From positions 1 to 48,799 of IMG/VR virus record IMGVR_UViG_3300046530_000175: 48,799 nt of DNA; one strand, 5' to 3'. The position numbers and the translations under genes are program-made. Positions 1 to 48,799 of the stretch are shown here, one piece after another (the stretch's first letter is position 1; every line of letters starts with the position of its first letter). Below the pieces are notes generated by a model. It ran no database searches and had not been told where the DNA came from. It saw nothing but the letters and a program-made list of their open reading frames with translations. This stretch comes from a virus.

Positions 1-106
1 TCATTAGTTAAAGAGTGATGAATAAGTAATTCGTGCGGTATGACAATGACAACAAATCAGGGTGAGAAGTCTCCAGACGGACGGGTATTATCGTTCTGAG
101 CTATTC

Positions 107-136
107 AAAAAGGTCTGCTGTTGGCACACAGCGGAC
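107..136 (-). terminator. Rho-independent terminator after umuC
   Basis: On the minus strand a 9-bp stem with one mismatch (arms at 113-121 and 128-136, 6-nt loop) is followed by a T5 run. It lies about 35 bases beyond the umuC stop and would end the umuDC transcript. A short T-run on the other side makes it possibly bidirectional. Confidence 0.65.
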
Positions 137-172
137 GTTTTAACACTTAGCGAGCGGCTCAACAAATACAAC

Positions 173-1447
173 CTATCTCACATTAACCACCAGCAAGTCG
201 TCCCAACGCGTTGTGTAGCGCGGCGAAAGCATTTCCCGCTTCATCCGCCACTTCTGCTGGATACCCTGCCCTGCAAAATACAGCGCCCCTCTCCCGTTCT
301 TATGGTTGAGATGGTCGAGTACTTCCATCAACGCAGCACTGTTCTGTCGTGGTGCATTGTCGTCAAACAGATTTAGCTGAGCAACGCCCTGGCTAAAGAA
401 GTCAGCCAACATGATCCCCGCTTTCTGATAGCGGTACCCATCCTTCCAGATTTTATCGAGACAACGCATTCCGGCAGCAATAATGTCGCGAGTGTCCTGC
501 GTTGGCGTCATTAACTTCACTGCGCCCTGATTGCCGTAATATGGCTCATTCAGCGCGAACGGCGATGTTTTGATGAATACGGAGATGTAACGACAGAACT
601 GATGTTCACCCCGCAGCTTCTCCCCGGCGCGCGCCGCATAACTACAGATGGCCTGGCGCATTTGTTCGTATTCAGTCACCCGATCACCGAATGAGCGCGA
701 ACAGACGATTTCCTGTTTGATGGGTGCAAACTCCTCAAGCCCAAGGCAGGGTTCGCCGCGCAGCTCCCGAACGGTACGCTCGAGTACCACGTTGAAGTGC
801 TTCCTGATAAACCGGATATCCGTGTCGGCCAGTTGTAGAACCGTCTGGATCCCCATCACTTCGAGTTTTTTGGACATGCGACGCCCGACGCCCCACACCT
901 CATCAACCGGGAAATACGCCATCAGTTTGCGTTGCTTTTCAACATTCGAAAGGTCAACCACACCACCCGTTTGCCGCTGCCATTTCTTTGCAGCATGGTT
1001 AGCGAGCTTTGCCAGAGTCTTTGTCTGCGCAATACCGACACCAACGGTTAGCCTGGTGCGCAACAAAATAGCCTCCCTGATTTCCCTGCCAAAATCCTCC
1101 AGATTGCGACAGTTCCGCACACCAGTCAGGTCGCAGAAGGCTTCATCGATACTGTAAATTTCGCAGCGCGGCGACATCTCCTCGAGTGTGGTCATCACCC
1201 GGTCAGACATATCGGCGTACAGCTCGTAATTGGAGCTGAAGCAGACAACGCCGAACCTCCGGAACAAATCCTTTTGCTTGAAAAACGGGTCACCCATTTT
1301 AACGCCAATGGCTTTCGCTTCTGCACTCCGGGCAATAACACAACCGTCGTTGTTTGAGAGCACGACGACAGGCCTGCCATGTAAATCAGGCCTGAATACC
1401 GTTTCACAACTGGCATAGAACGAATTGACATCCACTAGGGCAAACAT
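173..1447 (-). CDS. umuC: UmuC, catalytic subunit of error-prone DNA polymerase V
   Basis: This is a Y-family DNA polymerase that, with two processed UmuD' subunits, bypasses DNA lesions during the SOS response at the cost of mutations. The 424 residues match the usual UmuC length (about 422). Family landmarks are visible: the N-terminal [14 protein letters not shown] with the first metal-binding Asp, the palm motif YSIDEAF near residue 99, and an NLFD peptide near the C-terminus that resembles a beta-clamp-binding motif. The ATG lies 2 bases after the umuD stop, so the two are co-transcribed from the LexA-controlled promoter upstream of umuD. Prophage and plasmid copies of umuDC are common. 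Only 172 bases of flank remain, so whether this pair belongs to the phage or the host cannot be settled here. Confidence 0.97.
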
Positions 1448-1449
1448 GG

Positions 1450-1869
1450 TCAGCCCATCGATTTGATGACGAACGTGACCACGCCCAGGATGTTAAGCGT
1501 GCCCTCACTGTCGATCAGTATTGGGGAATAAGCTCTATTCATCGGGTTAAGCTGGACAGTCGGATAAAGCTGCAGACGCTTCACAGTAAACTCACCATCA
1601 ACCGAGGCAATCACGACATCGTTATGCCTGGCGGTACGCGAACAATCCACTGACAACAGGTCTCCATCGCTAATCCCACCGTCAATCATCGAGTCCCCTG
1701 ACGCTCTGACAAAATATGTACTGCTCGGATGAGGGGCGATTAACTCACTAATATCTAAGCGCTCTTCGACATAGTCCTGAGCAGGAGACGGGAAACCGCA
1801 CTTCACCGGGTCGCTAAACAGCGGAATAGTGATAACTTCGCGCAAAAATACGGGCTTGATGATATTCAT
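1450..1869 (-). CDS. umuD: UmuD, self-cleaving subunit of DNA polymerase V
   Basis: This LexA-fold S24 peptidase is converted to active UmuD' by RecA-stimulated self-cleavage, and UmuD'2 then joins UmuC. All key residues are at the classical positions: cleavage site Cys24-Gly25, catalytic Ser60 (in ASGDSM) and Lys97 (in FTVKR). Length is 139 residues, identical to the E. coli protein. The ATG at 1869 lies just downstream of a near-consensus LexA box at 1887-1906, which explains its regulation. umuC follows after 2 bases. Confidence 0.97.
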
Positions 1870-1886
1870 AAGATAGCCAAATTATT

Positions 1887-1906
1887 TACTGTATTTATAT
1901 ACAGTA
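1887..1906. promoter_or_regulatory. LexA (SOS) box for umuDC
   Basis: The 20-mer TACTGTATTTATATACAGTA differs from the LexA consensus at one internal position and keeps the CTGT-N8-ACAG core and the outer TA pairs. It starts 18 bases upstream of the umuD ATG, where it would block the promoter. Control by LexA is inferred from the motif and the umuDC family's known regulation. Confidence 0.93.
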
Positions 1907-2193
1907 AATTTGTCATGTCCGTAAATCAAGTCTCTCGCAACGCTGCCTGGGGGGGGAATGAAAGGTTTGGGATGAAAGGTGGTTACAGATGAAGATATTA
2001 GCCCCATCAAAGAATTTTTAATTTTTTTCCAGCTTACTCAAAAGTCCATCAATATGCTTCGCCCTATCCGTCCCCCGCTGAACCTGGGACATTTACATAT
2101 CCCTGCATTTACAAATGTTTTAAGGAATCGTTAAGATCTCTTATGTAAAATTTGCTCCAGCTTGTCAAGGATAAGTAAATTAATCAGGAGAAT
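1907..2193. other. Intergenic region between divergent umuD and DUF1090 genes
   Basis: No ORF with credible coding character was seen. It contains a G8 run near 1950 and AT-rich stretches near 2010-2160 that probably hold the promoter of the plus-strand gene, but no hexamer pair stands out. Confidence 0.5.
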
Positions 2194-2586
2194 ATGATGA
2201 AACCTAATAAAACACTGCTAGCTGGTCTGCTGGTACTAATCCCTGTTTTTTCCGCACTGGCTGCCCCTCAGGTAGCAACTGGTTGCGACGCCAAACGCCA
2301 AAATATTGAGCAGCAAATCGATTATGCCCGTAAATACGGCAACACCTATCGCGTAACCGGTCTGGAAAAAGCGCTTTCTGAAGTTAACGCTAACTGCACC
2401 GACGAAGGGTTGCGTGCTGAGCGTGAATCCGACGTACGTAAAAAAGAACTCAAAGTTGAGGAGCGCCGCCAGGAGCTGGCTGAAGCTCAGACCGACGGCC
2501 GCGCGGATAAAATCAGTAAAAAACAGCGGAAGCTCGAAGAGTCTCAGGCCGAGCTTGATGAAGCCAGAAGCATGCTAAATAAATAA
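2194..2586 (+). CDS. DUF1090 (YqjC-like) periplasmic protein
   Basis: This 130-residue exported protein has a clear signal peptide: KPNK, then a hydrophobic core (residues 8-22), with cleavage likely after SALA before APQ. The mature part has two cysteines (GCDAKR and NCTDEG) and a long charged helix rich in Glu, Lys, Arg and Gln, likely coiled coil. This pattern is that of the DUF1090/YqjC family, whose biochemical role is unknown to me. Two ATGs are adjacent; AGGAG at 2186-2190 is better spaced from the second (2197). It is transcribed opposite to the neighbouring phage tail fibre and umuD, so it is an independent unit. Carriage beside phage tail genes suggests a lysogenic-conversion cargo gene. 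Confidence 0.85.
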   Translation: MMKPNKTLLAGLLVLIPVFSALAAPQVATGCDAKRQNIEQQIDYARKYGNTYRVTGLEKALSEVNANCTDEGLRAERESDVRKKELKVEERRQELAEAQTDGRADKISKKQRKLEESQAELDEARSMLNK

Positions 2587-2738
2587 CGGCACATTTTGAA
2601 ACAGGCGAAGCGTGAGGAGGTGAGGATAACTCCAGGCGTTTCGCCTGTGGCCCCCTCCGGCCACCACAGTAACTCACTCTGAATACACACAACGCCAGTC
2701 GCTACGAAGACCCCGGCATACGCCAGGTTCTCATGCCG

Positions 2739-4682
2739 TTAAAACTCCTTCCACGTTGAAAACACCAGCGGCTCCCCGAAGGCAAAACGGCGGTATTCCT
2801 TGTCCGAGTTATATGGCCAGTAAAATTGGCGGCATGCTCCTGCATCCACACCGGTACCCACAACCCTCACGGCACCGGCAACTTCCTCCGGATAGTTCAG
2901 CTCGGCGGTGGCGTTACTACTGACATTTTGGAAGTAATCACCGGGCGTTGTCAGATTGTCCATATTGGTGTCAGCTGGCAGCGAAGTTTTCGACTGTGGA
3001 ACCGCCCCAATATCTGAGGCTTTGAGTTCATCCAGCGTCGAAAGCTTCCCCAGTCCCAGGTGATCCCGTCCTTCTTGCTGCGCATCTTTGCCAGCATCAG
3101 CGATTTCGGCAAGATTATTGGCTATTTCCAGATAAACGGGAGCCTCAATAGTGGCTTTTGTTTTGACCGTAATGGATTTTGTCACACCCGAGCTGGCACC
3201 TGTCAGCGCCAGGGTCGCGGTACCCTCTCCGGCGATAAACAATGTCCCGGATGAAGTGAGTGTTGCTATTGAGGAATCGGAGGATGTCGCAGTAATGCTT
3301 TCGGAATAGTTATTGGGGGAATAGCTGATAGCGATGTCATAACTCTGATCAACAATCAGCTCTGTAGGGATAACCCCTATTTCAATCGAGGTGAGATAAA
3401 CCTCCTGGCTCACAGTAGCGGTGGCCGTCATGCCGGTGGAAATCGAGGCAATAATGGTTTGTGTGCCACCGGCCCCCGCAACGGATGAATATTCACCATT
3501 GGCATTAATGCTTCCGAGGCTTTGATCTGAAACCGTCCATGCAACAGGATAATTTGCCCCTATCGATGCAGGCAGAACGGTCGCGCTGAATTTCGCCCCT
3601 TTCCCGGCTTCAATTTTTACGGTCGCAGGCGTGATCACAATCGCTGTGGGGGCTGGGTCTCCCGTTTCGGCCTCGGCCTGGTCGGTTTTGATAATCATCA
3701 TGGCCGCAATATTGACTGGCCGGGATTCCTTGCCACCTGCTGCCCTGGCTTTTGTGAAGTCATTACGTGCGATAAACGCACACTGATCGTTTTTATTAGC
3801 GCCTGGCACTTCGTACAGAGCCGTGCTTTTTGGGATATTGGCCTGAATAACCAGTTCGTCGGGGATCCCGCCACGGTGCTCATAAATCAGCTGTAAATCA
3901 TGTTCGTGTGCCTGGTTCTGACCTTCTTGTTCACTGAGTGGCAATCTTGGTGCGTCAGGGTCAACGCCAGCTCCGCTATCGAGACAGCGAATAAAGCGAC
4001 CTCGCAGATCAGGGACGCGCCCGGAAGGGTAAACAGCCAGCAATTTTGGGTTCTCTGCACCGTTGAACGCTTGCCCGTTTGCCTCAAGCCAGCCGTTAGG
4101 TGGGTTCGGCGTGAACCAATACATCCCCCCACCAATGGGGACAGTAAACGGATCGATATTATTTTTTATTGATTCCTCAATCTTATCGGCAAGCGCATCC
4201 GTGGCTTTTTTCAGGCGGCGCGGTGAAATAATTAAAACACCACTTTCCCCCTGACCGGTTTCCTCATCTGTCGCTTCACGATAAATAAATGCCTGCCACT
4301 TCGCAGCATCAGCACCGGGTATTGCCGTGTTAGCGTCAAACAAAGAAACATAATTCTTAAACGGGACATCTGCCGTTTCACGATATCGCACCACGGTACC
4401 TGCAGAGTACGAAAATACAGAACCGCCATTATCTGCCGCCGTGATAAATTCAGGAAATGCGGCGGTTTGATACTGGCGCAACGCGACGGTAATCGAATTC
4501 AGCACCCCGTTCATCACATCACGCTCAACCGCTTTCGCGTGAGCGTCAGCGTCCATGTCTTTTTCGTAATCCAGCCCCCAGCCTTCATCCCAGCTGGCGG
4601 TCCCGTCAGCTGACTTGCTTTCCGGGATCACCGCTGTATCACCATTTTGCGCAAACGGTGTGCGGAAAAATTTCTGATCCAT
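2739..4682 (-). CDS. Tail fibre protein with collar and Ig-like (Big_2) domains
   Basis: This 647-residue distal tail protein probably contacts the host surface. In order: an N-terminal attachment part (1-170); a phage collar domain around 180-335 with the typical GGGMYWF, PPNGWLEANGQ and VPDLRGRFIR segments and an AHEHD motif; two bacterial Ig-like (Big_2) repeats around 345-505 (e.g. VAWTVSDQSLGSINANGE); and a tail-fibre repeat (DHLGLGKLSTLDELKASDIGA, about 540-570) leading to a receptor-binding tip. It is the last late-operon gene and no fibre-assembly chaperone follows it. The Big_2 insertion and the tip are the parts most likely to vary between relatives. Confidence 0.85.
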   Translation of the reverse strand: MDQKFFRTPFAQNGDTAVIPESKSADGTASWDEGWGLDYEKDMDADAHAKAVERDVMNGVLNSITVALRQYQTAAFPEFITAADNGGSVFSYSAGTVVRYRETADVPFKNYVSLFDANTAIPGADAAKWQAFIYREATDEETGQGESGVLIISPRRLKKATDALADKIEESIKNNIDPFTVPIGGGMYWFTPNPPNGWLEANGQAFNGAENPKLLAVYPSGRVPDLRGRFIRCLDSGAGVDPDAPRLPLSEQEGQNQAHEHDLQLIYEHRGGIPDELVIQANIPKSTALYEVPGANKNDQCAFIARNDFTKARAAGGKESRPVNIAAMMIIKTDQAEAETGDPAPTAIVITPATVKIEAGKGAKFSATVLPASIGANYPVAWTVSDQSLGSINANGEYSSVAGAGGTQTIIASISTGMTATATVSQEVYLTSIEIGVIPTELIVDQSYDIAISYSPNNYSESITATSSDSSIATLTSSGTLFIAGEGTATLALTGASSGVTKSITVKTKATIEAPVYLEIANNLAEIADAGKDAQQEGRDHLGLGKLSTLDELKASDIGAVPQSKTSLPADTNMDNLTTPGDYFQNVSSNATAELNYPEEVAGAVRVVGTGVDAGACRQFYWPYNSDKEYRRFAFGEPLVFSTWKEF

Positions 4683-4692
4683 CGTTATTCCC

Positions 4693-5814
4693 TTAATTCA
4701 TTCCATTTTGTCGGAGTGTGGTGCCTGCTAACATGAGTATGAGGACCTTACATTGAAGACCTGCACTCTCCGGGCCTTCAACTTCTTCAAGCGTTGATAG
4801 GTTCCAGGATTTTTTCGGCTCATCCTGCATAATTACCGCTATGGTTATTTCGAATAATGTGGGGGATGTTTCTATTTCAGTAATAAAATACTGGGTAGGG
4901 ATGTACTCACCATTGTCATTAGTGAAAAAATATTTGGGCTCCAGTACGGTATAACGATAAATACCTACCCCACCCAATGCACTAATTTCTAACGGATTTT
5001 GCAATATGGCTGTCAGAGTGTAAATCCGCGTACCATCAGCCAGGCTTTTGTAATTCACTAAAACGTCATTCAGCGTAGTAGAAACCATTTTCGGAATAAC
5101 AGGATGCGCGCCGTTAACATAGAGACCGTCTGAGTCGTTCGTGATGATGTTTGTTGCCTGCGGGTCAATATCGACTGATGCGCTGACCTTCAACCATTCA
5201 AGAAAATCCTCTTCGGTCCCTTCATGACCGGCTTCCAGCCATATTTGATAGGCTGATAGCCCTGCTTCACCGTCCTTGCCCGATTTACCCATCTGGAATT
5301 TCAGATAAGCGTCCTCTGAGATATCGACTCCCTCTTCCTGCTGCGACACCCAAATCTGATATGCAGAAAGTCCGTCAGCGCCATCTTTGCCTTTTTGAAA
5401 CTCAATGAAGGCTTCCTCTGACGTATCAGCGTTCTCCGGTTGAGCCGCAACCCAGATTTCATAGGCTGATAGCCCGTCTACCCCATCATTTCCAGTTTTA
5501 CCCGCCATATACGCCAGAAATGCTTCCTCAGTGAGATCAGATCCTTCTGGTTGTGCTTTAGCCCAAATGTCAAAAGCAGATGCACCGGATTCACCAGCAG
5601 GAACTAGCTCAGCGATGAGGCCAACCGGCGCACCAGACGTTTCTTTCTCGCCGCCAGGCTTTTCAACAACGACCGGGAATATCTCTTTTCCCGAAAGACT
5701 GGCGATAAGCGGCAGTTCACTGATTTTCACACCAATATCATTAGCCATTTTTGGTGCTTCAGGCATGATTTTTTCGCCAGCTAGGGCTACCCTGGACGGA
5801 TATTTTCTTCTCAC
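4693..5814 (-). CDS. Tail/baseplate-associated protein with four SAYxIW collagen-like repeats
   Basis: The 373-residue protein has four tandem repeats of about 35 residues between residues 80 and 210. Each has a G-(L/A)-S-A-(Y/F)-x-I-W core, an acidic EEAF/EEDF segment and, in three of them, a GKxGxDG collagen-like linker. This type of repeat occurs in phage fibres and adsorption-associated proteins and probably makes a trimeric stalk. The C-terminal 150 residues are beta-rich and unfamiliar. The start is a GTG at 5814 with GGAG 7 bases upstream, just after the preceding stop; later ATGs lack a ribosome site. It lies between the DUF2612-type tail gene and the collar-fibre gene, so it is probably part of the fibre assembly. 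Confidence 0.7.
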   Translation of the reverse strand: MRRKYPSRVALAGEKIMPEAPKMANDIGVKISELPLIASLSGKEIFPVVVEKPGGEKETSGAPVGLIAELVPAGESGASAFDIWAKAQPEGSDLTEEAFLAYMAGKTGNDGVDGLSAYEIWVAAQPENADTSEEAFIEFQKGKDGADGLSAYQIWVSQQEEGVDISEDAYLKFQMGKSGKDGEAGLSAYQIWLEAGHEGTEEDFLEWLKVSASVDIDPQATNIITNDSDGLYVNGAHPVIPKMVSTTLNDVLVNYKSLADGTRIYTLTAILQNPLEISALGGVGIYRYTVLEPKYFFTNDNGEYIPTQYFITEIETSPTLFEITIAVIMQDEPKKSWNLSTLEEVEGPESAGLQCKVLILMLAGTTLRQNGMN

Positions 5815-5830
5815 TTGTTTACTCCAATTA

Positions 5831-6694
5831 TCAGGCGGGAATTTTTAGCGGCTCAGAGGAGAGCTCGAGCGTTTTACAATCGAGGGTTATCAGGACAACA
5901 CGGGCAACAGCGGTCACCGGCGCGGCAATACCCTGAACGTTGAATACACCGTCAGTATCAGATACCGCATAGTGGGTTGAATGCGTGCCATCTGGCGCAG
6001 TGAGGATCACCGCAACGTCCTGATCACTGATATCAAGGTCGTTAACGATGATGCGCCCTGTAAGAACGCCAGCGTCCCACAAAATTGTTATGGAACCGTA
6101 GTAATAGACTGGTGGTGTGCCGTCGCCATACCAGAAAGGCGCATGGCCAAAGTTGTTATTAAACCGGCCAAACCCAAACGGCTTACGTTTGATAACTCGA
6201 TGACTGAGCATGCCCACCCCCTGTGGACGAGGGATCAGGTCGTATTCCTCCACCAACTGCTGCACAGCAATGCTCACGGTATCTTCGTGCCACACCAGGC
6301 GCATAGTCATGTCCTGTGCATCGAGCACGGTGGCGCTGACATCAAGAATGTAATCAGCGGCAGCTTTCACATCATCGATGGTGGCAATCCCATTGTTTTT
6401 ACAGATTTTTGCCTTAATCATCTTGCGGTATAGCGAATCGTCAACCTCCGCCACCGCGCACCCGGGATAAAATCGCCCCACCGGTCGCTTACGGTAACCG
6501 GCAATGCGACCGCAGATGTTCAGTTGCTCACCTTCTGCAGTATCGATGTCGAGCATTCGCCGCACTTTCTCAAGCTGAGCAGAGATATCCGTCTGAACAA
6601 TATCCGGCAGAGTCAGTATCCACTGTAGAAGTTTGGGGGCGTTTTTGTACTGCTGGTAAATGCGGTAGGTGGCTTTCTTGCGATAATCAAACAT
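5831..6694 (-). CDS. DUF2612-type tail protein (P2 gpI position) with C-terminal extension
   Basis: The first 190 residues (MFDYRKKATYRIYQQYKNAPKL..., with GEQLNICGRIAGYRKRP) have the pattern of DUF2612 phage tail proteins, which sit at the baseplate periphery beside gpJ. The remaining 90 residues look like a beta-sandwich (transthyretin/CarboxypepD-like) addition. I chose the ATG at 6694, which overlaps the end of the gpJ gene by 8 bases. A longer reading to 6727 would overlap it further without a ribosome site. Order J, I-like, fibre is as in P2/Mu-type baseplates. Confidence 0.75.
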   Translation of the reverse strand: MFDYRKKATYRIYQQYKNAPKLLQWILTLPDIVQTDISAQLEKVRRMLDIDTAEGEQLNICGRIAGYRKRPVGRFYPGCAVAEVDDSLYRKMIKAKICKNNGIATIDDVKAAADYILDVSATVLDAQDMTMRLVWHEDTVSIAVQQLVEEYDLIPRPQGVGMLSHRVIKRKPFGFGRFNNNFGHAPFWYGDGTPPVYYYGSITILWDAGVLTGRIIVNDLDISDQDVAVILTAPDGTHSTHYAVSDTDGVFNVQGIAAPVTAVARVVLITLDCKTLELSSEPLKIPA

Positions 6695-7892
6695 AGTTAA
6701 CCTGGATGTTCTCCTTGCTAAATACACCGAGCTGGTTGAACGCCGTGTCTATCACGCCTTTGGAAATATCATCGGCACGGGTACCGATGAGGATACTGCT
6801 CACATAATCGTTACCCGCAACGTAGTAGTTGACCGGCGTATACAGTCGACCTGCGGCCAGTGCCTCACCGATACGAAATCCCTGTTTGGCAAAGCCCGTT
6901 GTTTCATCAAAACCAACCAGCGTGTAATTCACCAAATCGGTTTTGATTTGCTCCTTATCATCGTCGTCCAGCGCACGGGTGCTGATATTGACCTGTACAT
7001 AAATCGAGATGTATTCCGGCCGGAAAAACGTGATGTTCACGGGCTGCTTTTTGGGCGTGAACGTATCCACACTGATTTTATTGGGGAAGACGTTATAGCG
7101 ATTTAAACCACAGCCCGGGTTTTTGTGTGTCGCCATAGACCGCACAATATCGTCCGTTTCGCCGCCATCGATGAATACCGCCATGCTGTGACCATAAACA
7201 CCATGCTGGTCGGTTTCAGAATCTGGGTTTTCGTAAACCAGCGATTGTTTAACACCGGTAACGTTGTCCAGCGCGGCACGCATGTTATCTATCTGGTTAT
7301 TACCGGGTAGCGCCACGGAGTAATTTCGGCGTACCCGGAAGGCATTATCACTTTCTTCTGCTCGCCCAAGGCTGGCACCACTCGTATTAGTGACGGAGCG
7401 AATATGGGCGACAGGCGTGGCCATAATGGTCAAGGTGCCGGGGTTCGCCCCCTCTGGTCCCGCGGTCGAACACGTCACGCTCACCGATGCCCTGCCGGCG
7501 CTGTTGGTTATCACTACGTTGTCAGTCGTCCACAACGTGCCGGTCACGCGATGACGAATGCGGGTACCAGCAGGAATTTCGATCAGGCCATCACCGGCAA
7601 ACTCTGCAACGTCAGTCGAAAAGCTTTCAGGTTGCCGGTGGAGTCCGGAAAAGGCGGCAATGTTGTTCAACTGCTGCTTGATCGCCGAATTGGGGTCCGC
7701 TGAGTGGTAGGCGTTCACCACCTCCTCATCCAGCGTGGCCAGCGTTTCGGACCATGCCGCAATCGCCAGGCCGTCCGGTGTCTCCGGATCGATATTCCAG
7801 GCGCTGTCTATGGCCAGATATCTCTGGCTCATGTCGTCTTTGTATTCCTGCAGGGTTTTCCCCGTCACCCCATCTTTAGTGATTTCAGCCAT
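6687..7892 (-). CDS. Baseplate wedge protein J (gp47 family)
   Basis: This 401-residue Baseplate_J family protein is a wedge component around the tail tube tip of contractile phages. It shows the family's N-terminal signature (DGVTGKTLQEYKDDM, then PETPDGLAIAAWSE), the central GTRIRHRVTGTLWTTDN segment and the NPGTLTIMATPVAHI motif. It starts where the preceding small wedge gene ends and overlaps the following DUF2612-type gene by 8 bases, typical of translational coupling. Confidence 0.92.
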   Translation of the reverse strand: MAEITKDGVTGKTLQEYKDDMSQRYLAIDSAWNIDPETPDGLAIAAWSETLATLDEEVVNAYHSADPNSAIKQQLNNIAAFSGLHRQPESFSTDVAEFAGDGLIEIPAGTRIRHRVTGTLWTTDNVVITNSAGRASVSVTCSTAGPEGANPGTLTIMATPVAHIRSVTNTSGASLGRAEESDNAFRVRRNYSVALPGNNQIDNMRAALDNVTGVKQSLVYENPDSETDQHGVYGHSMAVFIDGGETDDIVRSMATHKNPGCGLNRYNVFPNKISVDTFTPKKQPVNITFFRPEYISIYVQVNISTRALDDDDKEQIKTDLVNYTLVGFDETTGFAKQGFRIGEALAAGRLYTPVNYYVAGNDYVSSILIGTRADDISKGVIDTAFNQLGVFSKENIQVNYV

Positions 7893-8239
7893 CAGAGCAC
7901 CTTTTCATACAGAAATTCGAACTGCTCGTTGTTGATGTCCGTGAGGGTCGCCAGCACAGTAAATTTGCGCTTTTTCATGTCACTGTTCATCTCGAACGTG
8001 TTGATGGCCATCACCCCACGGGTGGATAAAATACGCTGTTTAATATTGGCCTCCGCTATATCCCTGGCCGTTTTACCCAGGATGCTCTGAAACCATGGGG
8101 TGCCGTCAGTCGCATCCAGAAAATACTCCCCCAGAAAAAGACGAAGCCTGCAAATGCAGGCCTGTTGGGTTTCGGTTTTACCGTGAACGAAGTGATCGCC
8201 ACTGGTAACGATATCGCCGTCCTGAAAGTTTCGGATCAT
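7892..8239 (-). CDS. Small baseplate wedge protein (gp46/gp25-like)
   Basis: The protein has 115 residues with LRLFLGEYFLDATDGTPWFQSILGK followed by a beta-rich half, the arrangement seen in small gp25/gp46-type wedge proteins that precede gpJ. Those normally bind between the tube initiator and gpJ. Its stop overlaps the gpJ start and the spike gene ends 3 bases before its own start, so the three are coupled. Assignment is by position and length plus the TPW motif. Confidence 0.72.
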   Translation of the reverse strand: MIRNFQDGDIVTSGDHFVHGKTETQQACICRLRLFLGEYFLDATDGTPWFQSILGKTARDIAEANIKQRILSTRGVMAINTFEMNSDMKKRKFTVLATLTDINNEQFEFLYEKVL

Positions 8240-8241
8240 GA

Positions 8242-8892
8242 TTACTCCGGTACATTGGTTTTACTCCCGCCAGATTCGACGCCACCGTGTTTGTGGGTAC
8301 CGCCAATATTCACGCCATTATGTTTTAGCCCACCGGCGCCCAGTTCGAGCTTCTGCCCGTCGGCGGTCATTTCCATACCGTTTTCTGTCAGTTGAAACAC
8401 CTGTGTTCCTGCCACCATTTTCACCCCGATATCTGACAGCTGTAACTGGACCGTTCCACCGGCATTACTCATACCAATCCCCTCGGTGGGAAGCCCTGAG
8501 ATGCAGGTGGCGCGTGAACGATAACCCGGGGCAAAGAAAGCATCAGAAGCATCAAACATCCGCGCATCAAGTGGGCGCACGGGTCCACCTTGCTCCAGCC
8601 AGTAATCAACGGATCGATGTGAGAAGTGAATGAAGCCCTCGGTACCTTCCGGAAGCTCATGGAATACAGACCATTGCGCGGTACCAGCGAACTGAACCGG
8701 TACATGCTCGATGTGTGGCAGCGTCTTAAACACCCCCTTTCCCTCATGCCGCTGAATACCGCATTCAACAACAGCACGCTGTAAGTCCGGGTCATAACTG
8801 ATAACTTTTCCCGGCAGGCCAATCATGATGTCCCACAGCAGCGTGGATTTAAGTTCTTTAATGAGCGTGGTAAATGGATTTGTGTCATTCAT
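8242..8892 (-). CDS. Baseplate spike protein, Gp138 type
   Basis: The protein (216 residues from ATG 8892) has an OB-fold-like N-terminal half (LPGKVISYDPDLQRAVVECGIQ) as in Gp138/gpV spikes, and a C-terminal THKHGGVESGG segment matching the His-rich tip motif (HTHxH type) that binds iron in phage spikes. It pierces the outer membrane. The start overlaps the preceding stop as TGATG with GGAGG upstream; an earlier in-frame start at 8919 would lie inside the previous gene. Confidence 0.85.
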   Translation of the reverse strand: MNDTNPFTTLIKELKSTLLWDIMIGLPGKVISYDPDLQRAVVECGIQRHEGKGVFKTLPHIEHVPVQFAGTAQWSVFHELPEGTEGFIHFSHRSVDYWLEQGGPVRPLDARMFDASDAFFAPGYRSRATCISGLPTEGIGMSNAGGTVQLQLSDIGVKMVAGTQVFQLTENGMEMTADGQKLELGAGGLKHNGVNIGGTHKHGGVESGGSKTNVPE

Positions 8893-9791
8893 CAGCTCAC
8901 CTCCTGCCGCCACTGGCATACAACCGTGGTTTTCCAGCTATCGCCCCATAACGATCCTTCGTGCATGGTGCGTAGCACAGTGAATTTGCCTGTTTTTCTC
9001 TGCTTATCTGCCAGGTTCTGCAAATCAGTGAAATATGCCCCACTGAAACTGAGTGTCCAGAAGCTGGAGGTAACATTCACCACATCGCCTGGCTGAATTT
9101 CATGGTTTAGTTTGATATCCACTTCCATAGAGCTGGCGTACCAGCGAGGTATTCCTTCCATACCGTTCATGGCACTGATTTGATGCTCTACCCAGTCACG
9201 GGCCGCCCCGATCCGTGAAATAACCGTTTTTGTCGGTGTGTGGATCCAGTAGAAACTAAAAAAATCCTTCATCTGATCGAGCAAATCGCGGCACAGCTTA
9301 CCGCCAGCGTTGTAGCCAACATGTAATACAGGCAAGTTACTGAAATCACCAATAAACTCTACAGGTGCACCAAACCTGGCTGCCAGGTCGTGGATAACTT
9401 CTTGATAAGGGGTATTTTCCCCCCATGACTGATATGAAGACGTGTTCCACTGTTCTGAGGCAGAATTACAGTAAAGCGTTAAACATGTGCTTACACCGTC
9501 TTTCGAAACCTGAACACTGTTAATTCTCCCGGTAAAAATCACGCCAGAATTATCTTCGTATCCGGCGACCAGCTCCACATGCCCATAGAAATTTGCTTCA
9601 TCATCCCGGGCCTGTATTAACTCCCTCGCCCTGGGTGATATGCCGTAGATACTGATCCTCGCCGTGGCGTTTGTATGCTGCGGGAAATTATCAACCATGT
9701 ATCTCACCTCCATTGGCGGGGCATACGTCAGTGTTTCGCCGCTTGAGGTTTTGACTGTCAGCAGATAATTGCGCCCAAAGAACTTACTCAT
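8892..9791 (-). CDS. Baseplate hub protein (gp27 / gpD-like)
   Basis: This 299-residue protein is probably the hub at the tail tip that connects the tube to the spike. The N-terminus (FFGRNYLLTVKTSSGETLTYAPPMEVRY) and the later GYNAGGKLCRDLLDQMKDFFSFYWI region resemble hub proteins of contractile phages with DUF3383 sheaths. It lies directly before the spike gene, with which it shares one base, and overlaps the preceding small gene by 8 bases. No enzymatic motif is seen. Confidence 0.72.
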   Translation of the reverse strand: MSKFFGRNYLLTVKTSSGETLTYAPPMEVRYMVDNFPQHTNATARISIYGISPRARELIQARDDEANFYGHVELVAGYEDNSGVIFTGRINSVQVSKDGVSTCLTLYCNSASEQWNTSSYQSWGENTPYQEVIHDLAARFGAPVEFIGDFSNLPVLHVGYNAGGKLCRDLLDQMKDFFSFYWIHTPTKTVISRIGAARDWVEHQISAMNGMEGIPRWYASSMEVDIKLNHEIQPGDVVNVTSSFWTLSFSGAYFTDLQNLADKQRKTGKFTVLRTMHEGSLWGDSWKTTVVCQWRQEVS

Positions 9792-10107
9792 TCGGGATCC
9801 ACTCCAGTTTGTTATCTACCCCCAGATTGTTGATAGTGGGTGACGTGCCACGCAGCACCAGTTGGCCAATATCAGTATTGAGTCCCGCCAGTAGATCTAC
9901 GCCCGGGTGCAGGGCGCGACCGCAAATAACCGGCTCCCCTTTTTCGTCGATATCCACACAGAAATATCCATACAGAGTCAGCCAGCGCAGCCTGAAAACG
10001 AGATTGTGATTGCCGAGTTGAATGCGGAACCGAAAGTAGGCGTTCCCGCTGCTAAGCGGCACCGATTTGAATGTTGTCCGGGTAGGCTGGGAGGGGGAAT
10101 GATTCAC
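9784..10107 (-). CDS. Small baseplate plug-like protein
   Basis: The protein has 107 residues, beta-rich (SSGNAYFRFRIQLGNHNLVFRLRWLTLYGYFCVDI). A small gene of this size and composition is a standard neighbour between the Dit-like and hub genes of this phage group and resembles baseplate plug proteins. Its start lies 56 bases inside the preceding gene, an unusually long overlap. Function is inferred from position. Confidence 0.6.
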   Translation of the reverse strand: MNHSPSQPTRTTFKSVPLSSGNAYFRFRIQLGNHNLVFRLRWLTLYGYFCVDIDEKGEPVICGRALHPGVDLLAGLNTDIGQLVLRGTSPTINNLGVDNKLEWIPNE

Positions 10108-10765
10108 TTTTTACCTCCTGGGTAATAACTTCTCCTGCTGAAACTTCCTTTTGGCCCTGAGTGGTTGCGGTGTCATTCCACGGCAGGTTGGCGTTCGTTT
10201 CCGCCACGCTGTCATGGATGATGGTGAGTTGCAGCATATCCACCAGGATGATTAACCCCCCCTCTGTTTCCCTGTCGGTTTCCGTGCGGGTACTGGTGAT
10301 GATGCAGTTTTTGTAAGAGGCACCGCGGCTGGCGACCAGATCAAACGTTTCATGATTGCGCTGAATAGCACGCAACTGCTCGAGCAAAGATTGTGATCGC
10401 GTTGTCCCCTGTCCGTTCTGGTACAGGGCAAGCCCGACACTCGCCGCTATGCCGGAAAGTGCAGCGATACGACCCGAGAGCATGCTGGCAGCCATACCTG
10501 CAGTTAATCCACCGCCGATATCCAGCAACGGTTGCGCGATCTGTTCCTGCTGGGCAATCAGTCCCCGATACCAGTTATCAGAAACGCCAATTTCCATCGA
10601 AATTGCCAGAGAACGCGTCACCGCATTGTCGTGAGCTGTTGCCGCTGTCTCGAGCGGAAACTCGCTCACATCGGTCCTGAGTTCGGTGCTCTCTTTGAGC
10701 AAGGCATCAAAATAGAGGTTTCCAATTTTAGGTCGGTTACGGGTAAACAACCCGGTGATAGCCAT
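10052..10765 (-). CDS. Dit-like distal tail protein
   Basis: This 237-residue protein follows the tape measure gene and precedes the baseplate plug, the place of Dit-like tube-terminus proteins in this phage group. It has a central hydrophobic helical stretch (GGGLTAGMAASMLSGRIAALSGIAASVGLALY, near 84-115) of low complexity and a beta-rich half with NCIITSTRTETDRETEGG. The stop of the tape measure gene overlaps its start. Confidence 0.65.
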   Translation of the reverse strand: MAITGLFTRNRPKIGNLYFDALLKESTELRTDVSEFPLETAATAHDNAVTRSLAISMEIGVSDNWYRGLIAQQEQIAQPLLDIGGGLTAGMAASMLSGRIAALSGIAASVGLALYQNGQGTTRSQSLLEQLRAIQRNHETFDLVASRGASYKNCIITSTRTETDRETEGGLIILVDMLQLTIIHDSVAETNANLPWNDTATTQGQKEVSAGEVITQEVKSESFPLPAYPDNIQIGAA

Positions 10766-12399
10766 CAGAATTTATCCGTCTTATTGAGTGCCAGCGCCTG
10801 GCTGAGATTGGTCGTGGTTTTTTGGTCAAGCCTTCGAACCACTTCATCAGCGTCAACACCACCGGTCTGAATGGTGTTGTGATTGGTCTGGTGAACAACA
10901 ATCTGATCTGACCCGCCACTGCCTGATGATGAGGGAACTGTATTCGCTGTAGCATGATAACCGGCGAGAATTTCAGGCACTCTGTTGCTCTGTAACCCCG
11001 TCCAGACGTTTTTGAGATTATCTGTCGCTGCCTGGTAATTCCCGTTTTTGATATTGCCACTTTGTCCGGCACGCTTAGCGAGCCACAGTGCGGCCTGATC
11101 CTGATTTGCAGGTGAAAAGTCCTGCAGACCGAGAGCCTGTCGCGCATCATCCCACGATGAAGCCGTGATCTGATATCGCCCGGCCGCCGACGTTCTTGTG
11201 CCGTTATGCTTAAAATACTGCCGGGGATGATCGGTAAAATCGGTGAATTGACGACCGCCAAAAAGCGTCTGATACCCGCGATTAGCCTGGTTCGCGGTTC
11301 CTTCTGCCTTAGCAATAATGTCGAGATAGCCTTTTTCGTTTGAAGAGATATCACCATTATTAATCCGGTTAAGATAATCGTTTTTCCAGTCCGTCACCCC
11401 CGCTGGCAATGCCTGGCCAGGATGGCTCTTCTTCCAGTTTTTAAAAGGGTCACTCATGGCCTGAGCATCCTCTTGATCAACAAAAGCATTGCCGGGTGCA
11501 ATAATCCCGAGGATGGTGGCTACGACTGGATTAGCGATTAAGCCCGAACCAAAAGAAGTTGCAGCCTGTCGGCCAAACAATGACGCTGCTAATTTCCAGG
11601 CACCACCCGCACCGCCAACCCCTGCAATATATGCCGCCATTTTTGTGGCATTTGGAAATTTCTCCAGGAGGTCGTTAACGATCTGAATGCCGCTTACGAG
11701 TGGGCCCAATAAATCTTCTCCAATCCCTTTTCTGAGATTTTCGAAATTCAGCGACAGTTCAGCCATTTCACTATTCAGAATGGCGGAGTTCTTGATCAGT
11801 TCCGGGCTGGTTTCCTTATAAAGCTTCTCAAATTGCTCGTTTATCTCCTTGAAACCCCTACCACCAGATTCCATTAGTCGCGTAAGAGGATCGTTATCTC
11901 CAGCTCCCAACCCACCACGTAAATGACGACGCTGGTCGTTATTCATCTTTGAATAAGACTCGACAAGATATCCGACAGCATCCTGACCACTTTTACCCGC
12001 GAATTCAGTCGGATTAAAAGCACCATTCCAGTACGCCTGGTTATTCAGTCGTCCCTCGCGGGCAGCCTGCTGCAATGTAGGGATTTGCTGAGCGATGCTG
12101 TACGCCGCCCCATCGTCATTAACGCCGACCTTTTTTAAAGCAAACTGCAGCCCCTCAATCTGCTTAGCGGTAAAATTGGTCACACGCCCCAAACGCTGCA
12201 GTTCGTTAATTTTTGTACTCAAGTCAAATGTAGTGGATTTGAACCCCAGCCCCACGCCTGCTGCAGCCCCCAGCTGAAGTAAACTGGATTTTAGCCCACT
12301 AAGAGTATCATTCGCTTTCTGGAAGCTTTTGGCATCAACATCCAGCCCAAGCGACACCAGCAGACTATCAACAACATTGGTTGAGCTCCCCTGAGACAT
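10765..12399 (-). CDS. Tape measure protein with lambda-R-type lysozyme domain
   Basis: The protein has 544 residues. Residues 1-330 are helical tape-measure-like sequence with an early hydrophobic segment. Residues about 345-460 match the lambda R (GH104 lytic transglycosylase) family: the catalytic Glu in IAKAEGT, then FTDFTDHPRQYF, SAAGRYQITASSWDD and FSPANQDQAALWLAKRAG. This domain should open peptidoglycan locally during DNA injection. For a contractile phage the tape is short, implying a short tail. It follows the tail chaperone genes after an intrinsic terminator, so expression of the downstream baseplate genes needs antitermination. Confidence 0.85.
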   Translation of the reverse strand: MSQGSSTNVVDSLLVSLGLDVDAKSFQKANDTLSGLKSSLLQLGAAAGVGLGFKSTTFDLSTKINELQRLGRVTNFTAKQIEGLQFALKKVGVNDDGAAYSIAQQIPTLQQAAREGRLNNQAYWNGAFNPTEFAGKSGQDAVGYLVESYSKMNNDQRRHLRGGLGAGDNDPLTRLMESGGRGFKEINEQFEKLYKETSPELIKNSAILNSEMAELSLNFENLRKGIGEDLLGPLVSGIQIVNDLLEKFPNATKMAAYIAGVGGAGGAWKLAASLFGRQAATSFGSGLIANPVVATILGIIAPGNAFVDQEDAQAMSDPFKNWKKSHPGQALPAGVTDWKNDYLNRINNGDISSNEKGYLDIIAKAEGTANQANRGYQTLFGGRQFTDFTDHPRQYFKHNGTRTSAAGRYQITASSWDDARQALGLQDFSPANQDQAALWLAKRAGQSGNIKNGNYQAATDNLKNVWTGLQSNRVPEILAGYHATANTVPSSSGSGGSDQIVVHQTNHNTIQTGGVDADEVVRRLDQKTTTNLSQALALNKTDKF

Positions 12400-12412
12400 A
12401 TGTTGCTCCCAT

Positions 12413-12433
12413 AAAAAAACCGCCGAGGCGGTT
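12413..12433 (-). terminator. Rho-independent terminator before the tape measure gene
   Basis: On the minus strand a GC-rich stem (AACCGCC paired with GGCGGTT, 12418-12433) is followed by a T7 run. It lies between the chaperone frameshift product and the tape measure ATG at 12399. It would cut the level of distal transcripts unless Q-modified polymerase reads through. Confidence 0.8.
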
Positions 12434-12470
12434 ACGTTTCAATCACGCTGGAAAAAGACATTTGTACAGC

Positions 12471-13021
12471 TCATCCAACTGACTTTTTGGCGCTTTCATA
12501 AATCTCATCCAGGACATCGTTCATCACCTGAACATCCTCAATGCTATATGTTCCATCCAGCATTTCAGCCCAACTGGCTAAAGGTGGGCAAAGCTGCCCA
12601 AGTCCGGTACATGGGCGCCACAAAAACCAATTCAATTCGGACTTTTCACTGCTTTCTCTCCCCCTCCTTTTTCTTCCGGTTTGAGCTGCCAGAAAGGGCC
12701 AATATTCTCTTCGACGACTCGCCCCAGAAGCACCAGAAACCAATGAATTTCATCCTGAAACATGTTTTCCGCCACCGGCACGTTATCACTCGCCCGTGCC
12801 AGTCCGCCTTTACGGACCGCCAGATCTTTAAGACGTTCTACAGCCTGCAGGTTTAGTGTGGATAACGTAGCCGCAATGGTCATATCCCCAATTTTCTTAT
12901 CAATAACCGGCAGCAAACCGTTCTGGCTGACGATATTCAGGATCTCCAACTGGTCACGCGCCGGTGCGGTATCGCCGGTATACAGTACGGCGTTCACGGT
13001 GATTTCAATTTTACGTGCCAT
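12471..13021 (-). CDS. Tail assembly chaperone, long form by -1 frameshift
   Basis: The reading frame that ends at 12471 is open upstream to 12743, overlaps the 3' end of the 129-residue chaperone gene in the -1 frame, and lacks its own ribosome site. It encodes a compact acidic tail (WFLWRPCTGLG, then SIEDVQVMNDVLDEIYESAKK). Paired genes of this layout directly before the tape measure are, across tailed phages, made as a short and a long form through programmed frameshifting. The purine run at 12651-12676 (AAAAAGGAGGGGGAGAG) holds an internal Shine-Dalgarno-like stimulator. I do not see a textbook slippery heptamer, so the exact slip site is unresolved. Confidence 0.68.
12632..13021 (-). CDS. 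Tail assembly chaperone, short form
   Basis: The protein has 129 residues. It starts with a beta-strand pair (MARKIEITVNAVLYTGD), continues with helices (LNLQAVERLKDLAVRKGG, MFQDEIHWFLVLLGRVVEENI) and ends in a charged KPEEKGGGEK tail. Size, fold pattern and position between the tube and tape measure genes match gpE/gp41-type chaperones that coat the tape measure during tail assembly. The end of the gene carries the presumed frameshift site. Confidence 0.75.
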   Translation of the reverse strand: MARKIEITVNAVLYTGDTAPARDQLEILNIVSQNGLLPVIDKKIGDMTIAATLSTLNLQAVERLKDLAVRKGGLARASDNVPVAENMFQDEIHWFLVLLGRVVEENIGPFWQLKPEEKGGGEKAVKSPN

Positions 13022-13024
13022 AAA

Positions 13025-13429
13025 TCAGGTTTCCTCACTGTCCGCAAATTCAAAGGTAAAGGTTTCATCGCTGGCGCTGGTTTTACCTCCTCGCCCCATG
13101 CCGCCGCGCTGGGTCATCACGCCGTCAAACGCCGCGACATACTCATCAGTACCGCGCTGGCGGAAAGTGAAGAAGAAATCCACCCCAGACTTTTCCAGGG
13201 CAAGCAGCTGTCGCACCTGGTCACAACCGGGCATCAGGCTGACAGAAAGGCGTTTAGGTCGGGTTGGGCCGTCAAGACGAACAGAGGTTTTACCAATGCC
13301 TCGTTTTAGCGTGGCACGGGCATCAATATCTTCGATGGAAATTGCCGGGTCGGTGTCGCCAAATTCATCAATCGGCAGCCCGTTGATCGTCAGGTCCGCA
13401 TGACTGGCGCCATAGTTTTTCATTGCCAT
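13025..13429 (-). CDS. Tail tube protein (DUF3277)
   Basis: This 134-residue protein lies right after the sheath gene and matches DUF3277 tube proteins: NYGASHADLTINGLPIDEFGD at the start, SIEDIDARATLKRGIGKTSVRLDG in the middle and a beta-rich end (ETFTFEFADSEE). It polymerises into the inner tube that the sheath drives through the envelope. The spacing of 6 bases to the sheath gene suggests high, coordinated expression. Confidence 0.87.
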   Translation of the reverse strand: MAMKNYGASHADLTINGLPIDEFGDTDPAISIEDIDARATLKRGIGKTSVRLDGPTRPKRLSVSLMPGCDQVRQLLALEKSGVDFFFTFRQRGTDEYVAAFDGVMTQRGGMGRGGKTSASDETFTFEFADSEET

Positions 13430-13435
13430 GATCCG

Positions 13436-14695
13436 TTACTCCACGGTGACGTTAATTTCAGCGACATGACCGGCACGGGCCAGGATGACCAGAACAGCGG
13501 TTGGCGGAAACTCGCGTTTCTTCCGCTGTGCGCTGGTGAGTTTCAGTACATCCTCGGCTTTCGAGAGAATGATGAACCCAAAATTGGCGGTTTTTTCCTC
13601 CCCGGTTTGCTGGTCAGTAAACGTGCCCTGCCCCAGAACACCATTGTCGTAAAAGCGTTTGAGCGTATTGGTCATGACATTCAACAGCCCCTCATATCCT
13701 TTCGGTGTCAGAGGCCGTTTGGTACCAACATTGGCGATGTAGTTGTAACCATCAACCTGCAGGTGATTTTTCAGCACATCCAGGTTAATCACATCATCAA
13801 TAAACTCACCGTAAGCAGACATCGACTGGCTGTTGATCACGCGGCAGGAATCCGTTTCACCGGCCAGCTCAATCGGCGTAAAGAACACCCCTTTTTTGGC
13901 TTTCAGCGCGTTATACCCGCTGGTCTTAAGCTCATCGCCATCAATGCCGGGTAAAACCTGATATTCGGCGGTGATCGCCGTGTTGAGTCCATTTGGTCGG
14001 AATTTATGGAACGCGGCGGCAACCTGCACCATGGAATACCCCTGAGAGGGGTCGAGTTCGATAGCATCCTGCGCGCGCCAGCCAGCGAACATGTGGCGGT
14101 TGCCTTTGGCCTTAAGCTTAGAGAGCACGTCACTGTTACTTACCGGATCGAGTGCGTTCTCATCACTGGTCGTAAACCAGACAGGGTGATTCGTGTTATC
14201 GCTCCAGTCGCTGAGCGTTAAAACGTTGTCTGCGGTCAGATCATCGTTTTTGAAAAAGTAATGATATCGCCAGGCTTCTTCATCCGCTTTGTTCGCCGTT
14301 ACCAGCAGGCTTTCATCATCAGGGTTTTTCATCCAGACACTGATACTCGCCGGTCGCGGAAGCTGAGCAAAATAGCGCGTGGCGATCAGATACACGGCGC
14401 TGGTCGTGGAAAAATCCTCCCCGACCTCGGTGACACCGGAATAATCACGCCAGGTATCGAACGGGAACGCGTCACTAAGCACAGTGACAGGCTCTGCTGA
14501 TTCGACGGCCAGATCCTTTGCCGACTCTGATTTGAGTCTCTCGCCGCTTTCAGCCAGCAGCGACTTTCCCTCAGGTTCAGACAGCAGATCGGCAGCATCT
14601 GCAAAAACAAACGCGCTGGAGAAATCGGCGTAACCGAGTCCTGCAGCGGTCAGGATGATATTGATCGGGATAATGTTATCGACCGAATAGGCCAT
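13436..14695 (-). CDS. Contractile tail sheath protein (DUF3383)
   Basis: The 419-residue protein has the DUF3383 pattern: MAYSVDNIIPINIILTAAGL at the start, TRYFAQLPRPASISVWM in the middle, then the GWRAQDAIELDPSQGYSMVQ segment. The C-terminal domain includes FFTPIELAGETDSCRVIN and RPLTPKGYEGLLNVMTNTLKRF. A sheath gene shows that the phage is a myovirus. It sits between the neck gene and the tube gene as expected. Confidence 0.9.
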   Translation of the reverse strand: MAYSVDNIIPINIILTAAGLGYADFSSAFVFADAADLLSEPEGKSLLAESGERLKSESAKDLAVESAEPVTVLSDAFPFDTWRDYSGVTEVGEDFSTTSAVYLIATRYFAQLPRPASISVWMKNPDDESLLVTANKADEEAWRYHYFFKNDDLTADNVLTLSDWSDNTNHPVWFTTSDENALDPVSNSDVLSKLKAKGNRHMFAGWRAQDAIELDPSQGYSMVQVAAAFHKFRPNGLNTAITAEYQVLPGIDGDELKTSGYNALKAKKGVFFTPIELAGETDSCRVINSQSMSAYGEFIDDVINLDVLKNHLQVDGYNYIANVGTKRPLTPKGYEGLLNVMTNTLKRFYDNGVLGQGTFTDQQTGEEKTANFGFIILSKAEDVLKLTSAQRKKREFPPTAVLVILARAGHVAEINVTVE

Positions 14696-14701
14696 TCGGC
14701 A

Positions 14702-15238
14702 TTACTCCTCTGTTAAAAATTCGAGCGAGAACCCGGCAGCACGCAACACCTTGCTGCTGACTTCCTGATTCACGAACATAAAAATGTCGGCCTGCCAGCG
14801 AGGCTGGATGCCGCCCTGAAAATGGGCATTGAGATTGCGGAGGTTACTGACGTAGCGGAAACCGAGTTGATTCAGGAAAAGGAAATCACTTACGGAAGAT
14901 CGGAAGTTGGCGTTATGCAGCAGCATAGCGGCCTGAGATGCCCCCTCGTTGTAGAAATTTACCGAGATCATAAATTCCATTGAACTGGCCGTGATTTCCT
15001 CCAGGTCCTTCCAGTCACCTAACGCCGGGTCAAAATCCTCGAGCGCCTCGATGTACTCCAGGCGCTGTGAGGGCTGACCATAGGCGCGAACCGGTATTGG
15101 GTTGTAGGTCGCGTACAACGTGCCACCACCAGGTGGTGAACGCCCCTGGTCGGCGAGAATGATCCTGTCTGTTTTTATTCCCGAGCATATCGATATCAGC
15201 CCCTGCAGTAATTCGTGCAGTTCGCTAATTTCTCTCAT
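14702..15238 (-). CDS. Neck / tail terminator-like protein
   Basis: This 178-residue protein sits just before the sheath gene, where DUF3383-type phages encode a neck or tail-terminator protein. It has a helical start (ELHELLQGLISICSGI), a loop rich in Gly and Pro (GRSPPGGGTLYATYNPIPVRAYGQPSQ) and a C-terminal beta part ending in VLRAAGFSLEFL. Function is inferred from position and similarity of layout. It overlaps the previous gene by 4 bases. Confidence 0.65.
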   Translation of the reverse strand: MREISELHELLQGLISICSGIKTDRIILADQGRSPPGGGTLYATYNPIPVRAYGQPSQRLEYIEALEDFDPALGDWKDLEEITASSMEFMISVNFYNEGASQAAMLLHNANFRSSVSDFLFLNQLGFRYVSNLRNLNAHFQGGIQPRWQADIFMFVNQEVSSKVLRAAGFSLEFLTEE

Positions 15239-15660
15239 GCCGCCGGAATCCTGATCACCTCAACAACAGCGCGGCAGAAATTACGCCACGGTCGATTGTC
15301 CGCAGACATGACCCGCCAGCGCCGTGTGGCCACTCCATCGTTAAATTCCAGCTGATCACGATACTCACCGCTCTCGTCCGGGTAGAGATAGTTCGCGCCA
15401 TCGTTGATGTGGATTGCCCTGTAGTCAGATATCAGCGCCACGCCACCTTGTCCCACCATCAGCGCTATCTCGCGCCACTTAGCGGGCTGGACGTTAACGC
15501 GTGTCAGCTCAATACGCTCACGCTCTTGCTCCTGCCAGGTACCTCCCGGGCCGGAATACCCCCCTTCCATCCGGATCAGAAATATCCCGCCCTTAATTTT
15601 GGATTTAAACGTGGAGTCGACATGGCCACGCATATCCAGACCGTTACCAAACATGGTCAA
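15235..15660 (-). CDS. Head-tail connector protein
   Basis: The protein has 141 residues, mainly beta (KGGIFLIRMEGGYSGPGGTWQEQERERIELTRVNVQPAKWREIALMVGQGG). It lies within a chain of overlapping small genes between the adaptor and the neck protein, which in this phage group are head completion and stopper proteins. I do not recognise a specific family. The 4-base overlaps on both sides show translational coupling. Confidence 0.6.
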   Translation of the reverse strand: MTMFGNGLDMRGHVDSTFKSKIKGGIFLIRMEGGYSGPGGTWQEQERERIELTRVNVQPAKWREIALMVGQGGVALISDYRAIHINDGANYLYPDESGEYRDQLEFNDGVATRRWRVMSADNRPWRNFCRAVVEVIRIPAA

Positions 15661-16124
15661 TCCTCCACAACATGAGTGATTTTGCTTCTGAGAATGCCTT
15701 TATCGATAAGCGGTGTGGCGCTGCCCTTACGCTTTATCGTGGATGGTGCATTAGAAGGTGCGATACCGGTTTCGATTGCTTCCTGACAGTAACCCACGGC
15801 ACGAGCACCCATCTGGTCCAGCATCTGGAACGCGGAGATTTCCCCTCTGGTCACTTGCCCGGAAAGTGCAGCGAAGCCCTTTTTGATGTTGTCCGCATTC
15901 TGGTGTAACGGGACTCGCAGGAATGAACGCTCAGGTATACGCCCATCAGCAGACCCAAACTCGTGGACCGCACCGATAACCACGATGGGTACCCCGTCCT
16001 CATAGTTGCCCGTTCCCGCGGGCAAGCCGACCAGCACTCGCGTCTTACTGGTTAACCGGTCCTGTATTTGCTTGAGTTTTTTTGCGAGTTTTTCCCCGCC
16101 GCGCACCTCAGTATTGATATTCAT
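15657..16124 (-). CDS. HK97 gp10 / tail completion-like protein
   Basis: The 155-residue protein has the pattern of phage tail-completion proteins: an N-terminal helix with RGGEKLAKKLKQIQDRL, then TRVLVGLPAGTGNYEDG, the VIGAVHEFGSADGRIPERSFLR segment and a final APSTIKRKGSATPLIDKGILRSKI. The HEFG...PERSFLR core is typical. It should help seal the head-tail junction. Overlaps of 4 bases link it to both neighbours. Confidence 0.8.
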   Translation of the reverse strand: MNINTEVRGGEKLAKKLKQIQDRLTSKTRVLVGLPAGTGNYEDGVPIVVIGAVHEFGSADGRIPERSFLRVPLHQNADNIKKGFAALSGQVTRGEISAFQMLDQMGARAVGYCQEAIETGIAPSNAPSTIKRKGSATPLIDKGILRSKITHVVED

Positions 16125-16588
16125 ACGATACTCGGCCCCGCACTGGCGCGACTGCGCAGACGAAGGAACTCAACACCGTACTGAGTCATTGGTAGGTCGC
16201 CATCTCGAGTAAGGTCATTGGCGGTCACTGACGGTACAGCGTAGGACGTAGATTCATCACCCACGCTTTTAGACGACACTGCGTACAGCGCCCCCGCATC
16301 CTCTTCATCCTCTGCGCGTTTCCACATCAGCAGGCGGTGTGCTGCATACGCATACATGCCCCGCGCTTTAATGGACGCCGGTTTTGCTCGGTACATTTTC
16401 CAGCGCGGGCCCGTTTCAGCGTCGGCCTCTTCCAGTGCGCGAACAATCAAATCTTTTGGCCAGCGCATGGGGTCCGAAAACGCCGGGTAGTAGGCGCGAA
16501 AGTTCGCCACCATCTCAAGCGTGATCTCCACAGAGTTTCGCCCCGGTCGAGGAGAGATGGCATGCGGTGGGTAATAAGGATTGAGCAT
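16121..16588 (-). CDS. Head-tail adaptor protein (DUF4054)
   Basis: The protein has 155 residues from ATG 16588, which has GGGAGAAG upstream; a longer reading to 16615 would begin inside a terminator hairpin. The sequence TLEMVANFRAYYPAFSDPMRWPKDLIVRALEEADAETG and ARGMYAYAAHRLLMWKRA is that of DUF4054 head-completion adaptors. It should bind the portal ring. It is the first gene after the terminator at 16604-16629. Confidence 0.82.
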   Translation of the reverse strand: MLNPYYPPHAISPRPGRNSVEITLEMVANFRAYYPAFSDPMRWPKDLIVRALEEADAETGPRWKMYRAKPASIKARGMYAYAAHRLLMWKRAEDEEDAGALYAVSSKSVGDESTSYAVPSVTANDLTRDGDLPMTQYGVEFLRLRSRASAGPSIV

Positions 16589-16603
16589 CTTTACTTCTCC
16601 CAA

Positions 16604-16629
16604 TAAAAAGCCCACCGGGTGGTGGGCTT
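16604..16629 (-). terminator. Rho-independent terminator after the capsid-region genes
   Basis: A perfect 9-bp stem (AAGCCCACC and GGTGGGCTT, 4-base loop) is followed on the minus strand by T5ATT. It overlaps the stop codon of the gene ending at 16628. It likely lets head genes be made in excess of connector and tail genes, with read-through by the Q-modified polymerase. Confidence 0.9.
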
Positions 16630-16933
16630 AGTCTGCCTGGTTCTGCCAGTCTTCAATTTTTTTGAGTAGCGTGGATTGGCTGGTATTGGCGTGAGGTTTC
16701 TCACCGAAAATATTTTGGTATCGCTGTCGGATAGCCTCAATATCTTCGCTGTCCTCTTCCTCCGGATGAACAGCTGAGGAAGAGCCGATTTCCAGATAAC
16801 CTTTTTTCACCCAAGGGTGATCACTCAGCTCACCGTTAAACGACAGGGATTTTCCCGGGAACAACGTGATGCGCTTGTCATCATCGTCGGTCAGTACAAT
16901 CGGTGATTTCGTCCAGTTGATGATCGTCTGCAT
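16628..16933 (-). CDS. Small protein encoded after the major capsid gene
   Basis: The protein has 101 residues from the ATG at 16933, two codons' distance from the capsid stop (TAG-T-ATG). The first half is a small beta domain (NWTKSPIVLTDDDDKRITLFPGKS), followed by an acidic segment (HPEEEDSEDIEAIRQRY) and a short helical end. I do not recognise a defined function; its position suggests a head decoration or connector-associated role. The longer reading starting at 16999 overlaps capsid coding sequence and is disfavoured. Confidence 0.65.
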   Translation of the reverse strand: MQTIINWTKSPIVLTDDDDKRITLFPGKSLSFNGELSDHPWVKKGYLEIGSSSAVHPEEEDSEDIEAIRQRYQNIFGEKPHANTSQSTLLKKIEDWQNQAD

Positions 16934-16934
16934 A

Positions 16935-17897
16935 CTAAAGTCCATCCACGTAGTGAGCAGCTGAAGGAATACGCCACTCGGTACCACCGGTACGCACAAT
17001 CGCAGGCACTTTAAAGTTGACGTTATCGGCGGTAGCAGGTGCCAGGAATTGAATTGGCATCACATCGTGACCTTTGACCACCTCGATATCCTTACTGAAG
17101 GTCATCATGCGGTCCTCTTTCAGCGGTGTGTCCTGCGGCTGCCCGGTATTGTCCAGCAGTGTAGCCGATAGCAGGATATCGTCGTTAAAACTCATATCCT
17201 TGAAGTTCTCACGCAGGAACATCAGCAGCGTGTAGTTTGAGGCGTTGTGGGTAGACAACATGGTGCGCTGCAGAAGCTGCATCTGCTCAGGCGGCAGCAC
17301 AAAATCCGTCGGGCGATATGTCGTGCGTGTGTTGCTCAAATAGACCTGGTTATACGCATTGCCAAAAAAGTCGATGATCGGCTGCGTGCCTTTTGTTGGA
17401 ATATCGGCTACCAGCGCTTTAAGCGTGGCTTTTGCCGCTTCACGCGTTACGTTCGTACTGGTATAGAGTCCCTCACCTACGCCACGGCCCCACAGATAGG
17501 TTTTATTCAGCCCCTGCTCTGTAACGTCACGGACGGCGGTAGCACGGCGCGCATCAAGCGGCACATCGTAAAGTTGTGCGCGGCCAATTTCTTCCAGCGT
17601 GTAGGTATAACCCAGCGCTGCTGTTTTGATACCGTGCCAGCCCTGACTGGTCGCGATATCGACCGTTGGAACGTCAGTGGAGTTAGGACCAAAGAATTGC
17701 AGTTCACCGCGGGCATCGGTGGACTGAAACATGACGGTTTCCACCCAGTCTGGCGCGGAGTTATCGAGCGGTACCAGCTCGGTGTATTTCAGCTGCGGAT
17801 ACTTTTTTTCGTAGACGTGCGTTTCGATATGCGCCGCCTGCTGCACCAGAAAACCCAGGGCTGCGGTCGGGGACATATCCATAAAATTACGTGGCAT
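16935..17897 (-). CDS. Major capsid protein (DUF2184)
   Basis: The 320-residue protein matches DUF2184 capsid proteins. It begins MDMSPTAALGFLVQQAAHIETHVYEKKYP, then ELVPLDNSAPDWVETVMFQSTD, GWHGIKTAALGYTYTLEEIGRAQLY and LPPEQMQLLQRTML, and ends with a domain containing PIQFLAPATADNVNFKVPAI. It is expected to have the HK97 fold and build the icosahedral shell. It is preceded by a cement-like gene and the protease/scaffold gene, the normal head module order. Confidence 0.92.
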   Translation of the reverse strand: MPRNFMDMSPTAALGFLVQQAAHIETHVYEKKYPQLKYTELVPLDNSAPDWVETVMFQSTDARGELQFFGPNSTDVPTVDIATSQGWHGIKTAALGYTYTLEEIGRAQLYDVPLDARRATAVRDVTEQGLNKTYLWGRGVGEGLYTSTNVTREAAKATLKALVADIPTKGTQPIIDFFGNAYNQVYLSNTRTTYRPTDFVLPPEQMQLLQRTMLSTHNASNYTLLMFLRENFKDMSFNDDILLSATLLDNTGQPQDTPLKEDRMMTFSKDIEVVKGHDVMPIQFLAPATADNVNFKVPAIVRTGGTEWRIPSAAHYVDGL

Positions 17898-17921
17898 TAT
17901 ATTTTCCTCTGTTTCTAAAAT

Positions 17922-18446
17922 TTATGGAGCGGTAGCCGCGCCAGCTTCGATAGACAGCAGACCGTGCACACGGATTTCACCGATAGCACCGGCTTCAACG
18001 TCATCCACCCAACGCACCATGTTCAGCTCAACACCTTTACCGCCCGCAGTCAGGCAGCCCTGAGTATCGCCAGCTGTTACAACCACCTCTGCGGCATCGC
18101 CAGCCAGCGCACCATCAACACACAGCATCTTGATTGGACCGTCCTCAAGGATGGAGGCGACGTAATCGACACGGTATCCGCTGGCATAAATCCCCTGCTC
18201 GTTTGGCATTGTCGGACTGGATTGCGCCATGCTGCGCACGGTGAATCCGATAATGTCGGCCGCGACAGTTTTCTCGGTGACTGGCGCGCAGGAACGACGA
18301 CCGGCACCACGGATAACCGCACGACCAAACGGGATAAAATCACCTTCAACCATGCGTGAGAGGATTTTGCATACCTCAATGCTGGCAACCTGCCCCTCAA
18401 AGGCCTTACTGCGGAAAACATCAAAATTGTCCTGAGCAATTGCCAT
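17922..18446 (-). CDS. Structural cement / head decoration protein
   Basis: This 174-residue protein lies between the scaffold/protease gene and the major capsid gene. It is rich in Gly, Ala and Val with short beta segments (EGQVASIEVCKILSRMVEGDFIPFGRAV, EVVVTAGDTQGCLTAGGKG), the composition of DUF2190/Gp24-type cement proteins that lock capsomers together. Its start overlaps the preceding stop. Assignment is from position and composition. Confidence 0.7.
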   Translation of the reverse strand: MAIAQDNFDVFRSKAFEGQVASIEVCKILSRMVEGDFIPFGRAVIRGAGRRSCAPVTEKTVAADIIGFTVRSMAQSSPTMPNEQGIYASGYRVDYVASILEDGPIKMLCVDGALAGDAAEVVVTAGDTQGCLTAGGKGVELNMVRWVDDVEAGAIGEIRVHGLLSIEAGAATAP

Positions 18447-19063
18447 TACTGATCACCCTCTTTTTTCTTACCGTAGCGCTCATCCAGGAAGCTCTGACGG
18501 GCATTAACACGTTGCTGACTGGCATCGCCGTTATTACGACGAACCGCTTTGTTCAGATCCCGGGCAAAGCCGCGATGTGAATCAGTGGTCCCCTTTTCGG
18601 TATCGTCCGGGTCATCATCGTCTTCGGTTTCTTCCTGACGCTCTTCTTCTGCGTCGAACCATGCCGAAACGTAAACATCCGGCGCTTTTTGCCAGCTGTC
18701 ATATTTACGGCATTTGATACCGGCCTCATCTAGTGCCAGGCGCTTAATGGTCATCGGGCTCATGGAGTCACATGAGAATTTTTTGCCCGCAATTTTGCGT
18801 GCACCGGTCAGCGCGTCGACAACCTGATCAACACGAGCCTGAATGGCAGCATCAGACGTTTTAGCTTTTTCTTCTTCCAGCTCTTCATCCTTTTGCTCAA
18901 TTTCAACGTCCCTGGCTGCGACCTGATTTTCCAGCGTTTCGTTTTCTTCATCGCGGGTGCGAATACGCTGCATTAAGCTGTCCAGAGTGGTCTGGATAAG
19001 CGTGGCGGTGGCCTGATCAGCGACTTCAACGCGCGCGCCGCTGTCGAGGGTGATTTGTGGCAT
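18446..19063 (-). CDS. Internally started scaffolding protein
   Basis: Inside the DUF2213 gene, AGGAGAA at 19071-19077 lies 7 bases before an in-frame ATG at 19063. Translation from it gives a 205-residue protein (MPQITLDSGARVEV...) with the coiled-coil scaffold region and the acidic tail but no protease. This is the same design as lambda C/Nu3 and Mu I/Z, where a scaffold is made from the end of the protease gene. The signal is direct; use in vivo is inferred. Confidence 0.7.
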   Translation of the reverse strand: MPQITLDSGARVEVADQATATLIQTTLDSLMQRIRTRDEENETLENQVAARDVEIEQKDEELEEEKAKTSDAAIQARVDQVVDALTGARKIAGKKFSCDSMSPMTIKRLALDEAGIKCRKYDSWQKAPDVYVSAWFDAEEERQEETEDDDDPDDTEKGTTDSHRGFARDLNKAVRRNNGDASQQRVNARQSFLDERYGKKKEGDQ

Positions 19064-19633
19064 GATTGTGTTCTCCTGTGGTTTTGAGTCAAACAAACGG
19101 GCCATATGGCCAGCGCGGGCACTGTCACATAACGCGATATGATTGATGGTGATATCCGTCTGGATAAATTCATACGGGGTGCCGTCCGGCGCGATGCAGG
19201 GTTTATGGAGGTACTCGGAGCTGTAGCCTGACGACAACTCAGCGGTGCCGCGGTTAATGGCATCTATCGCTTCCTGCGCTTTAATCAGCAGTTCAACAAC
19301 GACAAATTCCCCTTCCTGCCACCCCTGTGACGTGGCATGCCCGACCGACACGTCCCTGAACGTAACGGCATCGACAAATTCTTCAGGGTGATGGACGGTA
19401 ATATCGGCATTGTCATAGCTGGCGAGGCTGGCGGCCTTGAATACCTCCTCCGGAGGCCGGTAGACGTTAATGAGTTCATCAGGCGGTCTGTCCTCCAGTC
19501 CCAGCTCTGCCGCCGTATACTGCTGAATGCCAGAGCGGGCCACACGGCCCGGCACTGACAGATAGCCGTTATCGAGGATTTGTCGCTGGGAATTGACGCG
19601 GAAAGACTGCCGATCGGTAACAATGATCCGCAT
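18446..19633 (-). CDS. DUF2213 head maturation protease with scaffold domain
   Basis: The protein has 395 residues. The first 185 have the DUF2213 pattern of phage prohead proteases, including NADITVHHPEEFVDA (candidate catalytic His) and AELSSGYSSEY (candidate catalytic Ser in the SxGY motif). Residues about 225-260 are a strong coiled coil (ENETLENQVAARDVEIEQKDEELEEEKAK), and the C-terminus is highly acidic then basic, as in scaffolds. Together they should template and then process the procapsid. An internal ribosome site at 19071-19077 can yield the scaffold part alone. Confidence 0.85.
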   Translation of the reverse strand: MRIIVTDRQSFRVNSQRQILDNGYLSVPGRVARSGIQQYTAAELGLEDRPPDELINVYRPPEEVFKAASLASYDNADITVHHPEEFVDAVTFRDVSVGHATSQGWQEGEFVVVELLIKAQEAIDAINRGTAELSSGYSSEYLHKPCIAPDGTPYEFIQTDITINHIALCDSARAGHMARLFDSKPQENTIMPQITLDSGARVEVADQATATLIQTTLDSLMQRIRTRDEENETLENQVAARDVEIEQKDEELEEEKAKTSDAAIQARVDQVVDALTGARKIAGKKFSCDSMSPMTIKRLALDEAGIKCRKYDSWQKAPDVYVSAWFDAEEERQEETEDDDDPDDTEKGTTDSHRGFARDLNKAVRRNNGDASQQRVNARQSFLDERYGKKKEGDQ

Positions 19634-19657
19634 GTCGTGGTCCTGAATGGTTATTGG

Positions 19658-20590
19658 TTATTGGTAATCGAGTCCCTGAATCTGCGGGGTGCCCACACAC
19701 CGACAGTTAATGTGCGCACGTCCCGGGAAGAGACTGGTTTCGCCGTTGTACTGCGCCCCTTTTGACCAGAGGTAAATACCGGGTCCGTACCCCACATCTG
19801 AGCGCGATATCACATAGCATTTGATTCGGGCGTTGGGATATTTGCCTGCGGGGTTGCCGCTTACGCGAGTGTCTGAAGACGTGGACCAGCGGAAACGGTG
19901 AATACCAGCGTTTCCCTGCCGTACACGGTTTGTGTCGCTCTGAATTTTTAGCGTCTGATCACGGGCAATCAGTGATGCCCGTTTGTAGCTGGCACCGGTC
20001 ACACTCTGTAGGTTACGCGTCAGGGTCGTGAGGCTGTCGCCCCTGCGTATGCTTTCCATCACCTGCTGCTGGATGTCGTCAAAATAATCAGACGAGAGCG
20101 ATTTAATCAGACCGACATTCTCCTCAACAGCCAGGTCGAAAAAATCACCGAGCCCCTCTCTGGTGATCATGCCGCCAATATCAACGCCCATGGCCCGGTT
20201 GATTTGCTCAACAAATGCAGCTGAACTTTCCGACTCCGCGCGGCTAACGACGCGTTCGGCCATACGGCGTTGCTGCGTACCAAAAGCGGCTTCATAAAAA
20301 CGCTCAGCAGCCCGGCGCAATGTTTCCCGGATAAGGTCAGTGAGAAAGCTGTCAGCGGTATAACGGCGGGGCGTTAAAGCATCATGGGTGAGGGTTTTGT
20401 ATCGCTCCAGCACCGGCACCAGCAATGCCTGCACGCTGCTGGCCATCAGGCGGATCATTCCACGCAGTTGACCGTTGTAAAACTTCTCGGTGTCATTATT
20501 GAGCGTTATCGGCTGGAGCGGTCGGCGGTACTTCGACGTTTCCAGGATCCGCTGTTTTAGCTGCTCCGAGATCGAAGTGGAAATCCCCAT
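19658..20590 (-). CDS. Mu gpF-like minor head protein
   Basis: This phage head morphogenesis protein (310 residues from ATG 20590, which has GGAG just upstream) carries the family's C-terminal signature: ARDQTLKIQSDTNRVRQGNAGIHRFRWSTSSDTRV ending in GRAHINCRCVGTP. Members bind the portal and are injected or packaged with DNA. It overlaps the end of the portal gene by about 95 bases, a common but notable overlap. A longer start at 20647 lacks a good ribosome site. Confidence 0.85.
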   Translation of the reverse strand: MGISTSISEQLKQRILETSKYRRPLQPITLNNDTEKFYNGQLRGMIRLMASSVQALLVPVLERYKTLTHDALTPRRYTADSFLTDLIRETLRRAAERFYEAAFGTQQRRMAERVVSRAESESSAAFVEQINRAMGVDIGGMITREGLGDFFDLAVEENVGLIKSLSSDYFDDIQQQVMESIRRGDSLTTLTRNLQSVTGASYKRASLIARDQTLKIQSDTNRVRQGNAGIHRFRWSTSSDTRVSGNPAGKYPNARIKCYVISRSDVGYGPGIYLWSKGAQYNGETSLFPGRAHINCRCVGTPQIQGLDYQ

Positions 20591-21917
20591 CCCGCTCCGC
20601 CTGTTCATCCTGCTCGAGCTGGGTAATAAATTGATCGTCGATGGCATACTGACCGCCTTCTTTGAGTTTTTTCGCTATAACAGAACGCGGTACCACTTTT
20701 TGCTGAATACGCAGTTCGTCGGTCTGGGCTTCCGCAAGGTTGCGATCAGCGACTTCGGTATCACTCGGTAAATCCAGCGGGTTGAATTCAAACTCAACAT
20801 CGTCAGGCATGCTGCCCAACGCTGAACGGATAATCACTTCATCAAGCGGGTTGAGAAATTTACGGTACTTGCTCTCCTGCTCCCCGCGTATGCGATTGAA
20901 GTAATTTTTTGTATCCCCTTCACCACTGTCCCCGAGTCCTTTTGACTGAACCCCAAACAAGCGCGTCATGGGTTGCCGGGCAGCACCGGCGGTCCACTCC
21001 ATCAGAACGGAGAGAATTTCCGCCAGACCGCCGAAAGACACCTGCTTACGCTCGTAGGTTTCTTTGCTATCCAGCAACGCCAGGCGAAACAGTGATTTCA
21101 TCATCCCGAAATTCAGAAAGCGCTTTGTGATTTCCTCGTCCATGTCACCGGATGAAAGGTCGGTACCAAGATTCTCACGCGAAATAACATCGATGTTCGC
21201 TTCACCAATAAGAGAAGCGATACCGCCTTTAGCCGCTGAAGAGTCTTTAATGTCCTCGAGACAACGCCGGAGAATGCTGTCATCCCAACCGGCATTGAGA
21301 CCGCGCAGACGCATAGGCAACGCAGCCCCTGACGCCATCACGAAATGACTGTGATGAATTTCCTGGGTGCCACCGTTCACCCTAAAGCTTTCGGCCCGCA
21401 TGTAGTTCTCTTTTAGCGGATTGGTGAGGTTGTAGGTCGACGGGGCAATCAGGGTGCGGTCGAGAACGACTAGGTTTTGTAGTGAATCCTTTTTTATCCG
21501 CGACATTTTAAGCGGCTTTGCCGGATTCTGGTCAGTCAGCATCAGGATACCGGCACCACCGTAAACACCGGCCCAGGTAAAGGCTTCCTGGGTTTTTTCC
21601 TGCAGCTCAAAGCGCTTTTCAGCATCGCTGATGGCATCAGCCTTGTTGTTGGTAAACCGTCGCCATTCTCGCGTGGCGTCCTCTACGGGATGATCGACAA
21701 CAGCGCGGGCTATCCAGTTTTCCAGATAGGCCGCTTCCATCTCGAAGTAGTTATTGAAATTGTTGAAGGAGTTAAGCGAAAAGCGGTTGTAGGAGCGACG
21801 GTCGCGGTCGGTACCCATACCCGTTATAACATTGCTCAAACCGTCGAACGTGGGCAGCATGCGCCCGTCATTGGTCAATTTAAAACGAGGCTTACCCCCG
21901 TATTTCTTCACTGTCAT
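20496..21917 (-). CDS. Portal protein (DUF1073)
   Basis: The DUF1073 portal family is recognisable from FDGLSNVITGMGTDRDRRSYNRF, then AAYLENWIARAVVDHPVEDATREWRRF and EAFTWAGVYGGAGILMLTDQNP. It forms the twelve-subunit DNA entry ring. I favour the ATG at 21917, just after the terminase stop, giving 473 residues. The ATG at 21938 (inside the terminase end) is an alternative; the maximal ORF to 22082 would overlap terminase by 160 bases and adds unrelated sequence. Confidence 0.88.
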   Translation of the reverse strand: MTVKKYGGKPRFKLTNDGRMLPTFDGLSNVITGMGTDRDRRSYNRFSLNSFNNFNNYFEMEAAYLENWIARAVVDHPVEDATREWRRFTNNKADAISDAEKRFELQEKTQEAFTWAGVYGGAGILMLTDQNPAKPLKMSRIKKDSLQNLVVLDRTLIAPSTYNLTNPLKENYMRAESFRVNGGTQEIHHSHFVMASGAALPMRLRGLNAGWDDSILRRCLEDIKDSSAAKGGIASLIGEANIDVISRENLGTDLSSGDMDEEITKRFLNFGMMKSLFRLALLDSKETYERKQVSFGGLAEILSVLMEWTAGAARQPMTRLFGVQSKGLGDSGEGDTKNYFNRIRGEQESKYRKFLNPLDEVIIRSALGSMPDDVEFEFNPLDLPSDTEVADRNLAEAQTDELRIQQKVVPRSVIAKKLKEGGQYAIDDQFITQLEQDEQAERDGDFHFDLGAAKTADPGNVEVPPTAPADNAQ

Positions 21918-21921
21918 GTCA

Positions 21922-23562
21922 CTAGTTCCATCCTCCATAACCCGCAGACAGGCCTGAAATGAGTTCGGTATCGATGGCATCCATAAAGGTGTCCAGCATG
22001 TCATCGTTCGCGTGGCTGTCATCTGCAGAGAAATCGGCGCATTCAGCCAGCGCCGGTAATACCCAGTCGGTTCGTGCCGCAATAGTGCCGTCGTGGTACC
22101 GCACGTTATCGATGCGTCGCCCGTCTTCAGTCATTAATGCCGGGATATAAACGCGACCGGTTTTAATTTCAGGAATAACGTTAAGGCAGCGCACCAACTT
22201 GTTCTGGCCAGCGCCCCGGGGAATTTCCAGCAGCGGGAGCGCCTTGCGCTTTTTGAGTGTGGTAATCAGTCCCTGACCAGCCTGTTTATCCTCAATACCC
22301 ATCTGGCGTAACCGTGCAGGCTGGCGCGGGTTGGTGGTTTTCCACTTTTCCCAGAGTTCAATCGCCTTCTTCAGCAAATCTTCCGGGTCCCATCGCCCGC
22401 GCACCGAATCAATAATGTAGAGATTGCCATCCACGCCAACCCCCACCAGCGTGAATACGGTGTAATCGTTGTAATCCTCAACCTTGCCGGAGTTGGTATC
22501 CACGTAAACGGCACGATGACGTAATACCGGCAGCGTTTCATAACGCTGAAACCATTGCGTATCAATCAGACCGCCGGCTAGTGCTCTTGGCTCCTGCATG
22601 TACTGTGAGCAGAACGTGTATTCATCGCTCTCCCACAGTTTCAGCAAGTCGCCGATGTACTCGTTTTCTGGCCAGTAAGACCAGTAACGCACACCGGCAA
22701 CAACAACCGACTCGGTATGTTTAACCTGTTTCCAGCACAGCGAACGCCACGGTTCAGCCAGGTTATCAATAAACTGTTCGCTAACCAGTGCCGGTATCGA
22801 GACATGGTGAAAGTCCACCCCCATACCGCCACGCAGCATAAAGCCGGTGGCATCATCGACGTGCAGGCGCTGCTGTATCGAAACAAACGGTGTGGGGTGA
22901 TGTTGCGACTTATCGCCACGACGGGAACGGATGGTATTGACCAGGAGACGGTTCGCCGCATCCCTGCGCGCCGCTGAGAACATATCATCGGGCTTGTTGT
23001 AATCATCCAGGCACACAAAACCGGAAAAATCAGGACCAGCATAACCCGCGCGCCCTCCGGTAATTTGCCCTCTGCTCGAGCGCGAAACTGTCTGACCAAC
23101 TGTGCGTAATTTCTCGTTAACGATCTCCCACTCTTCCGCCTGGTTAACACCAAACATACACGGCCAGAATTCCTGATACTCCCGGCTCATAATCAAATCA
23201 CGTGTGCGACGGGAGTTACGTTTAACCAGGGTATCAGCGAAGGAAATATTGAGGTTTCGGAATCGGTTAAGCCGTTCTATCTGAACCAACATATTGACGT
23301 AGGCTGGCAGATGAATGGAAAAGAACTCGGTTTTGGTCCCGCCCGGAGGGATGTTTACGATGAGATTCCGGGGTTGAAGACTGCCGTCTATCAGCTCATC
23401 AATTTTGCTGGCCATCAGCCGGTGATGCCAGTTAACCATCATCCTCTGACCGCTCTGCAATTCGAACTGCAGGCGCGTAAAATTCAAAAAGGATTTTTCG
23501 GATTTGGCTTTTAGTGCAACACGTGCGGGAAAATCTAAATCCTCCCACTCCAGAATTTTCAT
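21922..23562 (-). CDS. Terminase large subunit
   Basis: This 546-residue packaging motor is recognised by an N-terminal ATPase with Walker A in IVNIPPGGTKTEFF (about residue 70), a coupling region with GRAGYAGPDFSGFVCLDDYNKPDDM, and a C-terminal RNase H-like nuclease starting at RAVYVDTNSGKVEDYNDYTV with late acidic residues (SHANDDMLDTFMDAI). It pumps and cuts concatemeric DNA. It starts where the small-subunit gene ends and is followed by portal, the standard order. Confidence 0.93.
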   Translation of the reverse strand: MKILEWEDLDFPARVALKAKSEKSFLNFTRLQFELQSGQRMMVNWHHRLMASKIDELIDGSLQPRNLIVNIPPGGTKTEFFSIHLPAYVNMLVQIERLNRFRNLNISFADTLVKRNSRRTRDLIMSREYQEFWPCMFGVNQAEEWEIVNEKLRTVGQTVSRSSRGQITGGRAGYAGPDFSGFVCLDDYNKPDDMFSAARRDAANRLLVNTIRSRRGDKSQHHPTPFVSIQQRLHVDDATGFMLRGGMGVDFHHVSIPALVSEQFIDNLAEPWRSLCWKQVKHTESVVVAGVRYWSYWPENEYIGDLLKLWESDEYTFCSQYMQEPRALAGGLIDTQWFQRYETLPVLRHRAVYVDTNSGKVEDYNDYTVFTLVGVGVDGNLYIIDSVRGRWDPEDLLKKAIELWEKWKTTNPRQPARLRQMGIEDKQAGQGLITTLKKRKALPLLEIPRGAGQNKLVRCLNVIPEIKTGRVYIPALMTEDGRRIDNVRYHDGTIAARTDWVLPALAECADFSADDSHANDDMLDTFMDAIDTELISGLSAGYGGWN

Positions 23563-24605
23563 CAGTCCAGATCCTTAAATTCATCCTCCATGTTCTGTTG
23601 GGCTTTGCGGTAATCCTCTGGCGTGTATTTTGTGGCGCCCGGCTTATCACCTTTGCATGAGCCCGCGCTTCTTTTCGCCTCAAGAAGTTTAAGCAGGTCA
23701 CGACGCGCAGATTCCTGGTTGGCCATACGCATTTCCAGACCGTGCTGTGTTTGCTTAATACCGGCGTACAGCCAGCGAGCGGGGCCATCGAGTTGGGTCG
23801 TATCGGCAACAAAAAGCTGCGTTAACCCTTCCCCGTTGCATTTTGGGCAGTCTTCATTGGGAAAGGCAGTTTCGACAAATCCAACGCCGCCATACTCAGG
23901 TTCGGGCTTGCCGTCCTGACTGGCCTTTTCTGCTGCTTTGTCGAATTCTTCTATGTCCTTCCAGAAATACAGATGCCGCTCGCCCCAGCAGTGACGACAG
24001 TTCACCCGCCGGTGCTGAACCAGTTCGTTAGGGTCTGCGCAGGCTATCGAAGAAAGCTGGTGAATGATCTCGTCCTCGGTGAGTGTAAGATGACGTTGAC
24101 GCTGATCACGCAGAAAACTCACGGCGCGGTAAACCCTGGCATTTCTCAGCATACGGGAAGCGTTAGAATGGGCCGTTCCTCCATCTCCGTCGTACCCTGC
24201 AATCCGATACGCTTCCACAAGTTTTTTTCCTGCCGCTACGTTCTCTGCAAATATTCCTTGTTTCTCTGAAAGCCCGAAATCAGCGGGATCAAAGCGAATT
24301 AAAAATAAAGTTGATGACGAGTTTTCATTAGGGAAATTTGTTCCCCGGTCATCACTGATTGAGGTGATTTTTGGGGCAGTTTTATGGGGCATTTTTCCCT
24401 GTTTTTTTGCCCCAACATTTTTCCCCTTTTTTGCCCCTGATTTCTCTTTATCGCTGGCGGTCAGTTTGGCTCTTATCCAACCGTTTTTTTTCGCCATATA
24501 GCGAAGCGCTTTTAAAGTGATCTCGTACTTATCAGCAACATCCTGTTGAGAAAGCACGCCAGCACAGTAATTACGCTTGATAGCTTTCTCATCCGGCTTG
24601 CTCAT
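23562..24605 (-). CDS. Terminase small subunit with zinc-ribbon motif
   Basis: The protein has 347 residues. An N-terminal helix-turn-helix (LSQQDVADKYEITLKALRYMAKKNGW) and a basic linker (KSGAKKGKNVGAKKQGK) precede a terminase_2-like core (SEKQGIFAENVAAGKKLVEAYRIAGY, then LRDQRQRHLTLTEDEI). A four-cysteine module follows (CRHCWG and CPKCNG, about residues 205-260). It should recognise the packaging site and load the large subunit. It overlaps the preceding small gene and the large subunit gene by single-base junctions. Confidence 0.87.
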   Translation of the reverse strand: MSKPDEKAIKRNYCAGVLSQQDVADKYEITLKALRYMAKKNGWIRAKLTASDKEKSGAKKGKNVGAKKQGKMPHKTAPKITSISDDRGTNFPNENSSSTLFLIRFDPADFGLSEKQGIFAENVAAGKKLVEAYRIAGYDGDGGTAHSNASRMLRNARVYRAVSFLRDQRQRHLTLTEDEIIHQLSSIACADPNELVQHRRVNCRHCWGERHLYFWKDIEEFDKAAEKASQDGKPEPEYGGVGFVETAFPNEDCPKCNGEGLTQLFVADTTQLDGPARWLYAGIKQTQHGLEMRMANQESARRDLLKLLEAKRSAGSCKGDKPGATKYTPEDYRKAQQNMEDEFKDLD

Positions 24606-24868
24606 TAATCACTGTCCTGTTGTTTCTCCCGTCCCATAAGCTTGGTGTAGGCGTATGCATCGCCCTGTTTGGCGCGTTTATATAAAGCATCGCGCAATGC
24701 GGCCTCCCCTTTGGAGCGGCCTTTTCTTATCGCTTCTCTGAAATCGTGCAACGCCACCCTGTCCTGTTTTAGTTCTCCCAGGTCAAACTCCATCACGTCA
24801 GCAATTTGCTGCTCGGATAAGCGCCTGGCGGCCCAGCCCTGAACTTTTTCATAATCTGGACATGACAT
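24605..24868 (-). CDS. Small helical protein upstream of terminase
   Basis: The protein has 87 residues. It begins with a helix-turn-helix-like segment (RRLSEQQIADVMEFDLGELKQDR) and ends in a basic helix (IRKGRSKGEAALRDALYKRAKQGD). It may bind DNA and assist packaging, but no family is recognised. The stop overlaps the small terminase ATG (TAATG), so the two are coupled. Confidence 0.65.
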   Translation of the reverse strand: MSCPDYEKVQGWAARRLSEQQIADVMEFDLGELKQDRVALHDFREAIRKGRSKGEAALRDALYKRAKQGDAYAYTKLMGREKQQDSD

Positions 24869-24872
24869 AGCG

Positions 24873-26261
24873 TTACTCCAGACCGAATGCTCTCAATACA
24901 TCAGCAGAGCGCCCCAGACGTTTGCCTGCTGGCAGTGACAACTCAAATTCATAGCGAATTGCCCTGGCAAGATCGGCGTTACTGGGTGAGCCTGGTGGTG
25001 TGACATGCACCTGGAAGGAGGAACCATCATTGAGATGTTTGACGATTTTCATATCGTAGCTGCTGGCGATTTGTTTAATGTCATCAGCAGAATGGAATTT
25101 TTGATAAAACCAATGACCCTTGCGATATTTCGCAGTGAAGTTTTTCTCATCCAAAAAGTACAGGATGGATTTTTTTGACCCTGACTGGCTGTAGTTCATC
25201 GCTCCTTTCTCAAACTCAAGCCGCCGACCAGAGAAAAACAATGCACCATCCGGTTTACACAGCCCTTTGATAAAGGTCAGGACCGCTTTTTCCGCCTCAG
25301 GGCTATCAATACTGTTTAGCACGCTGTCGCAAACAACATAGTCAAACAGACCATAACTAGAGACTGATTCGCACATCACCGTGATCATCCGGTTAATGCT
25401 GGTTATATCGAGCGTATTGCTGGCCCCCAGCCTGCGGAACAGTTCGACATCATGCAGGTTGTAGCCTCTGGCGCGTAACGCTTTAGCGTAATCACCTTGC
25501 CCTGAACCAAAATCAATGCCACGCAGTTCTTTTGGCTGCTGCTGCCTGGCCAGCCAGGGTATAACCAATTTTTCATACAACCGGGACTGATTTTCTTTCC
25601 TTCCACCGGTCCGCAGCCGCATCATCTGCGCGTAGGTCTGCACGTAGGTATGTTTTTCGAGGTGCTCATAACTGAACACCCCATAGCTGCGGCCTAGGAA
25701 TTTTTTGTACTGCGCCTTTTTATCATCCGGGATGACGTAAACCGTCAGTGGTGAGTTAACGCTACGTGAGGCCAGCGCGTACTGCGCACAGTGGATGACT
25801 TCACCTGACTGAGTGGCAACACAGCCTCCCCATGGTCCATATTTCAGGATCATCTCTGAAATTTCGCGGCGAACGTATGCCATTCGCGCTCGTAGGTTCC
25901 CGCTAATTTGCGCTGCCGGCACAACACAGAAACCACTTTTATCTCCCAACCCTGAAATCTTGCAGGCCTCATCACCGGAATCCATATCGGTACCGTTATG
26001 CAGCTGGTTAAAGCGGATTTCATCGTAAACGGTCGTATCCATCGGCAACACGTAAACAGCTGCACGGGAAATGCCCAGATGTCTTAACGCCCGCGTTCTC
26101 TGGTGTCCCGCTACCAGTAAATTCCCCCGGACGATGAGAGGCTTAACAAGGCCCAGTGTTGTGATGCTATCGGCTAGTGCAGACAAATCAGCTTCATCTA
26201 TAAAACGAGGGTTATACTGCGCCCCATGTAAATCGGTGATGTCGTGGGCAAAATCAAGCAT
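24873..26261 (-). CDS. ParB-like domain fused to SAM-dependent methyltransferase
   Basis: The protein has 462 residues from ATG 26261. The first 95 residues are a ParB/Srx-fold domain: YNPRFIDEADLSALADSI, then LVKPLIVRGNLLVAGHQRTRAL, which contains the GHQRT nucleotide-binding motif of the fold. A middle region of about 130 residues is unfamiliar. Residues about 245-400 form a class I methyltransferase: GIDFGSGQGDYAKALRARG (SAM-binding motif I), FDYVVCDSVLNSID (motif IV region) and GALFFSGRRLEFEKG. The target could be DNA, RNA or protein; the ParB partner and position beside terminase make phage DNA the leading guess. A TTG start at 26276 is possible. Confidence 0.78.
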   Translation of the reverse strand: MLDFAHDITDLHGAQYNPRFIDEADLSALADSITTLGLVKPLIVRGNLLVAGHQRTRALRHLGISRAAVYVLPMDTTVYDEIRFNQLHNGTDMDSGDEACKISGLGDKSGFCVVPAAQISGNLRARMAYVRREISEMILKYGPWGGCVATQSGEVIHCAQYALASRSVNSPLTVYVIPDDKKAQYKKFLGRSYGVFSYEHLEKHTYVQTYAQMMRLRTGGRKENQSRLYEKLVIPWLARQQQPKELRGIDFGSGQGDYAKALRARGYNLHDVELFRRLGASNTLDITSINRMITVMCESVSSYGLFDYVVCDSVLNSIDSPEAEKAVLTFIKGLCKPDGALFFSGRRLEFEKGAMNYSQSGSKKSILYFLDEKNFTAKYRKGHWFYQKFHSADDIKQIASSYDMKIVKHLNDGSSFQVHVTPPGSPSNADLARAIRYEFELSLPAGKRLGRSADVLRAFGLE

Positions 26262-26862
26262 GTTCGTTTGTCCCAATCAGGTGTGAGACAAACCCAAACA
26301 ACGAACCGTTTTCTTCAACGTAGTCATTGAGCGCATTTAGTAATCCGGACACCTCTGTTTCAGTCATAGGTACTTTTTTACGGGCAAACGCCAGATAGTT
26401 AATATCTATGCCACCGGAATCTTCATCCCTATCAAAGTCGATTTCCTGCACTTCACCAAGAAGCGCACTTAGTTCTTCATCCCCGAAGCCGGTCAGTGAT
26501 AAATCAAACTCGCTTTCAGCCAGCTCGTGAAGCTCTATTTTCAGGAGTGCTTCATCCCAACCAGCATTCTGCGGTAGACGGTTGTCTGCCAGGCGGTAAG
26601 CCCGTTTTTGCGTTTCGCTCAAGCCAGAAAGCGCGATTGTTGGGATATCATCAATCTGTAAAACTTCGGCAGCGGCAACCCTCCCATGTCCCGCAATTAT
26701 TTCCCCGAACTCGTCAATCAGAACCGGGTTAGTCCAGCCAAATTTCTTGATGCTCGCCGCAATCTGTTGAACCTGAGCATCTGAGTGGATCATTACGTTT
26801 CGTTCGTAACGCTTTAAATTCGCGCGCTTGAGATAGCAGATTTTAATTTTTTGTTCAGCCAC
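26254..26862 (-). CDS. ParB/sulfiredoxin-fold protein
   Basis: This 202-residue protein starts with a GTG at 26862. The ParB-like domain spans residues 10-110: YLKRANLKRYERNVMIHSDAQVQQIAASI, WTNPVLIDEFGEIIAGHGRVAAAEVL and IALSGLSETQKRAYRLADNRL, the last being typical of ParB domains fused to phage DNA methylases. The acidic C-terminus lacks any methylase. It overlaps the ParB-methyltransferase gene by 8 bases (ATGCTTGA junction), so the two may work as a pair. The leader contains a highly structured region. Confidence 0.8.
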   Translation of the reverse strand: MAEQKIKICYLKRANLKRYERNVMIHSDAQVQQIAASIKKFGWTNPVLIDEFGEIIAGHGRVAAAEVLQIDDIPTIALSGLSETQKRAYRLADNRLPQNAGWDEALLKIELHELAESEFDLSLTGFGDEELSALLGEVQEIDFDRDEDSGGIDINYLAFARKKVPMTETEVSGLLNALNDYVEENGSLFGFVSHLIGTNEHA

Positions 26863-26882
26863 GGTCTTAACCTATGTAAACT

Positions 26883-27094
26883 GGCCCGGCTTGTACAAGC
26901 AGGTGGGCCTCGGTTGTACTCATGACCTGTCGTATGGGTATGATGACCGTCAGTAGCTCCAACTACTTACGGTCGCCCATTCTCCTCTTCTCTTTCGAGA
27001 AATAATCACCAACAGCCATGCGCAGGGTGCGCGGTGGGTGCTGCTAGTGGCATTGCATTATCGAAGCCCCTCAGTGAAGAGCTTCTGTAATGCA
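26883..27094 (-). other. Structured leader: five hairpins and a five-codon uORF
   Basis: No gene lies here, but hairpins are packed along the strand in transcription order. They are TGCATTA/TAATGCA with inner GAAGC/GCTTC (27054-27094); GCGCA-CCC-TGCGC (27020-27032); TTCTC-GAAA-GAGAA with a GNRA tetraloop (26988-27001); GACCGT/ACGGTC with inner AGTAG/CTACT (26945-26974); and GGCCC/GGGCC enclosing GCTTGTACAAGC (26883-26909). A strong ribosome site (AGAGGAGA) precedes ATG GGC GAC CGT AAG TAG at 26963-26980, whose end lies in the fourth hairpin. This may be a regulatory leader for the ParB/terminase genes or a small RNA. Confidence 0.5.
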
Positions 27095-27114
27095 CATAAT
27101 CTTGCCAGACGAAG

Positions 27115-27576
27115 TTATAATTTCATCAGCAATATAATATTTGATATAAGTGCTAATTCTGATTTATAGACCTTCCCGCCGATAAACTCAGCTGAGCGCT
27201 CCCGCAAGTTCTTTAAGTATTTACTTAGCTCTTCGTTGGGATTGTCTTTTAAATAGATTAGCCCTCTAGCATTAACCTCACTTAATGCAATCATGAATGT
27301 TTTTCGATGCTTAAAATCCTCGTCTTTTTCTAGATTTTTAGGTAGCAAGATCAGGCATACTTCAAATTGTACGAGCGCATCCATGAACCTCAAACGCGCA
27401 TTTTCTCTATATTGCGGCTTCCATTGGTGAAGCGACTTCAATGCCACGCCAATACCGATCAACGTAATTAAACAGGATGCACAGGCTGCTATTGCGGCAA
27501 CACAGGTCCATTTTGCTGCCTGCTGGGTAGCTATCAGGGTTTCTAAACTGAGTAGGTCTGCATCAATATTCGCCAT
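27115..27576 (-). CDS. Membrane protein of unknown function
   Basis: The protein has about 153 residues from ATG 27576, which has GGTGAT 4 bases upstream; upstream ATG and TTG codons in the same frame are alternatives. One long hydrophobic segment (AAKWTCVAAIAACASCLITLIGIGVAL) lies near the N-terminus, followed by a soluble helical and charged domain (KNLEKDEDFKHRKTFMIALSEVNARG). It has the look of a phage accessory protein placed at the inner membrane. No family recognised. Confidence 0.6.
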   Translation of the reverse strand: MANIDADLLSLETLIATQQAAKWTCVAAIAACASCLITLIGIGVALKSLHQWKPQYRENARLRFMDALVQFEVCLILLPKNLEKDEDFKHRKTFMIALSEVNARGLIYLKDNPNEELSKYLKNLRERSAEFIGGKVYKSELALISNIILLMKL

Positions 27577-27770
27577 TATCATCACCATGAAAAGCATCAA
27601 TATTAACTCATTGATACACCATTAGTCATAATCTCTATAGGGCTAAAGTGCACTGAACATTGTGTAAATATACCCTTTTTAGTTCCATACACTTTTAAGT
27701 TAACTTAATGTTAAAAAATCAAGGAACATCCTAAAATCCATTGTCTGTGAGAAAAAACAATCTCTAAAAT

Positions 27771-27799
27771 TTGACCCTTTCAATAGAAATCCTTATACA
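27771..27799 (+). promoter_or_regulatory. Sigma70-type promoter for the 27831 gene
   Basis: TTGACC at 27771-27776 and TATACA at 27794-27799 are separated by 17 bases; transcription would start near 27806. This gives the plus-strand accessory gene its own promoter in an otherwise minus-strand late region, so it can be expressed in the lysogen. Confidence 0.68.
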
Positions 27800-27830
27800 A
27801 ATATCTCCACATACCTAATAAGGATTATTT

Positions 27831-28157
27831 ATGAACAGGAATTTTCTTCTTACTTACTCCGTACGTGCATCTACAGACATACCATCCGATTTAGAAAAGG
27901 CGGAAAAAGTAAGGAATAAAATTGCAGCTCTTGATTGCTGGAAGAAGCTTGAGAACGTTGAAACAACCTTCACCGGAACTATGAGCATTACAGGCCATAG
28001 CGATAGTGATAAGAAAAGTAGCGCTAAAACTGCTGTGAAAAATGAATTCGAACCAATTCTCAGAGAATTCAAAGCATCATTTTTAGATGTGGTTATTTAC
28101 TGCGCAATCATGATTGAGTCAGTAAATGAACCATATGAGTTTGTTATAAAGTACTAG
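27831..28157 (+). CDS. Small accessory protein of unknown function
   Basis: This 108-residue soluble protein lies opposite to the surrounding late genes, with AAGGATT before the ATG and a promoter at 27771. The start (FLLTYSVRASTDIPS) followed by two helices and a strand pattern (ALDCWKKLENVETTFTGTM) loosely recalls the ferredoxin-like fold of Cas2/VapD-type proteins, but that is only an impression and no catalytic residues are evident. It is a typical single-gene cargo (moron) between the lysis and packaging modules. Confidence 0.65.
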   Translation: MNRNFLLTYSVRASTDIPSDLEKAEKVRNKIAALDCWKKLENVETTFTGTMSITGHSDSDKKSSAKTAVKNEFEPILREFKASFLDVVIYCAIMIESVNEPYEFVIKY

Positions 28158-28288
28158 CGACCACGACAACCTCGCAGAAGAAATTACGCTCTACCTAGCC
28201 GTCTATAAGGCGGCTATTCATCCTTACCCGATTGCTGAAATCACTGTTTAGCTGTTACGTCTTAAATGTTGAATCAACATTAATTCCC

Positions 28289-28768
28289 TCATTGCATTAA
28301 GCAATTTTGTTTGATGTAAGTTTGCAGTCCAGCTATCTGCTTTCTGGCCGTTTCAATACGCTCTCTGAGGCTGAAATAATCCCGTTGAGAGGCGTCAGTA
28401 AGTCGGGGGCTGGTAACATCATCCACGCTGGTGGTGCTGGTGGTGCTGGTTGTTGAGGACACACTTGGACATGTGGCGGCGAGGCGCAACCGCTTAGTAC
28501 CAGCAGCAACATCACTCTGCAACTGTTCAATAGTCGCTTTGGCATTCGCCAGTTCTCCGGTGTATTTCGCATCGAGCGCAGCAAAATCACGCTGGCGGGC
28601 TTGCTGTTTGATAATGGTCTGGTTTGCATGGGCCAGACGTTGTTCAGCTTTGTCAGCCCGCTGTTTCTCATCTAGGTATTTGGTGTGAAAGTGGATGGCC
28701 CCCCAGATAAGACCACCAGCCAGGCTAATAACGAAGAGAGCAACTAGTATCTGGGTGCGTGGTTTCAT
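28289..28768 (-). CDS. Rz inner-membrane spanin
   Basis: This is a 159-residue i-spanin. Residues 5-26 form the single N-terminal membrane anchor (QILVALFVISLAGGLIWGAIHF) and the periplasmic part is a long coiled coil (YLDEKQRADKAEQRLAHANQTIIKQQARQ). With Rz1 it fuses inner and outer membranes in the last step of lysis. It overlaps the endolysin stop by 4 bases and contains the Rz1 gene in another frame. Confidence 0.9.
   Translation of the reverse strand: MKPRTQILVALFVISLAGGLIWGAIHFHTKYLDEKQRADKAEQRLAHANQTIIKQQARQRDFAALDAKYTGELANAKATIEQLQSDVAAGTKRLRLAATCPSVSSTTSTTSTTSVDDVTSPRLTDASQRDYFSLRERIETARKQIAGLQTYIKQNCLMQ
28333..28545 (-). CDS. Rz1 outer-membrane lipoprotein, nested in Rz
   Basis: Read in a different frame inside Rz from an ATG at 28545, about 70 residues. 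It has a short signal peptide with the lipobox VLSGC (lipidated Cys near residue 20) and a proline-rich mature part (QQPAPPAPPAW), both diagnostic of Rz1 o-spanins. The complete nesting is the lambda arrangement. The precise start is uncertain. Confidence 0.85.
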   Translation of the reverse strand: MPKRLLNSCRVMLLLVLSGCASPPHVQVCPQQPAPPAPPAWMMLPAPDLLTPLNGIISASESVLKRPESR

Positions 28769-29244
28769 GCCTCACTCTCCGTACGGCTCCCGTCCATCAC
28801 TGGAAGCGGTCGCAAATCTTTTGGCTCGTTCACTGGCCACCGATACCCGGATACACGTGAACGCTGAAAAGCGCGGATATTAATGGCATCGGACTGATTA
28901 CCGCCCAGCACCATCAGGTCACCGTTTTCACGCAGCCCGACAACGAATCCAACATGGCCACCGCCGTCTCGACTGATTACCACAACACAACCGAAGGCTG
29001 GGTCGTGTAGCTCGGCGCCCCAATTGAGATAGGATTTCGCAGACTCAAAGCGTGTTGATTTGATTCCGACACGTTCGAGCATTGAGCCAACGAAGGCTGC
29101 ACACCATGGCGTTTCATCATCTTTGATTCCACTGCGTTTGATGTCTTTCCAGAACTGGAGAATGAGGGGGTTATGACGAGGACCTTTGATTTCTAACTGA
29201 CCTAAATAGTTTCGAGCTTCCACCAGCCAGCGTGGCTCTTCCAT
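28765..29244 (-). CDS. Endolysin, NlpC/P60-like (TIGR02594 type)
   Basis: This 159-residue cell-wall peptidase of the cysteine type has Cys48 in TPWCAAFVGSML and His97 in GGGHVGFVVG. WLVEARNYLGQLEIKG at the N-terminus and LGGNQSDAINI near the end also match this family. There is no signal peptide, so release depends on the holins. It is preceded by two holin-like genes and followed by Rz/Rz1. Confidence 0.88.
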   Translation of the reverse strand: MEEPRWLVEARNYLGQLEIKGPRHNPLILQFWKDIKRSGIKDDETPWCAAFVGSMLERVGIKSTRFESAKSYLNWGAELHDPAFGCVVVISRDGGGHVGFVVGLRENGDLMVLGGNQSDAINIRAFQRSRVSGYRWPVNEPKDLRPLPVMDGSRTESEA

Positions 29245-29246
29245 TT

Positions 29247-29522
29247 CTAACTCCTTTTTCCAGTAATGTTCCCCCGCGAGTTCAACATCACCAGCAGGAG
29301 TATGAAGTTCACAATGACTTCAGAGCGGTCCACGATTGTGTAGTTACTTACCCACACGCGGATTGGTATTGAGATGAGTGCAACCATCGCCAGCCACGCA
29401 ATAATCGAGTAGTGCAACTTGTGACGGGAGTCAGTGCGCTGGTATGTCGCAATAATGATTGCCGTCGCCAGGCTAATGACAGCATTTGCCTGAAGCCAGA
29501 TGAAAGATGCATCTACTATCAT
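29247..29522 (-). CDS. Holin-like membrane protein (three helices)
   Basis: The protein has 91 residues with three predicted membrane segments (about 13-28, 38-54 and 69-80) and a basic tail (NSRGNITGKRS). Size, topology and position immediately before the endolysin fit a phage holin or antiholin. It overlaps the upstream holin by 4 bases. Confidence 0.78.
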   Translation of the reverse strand: MIVDASFIWLQANAVISLATAIIIATYQRTDSRHKLHYSIIAWLAMVALISIPIRVWVSNYTIVDRSEVIVNFILLLVMLNSRGNITGKRS

Positions 29523-29917
29523 TTTCCCTCCCCGGCTGTCGCTTGCTTCTCCAGCCGTGATTTGTAAATGAGGACAAAAGTGATAATGACCGCAGCAGCT
29601 ACCATCGCGCCGATGGACTCAGGAACAGGGATAACCTCGGTGCCAGGGGCAATCTTTCCCAGCGTGGTATTCAGTGTGGCGTTGAGTATGGCGGTCATGT
29701 ACTTCGCGCCAATCAGACCCGCCAGGAATGAAGCCAGGCCGTAAAGCAGCTTTTCCCACCAGCGCAGGTTGCGGGAAGTCAGTACATAAAGCGTGGCGCC
29801 AGCGAAAGCACCAAGTAACACACCGGCATCAGTATTAGTCCATAACCCGGCAAATGTGACTGTGGTCACCGCAGCATGTGCTGTTGCAGTGCCGGAGATA
29901 GGTTCTGCGGACATCAA
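29519..29917 (-). CDS. Holin-like membrane protein
   Basis: The protein has 132 residues with three hydrophobic helices (about 30-47, 58-75 and 100-118) separated by an RNLRWWEKLLYG turn, and a charged C-terminus (KSRLEKQATAGEGK). The family resembles putative holins commonly paired with a second small membrane protein before an endolysin. It is the first gene of the lysis cassette, downstream of the terminator at 29957-29983. Confidence 0.78.
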   Translation of the reverse strand: MMSAEPISGTATAHAAVTTVTFAGLWTNTDAGVLLGAFAGATLYVLTSRNLRWWEKLLYGLASFLAGLIGAKYMTAILNATLNTTLGKIAPGTEVIPVPESIGAMVAAAVIITFVLIYKSRLEKQATAGEGK

Positions 29918-29956
29918 GCCCCCTATGGGTTATGTATCCTCTCGGTTCAGAGAAAC

Positions 29957-29983
29957 AAAAAAGCCCCGGCGGATGCCGAGGCT
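29957..29983 (-). terminator. Terminator upstream of the lysis genes (tR'-like)
   Basis: On the minus strand AGCCtCGGC pairs with GCCGgGGCT (one mismatch, loop of 4) and is followed by a T6 run. Placed 40 bases before the first holin, it resembles the lambda tR' position, where late transcription stops unless Q acts. It could equally end transcription from the accessory locus. Confidence 0.75.
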
Positions 29984-30336
29984 CAAACTTACTAAGCGAA
30001 TGGATTACTCAAAATCCATAGAAAAACAGTCCCAAAAAATACAAATGACAAAAAATATTTATTCATTTAGATAACTCCAGAAAGTTAATGGCAAATCGCC
30101 GTAACAATCCTCTCATTTTGAAATCTAAGGTCAGGTCGCTTAACTATGCAATTTTTCATCTATAGCAAAAACAGCCATTTTATGATGACAATATGTGATG
30201 CTCATCACGCTTTTTATGCATTTGCACGCGGGAAAATAACAATCTTTACAAATAAACTTACATGAAAAACGCATAAGCATTGTTATACGGCAATTAGAAA
30301 TGCGAAACCGAGCCAACCGGAGTCAATACATCAGGG
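29984..30336. other. AT-rich intergenic stretch with CRP-like palindrome
   Basis: No convincing gene. It includes TGTGATGCTCATCACG at 30194-30209, which matches 9 of 10 conserved CRP half-site bases, and several AT-rich blocks that may hold the late promoter. No clear -35/-10 pair with correct spacing was found on the minus strand. Confidence 0.4.
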
Positions 30337-30651
30337 CTAAACCTCTTGTATTTCTAAGATCTCATGCACAGTTTGCCTGAATCGCTCCTCCTCCAACTCA
30401 ACACCAATACCCTGACGTCCCAGCTGCAATGCTGCTTTAATTGTCGAACCAGACCCCATGAAGAAGTCTGCCACGACATCGCCGGGTTTACTGCTGGCGT
30501 TAATAATCTGCCGCAGCATGTCGGCTGGCTTTTCACATGGGTGCTTACCTGGATAGAACTGGACGGGCTTGTGCTTCCATACGTCGGTGTACGGCACAGA
30601 CACGGAAATAGCAAACGGGCGCCGAAGTGCTTTGAACTCTCCAGTATTCAC
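30337..30651 (-). pseudogene. C-terminal remnant of a phage DNA methyltransferase
   Basis: The remaining 104 residues correspond to the end of an N6/N4-type DNA methylase: PYTDVWKHKPVQFYPGKHPCEKP and the SAM-binding loop DFFMGSGSTIKAALQLG. The catalytic (D/N)PP(Y/W) motif and the target-recognition region are absent and are not found upstream, where 62 bases separate it from a terminator. The likely history is deletion of the 5' part when accessory genes were exchanged. A GTG at 30651 could start a short product, but it should be inactive. Confidence 0.75.
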
Positions 30652-30671
30652 GCGAATTCATTTTGCTGGCA

Positions 30672-30698
30672 TTAAAATAAAACCGCCAAAAGGCGGTT
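30672..30698 (-). terminator. Rho-independent terminator after the 30713 gene
   Basis: On the minus strand AACCGCC pairs with GGCGGTT across a 4-base loop and is followed by TTTTATTTT. It lies 15 bases beyond the stop of the membrane/coiled-coil gene and closes that transcript. Confidence 0.88.
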
Positions 30699-30712
30699 AA
30701 CTCAAAACTTAG

Positions 30713-31378
30713 TCAATTTAACTGTTCAAGCCTATAAGTATGCTCTTCAATAACAACTCTTATACCGGCTTCTATTGTTTCGAATAATGCGTAGAAATGT
30801 TCTGGCTTATAACCATCTGGATACAAATTTGGATTATTTAAAATATGTAGAATATCAGACATAGCTTTAGTAATTATTTCATACTTACTATCATTCTTAT
30901 CCAATAACAATCTTATATTCCAGCGTTCCATAGACATTAGTTGGAAAAAATTCAACTGCGCATTATGTAGCTCGATAAATTCCCCAACCAATTTAGGGTC
31001 GGATTTTCGTTTGATTATTATTGCATTTGCTTGATTTGCTGCACTTTGGGCATACGCTAAAAAGTTAGCGGAACAATGTCTTAATTCTTCAATTTGCTTT
31101 TTTCTGTTCGTTATTACATGTTCTACAGTTAACGTCATGCGTGTAATACGTTCTTGTTGTTCTAATTGCTGTTGCATTGAGCGGTTATTTGCCCGCATTG
31201 CCAACCAGGCAACAAATGCAGGTATGCCGCCAGCTACAAGTGCAGTGACAAATGTCTCAAAATTCCATCCTTTATCAGGTAATTCAACAAACACTCTCGG
31301 AATTTTGTTTAATAAAACATCAGCGTGATAGAAAATATCCTCGCTGCGAAGCGGGAATGGTGTGCCTTGCCAAGTCAT
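30713..31378 (-). CDS. Single-pass membrane protein with coiled coil
   Basis: The protein has 221 residues. One membrane helix (about 42-63, FVTALVAGGIPAFVAWLAM) is followed by a coiled coil (NNRSMQQQLEQQERITRM) and a helical cytoplasmic domain with acidic and aromatic residues to the end (EHFYALFETIEAGIRVVIEE). A strong ribosome site (AGGAGGT) precedes the ATG at 31378 and a terminator follows, so it is a complete single-gene unit. AT-rich composition and location between Q and lysis mark it as cargo. No family recognised; superinfection exclusion is one possibility. Confidence 0.7.
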   Translation of the reverse strand: MTWQGTPFPLRSEDIFYHADVLLNKIPRVFVELPDKGWNFETFVTALVAGGIPAFVAWLAMRANNRSMQQQLEQQERITRMTLTVEHVITNRKKQIEELRHCSANFLAYAQSAANQANAIIIKRKSDPKLVGEFIELHNAQLNFFQLMSMERWNIRLLLDKNDSKYEIITKAMSDILHILNNPNLYPDGYKPEHFYALFETIEAGIRVVIEEHTYRLEQLN

Positions 31379-31872
31379 AATACCTCCTTTTTGAAAGAGG
31401 TTATCTTAACCAGATTAGTTGCCGATTTCTAAAAGAATGTAACGGAATTTGAATCAGTATCCATGGAGACTTTATCAAGTACACCGTAACCATTTAAATC
31501 ATCTACTACCTATTACTTCGTTACAAATCGCTTAAATGACGGAGCCTGCAACAGTATCTTTACTTGACTCGGCAAGTATTTTATAGCTGAAACTGTACTG
31601 TATAGAAACCATCAATCAAAAATGGATACCAGATCTAAATCAAACGCCCTAGCACCTTTAAATGGGTGAAAGGAAAAACAGTTTCAAAAGGAATAATTTA
31701 TACTTTTGGCAGTATATCACAAAACACTGAAATCATGGCATAAAGTGTCGGGTTTTGCAATATGCTCATTTTCAATTTATCTTCGAAACCTCCCTGCCTC
31801 CTTACATGGTCCATTAATTTTCAAACCTAATTTAATTGATTAACATTCACAATAATTCTTCCAGGGAGATGA

Positions 31873-32022
31873 ATGTCTTACATAAACAAGGAAAGTATAA
31901 AAAACAACCAAGATCGCGCGCATGCCTCAGAAAGCTACAGATTGTCTTGCTCCGAACTTAGTAATGGTAAGCCCCGCCCTTATACACGCTTTAAACCCCA
32001 TTACTATCAGCAGTTATTGTAA
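31873..32022 (+). CDS. Possible 49-residue small protein
   Basis: The ORF starts at the ATG at 31873, 4 bases after GGGAG (ribosome site), and ends 11 bases before a good terminator. The product is polar and basic (MSYINKESIKNNQDRAHASE at the start, PRPYTRFKPHYYQQLL at the end) with no membrane segment. A ribosome site plus a terminator argue for a real transcript, but conservation is unknown and the gene is too short to judge by composition. It might also be a small RNA. Confidence 0.4.
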   Translation: MSYINKESIKNNQDRAHASESYRLSCSELSNGKPRPYTRFKPHYYQQLL

Positions 32023-32033
32023 GTTTTCAATTT

Positions 32034-32051
32034 GGCTTTTGAAGCCTTTTT
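32034..32051 (+). terminator. Rho-independent terminator after the small ORF
   Basis: GGCTT-TTG-AAGCC is followed by T5, directly after the 31873-32022 ORF. A second stem (TTCAGCA/TGCTGAA) follows within 20 bases. It insulates the GTPase promoter from upstream transcription. Confidence 0.7.
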
Positions 32052-32162
32052 CAGCATGTCAATGCTGAAACCACGAACAAATTAAAACAAAGTAAAAACA
32101 TTAACTTAATAATTTCAATTGGTTAGCGCGCACTCGCACTAACTATTATTGATGATTCTTTA

Positions 32163-32190
32163 TTGTCAAAAAAAGTTAAAGTGCTAGTAT
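32163..32190 (+). promoter_or_regulatory. Sigma70-type promoter of the GTPase operon
   Basis: TTGTCA at 32163-32168 and TAGTAT at 32185-32190 are separated by 16 bases. Predicted transcription start is near 32197, which places the ATG at 32230 inside the transcript and rules out the upstream GTG at 32194 as a likely start. Confidence 0.75.
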
Positions 32191-32229
32191 AGGGTGAAAA
32201 ATTTACTAGAATATGAAAGGGTTTCACTA

Positions 32230-33036
32230 ATGGCATTAAACGAAGTTGCTACAGCGTTAAAAGTGGGAGGGGCAGTCTATCGCAACAAAGGTGTGATTTT
32301 TGAACTAATGACTAAAGCTGTCATAAAATTTAAAGATACAGATATTGTTGTTACTGGGGCATCAGGAGCAGGAAAAAGTCACCTAATTGATTACATTCAA
32401 AGTGAAATTAAAAAAAAGAAACAAAACAATCCGGATGTTTCAGCAAAAGTAGAACATACCATCATTCATTTGAATGACGATTGGTTCCCCAAAAAAATAA
32501 GTGTAATACCTGGACAAGCATTCCAGGCACGAGAAAAAGCATTTATTGATTTAGTGAGTGGGAACGCAAAACTTAAAGGTATAATACATGTTGTTGATTG
32601 GGGTTATACCAAGCCAAAAATGAAAGATTTTGAGGCATATATTAAAGGTCAAAACATTGATACAATTGATGCATTAAGGGAGGAAAACCTCCGAGAAGAG
32701 ATAAATTATTTAAACTCTTTAGCAGATGCGATTGAGAAAAAGAATGAAGAGATCAATTGGTTTATCATAGTCCTTAATAAAATTGACCTCTTTGATACAG
32801 GAAGAGCAGTTAATTACTACCACAACAACAAGATGTTCAACAAAGCTATAGCAAGAGTTTTATCAAAAGTTAAAAATGTCAGTCACAAGAAAAACTTAAT
32901 ACAGCCTTTTTGTTGTGTGAGAGAGGATTTTATATTTAACAGTGAGTCTGTGAAGACAACTCTTTGCAGCCAAAATGAACAACTTAATTATTTTACTGAC
33001 TTCCTTAAATCAATTGAGTTAAACCTAGCGGAGTAA
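32230..33036 (+). CDS. Small GTPase-like protein, first gene of a two-gene cargo module
   Basis: This 268-residue cytosolic protein has GTPase motifs: P-loop GASGAGKS (43-50), a PGQ-type G3 segment (VIPGQ, 92-96, followed by an Arg and then GIIHVVDWG, as in MglA-like and other small GTPases), and the guanine-specifying NKID (183-186). The rest is helical and lysine-rich. I prefer the ATG at 32230 (AAAGGG 9 bases upstream, after the promoter) over the GTG at 32194. It is AT-rich, opposite in direction to all flanking phage genes, and followed 4 bases later by a membrane protein gene. Hydrolysis has not been shown; it could bind GTP as a switch recruited to the membrane partner. Confidence 0.78.
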   Translation: MALNEVATALKVGGAVYRNKGVIFELMTKAVIKFKDTDIVVTGASGAGKSHLIDYIQSEIKKKKQNNPDVSAKVEHTIIHLNDDWFPKKISVIPGQAFQAREKAFIDLVSGNAKLKGIIHVVDWGYTKPKMKDFEAYIKGQNIDTIDALREENLREEINYLNSLADAIEKKNEEINWFIIVLNKIDLFDTGRAVNYYHNNKMFNKAIARVLSKVKNVSHKKNLIQPFCCVREDFIFNSESVKTTLCSQNEQLNYFTDFLKSIELNLAE

Positions 33037-33040
33037 CATT

Positions 33041-33559
33041 ATGGGTGATTTTGACACTAAAAAATCTGGAAATCCTTACTCTAGCTTTGGAAATAATAGT
33101 TCTTTCATGCGCCCAGTGAATGTCCATGATTCTTTGTCACATATTAACCAATTGATCGACATGGCTGAAGAGTCAAAAAATAAAATCACTAACCTTTATA
33201 AACAGTTGAAAAAGATGCGTGAGCGCATGTTAATTTTAATTGCTTTTGCATACATATGTATCGGTTTTTTTGTTGCATTTATTAGTGAGCAGTATAAGTC
33301 TCTTTCTAACCTTCCTTCTTCGTATACAATTCTAACTTTAGTGATTGTTATATTAATTCTAGCTTTCGCACTTTTCACTTATCGAAATCAACGAAGTGCT
33401 ATCCGTCTTCAAATAGCAATGGAACGGGGTATACTAAAAGATATTCTCGGACTTGTATTTGACATAAGAAAGCTTTTAGACATTTCAGCCCCAACAGGCT
33501 CTCTCTGGTTGGAATTTAAAGTAGTTGATATGCGTCTGAGAAGACTGGAGTTTTATTAA
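33041..33559 (+). CDS. Two-helix membrane partner of the GTPase
   Basis: The protein has 172 residues. A polar N-terminus (1-30) and an amphipathic coiled coil (about 30-60, HINQLIDMAEESKNKITNLYKQLKKMRERM) lead into two membrane helices (63-81 and 94-113). A basic cytoplasmic helix domain follows (YRNQRSAIRLQIAMERGILKDILGLVFDIRKLL). Both ends should face the cytoplasm, where they could meet the GTPase. The gene starts 4 bases after the GTPase stop and ends before a bidirectional terminator, so the pair is one transcription unit. No known family was recognised. Confidence 0.75.
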   Translation: MGDFDTKKSGNPYSSFGNNSSFMRPVNVHDSLSHINQLIDMAEESKNKITNLYKQLKKMRERMLILIAFAYICIGFFVAFISEQYKSLSNLPSSYTILTLVIVILILAFALFTYRNQRSAIRLQIAMERGILKDILGLVFDIRKLLDISAPTGSLWLEFKVVDMRLRRLEFY

Positions 33560-33605
33560 ACTCTGGAGAATCTATATCAAACAGCATCTCTAAGCCTTAA
33601 AAAAT

Positions 33606-33628
33606 GCCCGCGAATACGCGGGCGTTTT
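33606..33628. terminator. Bidirectional terminator between the GTPase operon and Q
   Basis: A perfect 7-bp GC stem (GCCCGCG and CGCGGGC, loop AATA) has a T-run on the plus side (GTTTTC) and six A's on the left, giving T6 on the minus strand. It lies between convergent genes and would stop both the cargo operon and the transcript entering from Q. Confidence 0.92.
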
Positions 33629-33692
33629 CGATCTAGATAATTTATCAATAGGGTTGACTTATGCATCGTTCGAAGCAGGAATTCTTTCAGAA

Positions 33693-34373
33693 TTAGTTAT
33701 TATCTGTTCTCCTTAGTAATTTCTGTCCAATGCAAACTAGTCCTTTAATATCCAAACCGCATGCAAGAGCTTTAAATTCCCTCCACGGTTCAGCATACGT
33801 CCGGTACCACGTATCACGGTGAATACAGAGAAAGTTAGCTAGGGCTGTTGCTGCGTATTCTTTGTATAGTTCGTTATTGTTTCTCGACGCTACTTCCTGA
33901 GCCGCCAGCCAAACTAGAGAGATCAAACGTTGTTTAACACGGTTCTGGAGCTTTGCTCCCGACAGTCCTATCTCGTAGTTATCCCATATATAACGGCATA
34001 TCTCAATTTGATACCCAAAATGGAGATCAAAACCGTAACAGTATTTGATCCATGCTTGTTGGCTGGCGCCCAGTTCCAAAACAGCTCTTCGCCATGCGCA
34101 TGAAGCGAAGGCATTATCGCTGATCGGGGGCATAGGAAGAAGGCGGCTACGTGTTTCCATGACATACAAGGTGCTATTTTCTGCCTTAACTCGCCTTACC
34201 CCCCCGCGCCCGTTGTCAAGTTCTACCATATGAATTGGCCTGCGAGTATTTTTGTCCCTATCAGCTGGCGGGCACTCAGCAAACGCCTCCAATTGCCCTT
34301 TTGTGCCTCCCGAATCGTCCACAAGCGCAATACGGAGATTTACACGCACATAATCTAGTAGCTGAGTGTTCAT
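33693..34373 (-). CDS. Late antiterminator Q
   Basis: This 226-residue protein of the phage antitermination Q family (lambdoid type, not lambda's own subtype) has FASCAWRRAVLELGASQQAWIKYCYGFDLHFG in the middle and DTWYRTYAEPWREFKALACGLD near the end. Q modifies RNA polymerase at the late promoter so that it reads through terminators, here those at 29957, 16604 and 12413. It overlaps the upstream DUF1364 gene by 4 bases and lies between the nin-type genes and the cargo locus, its usual position. Confidence 0.88.
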   Translation of the reverse strand: MNTQLLDYVRVNLRIALVDDSGGTKGQLEAFAECPPADRDKNTRRPIHMVELDNGRGGVRRVKAENSTLYVMETRSRLLPMPPISDNAFASCAWRRAVLELGASQQAWIKYCYGFDLHFGYQIEICRYIWDNYEIGLSGAKLQNRVKQRLISLVWLAAQEVASRNNNELYKEYAATALANFLCIHRDTWYRTYAEPWREFKALACGLDIKGLVCIGQKLLRRTDNN

Positions 34374-34666
34374 CGTAATCCTTCCTCTCGCCAGATTCTT
34401 TGTGTGCGAAGAATCCCTTCAGCGTGCATGAGCCGTAGTTCTTCATAGTTGAATGCTTTTGTTTTGACTCGCCCGTCAATTACGTCATGACAAGCATGAC
34501 AGGAAATAGCCCCTTGTTCGTCATCAGGCTTACAGCCAGTTCCGCACGTTCCCGGCAGCCGGTAATGTGCAAGGCAAGACGTTTCAGGATTGAAGTTGCA
34601 TACTCCAGGTATGCGGATCGTGCATTCACGCCCACGGGCAGCTTTTCGTAAATCGACTTTTTTCAT
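34370..34666 (-). CDS. DUF1364 (YbcO-type) putative nuclease
   Basis: The protein has 98 residues. The signature of this small Zn-dependent nuclease family is present: RKAARGRECTIRIPGVCNFNPETSCLAHYRLPGTCGTGCKPDDEQGAISCHACHDVIDGR, with conserved Cys and His residues. Such genes lie in the nin-like region of lambdoid phages and probably act on recombination or replication intermediates. It overlaps its neighbours by 4 bases on both sides. Confidence 0.88.
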   Translation of the reverse strand: MKKVDLRKAARGRECTIRIPGVCNFNPETSCLAHYRLPGTCGTGCKPDDEQGAISCHACHDVIDGRVKTKAFNYEELRLMHAEGILRTQRIWREEGLR

Positions 34667-35262
34667 GCTGCATACTCCAGCAGCTGCGCGGTGACATTCT
34701 CTACTTCCTCAGGTGACTTAAAGGTGCGGAACAGTATGAAATTCCAAAGAACATTCAGGGCTGATTTGTAAAGTTGGTGAAATTCCAGTTCGTCCATATT
34801 CGCGAACGATATCGATTTAGCGCTGCGATTACGGCTTCCATCTGGATAAACGTGTTCGGTGTAATACCCTGACTGGATGGTTACCCATTCGCGGTATGCT
34901 TCGAAGGATTTGAGGAGTGCTGTATCGCGGGTACGGGTCTGAGCGGCGTCAGATAGGTATTGCTCGGATGCATCAGCAAGCGCGGGGATATGTTTCTGAC
35001 CAATCTGCTGACATAGATAATTCACGAAGCCATTAACAAGGATTCGCTCTTCTGGAGGGATTGCACCGCCCGTTGGGTTCCAGTACTCAAACCCGAGCTG
35101 TAGCAGTTTAAAGAATCGTTTATGGAACTGATAATTGCGGACACGCTTAAAGTCCGCATGAATCCACTCGCCTAGCTTGATACGCTGCAAAAATTCGCTG
35201 GCCTCGGGTGTTGCTGGGGTCAGAATCGCGGGGCCAATCTTTTGTAGTTGAATCTGTGCCAT
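34663..35262 (-). CDS. DUF1367 phage protein
   Basis: The protein has 199 residues and starts MAQIQLQKIGPAILTPATPEASEFLQRIKLGEWI, then FKRVRNYQFHKRFFKLLQLGFEYW, which is the DUF1367 pattern found in nin regions of lambdoid phages upstream of DUF1364 genes. Function unknown; probably helps late recombination or DNA metabolism. The ATG is at 35262. Confidence 0.85.
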   Translation of the reverse strand: MAQIQLQKIGPAILTPATPEASEFLQRIKLGEWIHADFKRVRNYQFHKRFFKLLQLGFEYWNPTGGAIPPEERILVNGFVNYLCQQIGQKHIPALADASEQYLSDAAQTRTRDTALLKSFEAYREWVTIQSGYYTEHVYPDGSRNRSAKSISFANMDELEFHQLYKSALNVLWNFILFRTFKSPEEVENVTAQLLEYAA

Positions 35263-35319
35263 CTGAATACTCCGGTGGCACAGTGATTTCTCAGTAGGCT
35301 GTTCAGGCCTGTGTATAGA

Positions 35320-35517
35320 TTATAGTGGAATGTCGATGTCATCAACAGTCGGTAATCCTGCCATTTTTCTCACCTCGGCTTGTTGCGCCACACTCGTTAC
35401 GAACTCATCCTGACGCATCACGAAGCCATATATAACATTGCCATATTCGTTCCTATAAAGCACAACGGGTCTTGTGCTATTTCGCAGGCCACGAATTAGG
35501 TGGTCAGGTATGATCAT
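35320..35517 (-). CDS. 65-residue SOS-regulated protein, candidate antirepressor
   Basis: I favour the ATG at 35517, which has GGAGAGAG just upstream, over 35532, which has none. The small soluble protein begins MIIPDHLIRGLRNSTRPVVL, continues with a beta pair (YRNEYGNVIYGFVMRQDEF) and ends in an acidic tail (GLPTVDDIDIPL). A near-consensus LexA box lies at 35637-35656, about 120 bases upstream of the ATG, and no other gene can use it. Because the prophage repressor lacks an S24 domain, a LexA-controlled small protein is the obvious place to look for an antirepressor, as in Gifsy-type prophages. This role is an inference; no family was recognised. Confidence 0.62.
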   Translation of the reverse strand: MIIPDHLIRGLRNSTRPVVLYRNEYGNVIYGFVMRQDEFVTSVAQQAEVRKMAGLPTVDDIDIPL

Positions 35518-35532
35518 TACTCTCTCCAGCAT

Positions 35533-35775
35533 TTCGGGGGATACTTTACTTTCCTTCCTGCCTCCCGATAGTTAATCCATTATCCCTGAGAACCACGAAA
35601 AGCCAGATGGCATGTTTGAATCAGGGAACACACAAATACTGTATATATTTACAGGTGTTATTGCTAGTATGAACTTTCCGATTTTTACATCTTTCTAAAA
35701 TTCAATTAGTTACTTTCCTCTTAATTAAGTCTGGGCGGACATTTCCCACAATAAAATCGACTAATAGAACAACTA
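35533..35775 (-). promoter_or_regulatory. LexA box and leader of the 35517 gene
   Basis: TACTGTATATATTTACAGGT at 35637-35656 keeps the CTGT-N8-ACAG core of LexA sites and most flanking bases. On the minus strand it overlaps AT-rich sequence suitable for a -10 element, and transcription would run into the 65-codon gene after a leader of about 100 bases. The rest of the gap to 35775 holds no gene. Confidence 0.82.
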
Positions 35776-36357
35776 TTAATCATCACTTCGCTGAATCTCA
35801 AAAATTTGTACTTCTAGTTTGGAAAGGTTAAACAGTGTTGGTTTTATTTCATTCGGTGCTGTATTGAACCCCCTACGACTCAGATGCATATGCTCGGCTT
35901 TAGTAATCATCACTAGGTTATCAACGTCCTCGGCGTTCTGCCGGTCTCCATCGAGAAAACGAATAACCATTCCATCTGGAACAGCACCGTGTTGTTTTAC
36001 CCATGTAAGCCTGTGAACAAATTCCCAGTCATTCGGCTCACCCACCTTTACGCGCCGGTAACCATCACCGTCCGTAATCTCTGTTCCTACCGATACATGA
36101 TTGGCAGGTCGATTGCCTTTCTTGAAAGATGTGGCGTTCGGCGTTTTGGTTCCGGAGCCTAGTATGCGAGCCTGTCCTGCTTTGAATCGACCGTCACGAC
36201 CAGTTAGCCATCCTTTCCGCTTACGAAGTGAGGCAAGTTGGCCAGCAGTCTGCTCGATACCGAAACGTTCATTAAAACGATCGGCCAATTCCTGCCGCTC
36301 GAGCGAAGCATGCCATTTAATCCAATTCAACTCTGTTTCACTGTACTTATGCGCCAC
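35776..36357 (-). CDS. HNH endonuclease-like protein
   Basis: The protein has 193 residues. A helix-turn-helix-like N-terminus (SETELNWIKWHASLERQELADRFNERFG) is followed by NUMOD-like basic segments (SFKKGNRPANHVSVGTE) and an HNH module (FVHRLTWVKQHGAVPDGMVIRFLDGDRQNAEDVDNLVMITKAEHMHLSRRG). It may be a free-standing homing endonuclease or a nin-region nuclease. It overlaps the preceding gene by 11 bases. Confidence 0.8.
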   Translation of the reverse strand: MAHKYSETELNWIKWHASLERQELADRFNERFGIEQTAGQLASLRKRKGWLTGRDGRFKAGQARILGSGTKTPNATSFKKGNRPANHVSVGTEITDGDGYRRVKVGEPNDWEFVHRLTWVKQHGAVPDGMVIRFLDGDRQNAEDVDNLVMITKAEHMHLSRRGFNTAPNEIKPTLFNLSKLEVQIFEIQRSDD

Positions 36358-36589
36358 TGCTCTTCCCTACCCGCAGCACATCCGGCGTTTCCGTCGATTT
36401 GATGCCTCGACCGTATTCCTGAGCATCGAGCACCAGCCGCGCATTGCTGATAATTTGCGACGAAACACCAGTAACGGCCTTTGCCCGGTTAATTTCCTCC
36501 TGCAACTCTTCTCCTTTAAGAGCTTCATCGCTCAGGCGTTCCATTTGTGCAAACAAGTGGTTATTCAAATCAGACAGTGAATTTTTCAA
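36347..36589 (-). CDS. Small helical phage protein
   Basis: The protein has 80 residues, largely alpha-helical and acidic (LNNHLFAQMERLSDEALKGEELQEEINRAKAVTGVSSQIISNARLVLDAQ). This is a commonly seen small gene after the replication P gene in lambdoid prophages; function unknown. It follows P after 18 bases. Confidence 0.7.
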   Translation of the reverse strand: MKNSLSDLNNHLFAQMERLSDEALKGEELQEEINRAKAVTGVSSQIISNARLVLDAQEYGRGIKSTETPDVLRVGKSSGA

Positions 36590-36607
36590 TCAAAGATCTC
36601 CGTTTAG

Positions 36608-37279
36608 TTATTTAATAAGCCCTGCGGTTTTACGTCGTAAATATTCTTCGTGCATCAACTGCGCCGGGGTCGGCCCTGCTGCTGTTGTAGTTCGTGTCGC
36701 TATTTGTTTGCGGATCGCTGGTACCGAAAGCCCGGCTGTAATCCGTTTTTCCCAATTTGAGAGTTTTTTGGAAGCGAGCTTCTCCATCTCCGGCTGCGTT
36801 AGCCGCCGCTCAATTCCTTCTCTGCGCATTTCAACGCAAATGTGATATAGCACCGGGTGCCTCCACGGGAACTGTTCAGACGAACTGTAGCGCCAGCTTT
36901 CGCTTTTCCAGCGCTGGTACTCCGCTGTCACTTCGGCAACGGTCAGTCCTAGCTTTCCCCCACCAGCTTCGGCAACCAGTGCAACGAATTCAGCAAAATC
37001 AGGTGGCCAAGTGCTTCCAGCCATACAACGTTCGATGCAGGCATTGCATACCCGAGTGAGCTGGTCACTGGTCATTGCTCCAATCTGCTGCTCCCAGAGG
37101 GCCGAGGGTCGATTGCCATTCTTCGCAATCCAACGGTTGCTGTAGATTTTGGTCATCAGATCCCACAGGCGCCATGCCGGAGAATCCGCCAGTGTGTTGT
37201 TCTCGTAGCCATTGTTTGCGCCCTGCATCGAGTTGACGTTCTGCAATGGATTTGCCGTTTCCTGGTATGTTCTGCCCAT
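36608..37279 (-). CDS. Replication protein P (helicase loader)
   Basis: This lambda P-type protein (223 residues from ATG 37279, which has AGGTGG upstream) brings the host DnaB helicase to O at the origin. Family landmarks are WRLWDLMTKIYSNRWIAKNG, WEQQIGAMTSDQLTRVCNACIERC and STWPPDFAEFVALVAEAGG. Because WRLWDLM belongs to the family core, the start must lie well inside the O gene, giving an O/P overlap of about 215 bases in different frames, much longer than in lambda. Confidence 0.8.
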   Translation of the reverse strand: MGRTYQETANPLQNVNSMQGANNGYENNTLADSPAWRLWDLMTKIYSNRWIAKNGNRPSALWEQQIGAMTSDQLTRVCNACIERCMAGSTWPPDFAEFVALVAEAGGGKLGLTVAEVTAEYQRWKSESWRYSSSEQFPWRHPVLYHICVEMRREGIERRLTQPEMEKLASKKLSNWEKRITAGLSVPAIRKQIATRTTTAAGPTPAQLMHEEYLRRKTAGLIK

Positions 37280-38054
37280 AAGCCACCTGTGAATTTTTAG
37301 GTTCAAACAAACCCTGCCACTCGTTGGCCATAGCCTCCCGAATTACGGACTCCGGGCTATGCCCCTGCTCCCTGAAATCAGCGAGTTTTTTCAACGCCCC
37401 CGAAACTCCCTGCTGAGTTTTAATCGGTTTTTTGAGTTGCTTCCGGTACTCCACCCATTCGCGCCAAAGCTCCGCAGGCAACCACTCGGGCAGTTCAGCA
37501 CCGAGAGGATCAAACGTGTTTTTGTCCCGTTTCCCATTGGGGGGATTTAGGGGGGGATCTTTTAATTCTTCTCTTATCTCTTCTCTTCTTATCTGTGGTG
37601 TTACAGCGTTACCTAACGTTTCTGTAACGTTACCTGTCGTTACACCATCACTCTGTTGCTCCTTCTGTTTTTTCCGTTCCCGACATTCTCTGACTCGTTG
37701 AGCACCCGATTTTGCTGGCTTGTTGGGGTTTCTTGAATTGAAAGACTGAGCTTGCCGCTTATCCCATCCTGATATCGTATTACCGCTCAAAACCCGCCCC
37801 TGCATAGCTGATGTAACGCTCTCGACTTCCTCTTCTGTTACATCAAGTGCGCTTGAAATATCCTCATTCGTTACAGTAACGACATGTAACGTTACCCCTG
37901 TTTCATCGGTTACTGGGTTTTGTGAAGCACTAACCAGTAGTTGCAAATACACGGCCTGTACCAGGGCGATAGACTGCCCTGAAATTTTGGCTATCGTTCG
38001 CCATTTGGGATCGTTCGGCATGTCATGCCATAGGCGCAGCCATGAGTTAGCCAT
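37065..38054 (-). CDS. Replication protein O (origin binding)
   Basis: The protein has 329 residues from ATG 38054, with GAGGT upstream. The N-terminus (MANSWLRLWHDMPNDPKWRTIAKISGQS) is a winged-helix-type primosomal domain (DnaT/O family), followed by a linker with basic SGAQRVRECRERKKQKEQQ. The C-terminal part (AELPEWLPAELWREWVEYRKQLKKPIKT, then VIREAMANEWQGLFEPK) is typical of O proteins that contact P. The gene's middle carries repeated GTTAC/GTAAC elements, likely the origin itself, as in lambda. Confidence 0.82.
   Translation of the reverse strand: MANSWLRLWHDMPNDPKWRTIAKISGQSIALVQAVYLQLLVSASQNPVTDETGVTLHVVTVTNEDISSALDVTEEEVESVTSAMQGRVLSGNTISGWDKRQAQSFNSRNPNKPAKSGAQRVRECRERKKQKEQQSDGVTTGNVTETLGNAVTPQIRREEIREELKDPPLNPPNGKRDKNTFDPLGAELPEWLPAELWREWVEYRKQLKKPIKTQQGVSGALKKLADFREQGHSPESVIREAMANEWQGLFEPKNSQVAYGQNIPGNGKSIAERQLDAGRKQWLREQHTGGFSGMAPVGSDDQNLQQPLDCEEWQSTLGPLGAADWSNDQ
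37555..37648. other. Candidate replication origin inside O
   Basis: GTTAC occurs at 37600, 37608, 37629 and 37639, with inverted GTAAC at 37624. Next to it lies a pyrimidine/AT tract (37557-37593: cttttaattcttctcttatc and onward). Repeats next to an AT-rich asymmetric tract inside the initiator gene are the lambda ori design. A second, looser cluster of GTTAC/GTAAC lies at 37813-37909. Confidence 0.55.
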
Positions 38055-38084
38055 GCGTACCTCGTTTGATGACAAAAACCTCTT

Positions 38085-38552
38085 TTATGTGCATACCACG
38101 TGTTCAAAATACTTAACTGCTGCATTTCGCATAGCGACCAGCGCCGCTATAGCCTGAGAAGTTTCACGCATAATTACGTCGGGGGATGCCCGTAAGTGCA
38201 CAGCATTCACGGCCTCTATTCCTTCCTGCGCGGCAATTGTCGCCAGTCTGGAAGGATCATCAGGCTTGAGGATTTCGTCGCGGCGTGCAGCAGGTAGAGC
38301 GGACAGAACCGAACTCTTTAATTCTTCAGCTGCCAGGGAATAACGAGGTCCGTCGTATCCCCGGAAAATACGGCGCAGCCGCTGCACAACATTGCGCAGG
38401 CCTGTTTCACTATCCGCAACCGGCAGCAACTCCCCGCCCCCATTACTGTGATATGCAGCCGCAACCAGGCCAGCGACTGTTTTCCATCCAGCAGCCAACG
38501 CCCAGGCCTCGAGCTCAGCCGCGACAGCTTCAGTTGTCGGAGTGATTTTCAT
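38085..38552 (-). CDS. YdaT-like regulator/toxin (CII position)
   Basis: This 155-residue protein shares with Rac YdaT the segment pattern of an N-terminal helical part followed by a (A/E)-x-Y-x(4)-GGGEL motif (here AAAYHSNGGGELLPV), then long helices. YdaT-type proteins occupy the CII position downstream of a YdaS/Cro-like gene, and overproduction blocks cell division in E. coli. It overlaps the cro gene by 23 bases. Function here is by family and position. Confidence 0.68.
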   Translation of the reverse strand: MKITPTTEAVAAELEAWALAAGWKTVAGLVAAAYHSNGGGELLPVADSETGLRNVVQRLRRIFRGYDGPRYSLAAEELKSSVLSALPAARRDEILKPDDPSRLATIAAQEGIEAVNAVHLRASPDVIMRETSQAIAALVAMRNAAVKYFEHVVCT

Positions 38553-38760
38553 GAATCAATTTGCCTCTGCGTTTTGCCTTAAGGTTGTCGTATGCAACAG
38601 GGTTGTACTTCAAGGCTCCGTTTGACGCGATCTGTAAGCGCATAGCTTTTCCTTCTGGAACCAGTTCGCCCCATACAGAAACAGATGACGGCTTAACACC
38701 TGCTGCATTAGCCAATTTCGTTTTGTTGCCGAAAAAAATTACTGCATCTCTTTTGAGCAC
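38530..38760 (-). CDS. Cro/YdaS-like repressor
   Basis: The protein has 76 residues with the GTG at 38760, preceded 6 bases earlier by AAGGAG. The helix-turn-helix (FGNKTKLANAAGVKPSSVSVWGELVPEGKAMRLQ) is of the Cro/YdaS family, whose members dimerise and turn off the lysogenic promoter. It is the first gene rightward (minus strand) from the operator region and is divergent from the repressor gene. An upstream extension of the frame reads through the operators and is not coding. Confidence 0.87.
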   Translation of the reverse strand: MLKRDAVIFFGNKTKLANAAGVKPSSVSVWGELVPEGKAMRLQIASNGALKYNPVAYDNLKAKRRGKLIHENHSDN

Positions 38761-38772
38761 TTCGCTCTCCTT

Positions 38773-38839
38773 CTTAAGTTTTCCTAAGAAGATTAGATCG
38801 TAGAGAAACCTAAGTAAAGAAAATTTAGAATTGCCTAAT
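38773..38839. promoter_or_regulatory. Right operator region (three sites) and divergent promoters
   Basis: Three copies of a CTTARGTTWWYCTA-like motif occur at 38773-38786 (plus), 38801-38814 (minus) and 38826-38839 (minus, two bases off), spaced 25-28 bases, like lambda OR. The third overlaps the repressor start codon area. A -10-like TAGAAT at 38826-38831 would start repressor mRNA at or next to its ATG (38840). On the minus strand TTTACT and TAATCT spaced 17 bases may be the cro promoter. Confidence 0.7.
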
Positions 38840-39244
38840 ATGGAAAATGAAACTTTTGGCACACGTCTATTACGTAGACGCAAAGAATTGAAACTCTCAC
38901 AGGCGGCCCTTGGGAAACTCGTCCAAGTTGCCCATGTAACAATTTCACAATGGGAGAGAGATGAAACGCAGCCCGCAGGTAAACGGCTCTTTGCACTTAG
39001 CAAAGCCCTTCAGTGCAGCCCTGCTTGGCTGATGTTTGGAGATGAGGATAAAGAACCTACAGAACCAGTTCAGCCGCAAAGGATAGAGCTATCTCCTCAA
39101 CACCAGGAGCTGATCGATTTATTCGATTCGCTGCCATCATCTGAACAAGAAGCGCAATTAAATGAACTGCGTGCACGCGTAGAGAACTTCAGTCGCCTTT
39201 TCGAGGAACTTTTACAGGCTCGTAAACGTACTCAAAAGAAATAA
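38840..39244 (+). CDS. CI-type prophage repressor without S24 domain
   Basis: The protein has 134 residues. An XRE helix-turn-helix occupies residues 1-66 (TRLLRRRKELKLSQAALGKLVQVAHVTISQWERDE) and a long C-terminal helix region (ELIDLFDSLPSSEQEAQLNELRARVENF) probably dimerises. There is no S24 peptidase, hence no RecA-stimulated self-cleavage. The ATG at 38840 has no ribosome site; with TAGAAT ending 9 bases upstream the mRNA is probably leaderless, as for lambda cI from PRM. An in-frame TTG at 38831 lies within the operator. Confidence 0.85.
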   Translation: MENETFGTRLLRRRKELKLSQAALGKLVQVAHVTISQWERDETQPAGKRLFALSKALQCSPAWLMFGDEDKEPTEPVQPQRIELSPQHQELIDLFDSLPSSEQEAQLNELRARVENFSRLFEELLQARKRTQKK

Positions 39245-39308
39245 TTCCAACTTTTTGAAAAATCCCATATCTGCACGAATATTTGAATAGCCACAACTAG
39301 AAAAATTA

Positions 39309-39330
39309 AACGCTTTTAATACAAAGCGTT
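39309..39330. repeat. Inverted repeat after the repressor gene
   Basis: AACGCTTT and AAAGCGTT form a perfect 8-bp stem with a 6-base loop. A T-run follows only on the minus strand, so it could end counter-transcription, or weakly end the repressor message. Confidence 0.45.
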
Positions 39331-39349
39331 ACCTCGTCACGCCACAAAA

Positions 39350-39403
39350 CTTAGGTTATTCTACATTTTATTTGTTGATATAAGCCTTAAGTTAATCTAA
39401 ATT
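39350..39403 (+). promoter_or_regulatory. Left promoter and operators (pL/OL)
   Basis: TTGATA (39375-39380) and TAAATT (39398-39403) are spaced by 17 bases. The operator motif occurs as CTTAGGTTATTCTA at 39350-39363 and CTTAAGTTAATCTA at 39386-39399, the latter inside the promoter. This would place the whole plus-strand early operon (39479-45723) under repressor control. Confidence 0.75.
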
Positions 39404-39478
39404 TGTTTCATCGAAACCACACAGTGATTTCTCAGAAACGTTCCGTTAGCCGCGATAAGGCACGATGAGGGTATCAAA

Positions 39479-40093
39479 ATGACTACTAAGCAAAATGCAA
39501 TCGACCTGGCCAAGACTGCACGCAGCGAAGCCGCAAACACTCCAAAACGCACCATCGCAGCAATCATCACAAACTGGAATGAGTGTGTTAAACAAGCCGG
39601 CTTTACTGGCGTATTTGATTTCCCAACCACTGGTTACACCCGCAAAGCGCAGCTCATTGCGGATCTGGAACGTTGCGCCGAACAACTGGACGACTATGTT
39701 GAGCCGTGCTCTGAACCGGCAACCATGACTGTCGAACAGCAGGTTCGTGAATTTAATGCTGCCCTTACCCGCGTATTGGATGCAGATGAAGCTCACTCTG
39801 AAGCACTGGAAATAAACGACGCTCACAACACGCTTTATGTTTACGCTCCCGGCGATGCCGCGCGGGACGTGTGGCCGCAGTTAACCGAAATAGAGCGCGC
39901 TGTATCAATTGAATTTACACTTAAGCAGGCACTTCATGAAAATCAGCAACACGACGAGGCAATTGCATACTTTGCCCGGAAAGGTTCCGACCTCTGTATT
40001 GAGGCATTCTCAAGCTATCAATTAAAGCAAATGTCGGATTTTTGCCACGCACAAGCATTGGAAATAAATTCAACATTTATGGAGTGCGCATAA
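39479..40093 (+). CDS. First early-left gene, unknown function
   Basis: The protein has 204 residues, acidic and helical (NTPKRTIAAIITNWNECVKQAGFTGVFDFPTTGY near the start, QQVREFNAALTRVLDADEAHSEALE in the middle). It is the first gene after pL, where phages encode anti-host or recombination-support proteins. GAGGG lies 8 bases before the ATG. Its stop overlaps the next start (TAATG). No family recognised. Confidence 0.7.
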   Translation: MTTKQNAIDLAKTARSEAANTPKRTIAAIITNWNECVKQAGFTGVFDFPTTGYTRKAQLIADLERCAEQLDDYVEPCSEPATMTVEQQVREFNAALTRVLDADEAHSEALEINDAHNTLYVYAPGDAARDVWPQLTEIERAVSIEFTLKQALHENQQHDEAIAYFARKGSDLCIEAFSSYQLKQMSDFCHAQALEINSTFMECA

Positions 40094-40287
40094 TGTACGG
40101 CACTCAGGAAGTTATTCGCGCCTGTGTTAAGCCGGGAATGCTGGTTAAGCATGAAGGTAAAACCTATAAGGCGTCAGCAAATAAAAACGGAAATCTGTAT
40201 TTATTTAACCTCACGGAAGCAAAGCGTATTAATGATGTTTTTGTTGAGATTTGCCTTGATTCTCGCGGAGAGCCTTTAATTAACTAG
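40093..40287 (+). CDS. Small early protein, unknown
   Basis: The protein has 64 residues from the ATG at 40093, which shares a base with the previous stop. It is mostly beta (MLVKHEGKTYKASANKNGNLYLFNL), basic in the middle. An earlier in-frame ATG at 40042 would lie within the preceding gene. Function unknown. Confidence 0.65.
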   Translation: MYGTQEVIRACVKPGMLVKHEGKTYKASANKNGNLYLFNLTEAKRINDVFVEICLDSRGEPLIN

Positions 40288-40302
40288 CAGGAATTAGTCA
40301 AC

Positions 40303-40428
40303 ATGGAAACACTCTTAATTATTATCGGATTTGTTTTCATAATATTAGTAGCAATAGCAATTGGTATTATCTCTACATTCATGATTCAAGTTGATGTATG
40401 CGGGTCTGATTACAGCCGCGATTTATAG
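40303..40428 (+). CDS. 41-residue membrane peptide
   Basis: The ATG at 40303 opens a frame that is almost all one membrane helix (LLIIIGFVFIILVAIAIGII) with a short polar end (VCGSDYSRDL). AGGA lies 10 bases upstream. It sits in the early operon with correct spacing from both neighbours. Small early membrane peptides often affect host envelope or exclusion; no direct evidence here. Confidence 0.55.
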   Translation: METLLIIIGFVFIILVAIAIGIISTFMIQVDVCGSDYSRDL

Positions 40429-40499
40429 TAGTTAGTTGCACTTTTTTAATATGCCGCTTATCCGGCAGGTAATCCCACAATCTTTTTTCAGGAGCAAAC

Positions 40500-40787
40500 A
40501 TGAAAACCATTAGCATTATTAACCTTCATTTATTCGCGATTAATTCGGAACTGGCACATTTCAACTGCGAAGATTCTATTACCGGAATAATTCACACAGC
40601 CCCATCAAACACAACAGTTGTTCTTGATGGCGGCTACGTTCTAGGTCAGTACCGTTGTGTTCATAAGGCAGTTGATGAACTGACAAGCGTACATATTCAG
40701 CTCCATGAAGCTGAAAAAGAGAGCGGGACATACGGTGCTTATAAAAAAGCATTCAGCGCTGGCTTCGCATCTTCACGTACACACTAG
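40500..40787 (+). CDS. Small early protein, unknown
   Basis: The protein has 95 residues with a beta-rich start (SIINLHLFAINSELAHFNCEDSITGIIHTAPSNTTVVL) and a helical end. AGGAG lies 6 bases before the ATG. It is followed by a GC-rich hairpin (GCCCCG/CGGGGC) and the long inverted repeat. No family recognised. Confidence 0.65.
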   Translation: MKTISIINLHLFAINSELAHFNCEDSITGIIHTAPSNTTVVLDGGYVLGQYRCVHKAVDELTSVHIQLHEAEKESGTYGAYKKAFSAGFASSRTH

Positions 40788-40812
40788 CTAATACGCCCCG
40801 TTGGCGCGGGGC

Positions 40813-40855
40813 ATTTATCAGCATAAGCATTTGTTAAGTGCTTATGCTGATAAAT
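40813..40855. repeat. Perfect 17-bp inverted repeat
   Basis: ATTTATCAGCATAAGCA and its exact complement are separated by 9 bases. The right arm ends at the ATG of the next gene's longest frame. There is no T-run, so it is not a standard terminator; an RNase III site, attenuator or operator are options. Confidence 0.85.
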
Positions 40856-41132
40856 GAGGAATCATAAATTGGATATTACTCTCGCGTTCAAAAAACTATC
40901 ACTGACGAACGGTGATGAAATCACATTAAGTATTGCCCCAAGTTCAATGCAAAAAATGATCATGGAATTAATTGCTAACGGTTATCTCACAACCGAGGAA
41001 TTAGCAACATACGTCATTAGTCAGTTAAAACTTTGCGATAAACAAAACCTTGCTTACGTATTACCGCAAAACGTGCTGAACAAATTAAATGAAACTTATC
41101 TAACCGTAATTAACGGAGATCAAAATGTCTAA
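40854..41132 (+). CDS. Small early protein, unknown
   Basis: The protein has 92 residues from the ATG at 40854, or 87 from a TTG at 40869, which has the better ribosome site (AGGA). The product is helical (SMQKMIMELIANGYLTTEELATYVISQLKL). If the ATG is used, it lies in the arm of a 17-bp hairpin, so translation could be gated by RNA structure. Overlaps the next gene by 8 bases. No family recognised. Confidence 0.62.
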   Translation: MRNHKLDITLAFKKLSLTNGDEITLSIAPSSMQKMIMELIANGYLTTEELATYVISQLKLCDKQNLAYVLPQNVLNKLNETYLTVINGDQNV

Positions 41133-43425
41133 ACCAATATTTGTCGGGTGCTGGTTCCCGACTGAGCAAGCTATTGAAGAAAGCGGTGCTCGTCGTATTG
41201 CTTATGCATTCGAAGCAGCAAATGACAAACAGGCCCGGGCAAAAGCCACGCTGTTGTTTATGGAAGAGTTCCCGGATGCGGACGATACAGCATTTGAACT
41301 CAAAGTTTATGCTGATGCTGTGGGACAGGCTCGCCCTGCACCTGGTGTTTGGGATGATAAATTCCTTTATGAGTATGAATGGGATGAAACTAACGGATAT
41401 CCTGGTGCTGCATTTAAAGAAAAGGCTCCCGAGAAAGTAGACTTCGAAAAATTGTCTTCTCCTACACGCCTGTCAATTCTCGTTAAATATCGCACCAGAG
41501 AGATATTCAGTAATCAGTTACCTGCTGCTATCGAACTGACCCAGAACGATGAGTCCACCTTTGAAGGCCACATTGTAGAGGCTATTTCAAAAATGCCTGC
41601 GGTTGCTGCCATGTACCCCGACCGCATTATTGAAGCCATCGATTATATCTATGAGAAGTGCTCCCCAACTAAAAAATGGCCGGAGATTAAAGCTGTGCTC
41701 GCAGGTTGGCTAAAACTGCACGAACAGGAACGCAAGGACGGAGGTGGTGAAAATGACACCACTATCAATGTTAAACCGGGCAGTGGTGACCCAGACCGCT
41801 TTGATTTAGTTCTGGCTCTTTTGGTTATGGGTATCAATCCTGAAAAAGCTGGCGCAACAGACGTTAAAAATGCCAAGCACATTAAAGAATCACGTGATCC
41901 CGCTTGGCGGGGATGGCGCACGACTCTTATCGGAATTCCAGGGATCTACAGCTTCCCGGAAAGCCTGCTCTATGAATTAACCCTCAATGGTATGAAAAAA
42001 CTCAGCCTTATTAAAAATAGCGAAGGTCGTCAGACTTACGTGCGTGAACACTTTGCTGGCCACCCTCTTCTTCCTGAATACCCTGCAGAGATCAATAACG
42101 ATGAAGCCGAACAAGAATCGCAGAACACAGCTAGCTCGCTGGCAAATGAACAGACAGCGGCTGATTCAGTGGAGCAGGATAAATCTGGTGCTCAAATCAC
42201 GACGGGGAGCCTGGAGGATGAATCATCTGTAGCCGAGCGTAGAGGGCCGTTTTACTGGCGTTCTGCAGAAGGCGACAAAATTGGCCGCGCTAATAAGCTC
42301 CACACATTGGAAGCTGTAATTTCTGATCATGGTTACATCGAGATCACTCAGGAAGAACATCAAGCTCGCAAAATTGGCACCTGGAATGATCAAAGCTCTC
42401 AGAATGAACAGACGTCATCTGAACAACCTGCTGTAACAAACCATGGTGATGGCCGTTTTAGCATTGAGGGGTTAGTCGCAGATAAGACCCATCCTCCGGA
42501 ACCACGAAAAACCGATTCTCCCCCAGATGAAGTCGAAAAAGCGGAAGTAGTCCAGGCTCAGTCTGAATCATCAGTGTTCCTGTCTATTGGGGCCGCACTG
42601 GAGAAAGACCTCGCAGAAAAAGGAGATAACCTGAAAATCTGGCGCAGCGTAATGCGTACAGATCCACGTTATACCAAAGATCTGGTAGGTGCTGGCTTCG
42701 AAGGTACCAGCATTAATGCAGAGTACATGATTATGCGAGCCACCGAGATTTTCGGGCCCATCGGTACCGGCTGGGGTTTTGAAGTTCTAGAGGACCGCAT
42801 GATCCCCGGTGCGCCGATGAGCGAGGCCATTTACGAAGATAAGAAATTTATCGGTAACCGCATGCTTCGGGACGGTGACGGTTCTCTGATCACCGAGCTG
42901 AACCACAGCATAAAAATCGATTTCTGGTATCTGACTGAAACGGGTGCTGCAGAACGTTTTGAGGCCTATGGTGCCACGCCATACATGTACAAAACGAAAT
43001 CAGGTATTCGTTGCGACGGTGAGGCGCAGAAAAAATCGCTTACTGACGCAATCAAAAAAGCCCTTTCTCTTCTCGGTTTCTCTGCAGATGTTTGGCTCGG
43101 TCTTTACGACCAGGCCGAATATAAACAAGAAAACGCCATCGAGTTCGAGATCCGTAATGCCAGCGATAAAGCCGAGGACGTGACACGCATCCGCAAAGAA
43201 CTGGACGAGAAATTCAAACTCAATACCGAAAGCATGCGTTCAGCTGTCACACCTAACGAAATCTCCGGTATTGCATCATCCCTCACCCGTGTAATGGGTG
43301 TTCACCTCAAAGCTGCTCGTGAAAAAGGCGACCTTGAATACACCAAATACCTAGAGGGCCGTCTGCGCCGTCTTGAGGAAGTCAAAACCGAGTGCATCAC
43401 GAACTTACAGGAGCAAGCAGCATGA
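41125..43425 (+). CDS. RecE N-terminal-like region fused to a Rad52-type annealase
   Basis: The protein has 766 residues. About the first 480 resemble the dispensable N-terminal half of exonuclease VIII (RecE): SKPIFVGCWFPTEQAIEESG, YEYEWDETNGYPG, then a low-complexity acidic linker (EAEQESQNTASSLANEQTA). Residues about 500-690 look like a Rad52-type single-strand annealing protein: RSVMRTDPRYTKDLVGAGFEGTSINAEYMIMRATEIFGPIGTGWGFEV with GAAERFEAYGATPYMYKTKSG and CDGEAQKKSLTDAIKKALSLLGF. No exonuclease catalytic motifs are seen. With the Gp157 protein and an unidentified nuclease it should drive phage recombination and replication. Confidence 0.72.
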   Translation: MSKPIFVGCWFPTEQAIEESGARRIAYAFEAANDKQARAKATLLFMEEFPDADDTAFELKVYADAVGQARPAPGVWDDKFLYEYEWDETNGYPGAAFKEKAPEKVDFEKLSSPTRLSILVKYRTREIFSNQLPAAIELTQNDESTFEGHIVEAISKMPAVAAMYPDRIIEAIDYIYEKCSPTKKWPEIKAVLAGWLKLHEQERKDGGGENDTTINVKPGSGDPDRFDLVLALLVMGINPEKAGATDVKNAKHIKESRDPAWRGWRTTLIGIPGIYSFPESLLYELTLNGMKKLSLIKNSEGRQTYVREHFAGHPLLPEYPAEINNDEAEQESQNTASSLANEQTAADSVEQDKSGAQITTGSLEDESSVAERRGPFYWRSAEGDKIGRANKLHTLEAVISDHGYIEITQEEHQARKIGTWNDQSSQNEQTSSEQPAVTNHGDGRFSIEGLVADKTHPPEPRKTDSPPDEVEKAEVVQAQSESSVFLSIGAALEKDLAEKGDNLKIWRSVMRTDPRYTKDLVGAGFEGTSINAEYMIMRATEIFGPIGTGWGFEVLEDRMIPGAPMSEAIYEDKKFIGNRMLRDGDGSLITELNHSIKIDFWYLTETGAAERFEAYGATPYMYKTKSGIRCDGEAQKKSLTDAIKKALSLLGFSADVWLGLYDQAEYKQENAIEFEIRNASDKAEDVTRIRKELDEKFKLNTESMRSAVTPNEISGIASSLTRVMGVHLKAAREKGDLEYTKYLEGRLRRLEEVKTECITNLQEQAA

Positions 43426-43985
43426 GCGCCCGCACAATCGACCTTGCATTAGAACTTAGCAAACTGGAATCCCTCGCAGCAGAAGGAGGAGAGCTTACCC
43501 CTGAAATGATTGCCGATACCCTTGAAGGTATCGAGGGAATGCTCGAGGACAAATTCGATGCAACCATGCGTGTTATTCGTGATTTCGATACTAAAGCGGA
43601 AGCTTGTAAGAAAGAAGCTGCTCGCATGGCTGAGCGTAAAAAGCATTGGGAACGCCAGACTTATGTGCTCAAAAAATACCTGCTGGAATGCCTACAAACC
43701 TCGGGTCGTACCACCTTCAAGACCACACTTAATACGTTTACCGCTCGTAAAGGTGGAGTAAGCCTGGTTATCGACAACTTGGATTTGTTGCCAGATGAAT
43801 TTGTCGAGTCACATACCGAAGTGGTCACCAAACCTATTAACGATACGCTCAAAAAAGCCCTGCAGGACAACGCGGCAAAAATAGAAGCGCTCAGAGCTGC
43901 TGGCCAAGAACCAAAACCCGAATTGCTCAATGAGATCCCCGGAGCTCACCTCGATACAGGTTCACCGACTTTGCAGGTTCGTTAA
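43422..43985 (+). CDS. Gp157-type phage protein
   Basis: This 187-residue Siphovirus Gp157 family protein begins TIDLALELSKLESLAAEGGELTPEMIADTLEGIEG, then a basic coiled coil (CKKEAARMAERKKHWERQ) and TFTARKGGVSLVIDNLDLLPDEF, which is the family signature. Members are usually found beside annealases and are linked to recombination or resistance in streptococcal phages. The ATG overlaps the preceding stop (ATGA). Confidence 0.85.
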   Translation: MSARTIDLALELSKLESLAAEGGELTPEMIADTLEGIEGMLEDKFDATMRVIRDFDTKAEACKKEAARMAERKKHWERQTYVLKKYLLECLQTSGRTTFKTTLNTFTARKGGVSLVIDNLDLLPDEFVESHTEVVTKPINDTLKKALQDNAAKIEALRAAGQEPKPELLNEIPGAHLDTGSPTLQVR

Positions 43986-44027
43986 GACAGATGCGGTCAG
44001 CAATGACCGCTTACTGAGACAAAAGTT

Positions 44028-44198
44028 ATGAGCGAAAACGGCGATAGCCTTTTATTCCCCAAAAGAACAAAGCCCGATGATTTCAAAGACCATACCGAAG
44101 AAATTATTTGGCAAATGCGAAGCGGTTACCGGCGGCATTACGGAATTGCCGAGTTATCGAACGAGTCCAAAGAACAAAAATCCCAAAAGCTAAAGTGA
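44028..44198 (+). CDS. 56-residue early protein
   Basis: A small soluble ORF of charged composition (MSENGDSLLFPKRTKPDDFK at the start, EEIIWQMRSGYRRHYGIAEL in the middle). It follows a 7-bp hairpin with a GCAA loop (GCGGTCA/TGACCGC) and precedes the excisionase. Its place in a gap of regular size supports coding, but function is unknown. Confidence 0.5.
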   Translation: MSENGDSLLFPKRTKPDDFKDHTEEIIWQMRSGYRRHYGIAELSNESKEQKSQKLK

Positions 44199-44220
44199 TT
44201 TTTGAGAATCAGTTTTAACT

Positions 44221-44246
44221 CGGCCTGTAACTTACAGTACAGGCCG
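44221..44246 (+). repeat. Hairpin in the excisionase leader
   Basis: CGGCCTGT and ACAGGCCG form an 8-bp perfect stem with a 10-base loop, ending 7 bases before the xis ribosome site. No T-run follows, so translational control of xis is more likely than termination. Confidence 0.6.
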
Positions 44247-44263
44247 ACCTTGTGAGGAGAAAC

Positions 44264-44476
44264 ATGCCACAGGTCATTTATAACGAAGAATGGGTTGTTG
44301 CACCAAAGCTAACAGACAAAACGGGGCTGACTGAACGGCAAATTAAAGCGCTGCGTGATTATGTTTGGGTAGAGGGTATCCACTTTAAACGCCAGTCATT
44401 AACGGGTGGAGAAACCCAGCGTGGATTGCTTTGGTACAACATTCCTTTGATAAACCAACTGATCAAGGAGTTGTGA
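44264..44476 (+). CDS. Excisionase (DUF1233 type)
   Basis: This 70-residue small basic winged-helix protein (MPQVIYNEEWVVAPKLTDKTGLTERQIKALRDYVWVEGIHF, ending GLLWYNIPLINQLIKEL) is of the putative excisionase family. It bends the prophage ends and directs integrase to excise. The ATG at 44264 follows GAGGAG; its stop shares a base with the integrase ATG (TGATG). Confidence 0.88.
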   Translation: MPQVIYNEEWVVAPKLTDKTGLTERQIKALRDYVWVEGIHFKRQSLTGGETQRGLLWYNIPLINQLIKEL

Positions 44477-45723
44477 TGACATACCCCACCGGCGTTGAAC
44501 TGCACAATGGCAAGATACGTATTTCATTCACCTATCGGGGAGTACGTTGTCGTGAAGTGCTAAAAGGCTGGGTCGCCAGCAGTTCAAACATTAAAAAAGC
44601 CGGAAACCTGCGTATGCTGATTCTCAGTGAAATACAGCTGGGTCAGTTCGACTATGCACTTCGCTTCCCGGAGTCGAAATCTATTAAAAAATTCACAACT
44701 ACCCGGGTTGCTCATACCTGGGAAGAACTGGTCGAACTGTGGATCGATGCTAAAGAAGAGGACGTGTCGAGAAATACTATGTCTCGTATTAAAGCGCAGC
44801 TCAGAACGATGGAAAAGATTATCGGTGAAACAACGTTGATTGCGGATATTACTCATAGCGACATGATGCAGTATCGTAAGGAATTATTACGTGGGGAGAT
44901 GTTTTATAAGGAAGGCAATAAACGGAAAAAGATGGGGCGTAGTGTTAATACAGTCAATGATTATATTTCCCTAACTTGCCAGATCCTCCGTTTTGCACAT
45001 CGAAGTCGGTTTATCAGCGACAAGCCATTTGAGCATATCCCAAAACTACATAAAGATCGGACTAAACCAGACCCCCTACTACGGGAGGATTACACCGCGT
45101 TAGTAATGGCAAACTCTGGCCAAGACAAGAATATGTGGCAATTCGCAATACATGCTGGGCCGCGTCATGGAGAAATAGCAGCATTAGCATGGGATGACGT
45201 GGATTTGGAGAGAGGCAAGATTCATATCAGACGCAACCTGACCAGACTTGGCGATTTTGTACCGCCTAAAACCCTGGCTGGGGATCGCATCATTACTTTG
45301 CTTGCCCCTGCTCTTGATGCCCTGCATGCTCAGTTTGCCCTAACAGGTAATTTGCCCAAAACTGAAATCGTGCAGCATTTTAGAGAGTATGGAAAAACCG
45401 AGATTCAGAAGCATCAATTTGTGTTCGTTCCCGGTTTGGTACAGGGACACCCTGGTGGCTATTTTTCGACTCAATCAATAACTGATCGTTGGGATGCGGC
45501 GATAAAAAAATCTGGGATTAGGCGCAGAACGCCCTATCAATCACGTCATACTTTTGCGTGTTGGGCATTATCAGCTGGAGCAAACCCTTCATTCATCGCT
45601 AATCAACTCGGTCATGAAGATGCAGAAATGGTATTTCGCGTATATTCTGCGTGGATCAAAGAATTTGATGGCGAGCAAGTGCACATGCTTAATGGAAAGT
45701 TGAGCTATCAGTCCGGTCTCTAA
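44476..45723 (+). CDS. Tyrosine-type phage integrase
   Basis: The protein has 415 residues. An N-terminal DUF3596-type arm-binding domain (YPTGVELHNGKIRISFTYRGVRCREVLKG) is followed by a core-binding domain (80-180) and the catalytic domain. Catalytic residues visible: Arg230 (HAGPRHGE), Lys265, Arg357 (PYQSRHTF, where the usual His of HxxR is Tyr354), His380 (NQLGHED) and Tyr390 (FRVYSAW). It recombines attP with the host att site. It ends the early operon and points away from the prophage, so an att site is expected nearby on the right. Confidence 0.93.
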   Translation: MTYPTGVELHNGKIRISFTYRGVRCREVLKGWVASSSNIKKAGNLRMLILSEIQLGQFDYALRFPESKSIKKFTTTRVAHTWEELVELWIDAKEEDVSRNTMSRIKAQLRTMEKIIGETTLIADITHSDMMQYRKELLRGEMFYKEGNKRKKMGRSVNTVNDYISLTCQILRFAHRSRFISDKPFEHIPKLHKDRTKPDPLLREDYTALVMANSGQDKNMWQFAIHAGPRHGEIAALAWDDVDLERGKIHIRRNLTRLGDFVPPKTLAGDRIITLLAPALDALHAQFALTGNLPKTEIVQHFREYGKTEIQKHQFVFVPGLVQGHPGGYFSTQSITDRWDAAIKKSGIRRRTPYQSRHTFACWALSAGANPSFIANQLGHEDAEMVFRVYSAWIKEFDGEQVHMLNGKLSYQSGL

Positions 45724-45929
45724 AAGTCTGATGTCCTTTAAAATCCTTGCCATCATTCCTAGTTACTCTAAACACTAAGAGGGCATAGATACCAAGTAAG
45801 TTTTATTATCCACAAAAGTTCTTTTTGTCAATGAGTTACAATGATATCCTTATAGATTCTATGCTTTGAATGTATGTTATGTTAATGATTTACAGGCCAA
45901 GACTGGTTACAAAATGGTAGATAAGAATG
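45724..45929. other. Gap between integrase and Kiwa operon, likely near an att site
   Basis: AT-rich sequence without a supported gene. In this phage type the attachment core normally lies next to integrase, but I could not find a matching repeat at the left edge of the window, so the core is not assigned. Confidence 0.4.
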
Positions 45930-45951
45930 TATACTGTACATAATTACAGTA
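45930..45951 (+). promoter_or_regulatory. LexA box over the kwaA promoter
   Basis: TACTGTACATAATTACAGTA at 45932-45951 matches the LexA consensus at 17 of 20 positions, including the whole CTGT-N8-ACAG core and outer TA pairs. It overlaps a -10-like TATACT (45930-45935), 17 bases after a weak -35 (TTACAA). LexA binding there would shut off the operon until DNA damage. Confidence 0.8.
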
Positions 45952-45964
45952 ATGGGAGGTTTCA

Positions 45965-46480
45965 ATGCTAAGCTTTCTTGCTAAATATATCCTTACAGCA
46001 AGCGCAGTGGCCCCTGTATGCATCACCCTATCTTTTGTTGCTTGGCTCAATGGCAGCAAAATTTACGCCATTGGAAGTTTAATTCTAGCTCTACTAAGTT
46101 TTTTCTTGTGCTGGTTGACATTACACACAGCTAAAAAATGTGTAAGTGAAACTCATGTAAATTTAACTTCTCTTACCCCCGCAAACAAGGAGATAACAAA
46201 TTATTTCTTGGCTTATCTATTTCCGTTGATAACTGATGACAAATTAATAGAAAACGTCTGGCTGGCTGTGTTTTTTTATATCAGCTTATTTATATATATT
46301 GGTTTTTCGGGTAGTTATTCATTTAATCCGCTCATGTCTTTTTTCGGCTATAAATTTTATGAGGCAGAAGATGACACCGCAGTTTCTTTTGTTCTGATCT
46401 CAAAAAAAGCAATACAGAGAGGAGATATTAAGGGATTAAAGGTAATACAACTCACCGACCATACCTTCATAAAAATTTAA
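45965..46480 (+). CDS. kwaA: KwaA, membrane component of a Kiwa defence system
   Basis: This 171-residue polytopic membrane protein has helices at about 7-28 and 33-54, a hydrophobic stretch at 78-90 and a helix at 97-115, then a soluble tail (VSFVLISKKAIQRGDIKGLKVIQL). Kiwa KwaA is described as a four-helix membrane protein encoded directly before a DUF4868 protein, as here. In Kiwa it senses phage at the envelope and works with KwaB to stop phage replication and transcription. GGGAGG lies 5 bases before the ATG. It is 8 bases from kwaB and is AT-rich compared with the phage. Identification rests largely on pairing with KwaB and topology. Confidence 0.77.
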   Translation: MLSFLAKYILTASAVAPVCITLSFVAWLNGSKIYAIGSLILALLSFFLCWLTLHTAKKCVSETHVNLTSLTPANKEITNYFLAYLFPLITDDKLIENVWLAVFFYISLFIYIGFSGSYSFNPLMSFFGYKFYEAEDDTAVSFVLISKKAIQRGDIKGLKVIQLTDHTFIKI

Positions 46481-46488
46481 GGTCTACC

Positions 46489-47361
46489 ATGGAACTGTTT
46501 GCTCTCACCGAAGATGATATAACACCTGACATTGTTAAAATCTGCTTAGAGAAAAAAACCGCAGGTAAAGTAGATGTATTATTTGAAGAAATGATCTCAT
46601 CATTTAATGAAACTTGCCCAGACTCTACTAGTTACACTGCTGATTATAAACTTGAGAAAAATGAGCATTTTAGCATTGATGACTTTGATCAGCATCACGA
46701 ACTGCGGAAAGCGCTGATCACCCCTAAAGGAATAGCCACACTGGATATCAATGATATTGGCCTCGATAAGATAAAAGCATTATTTATTGGCTCCGTGGAT
46801 GGTGATAAAATATACATCCAAAAATTTGACAAAAGCCAGGTAATCACAACAACAAATAGTTTTCTTTTTTTCGATAACACCAAAACCTTCGCGGCACCTG
46901 ATCATAACGGTTTAACTATTGGCCCTAAATTGACCGCGATAATTGAAGGAAAAAAAATTCTTTTTAGAAATTTCAATAATCTGAGAAGGATCTTCAATAT
47001 GGATAAATATTTTCGTGATGCAACAAATAGTGAACTTGATTCATTCCAGCAAAGCGAAGTATTTTATTGTGAGGATGGATTCAAACTTTCGGACTTTGAT
47101 GATACGGTCATTCGCCGCAAAGTGACTTTACTTAATATGTCCGGTGTTTTGCAGGAGCATACTATTGGTACGCTACAGGAAGCTGCTAGTGAATTAAACC
47201 ACCCGCTTGATATTATGAAATTTGAAAATAAAGATAGGATTAAACTCCCGAACAACAAAAAAGACGTAAAGCTCTTACTCAGTTTTCTCGATTCAGACAT
47301 ATACATTTCTGCAATCAATGGAGTGAAGTATCGTTCTAACTCTAAAACTAGACTCATCTAA
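46489..47361 (+). CDS. kwaB: KwaB, DUF4868 effector of a Kiwa defence system
   Basis: This 290-residue soluble protein shows the DUF4868 pattern. It has an N-terminal part with an acidic stretch, a central beta-rich part (LFIGSVDGDKIYIQKF, FFDNTKTFAAPDHNGLTIGPKLTAII), then KKILFRNFNNLRRIFNMDKYFRDATNSELDSF. The end, LLLSFLDSDIYISAINGVKYRSNSKTRLI, is diagnostic of the family. KwaB is the DNA-binding partner of KwaA in Kiwa. It is at the short end of the family's length. No known Kiwa third gene follows. Confidence 0.85.
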   Translation: MELFALTEDDITPDIVKICLEKKTAGKVDVLFEEMISSFNETCPDSTSYTADYKLEKNEHFSIDDFDQHHELRKALITPKGIATLDINDIGLDKIKALFIGSVDGDKIYIQKFDKSQVITTTNSFLFFDNTKTFAAPDHNGLTIGPKLTAIIEGKKILFRNFNNLRRIFNMDKYFRDATNSELDSFQQSEVFYCEDGFKLSDFDDTVIRRKVTLLNMSGVLQEHTIGTLQEAASELNHPLDIMKFENKDRIKLPNNKKDVKLLLSFLDSDIYISAINGVKYRSNSKTRLI

Positions 47362-47507
47362 CATTACCCAAGGGTACTGGTTGGGTTCACTTAGTCTCCG
47401 AGTGAGTAGGAGAAATGGTTTACTTATCGAACCGTTATTTTATTTGCCCCCAAAGCGCCCCCAAATGATTTTTGTAAAATATATAATTAATTAAATCAAT
47501 AAGTTAC

Positions 47508-47703
47508 ACCATACCCCCTCTACTTTAGGGGGGTATGGTACACCATTTTGCAGATAATTGATGAATTTGAATTTTTATTATTTTCAGTGAGATGGGTAAC
47601 CTAGCACCATACCCCCTCTACTATAGGGGGGTATGGTACACCATTTTGCAGATAATTGATGAATTTGAATTTTTATTATTTTCAGTGAGATGGGTAACCT
47701 AGC
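47508..47703. repeat. Two tandem 98-bp direct repeats, each with an 11-bp stem
   Basis: Units 47508-47605 and 47606-47703 are identical except for one base in the loop (ctactttag versus ctactatag). Each starts with ACCATACCCCC and its exact complement GGGGGTATGGT, so each forms a hairpin with a loop of about 10 bases. The remaining 65 bases are AT-rich. Origin may be a duplication at an attachment site or a small palindromic repeat element. Confidence 0.93.
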
Positions 47704-47839
47704 CCAAAGACATATAGGGGCATGTACAGCCATTGACATGCTCCTAACAAAGCCGGGAACACAATCAAACCCAGAACAGTTTTTGGCATTAATTATGAAG
47801 AAATTCGTTGAGTATTTATGCCCTTCCTTACAAGGTTAA
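47690..47839 (+). CDS. Possible 3' end of a displaced host gene
   Basis: A 49-codon frame starts with an ATG inside the second repeat and reads MGNLAQRHIGACTAIDMLLT, then NPEQFLALIMKKFVEYLCPS. Its composition is protein-like, but no ribosome site is present and upstream codons end in the repeat. It could be the remnant of a gene cut by integration, or chance. Confidence 0.25.
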   Translation: MGNLAQRHIGACTAIDMLLTKPGTQSNPEQFLALIMKKFVEYLCPSLQG

Positions 47840-47975
47840 TTCATACATGAATCGTTGATATTTCAACAAATAATTCACTGTATCTATGGCACGTATTACC
47901 TAGCGTAACCCTTTAATAAAAGTTGTTATTGGTGGAATATTTAGCAAGTCCAACTAAGAAAATGAGGGTTCAAAA

Positions 47976-48059
47976 ATGCCAACTCCAGCTTATCTGTGGC
48001 TAAAAGGTGATGGTGGTGCAGATGTAAGTATCCCTGTAATCCGTACCATTCACTTTTAG
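47976..48059 (+). pseudogene. hcp: 5' fragment of hcp (type VI secretion tube protein)
   Basis: The ATG at 47976 has GAGGG 8 bases upstream. The first 17 codons give MPTPAYLWLKGDGGADV, the N-terminus of enterobacterial Hcp (YLWLKxDGGADIKG). The sequence then diverges and stops after 11 unrelated codons. The break lies close to 48023, where the IS3-family element seems to begin, so insertion of the element is the likely cause. The rest of hcp would lie beyond the window. Confidence 0.75.
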
Positions 48060-48101
48060 ATATCTTCCGACATACTGATTATGTCACCTGTGGAGATCGC
48101 T

Positions 48102-48368
48102 ATGCGTAAGATCCGATTCACCGAGCACCAGATCATCGCCGTTCTGAAGTCTGTCGAAGCCGGGCGCACCGTCAAAGATGTGTGCCGCGAGGCCGCAATT
48201 TCCGAAGCCAGCTACTACAACTGGAAGGCGAAATATGGCGGGATGGAGGCCGCTGATATCAAAAAAATCAAAGATCTTGAGGACGAGAATCGTCGTCTCA
48301 AACAGATGTTTGCCGATCTGAGTCTGGAATGCCGGGCGCTGAAAGACGTCATCGAAAAAAAGCTTTAA
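48102..48368 (+). CDS. IS3-family transposase OrfA
   Basis: The protein has 88 residues from the ATG at 48102 (GGAG 7 bases upstream). It has a helix-turn-helix (FTEHQIIAVLKSVEAGRTVKDVCREAAISEASYYNWKAKYGG) followed by a leucine-zipper helix (IKDLEDENRRLKQMFADLSLECRALKDVI), typical of IS407-group OrfA. It binds the element ends and supplies the N-terminus of OrfAB. The A_AAA_AAG heptamer at 48356-48362, just before the stop, allows the -1 shift. Confidence 0.92.
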   Translation: MRKIRFTEHQIIAVLKSVEAGRTVKDVCREAAISEASYYNWKAKYGGMEAADIKKIKDLEDENRRLKQMFADLSLECRALKDVIEKKL

Positions 48369-48799
48369 AACCAGCGATAAAGCGTGAGCTTGTCAGCTAT
48401 CTGACCGTACAGTTTACGATGAGCATACGCCAGGCATGCAGGATGTTATCGCTGAGCAGGACGGTGTTTCGTTATCAACCGGATACACGACGTGATGAAT
48501 CGGTGATCCTGGCGTTGACTGAACTGGCAGAACGCTATCCGCGATACGGATTTAAGAAGCTTTTTCAGGTGCTTCGCAGGCAAGGTAACGCCTGGAATCA
48601 CAAGCGTGTACACCGGATTTACTGTCTGCTGAAACTGAACTTTCGTCGTAAAGGAAAGCAACGTCTACCGGCGCGCAATCCGGCTCCACTTGCGACACCT
48701 GAGGCACTCAACCAAAGCTGGTCGATTGATTTTATGCACGACGCGCTGACATGTGGCCGACGTTTTCGGACTTTCAACGTCGTGGATGATTTTAACCGA
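48362..48799 (+). CDS. IS3-family transposase OrfB, partial at window edge
   Basis: Read in the -1 frame from the slippery site: ALKPAIKRELVSYLTVQFTM, SIRQACRMLSLSRTVFRYQP, ERYPRYGFKKLFQVLRRQG (HTH_21-like), then the rve integrase core beginning LNQSWSIDFMHDAL with the first catalytic Asp and VVDDFNR with the second. The frame is open at position 48799, so the catalytic Glu lies outside the window. Made as the OrfAB fusion, it cuts and joins DNA. Confidence 0.92.

What the first reader, a model, noticed from the sequence alone, without database searches (positions are those of the whole stretch)
32163..33628. Undescribed-looking GTPase plus two-helix membrane protein module in the phage cargo locus
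Seen: a complete two-gene unit with its own promoter (32163-32190), a GTPase with GASGAGKS, VIPGQ and NKID motifs, a partner starting 4 bases later with a coiled coil and two membrane helices, and a bidirectional terminator. It is AT-rich and runs against all flanking phage genes. It lies between Q and the lysis genes, the site where lambdoid phages carry conversion genes such as toxins. Expression in the lysogen independent of the repressor is implied. I know of no named defence system with this pair; a membrane-linked GTPase sensing infection, or a superinfection-exclusion device, is an inference.
Basis: partly seen in the sequence, partly recalled or inferred. Interest (0 to 1): 0.77.

Follow-up and report, generated by a model that had tools for sequence, protein, structure and literature searches.

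The report
GTPase–membrane protein pair in a prophage
A bacterial virus carries a self-contained pair of genes, a GTP-driven switch protein and a small membrane protein, that also sits side by side in four bacterial phyla but matches no family or defence library searched; it is probably a switchable membrane device protecting the infected cell from other viruses, though this is untested.

Summary
Window 32230-33036 encodes a TRAFAC-type GTPase; four bases later 33041-33559 encodes a two-helix membrane protein. The pair runs against the flanking phage genes, is AT-rich, has a plausible promoter and ends at a two-way terminator. Neither protein passes a Pfam or NCBIfam cut-off or has a credible PADLOC or PHROGs match.

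Twelve further loci (Bacteroidota, Streptomyces and relatives, Planctomycetota, Armatimonadota) carry a two-helix membrane gene at the GTPase stop codon; three came from a later search not selected for pairing. A profile of Bacteroidota partners finds the phage partner (E 7e-12). One clade of Actinomycetota lacks the partner.

Related phages show that the pair lies in about 1.9 kb of extra DNA between antiterminator gene Q and a conserved element that directly follows Q elsewhere. The same phage carries a complete Kiwa defence system (KwaA, KwaB).

Best reading: a mobile two-gene module, probably anti-phage, in which the GTPase gates a membrane effector. That the module is real and undescribed in these libraries is well supported; the defence role is inferred from context; the mechanism is a hypothesis.

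The parts
32163..32190 (+). Candidate promoter of the module, TTGTCA-16-TAGTAT with extended -10 TG
   Evidence: placement only, hits no commoner than in shuffles
32230..33036 (+). GTPase, 268 aa; GASGAGKS, VIPGQ, NKID
   Evidence: fold
33041..33559 (+). Two-helix membrane partner, 172 aa; both ends predicted cytoplasmic; conserved C-terminal RLxRxxF tail
33606..33623 (.). Two-way terminator, strong for leftward (Q) transcripts, weaker for the module
31773..33692 (.). Extra DNA relative to related phages L072 and L074, holding the module
31704..31772 (-). Conserved element that directly follows Q in L072 and L074; presumed late promoter/Q-site region
   Evidence: function inferred from position
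33693..34373 (-). Q antiterminator gene flanking the module

Best explanation
It is a mobile two-gene module carried here as prophage cargo and expressed in the lysogen from its own promoter. A small-G-domain GTPase acts as the switch and docks on the cytoplasmic helices of its two-helix membrane partner. Infection by another phage shifts the nucleotide state of the GTPase, which changes the partner at the inner membrane (opening, clustering or blocking DNA entry), so that the infection fails or the cell shuts down. Shown by sequence: both genes, the conserved pairing, the G motifs, the membrane hairpin, and the extra DNA at a variable phage cargo site. Inferred: physical interaction, lysogen expression, defence role. 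Hypothesis only: direction of signalling and the membrane effect.
For: Pairing in 12 other loci with stop-to-start gaps of a few bases, confirmed in three of three loci from a later unselected search. Partner homology: Bacteroidota profile finds the window partner at E 7e-12 and Planctomycetota and Armatimonadota partners next, of 7587 ORFs. G domain fold. Cytoplasmic helices and outer loop of only 6-13 residues, so no external sensor domain. Cargo behaviour: extra DNA at the Q site, different cargo in sister phages, AT-rich and rare, a plasmid copy beside transposases. Complete Kiwa in the same phage.
Against: No functional data. No known defence gene was shown beside the pair in its bacterial loci (not examined systematically), so defence rests mainly on this one phage. 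No second viral copy in IMG/VR or INPHARED. Streptomyces partners are linked by position and topology, not by sequence. The partner model has low depth (7 sequences, pTM 0.52). A partnerless GTPase clade exists, so the GTPase can act alone. G3 lacks its Asp, so GTP hydrolysis is uncertain.
Confidence: 0.45

Rival explanations
1. Membrane sensor with GTPase effector, in the manner of Kiwa: the membrane protein detects phage attachment or DNA entry and activates the GTPase, which blocks the phage in the cytoplasm.
For: Kiwa works in this order, a membrane sensor bound to a cytoplasmic effector (PMC12904381), and is present in the same phage. The partner sits in the membrane where entry could be sensed.
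Against: The partner has almost no outer loop; a G domain is usually a switch rather than an effector.
Confidence: 0.2
2. Non-defensive lysogenic conversion: a membrane-anchored GTPase that changes envelope, growth or stress behaviour of the host to the benefit of the prophage.
For: GTPase relatives without partner are common in Nocardioidaceae and Intrasporangiaceae chromosomes, which suggests a cellular role for the family there.
Against: The paired form is rare, patchy and AT-rich and lies in a cargo site of a phage with Kiwa.
Confidence: 0.2
3. Toxin-antitoxin-like pair: the membrane protein is toxic when free and the GTPase holds it in check, stabilising the prophage or plasmid.
For: Two small overlapping or adjacent genes, mobile elements, plasmid copy.
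Against: The GTPase is large for an antitoxin and conserves nucleotide-binding motifs; no toxin family matches.
Confidence: 0.1
4. A diverged member of the predicted DO-GTPase/GAP1 conflict systems with a SLATT-type 2TM effector.
For: Same logic of a TRAFAC GTPase with a 2TM protein (PMC7159879).
Against: No DO-GTPase, GAP1 or SLATT model matched; no acidic residue in the G3/Walker B strand, where DO-GTPases have a conserved Glu.
Confidence: 0.05

Closest known systems
DO-GTPase/GAP1 predicted conflict systems with SLATT 2TM effectors (Kaur et al. 2020, PMC7159879)
   Same: TRAFAC GTPase in a gene neighbourhood with a 2TM protein; proposed switch near the membrane
   Different: No GAP1, no GASH, no zinc ribbon, no Walker B Glu; only two genes; no SLATT profile match
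Kiwa (KwaA/KwaB)
   Same: Two genes, one membrane protein and one cytoplasmic protein; present in the same phage
   Different: KwaB (DUF4868) binds DNA and is no GTPase; membrane proteins unrelated by profile
Arf, Rag-like and GIMAP small GTPases
   Same: G-domain fold (Foldseek E 1e-6 to 1e-7); all act at membranes (established knowledge)
   Different: 12-16% identity; G3 Asp lost; Arf-like amphipathic N-terminal helix not supported
Partnerless GTPases of Nocardioides, Janibacter and Intrasporangium (annotated as 'GTPase domain-containing protein' in the Georgenia plasmid copy)
   Same: Same GTPase family with PG[QED] in G3
   Different: No membrane partner; one well-supported clade
PdpSau of S. 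aureus prophages (PMC10127798)
   Same: Prophage accessory gene next to lysis genes, membrane-acting, anti-phage
   Different: Single gene, no GTPase; Gram-positive; no sequence link tested

Membership tests
TRAFAC GTPase class | G1 P-loop GxxxxGK[ST] | tested here: met
   GASGAGKS; G43, G48, K49 invariant
TRAFAC GTPase class | G4 [NT]KxD | tested here: met
   NKID; K184 and D186 invariant
TRAFAC GTPase class | G3 DxxG | tested here: not met
   VIPGQ: Gly and Gln kept, Asp absent in the paired family; distant relatives have DTxGQ. Filed by fold and other motifs, with this exception
TRAFAC GTPase class | G-domain fold | tested here: met
   Model pTM 0.81, Arf/Rag/GIMAP hits
DO-GTPase/GAP1 systems | Conserved Glu in Walker B | tested here: not met
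   No acidic residue in the motif (feature)
DO-GTPase/GAP1 systems | GAP1 protein encoded alongside | tested here: not met
   No GAP1 match in the partner proteins or the window neighbours scanned
SLATT 2TM effector | Match to a SLATT profile | tested here: not met
   No SLATT model for any of 9 partners; DUF4231 only E 0.26
SLATT 2TM effector | Two TM helices with cytoplasmic helical extensions | tested here: met
   a weak feature shared by many proteins
Phage moron (accessory cargo gene) | Extra gene(s) absent from sister phages at the same site | tested here: met
Phage moron (accessory cargo gene) | Own promoter, expressed in the lysogen | not testable with these tools
   Plausible promoter and terminator only
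Anti-phage defence system | Protects against phages | not testable with these tools
   Context only

The most novel reading that the evidence does not exclude
An undescribed, phylum-crossing anti-phage system of only two proteins, in which a GTPase with an Asp-less G3 motif gates a two-helix membrane effector: a minimal bacterial counterpart of membrane-acting immune GTPases.
Probability: 0.4. Interest if true: 0.82.

Novelty: new variant of a known kind. Interest (0 to 1): 0.62.

Why it matters
If the inference holds, this is a compact GTPase-switched membrane defence shared by an enterobacterial-type prophage, Bacteroidota, Streptomyces, Planctomycetota and Armatimonadota, yet not represented as a family in Pfam, NCBIfam, PHROGs or PADLOC. 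Two genes in about 1.3 kb make it easy to test, and the clade with a lone GTPase is a natural comparison for what the membrane partner adds.

Tried and rejected
Close relatives by single-protein scans of IMG/VR and GTDB genomes, tblastn in INPHARED phages, blastn in E. coli genomes: none; profile scans of IMG/VR: none, so no second viral copy was found. Arf-like amphipathic N-terminal helix: not above shuffles (window p 0.36). SLATT or DO-GTPase membership: no profile support. Partner against solved structures by sequence: nothing; by fold: nothing better than E 0.26. A GTPase-partner fusion for a complex model was translated, but the mixed alignment stacked partners on the GTPase, so it was not folded and both folding jobs went to single proteins. 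RNA families and tRNAs near the module: none. Flanking direct repeats marking the insertion: none convincing. L019, 'paired' by the automatic rule, is an unrelated 3-TM ORF and not counted.

Full report
What is there. The window is a whole IMG/VR virus record of 48,799 bp. It has an integrase closest to Escherichia prophage integrases (58% identity to PHB10, 53% to Rac-SA53), a repressor-like regulator, a holin and an Rz spanin, and a Q antiterminator at 33693-34373(-). Between Q and the holin, on the opposite strand, lie 32230-33036, a GTPase of 268 aa, and 33041-33559, a membrane protein of 172 aa. ATG 32230 is preferred over GTG 32194 as the start: it has a Shine-Dalgarno-like GAAAGGG, fits the homologues and leaves room for a leader after the -10 box.

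Regulatory frame. TTGTCA-16-TAGTAT with an extended TG at 32163-32190 is well placed, but such matches are no commoner than in shuffles, so the promoter is plausible, not shown. The 7-GC-pair stem at 33606-33623 is a strong terminator for leftward transcripts and a weaker one for the module.

Families. Neither protein passes a Pfam or NCBIfam cut-off; PADLOC and PHROGs give only weak partial hits. Across ten members of the GTPase family MMR_HSR1 is the commonest weak hit (7 of 10, best E 4e-6). AlphaFold2 with 30 sequences gives pLDDT 81 and pTM 0.81, and Foldseek finds Arf, Rag-like and GIMAP G domains at E 1e-6 to 1e-7. The protein is therefore a TRAFAC GTPase. Its G3 motif is VIPGQ: the Asp is missing, the Gln is kept. 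Distant Cytophagales relatives have D-T-x-G-Q, so the Asp was probably lost.

Co-occurrence. tblastn to plasmids found a Hymenobacter plasmid gene (27% identity, E 3e-20) whose next gene, 4 bases on, encodes a two-TM protein with BLASTP similarity to the window partner. A profile scan of GTDB genomes gave 67 loci. The paired set is the window, L002, L003, L005, L006, L007, L008, L009, L035 and L010, where the partner is broken by an assembly gap. The rest are Actinomycetota without partner; the 13 sampled for the tree form one clade (100/100). A later search of Actinomycetes gave three further strong hits not chosen for pairing, and all three have a two-TM partner at -4 to +1 bases. A profile from the four Bacteroidota partners ranks the window, Planctomycetota and Armatimonadota partners next among 7587 ORFs (E 7e-12, 0.0026, 0.022). 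Streptomyces partners are not reached by sequence but share position, topology and an RxRLSxFP tail. The distant Cytophagales GTPases L079-L082 are also directly followed by membrane proteins of other topology.

Mobility. The paired form is rare: 1 of 396 Bacteroidota, 1 of 246 Planctomycetota and 3 of 150 genomes of the Streptomyces genus sample, each count including the seed genome. It is AT-rich against its neighbours (Rufibacter 0.29-0.35 against about 0.56-0.60). One copy is on a plasmid beside transposases. The Rufibacter copy stands at the end of a run of phage-like genes (one PHROG match at E 3e-40, one Hoc-like), which only suggests a prophage remnant.

The site. Four IMG/VR relatives with Q 57-68% identical were read; none shows the pair here. 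The two longer records, L072 and L074, have no profile match anywhere and carry other genes at the site: L072 an opposite-strand DUF2441 ORF, L074 other ORFs. A 60-70 bp element follows Q directly in L072 (85% identity, E 3e-12) and L074 (72%), but lies 1.92 kb from Q in the window, beyond the module. So 31773-33692 is extra DNA at this site. If the element is the late promoter region, an inference from its position, late transcription starts beyond the module and does not cross it.

Context for function. The same phage carries a complete Kiwa system at 45965-47361 (KwaA E 2e-73, KwaB E 1e-99). This makes it a carrier of a known defence system and raises, without proving, the chance that the Q-site module is defensive as well.

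Mechanism. The partner is modelled as two long helices (28-87, 93-148) joined by a short turn (pTM 0.52, seven sequences, a low-depth model). Outer flanks are net basic in most members and the outer loop is 6-13 residues, so the soluble helices should face the cytoplasm. With no periplasmic domain the partner looks more like an effector or anchor than a receptor, and the GTPase like the switch. This order is a hypothesis. The nearest published logic is the predicted DO-GTPase/GAP1 systems with SLATT pore-like effectors (PMC7159879), whose defining features were tested and not met. Kiwa, with its sensor in the membrane and effector in the cytoplasm (PMC12904381), gives the main rival order.

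Verdict. A real and conserved module undescribed in the libraries searched; defence is likely but untested; mechanism open. The literature search covers open-access full text only, so a description elsewhere cannot be excluded.

Noticed in passing
window 45965-47361 (+): Complete Kiwa defence system: KwaA 45965-46480 (PADLOC E 2e-73) and KwaB 46489-47361 (E 1e-99), AT-rich, next to the integrase gene.
   Followed up: partly
window 31704-31772 (-), L072:8666-8725, L074:8675-8740: Conserved 60-70 bp element directly after Q in related phages, displaced by 1.92 kb in the window; in L072 a GC stem with T run follows. Probably the late promoter and Q site.
   Followed up: partly
window 30337-30651 (-): C-terminal fragment of an N6/N4 DNA methylase (PF01555, E 8e-25), profile positions 138-219 of 221 only, so a truncated remnant.
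   Followed up: no
window 173-1869 (-): umuC/umuD-like error-prone polymerase genes at the left end, 73% DNA identity to Salmonella phage vB_SosS_Oslo.
   Followed up: no
L079-L082: A deeper Cytophagales branch of the GTPase family with canonical DTxGQ, each copy directly followed by a membrane protein of different topology; the GTPase-membrane pairing may be older than this family.
   Followed up: partly
L011-L071 (most): Partnerless GTPases of the same family are widespread in Nocardioides, Janibacter and Intrasporangium; function unknown.
   Followed up: partly
L072:9014-9553 (-): A different cargo gene (DUF2441, PF10386 E 3e-9) sits at the same Q-lysis site, also on the strand opposite to Q; possibly another uncharacterised moron.
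   Followed up: no
window 30713-31378 (-), L074:12124-12888 (+): Similar-looking proteins (both start M[TA]WQG[TI]PF) of no Pfam family lie shortly before the holin in the window and in L074.
   Followed up: no
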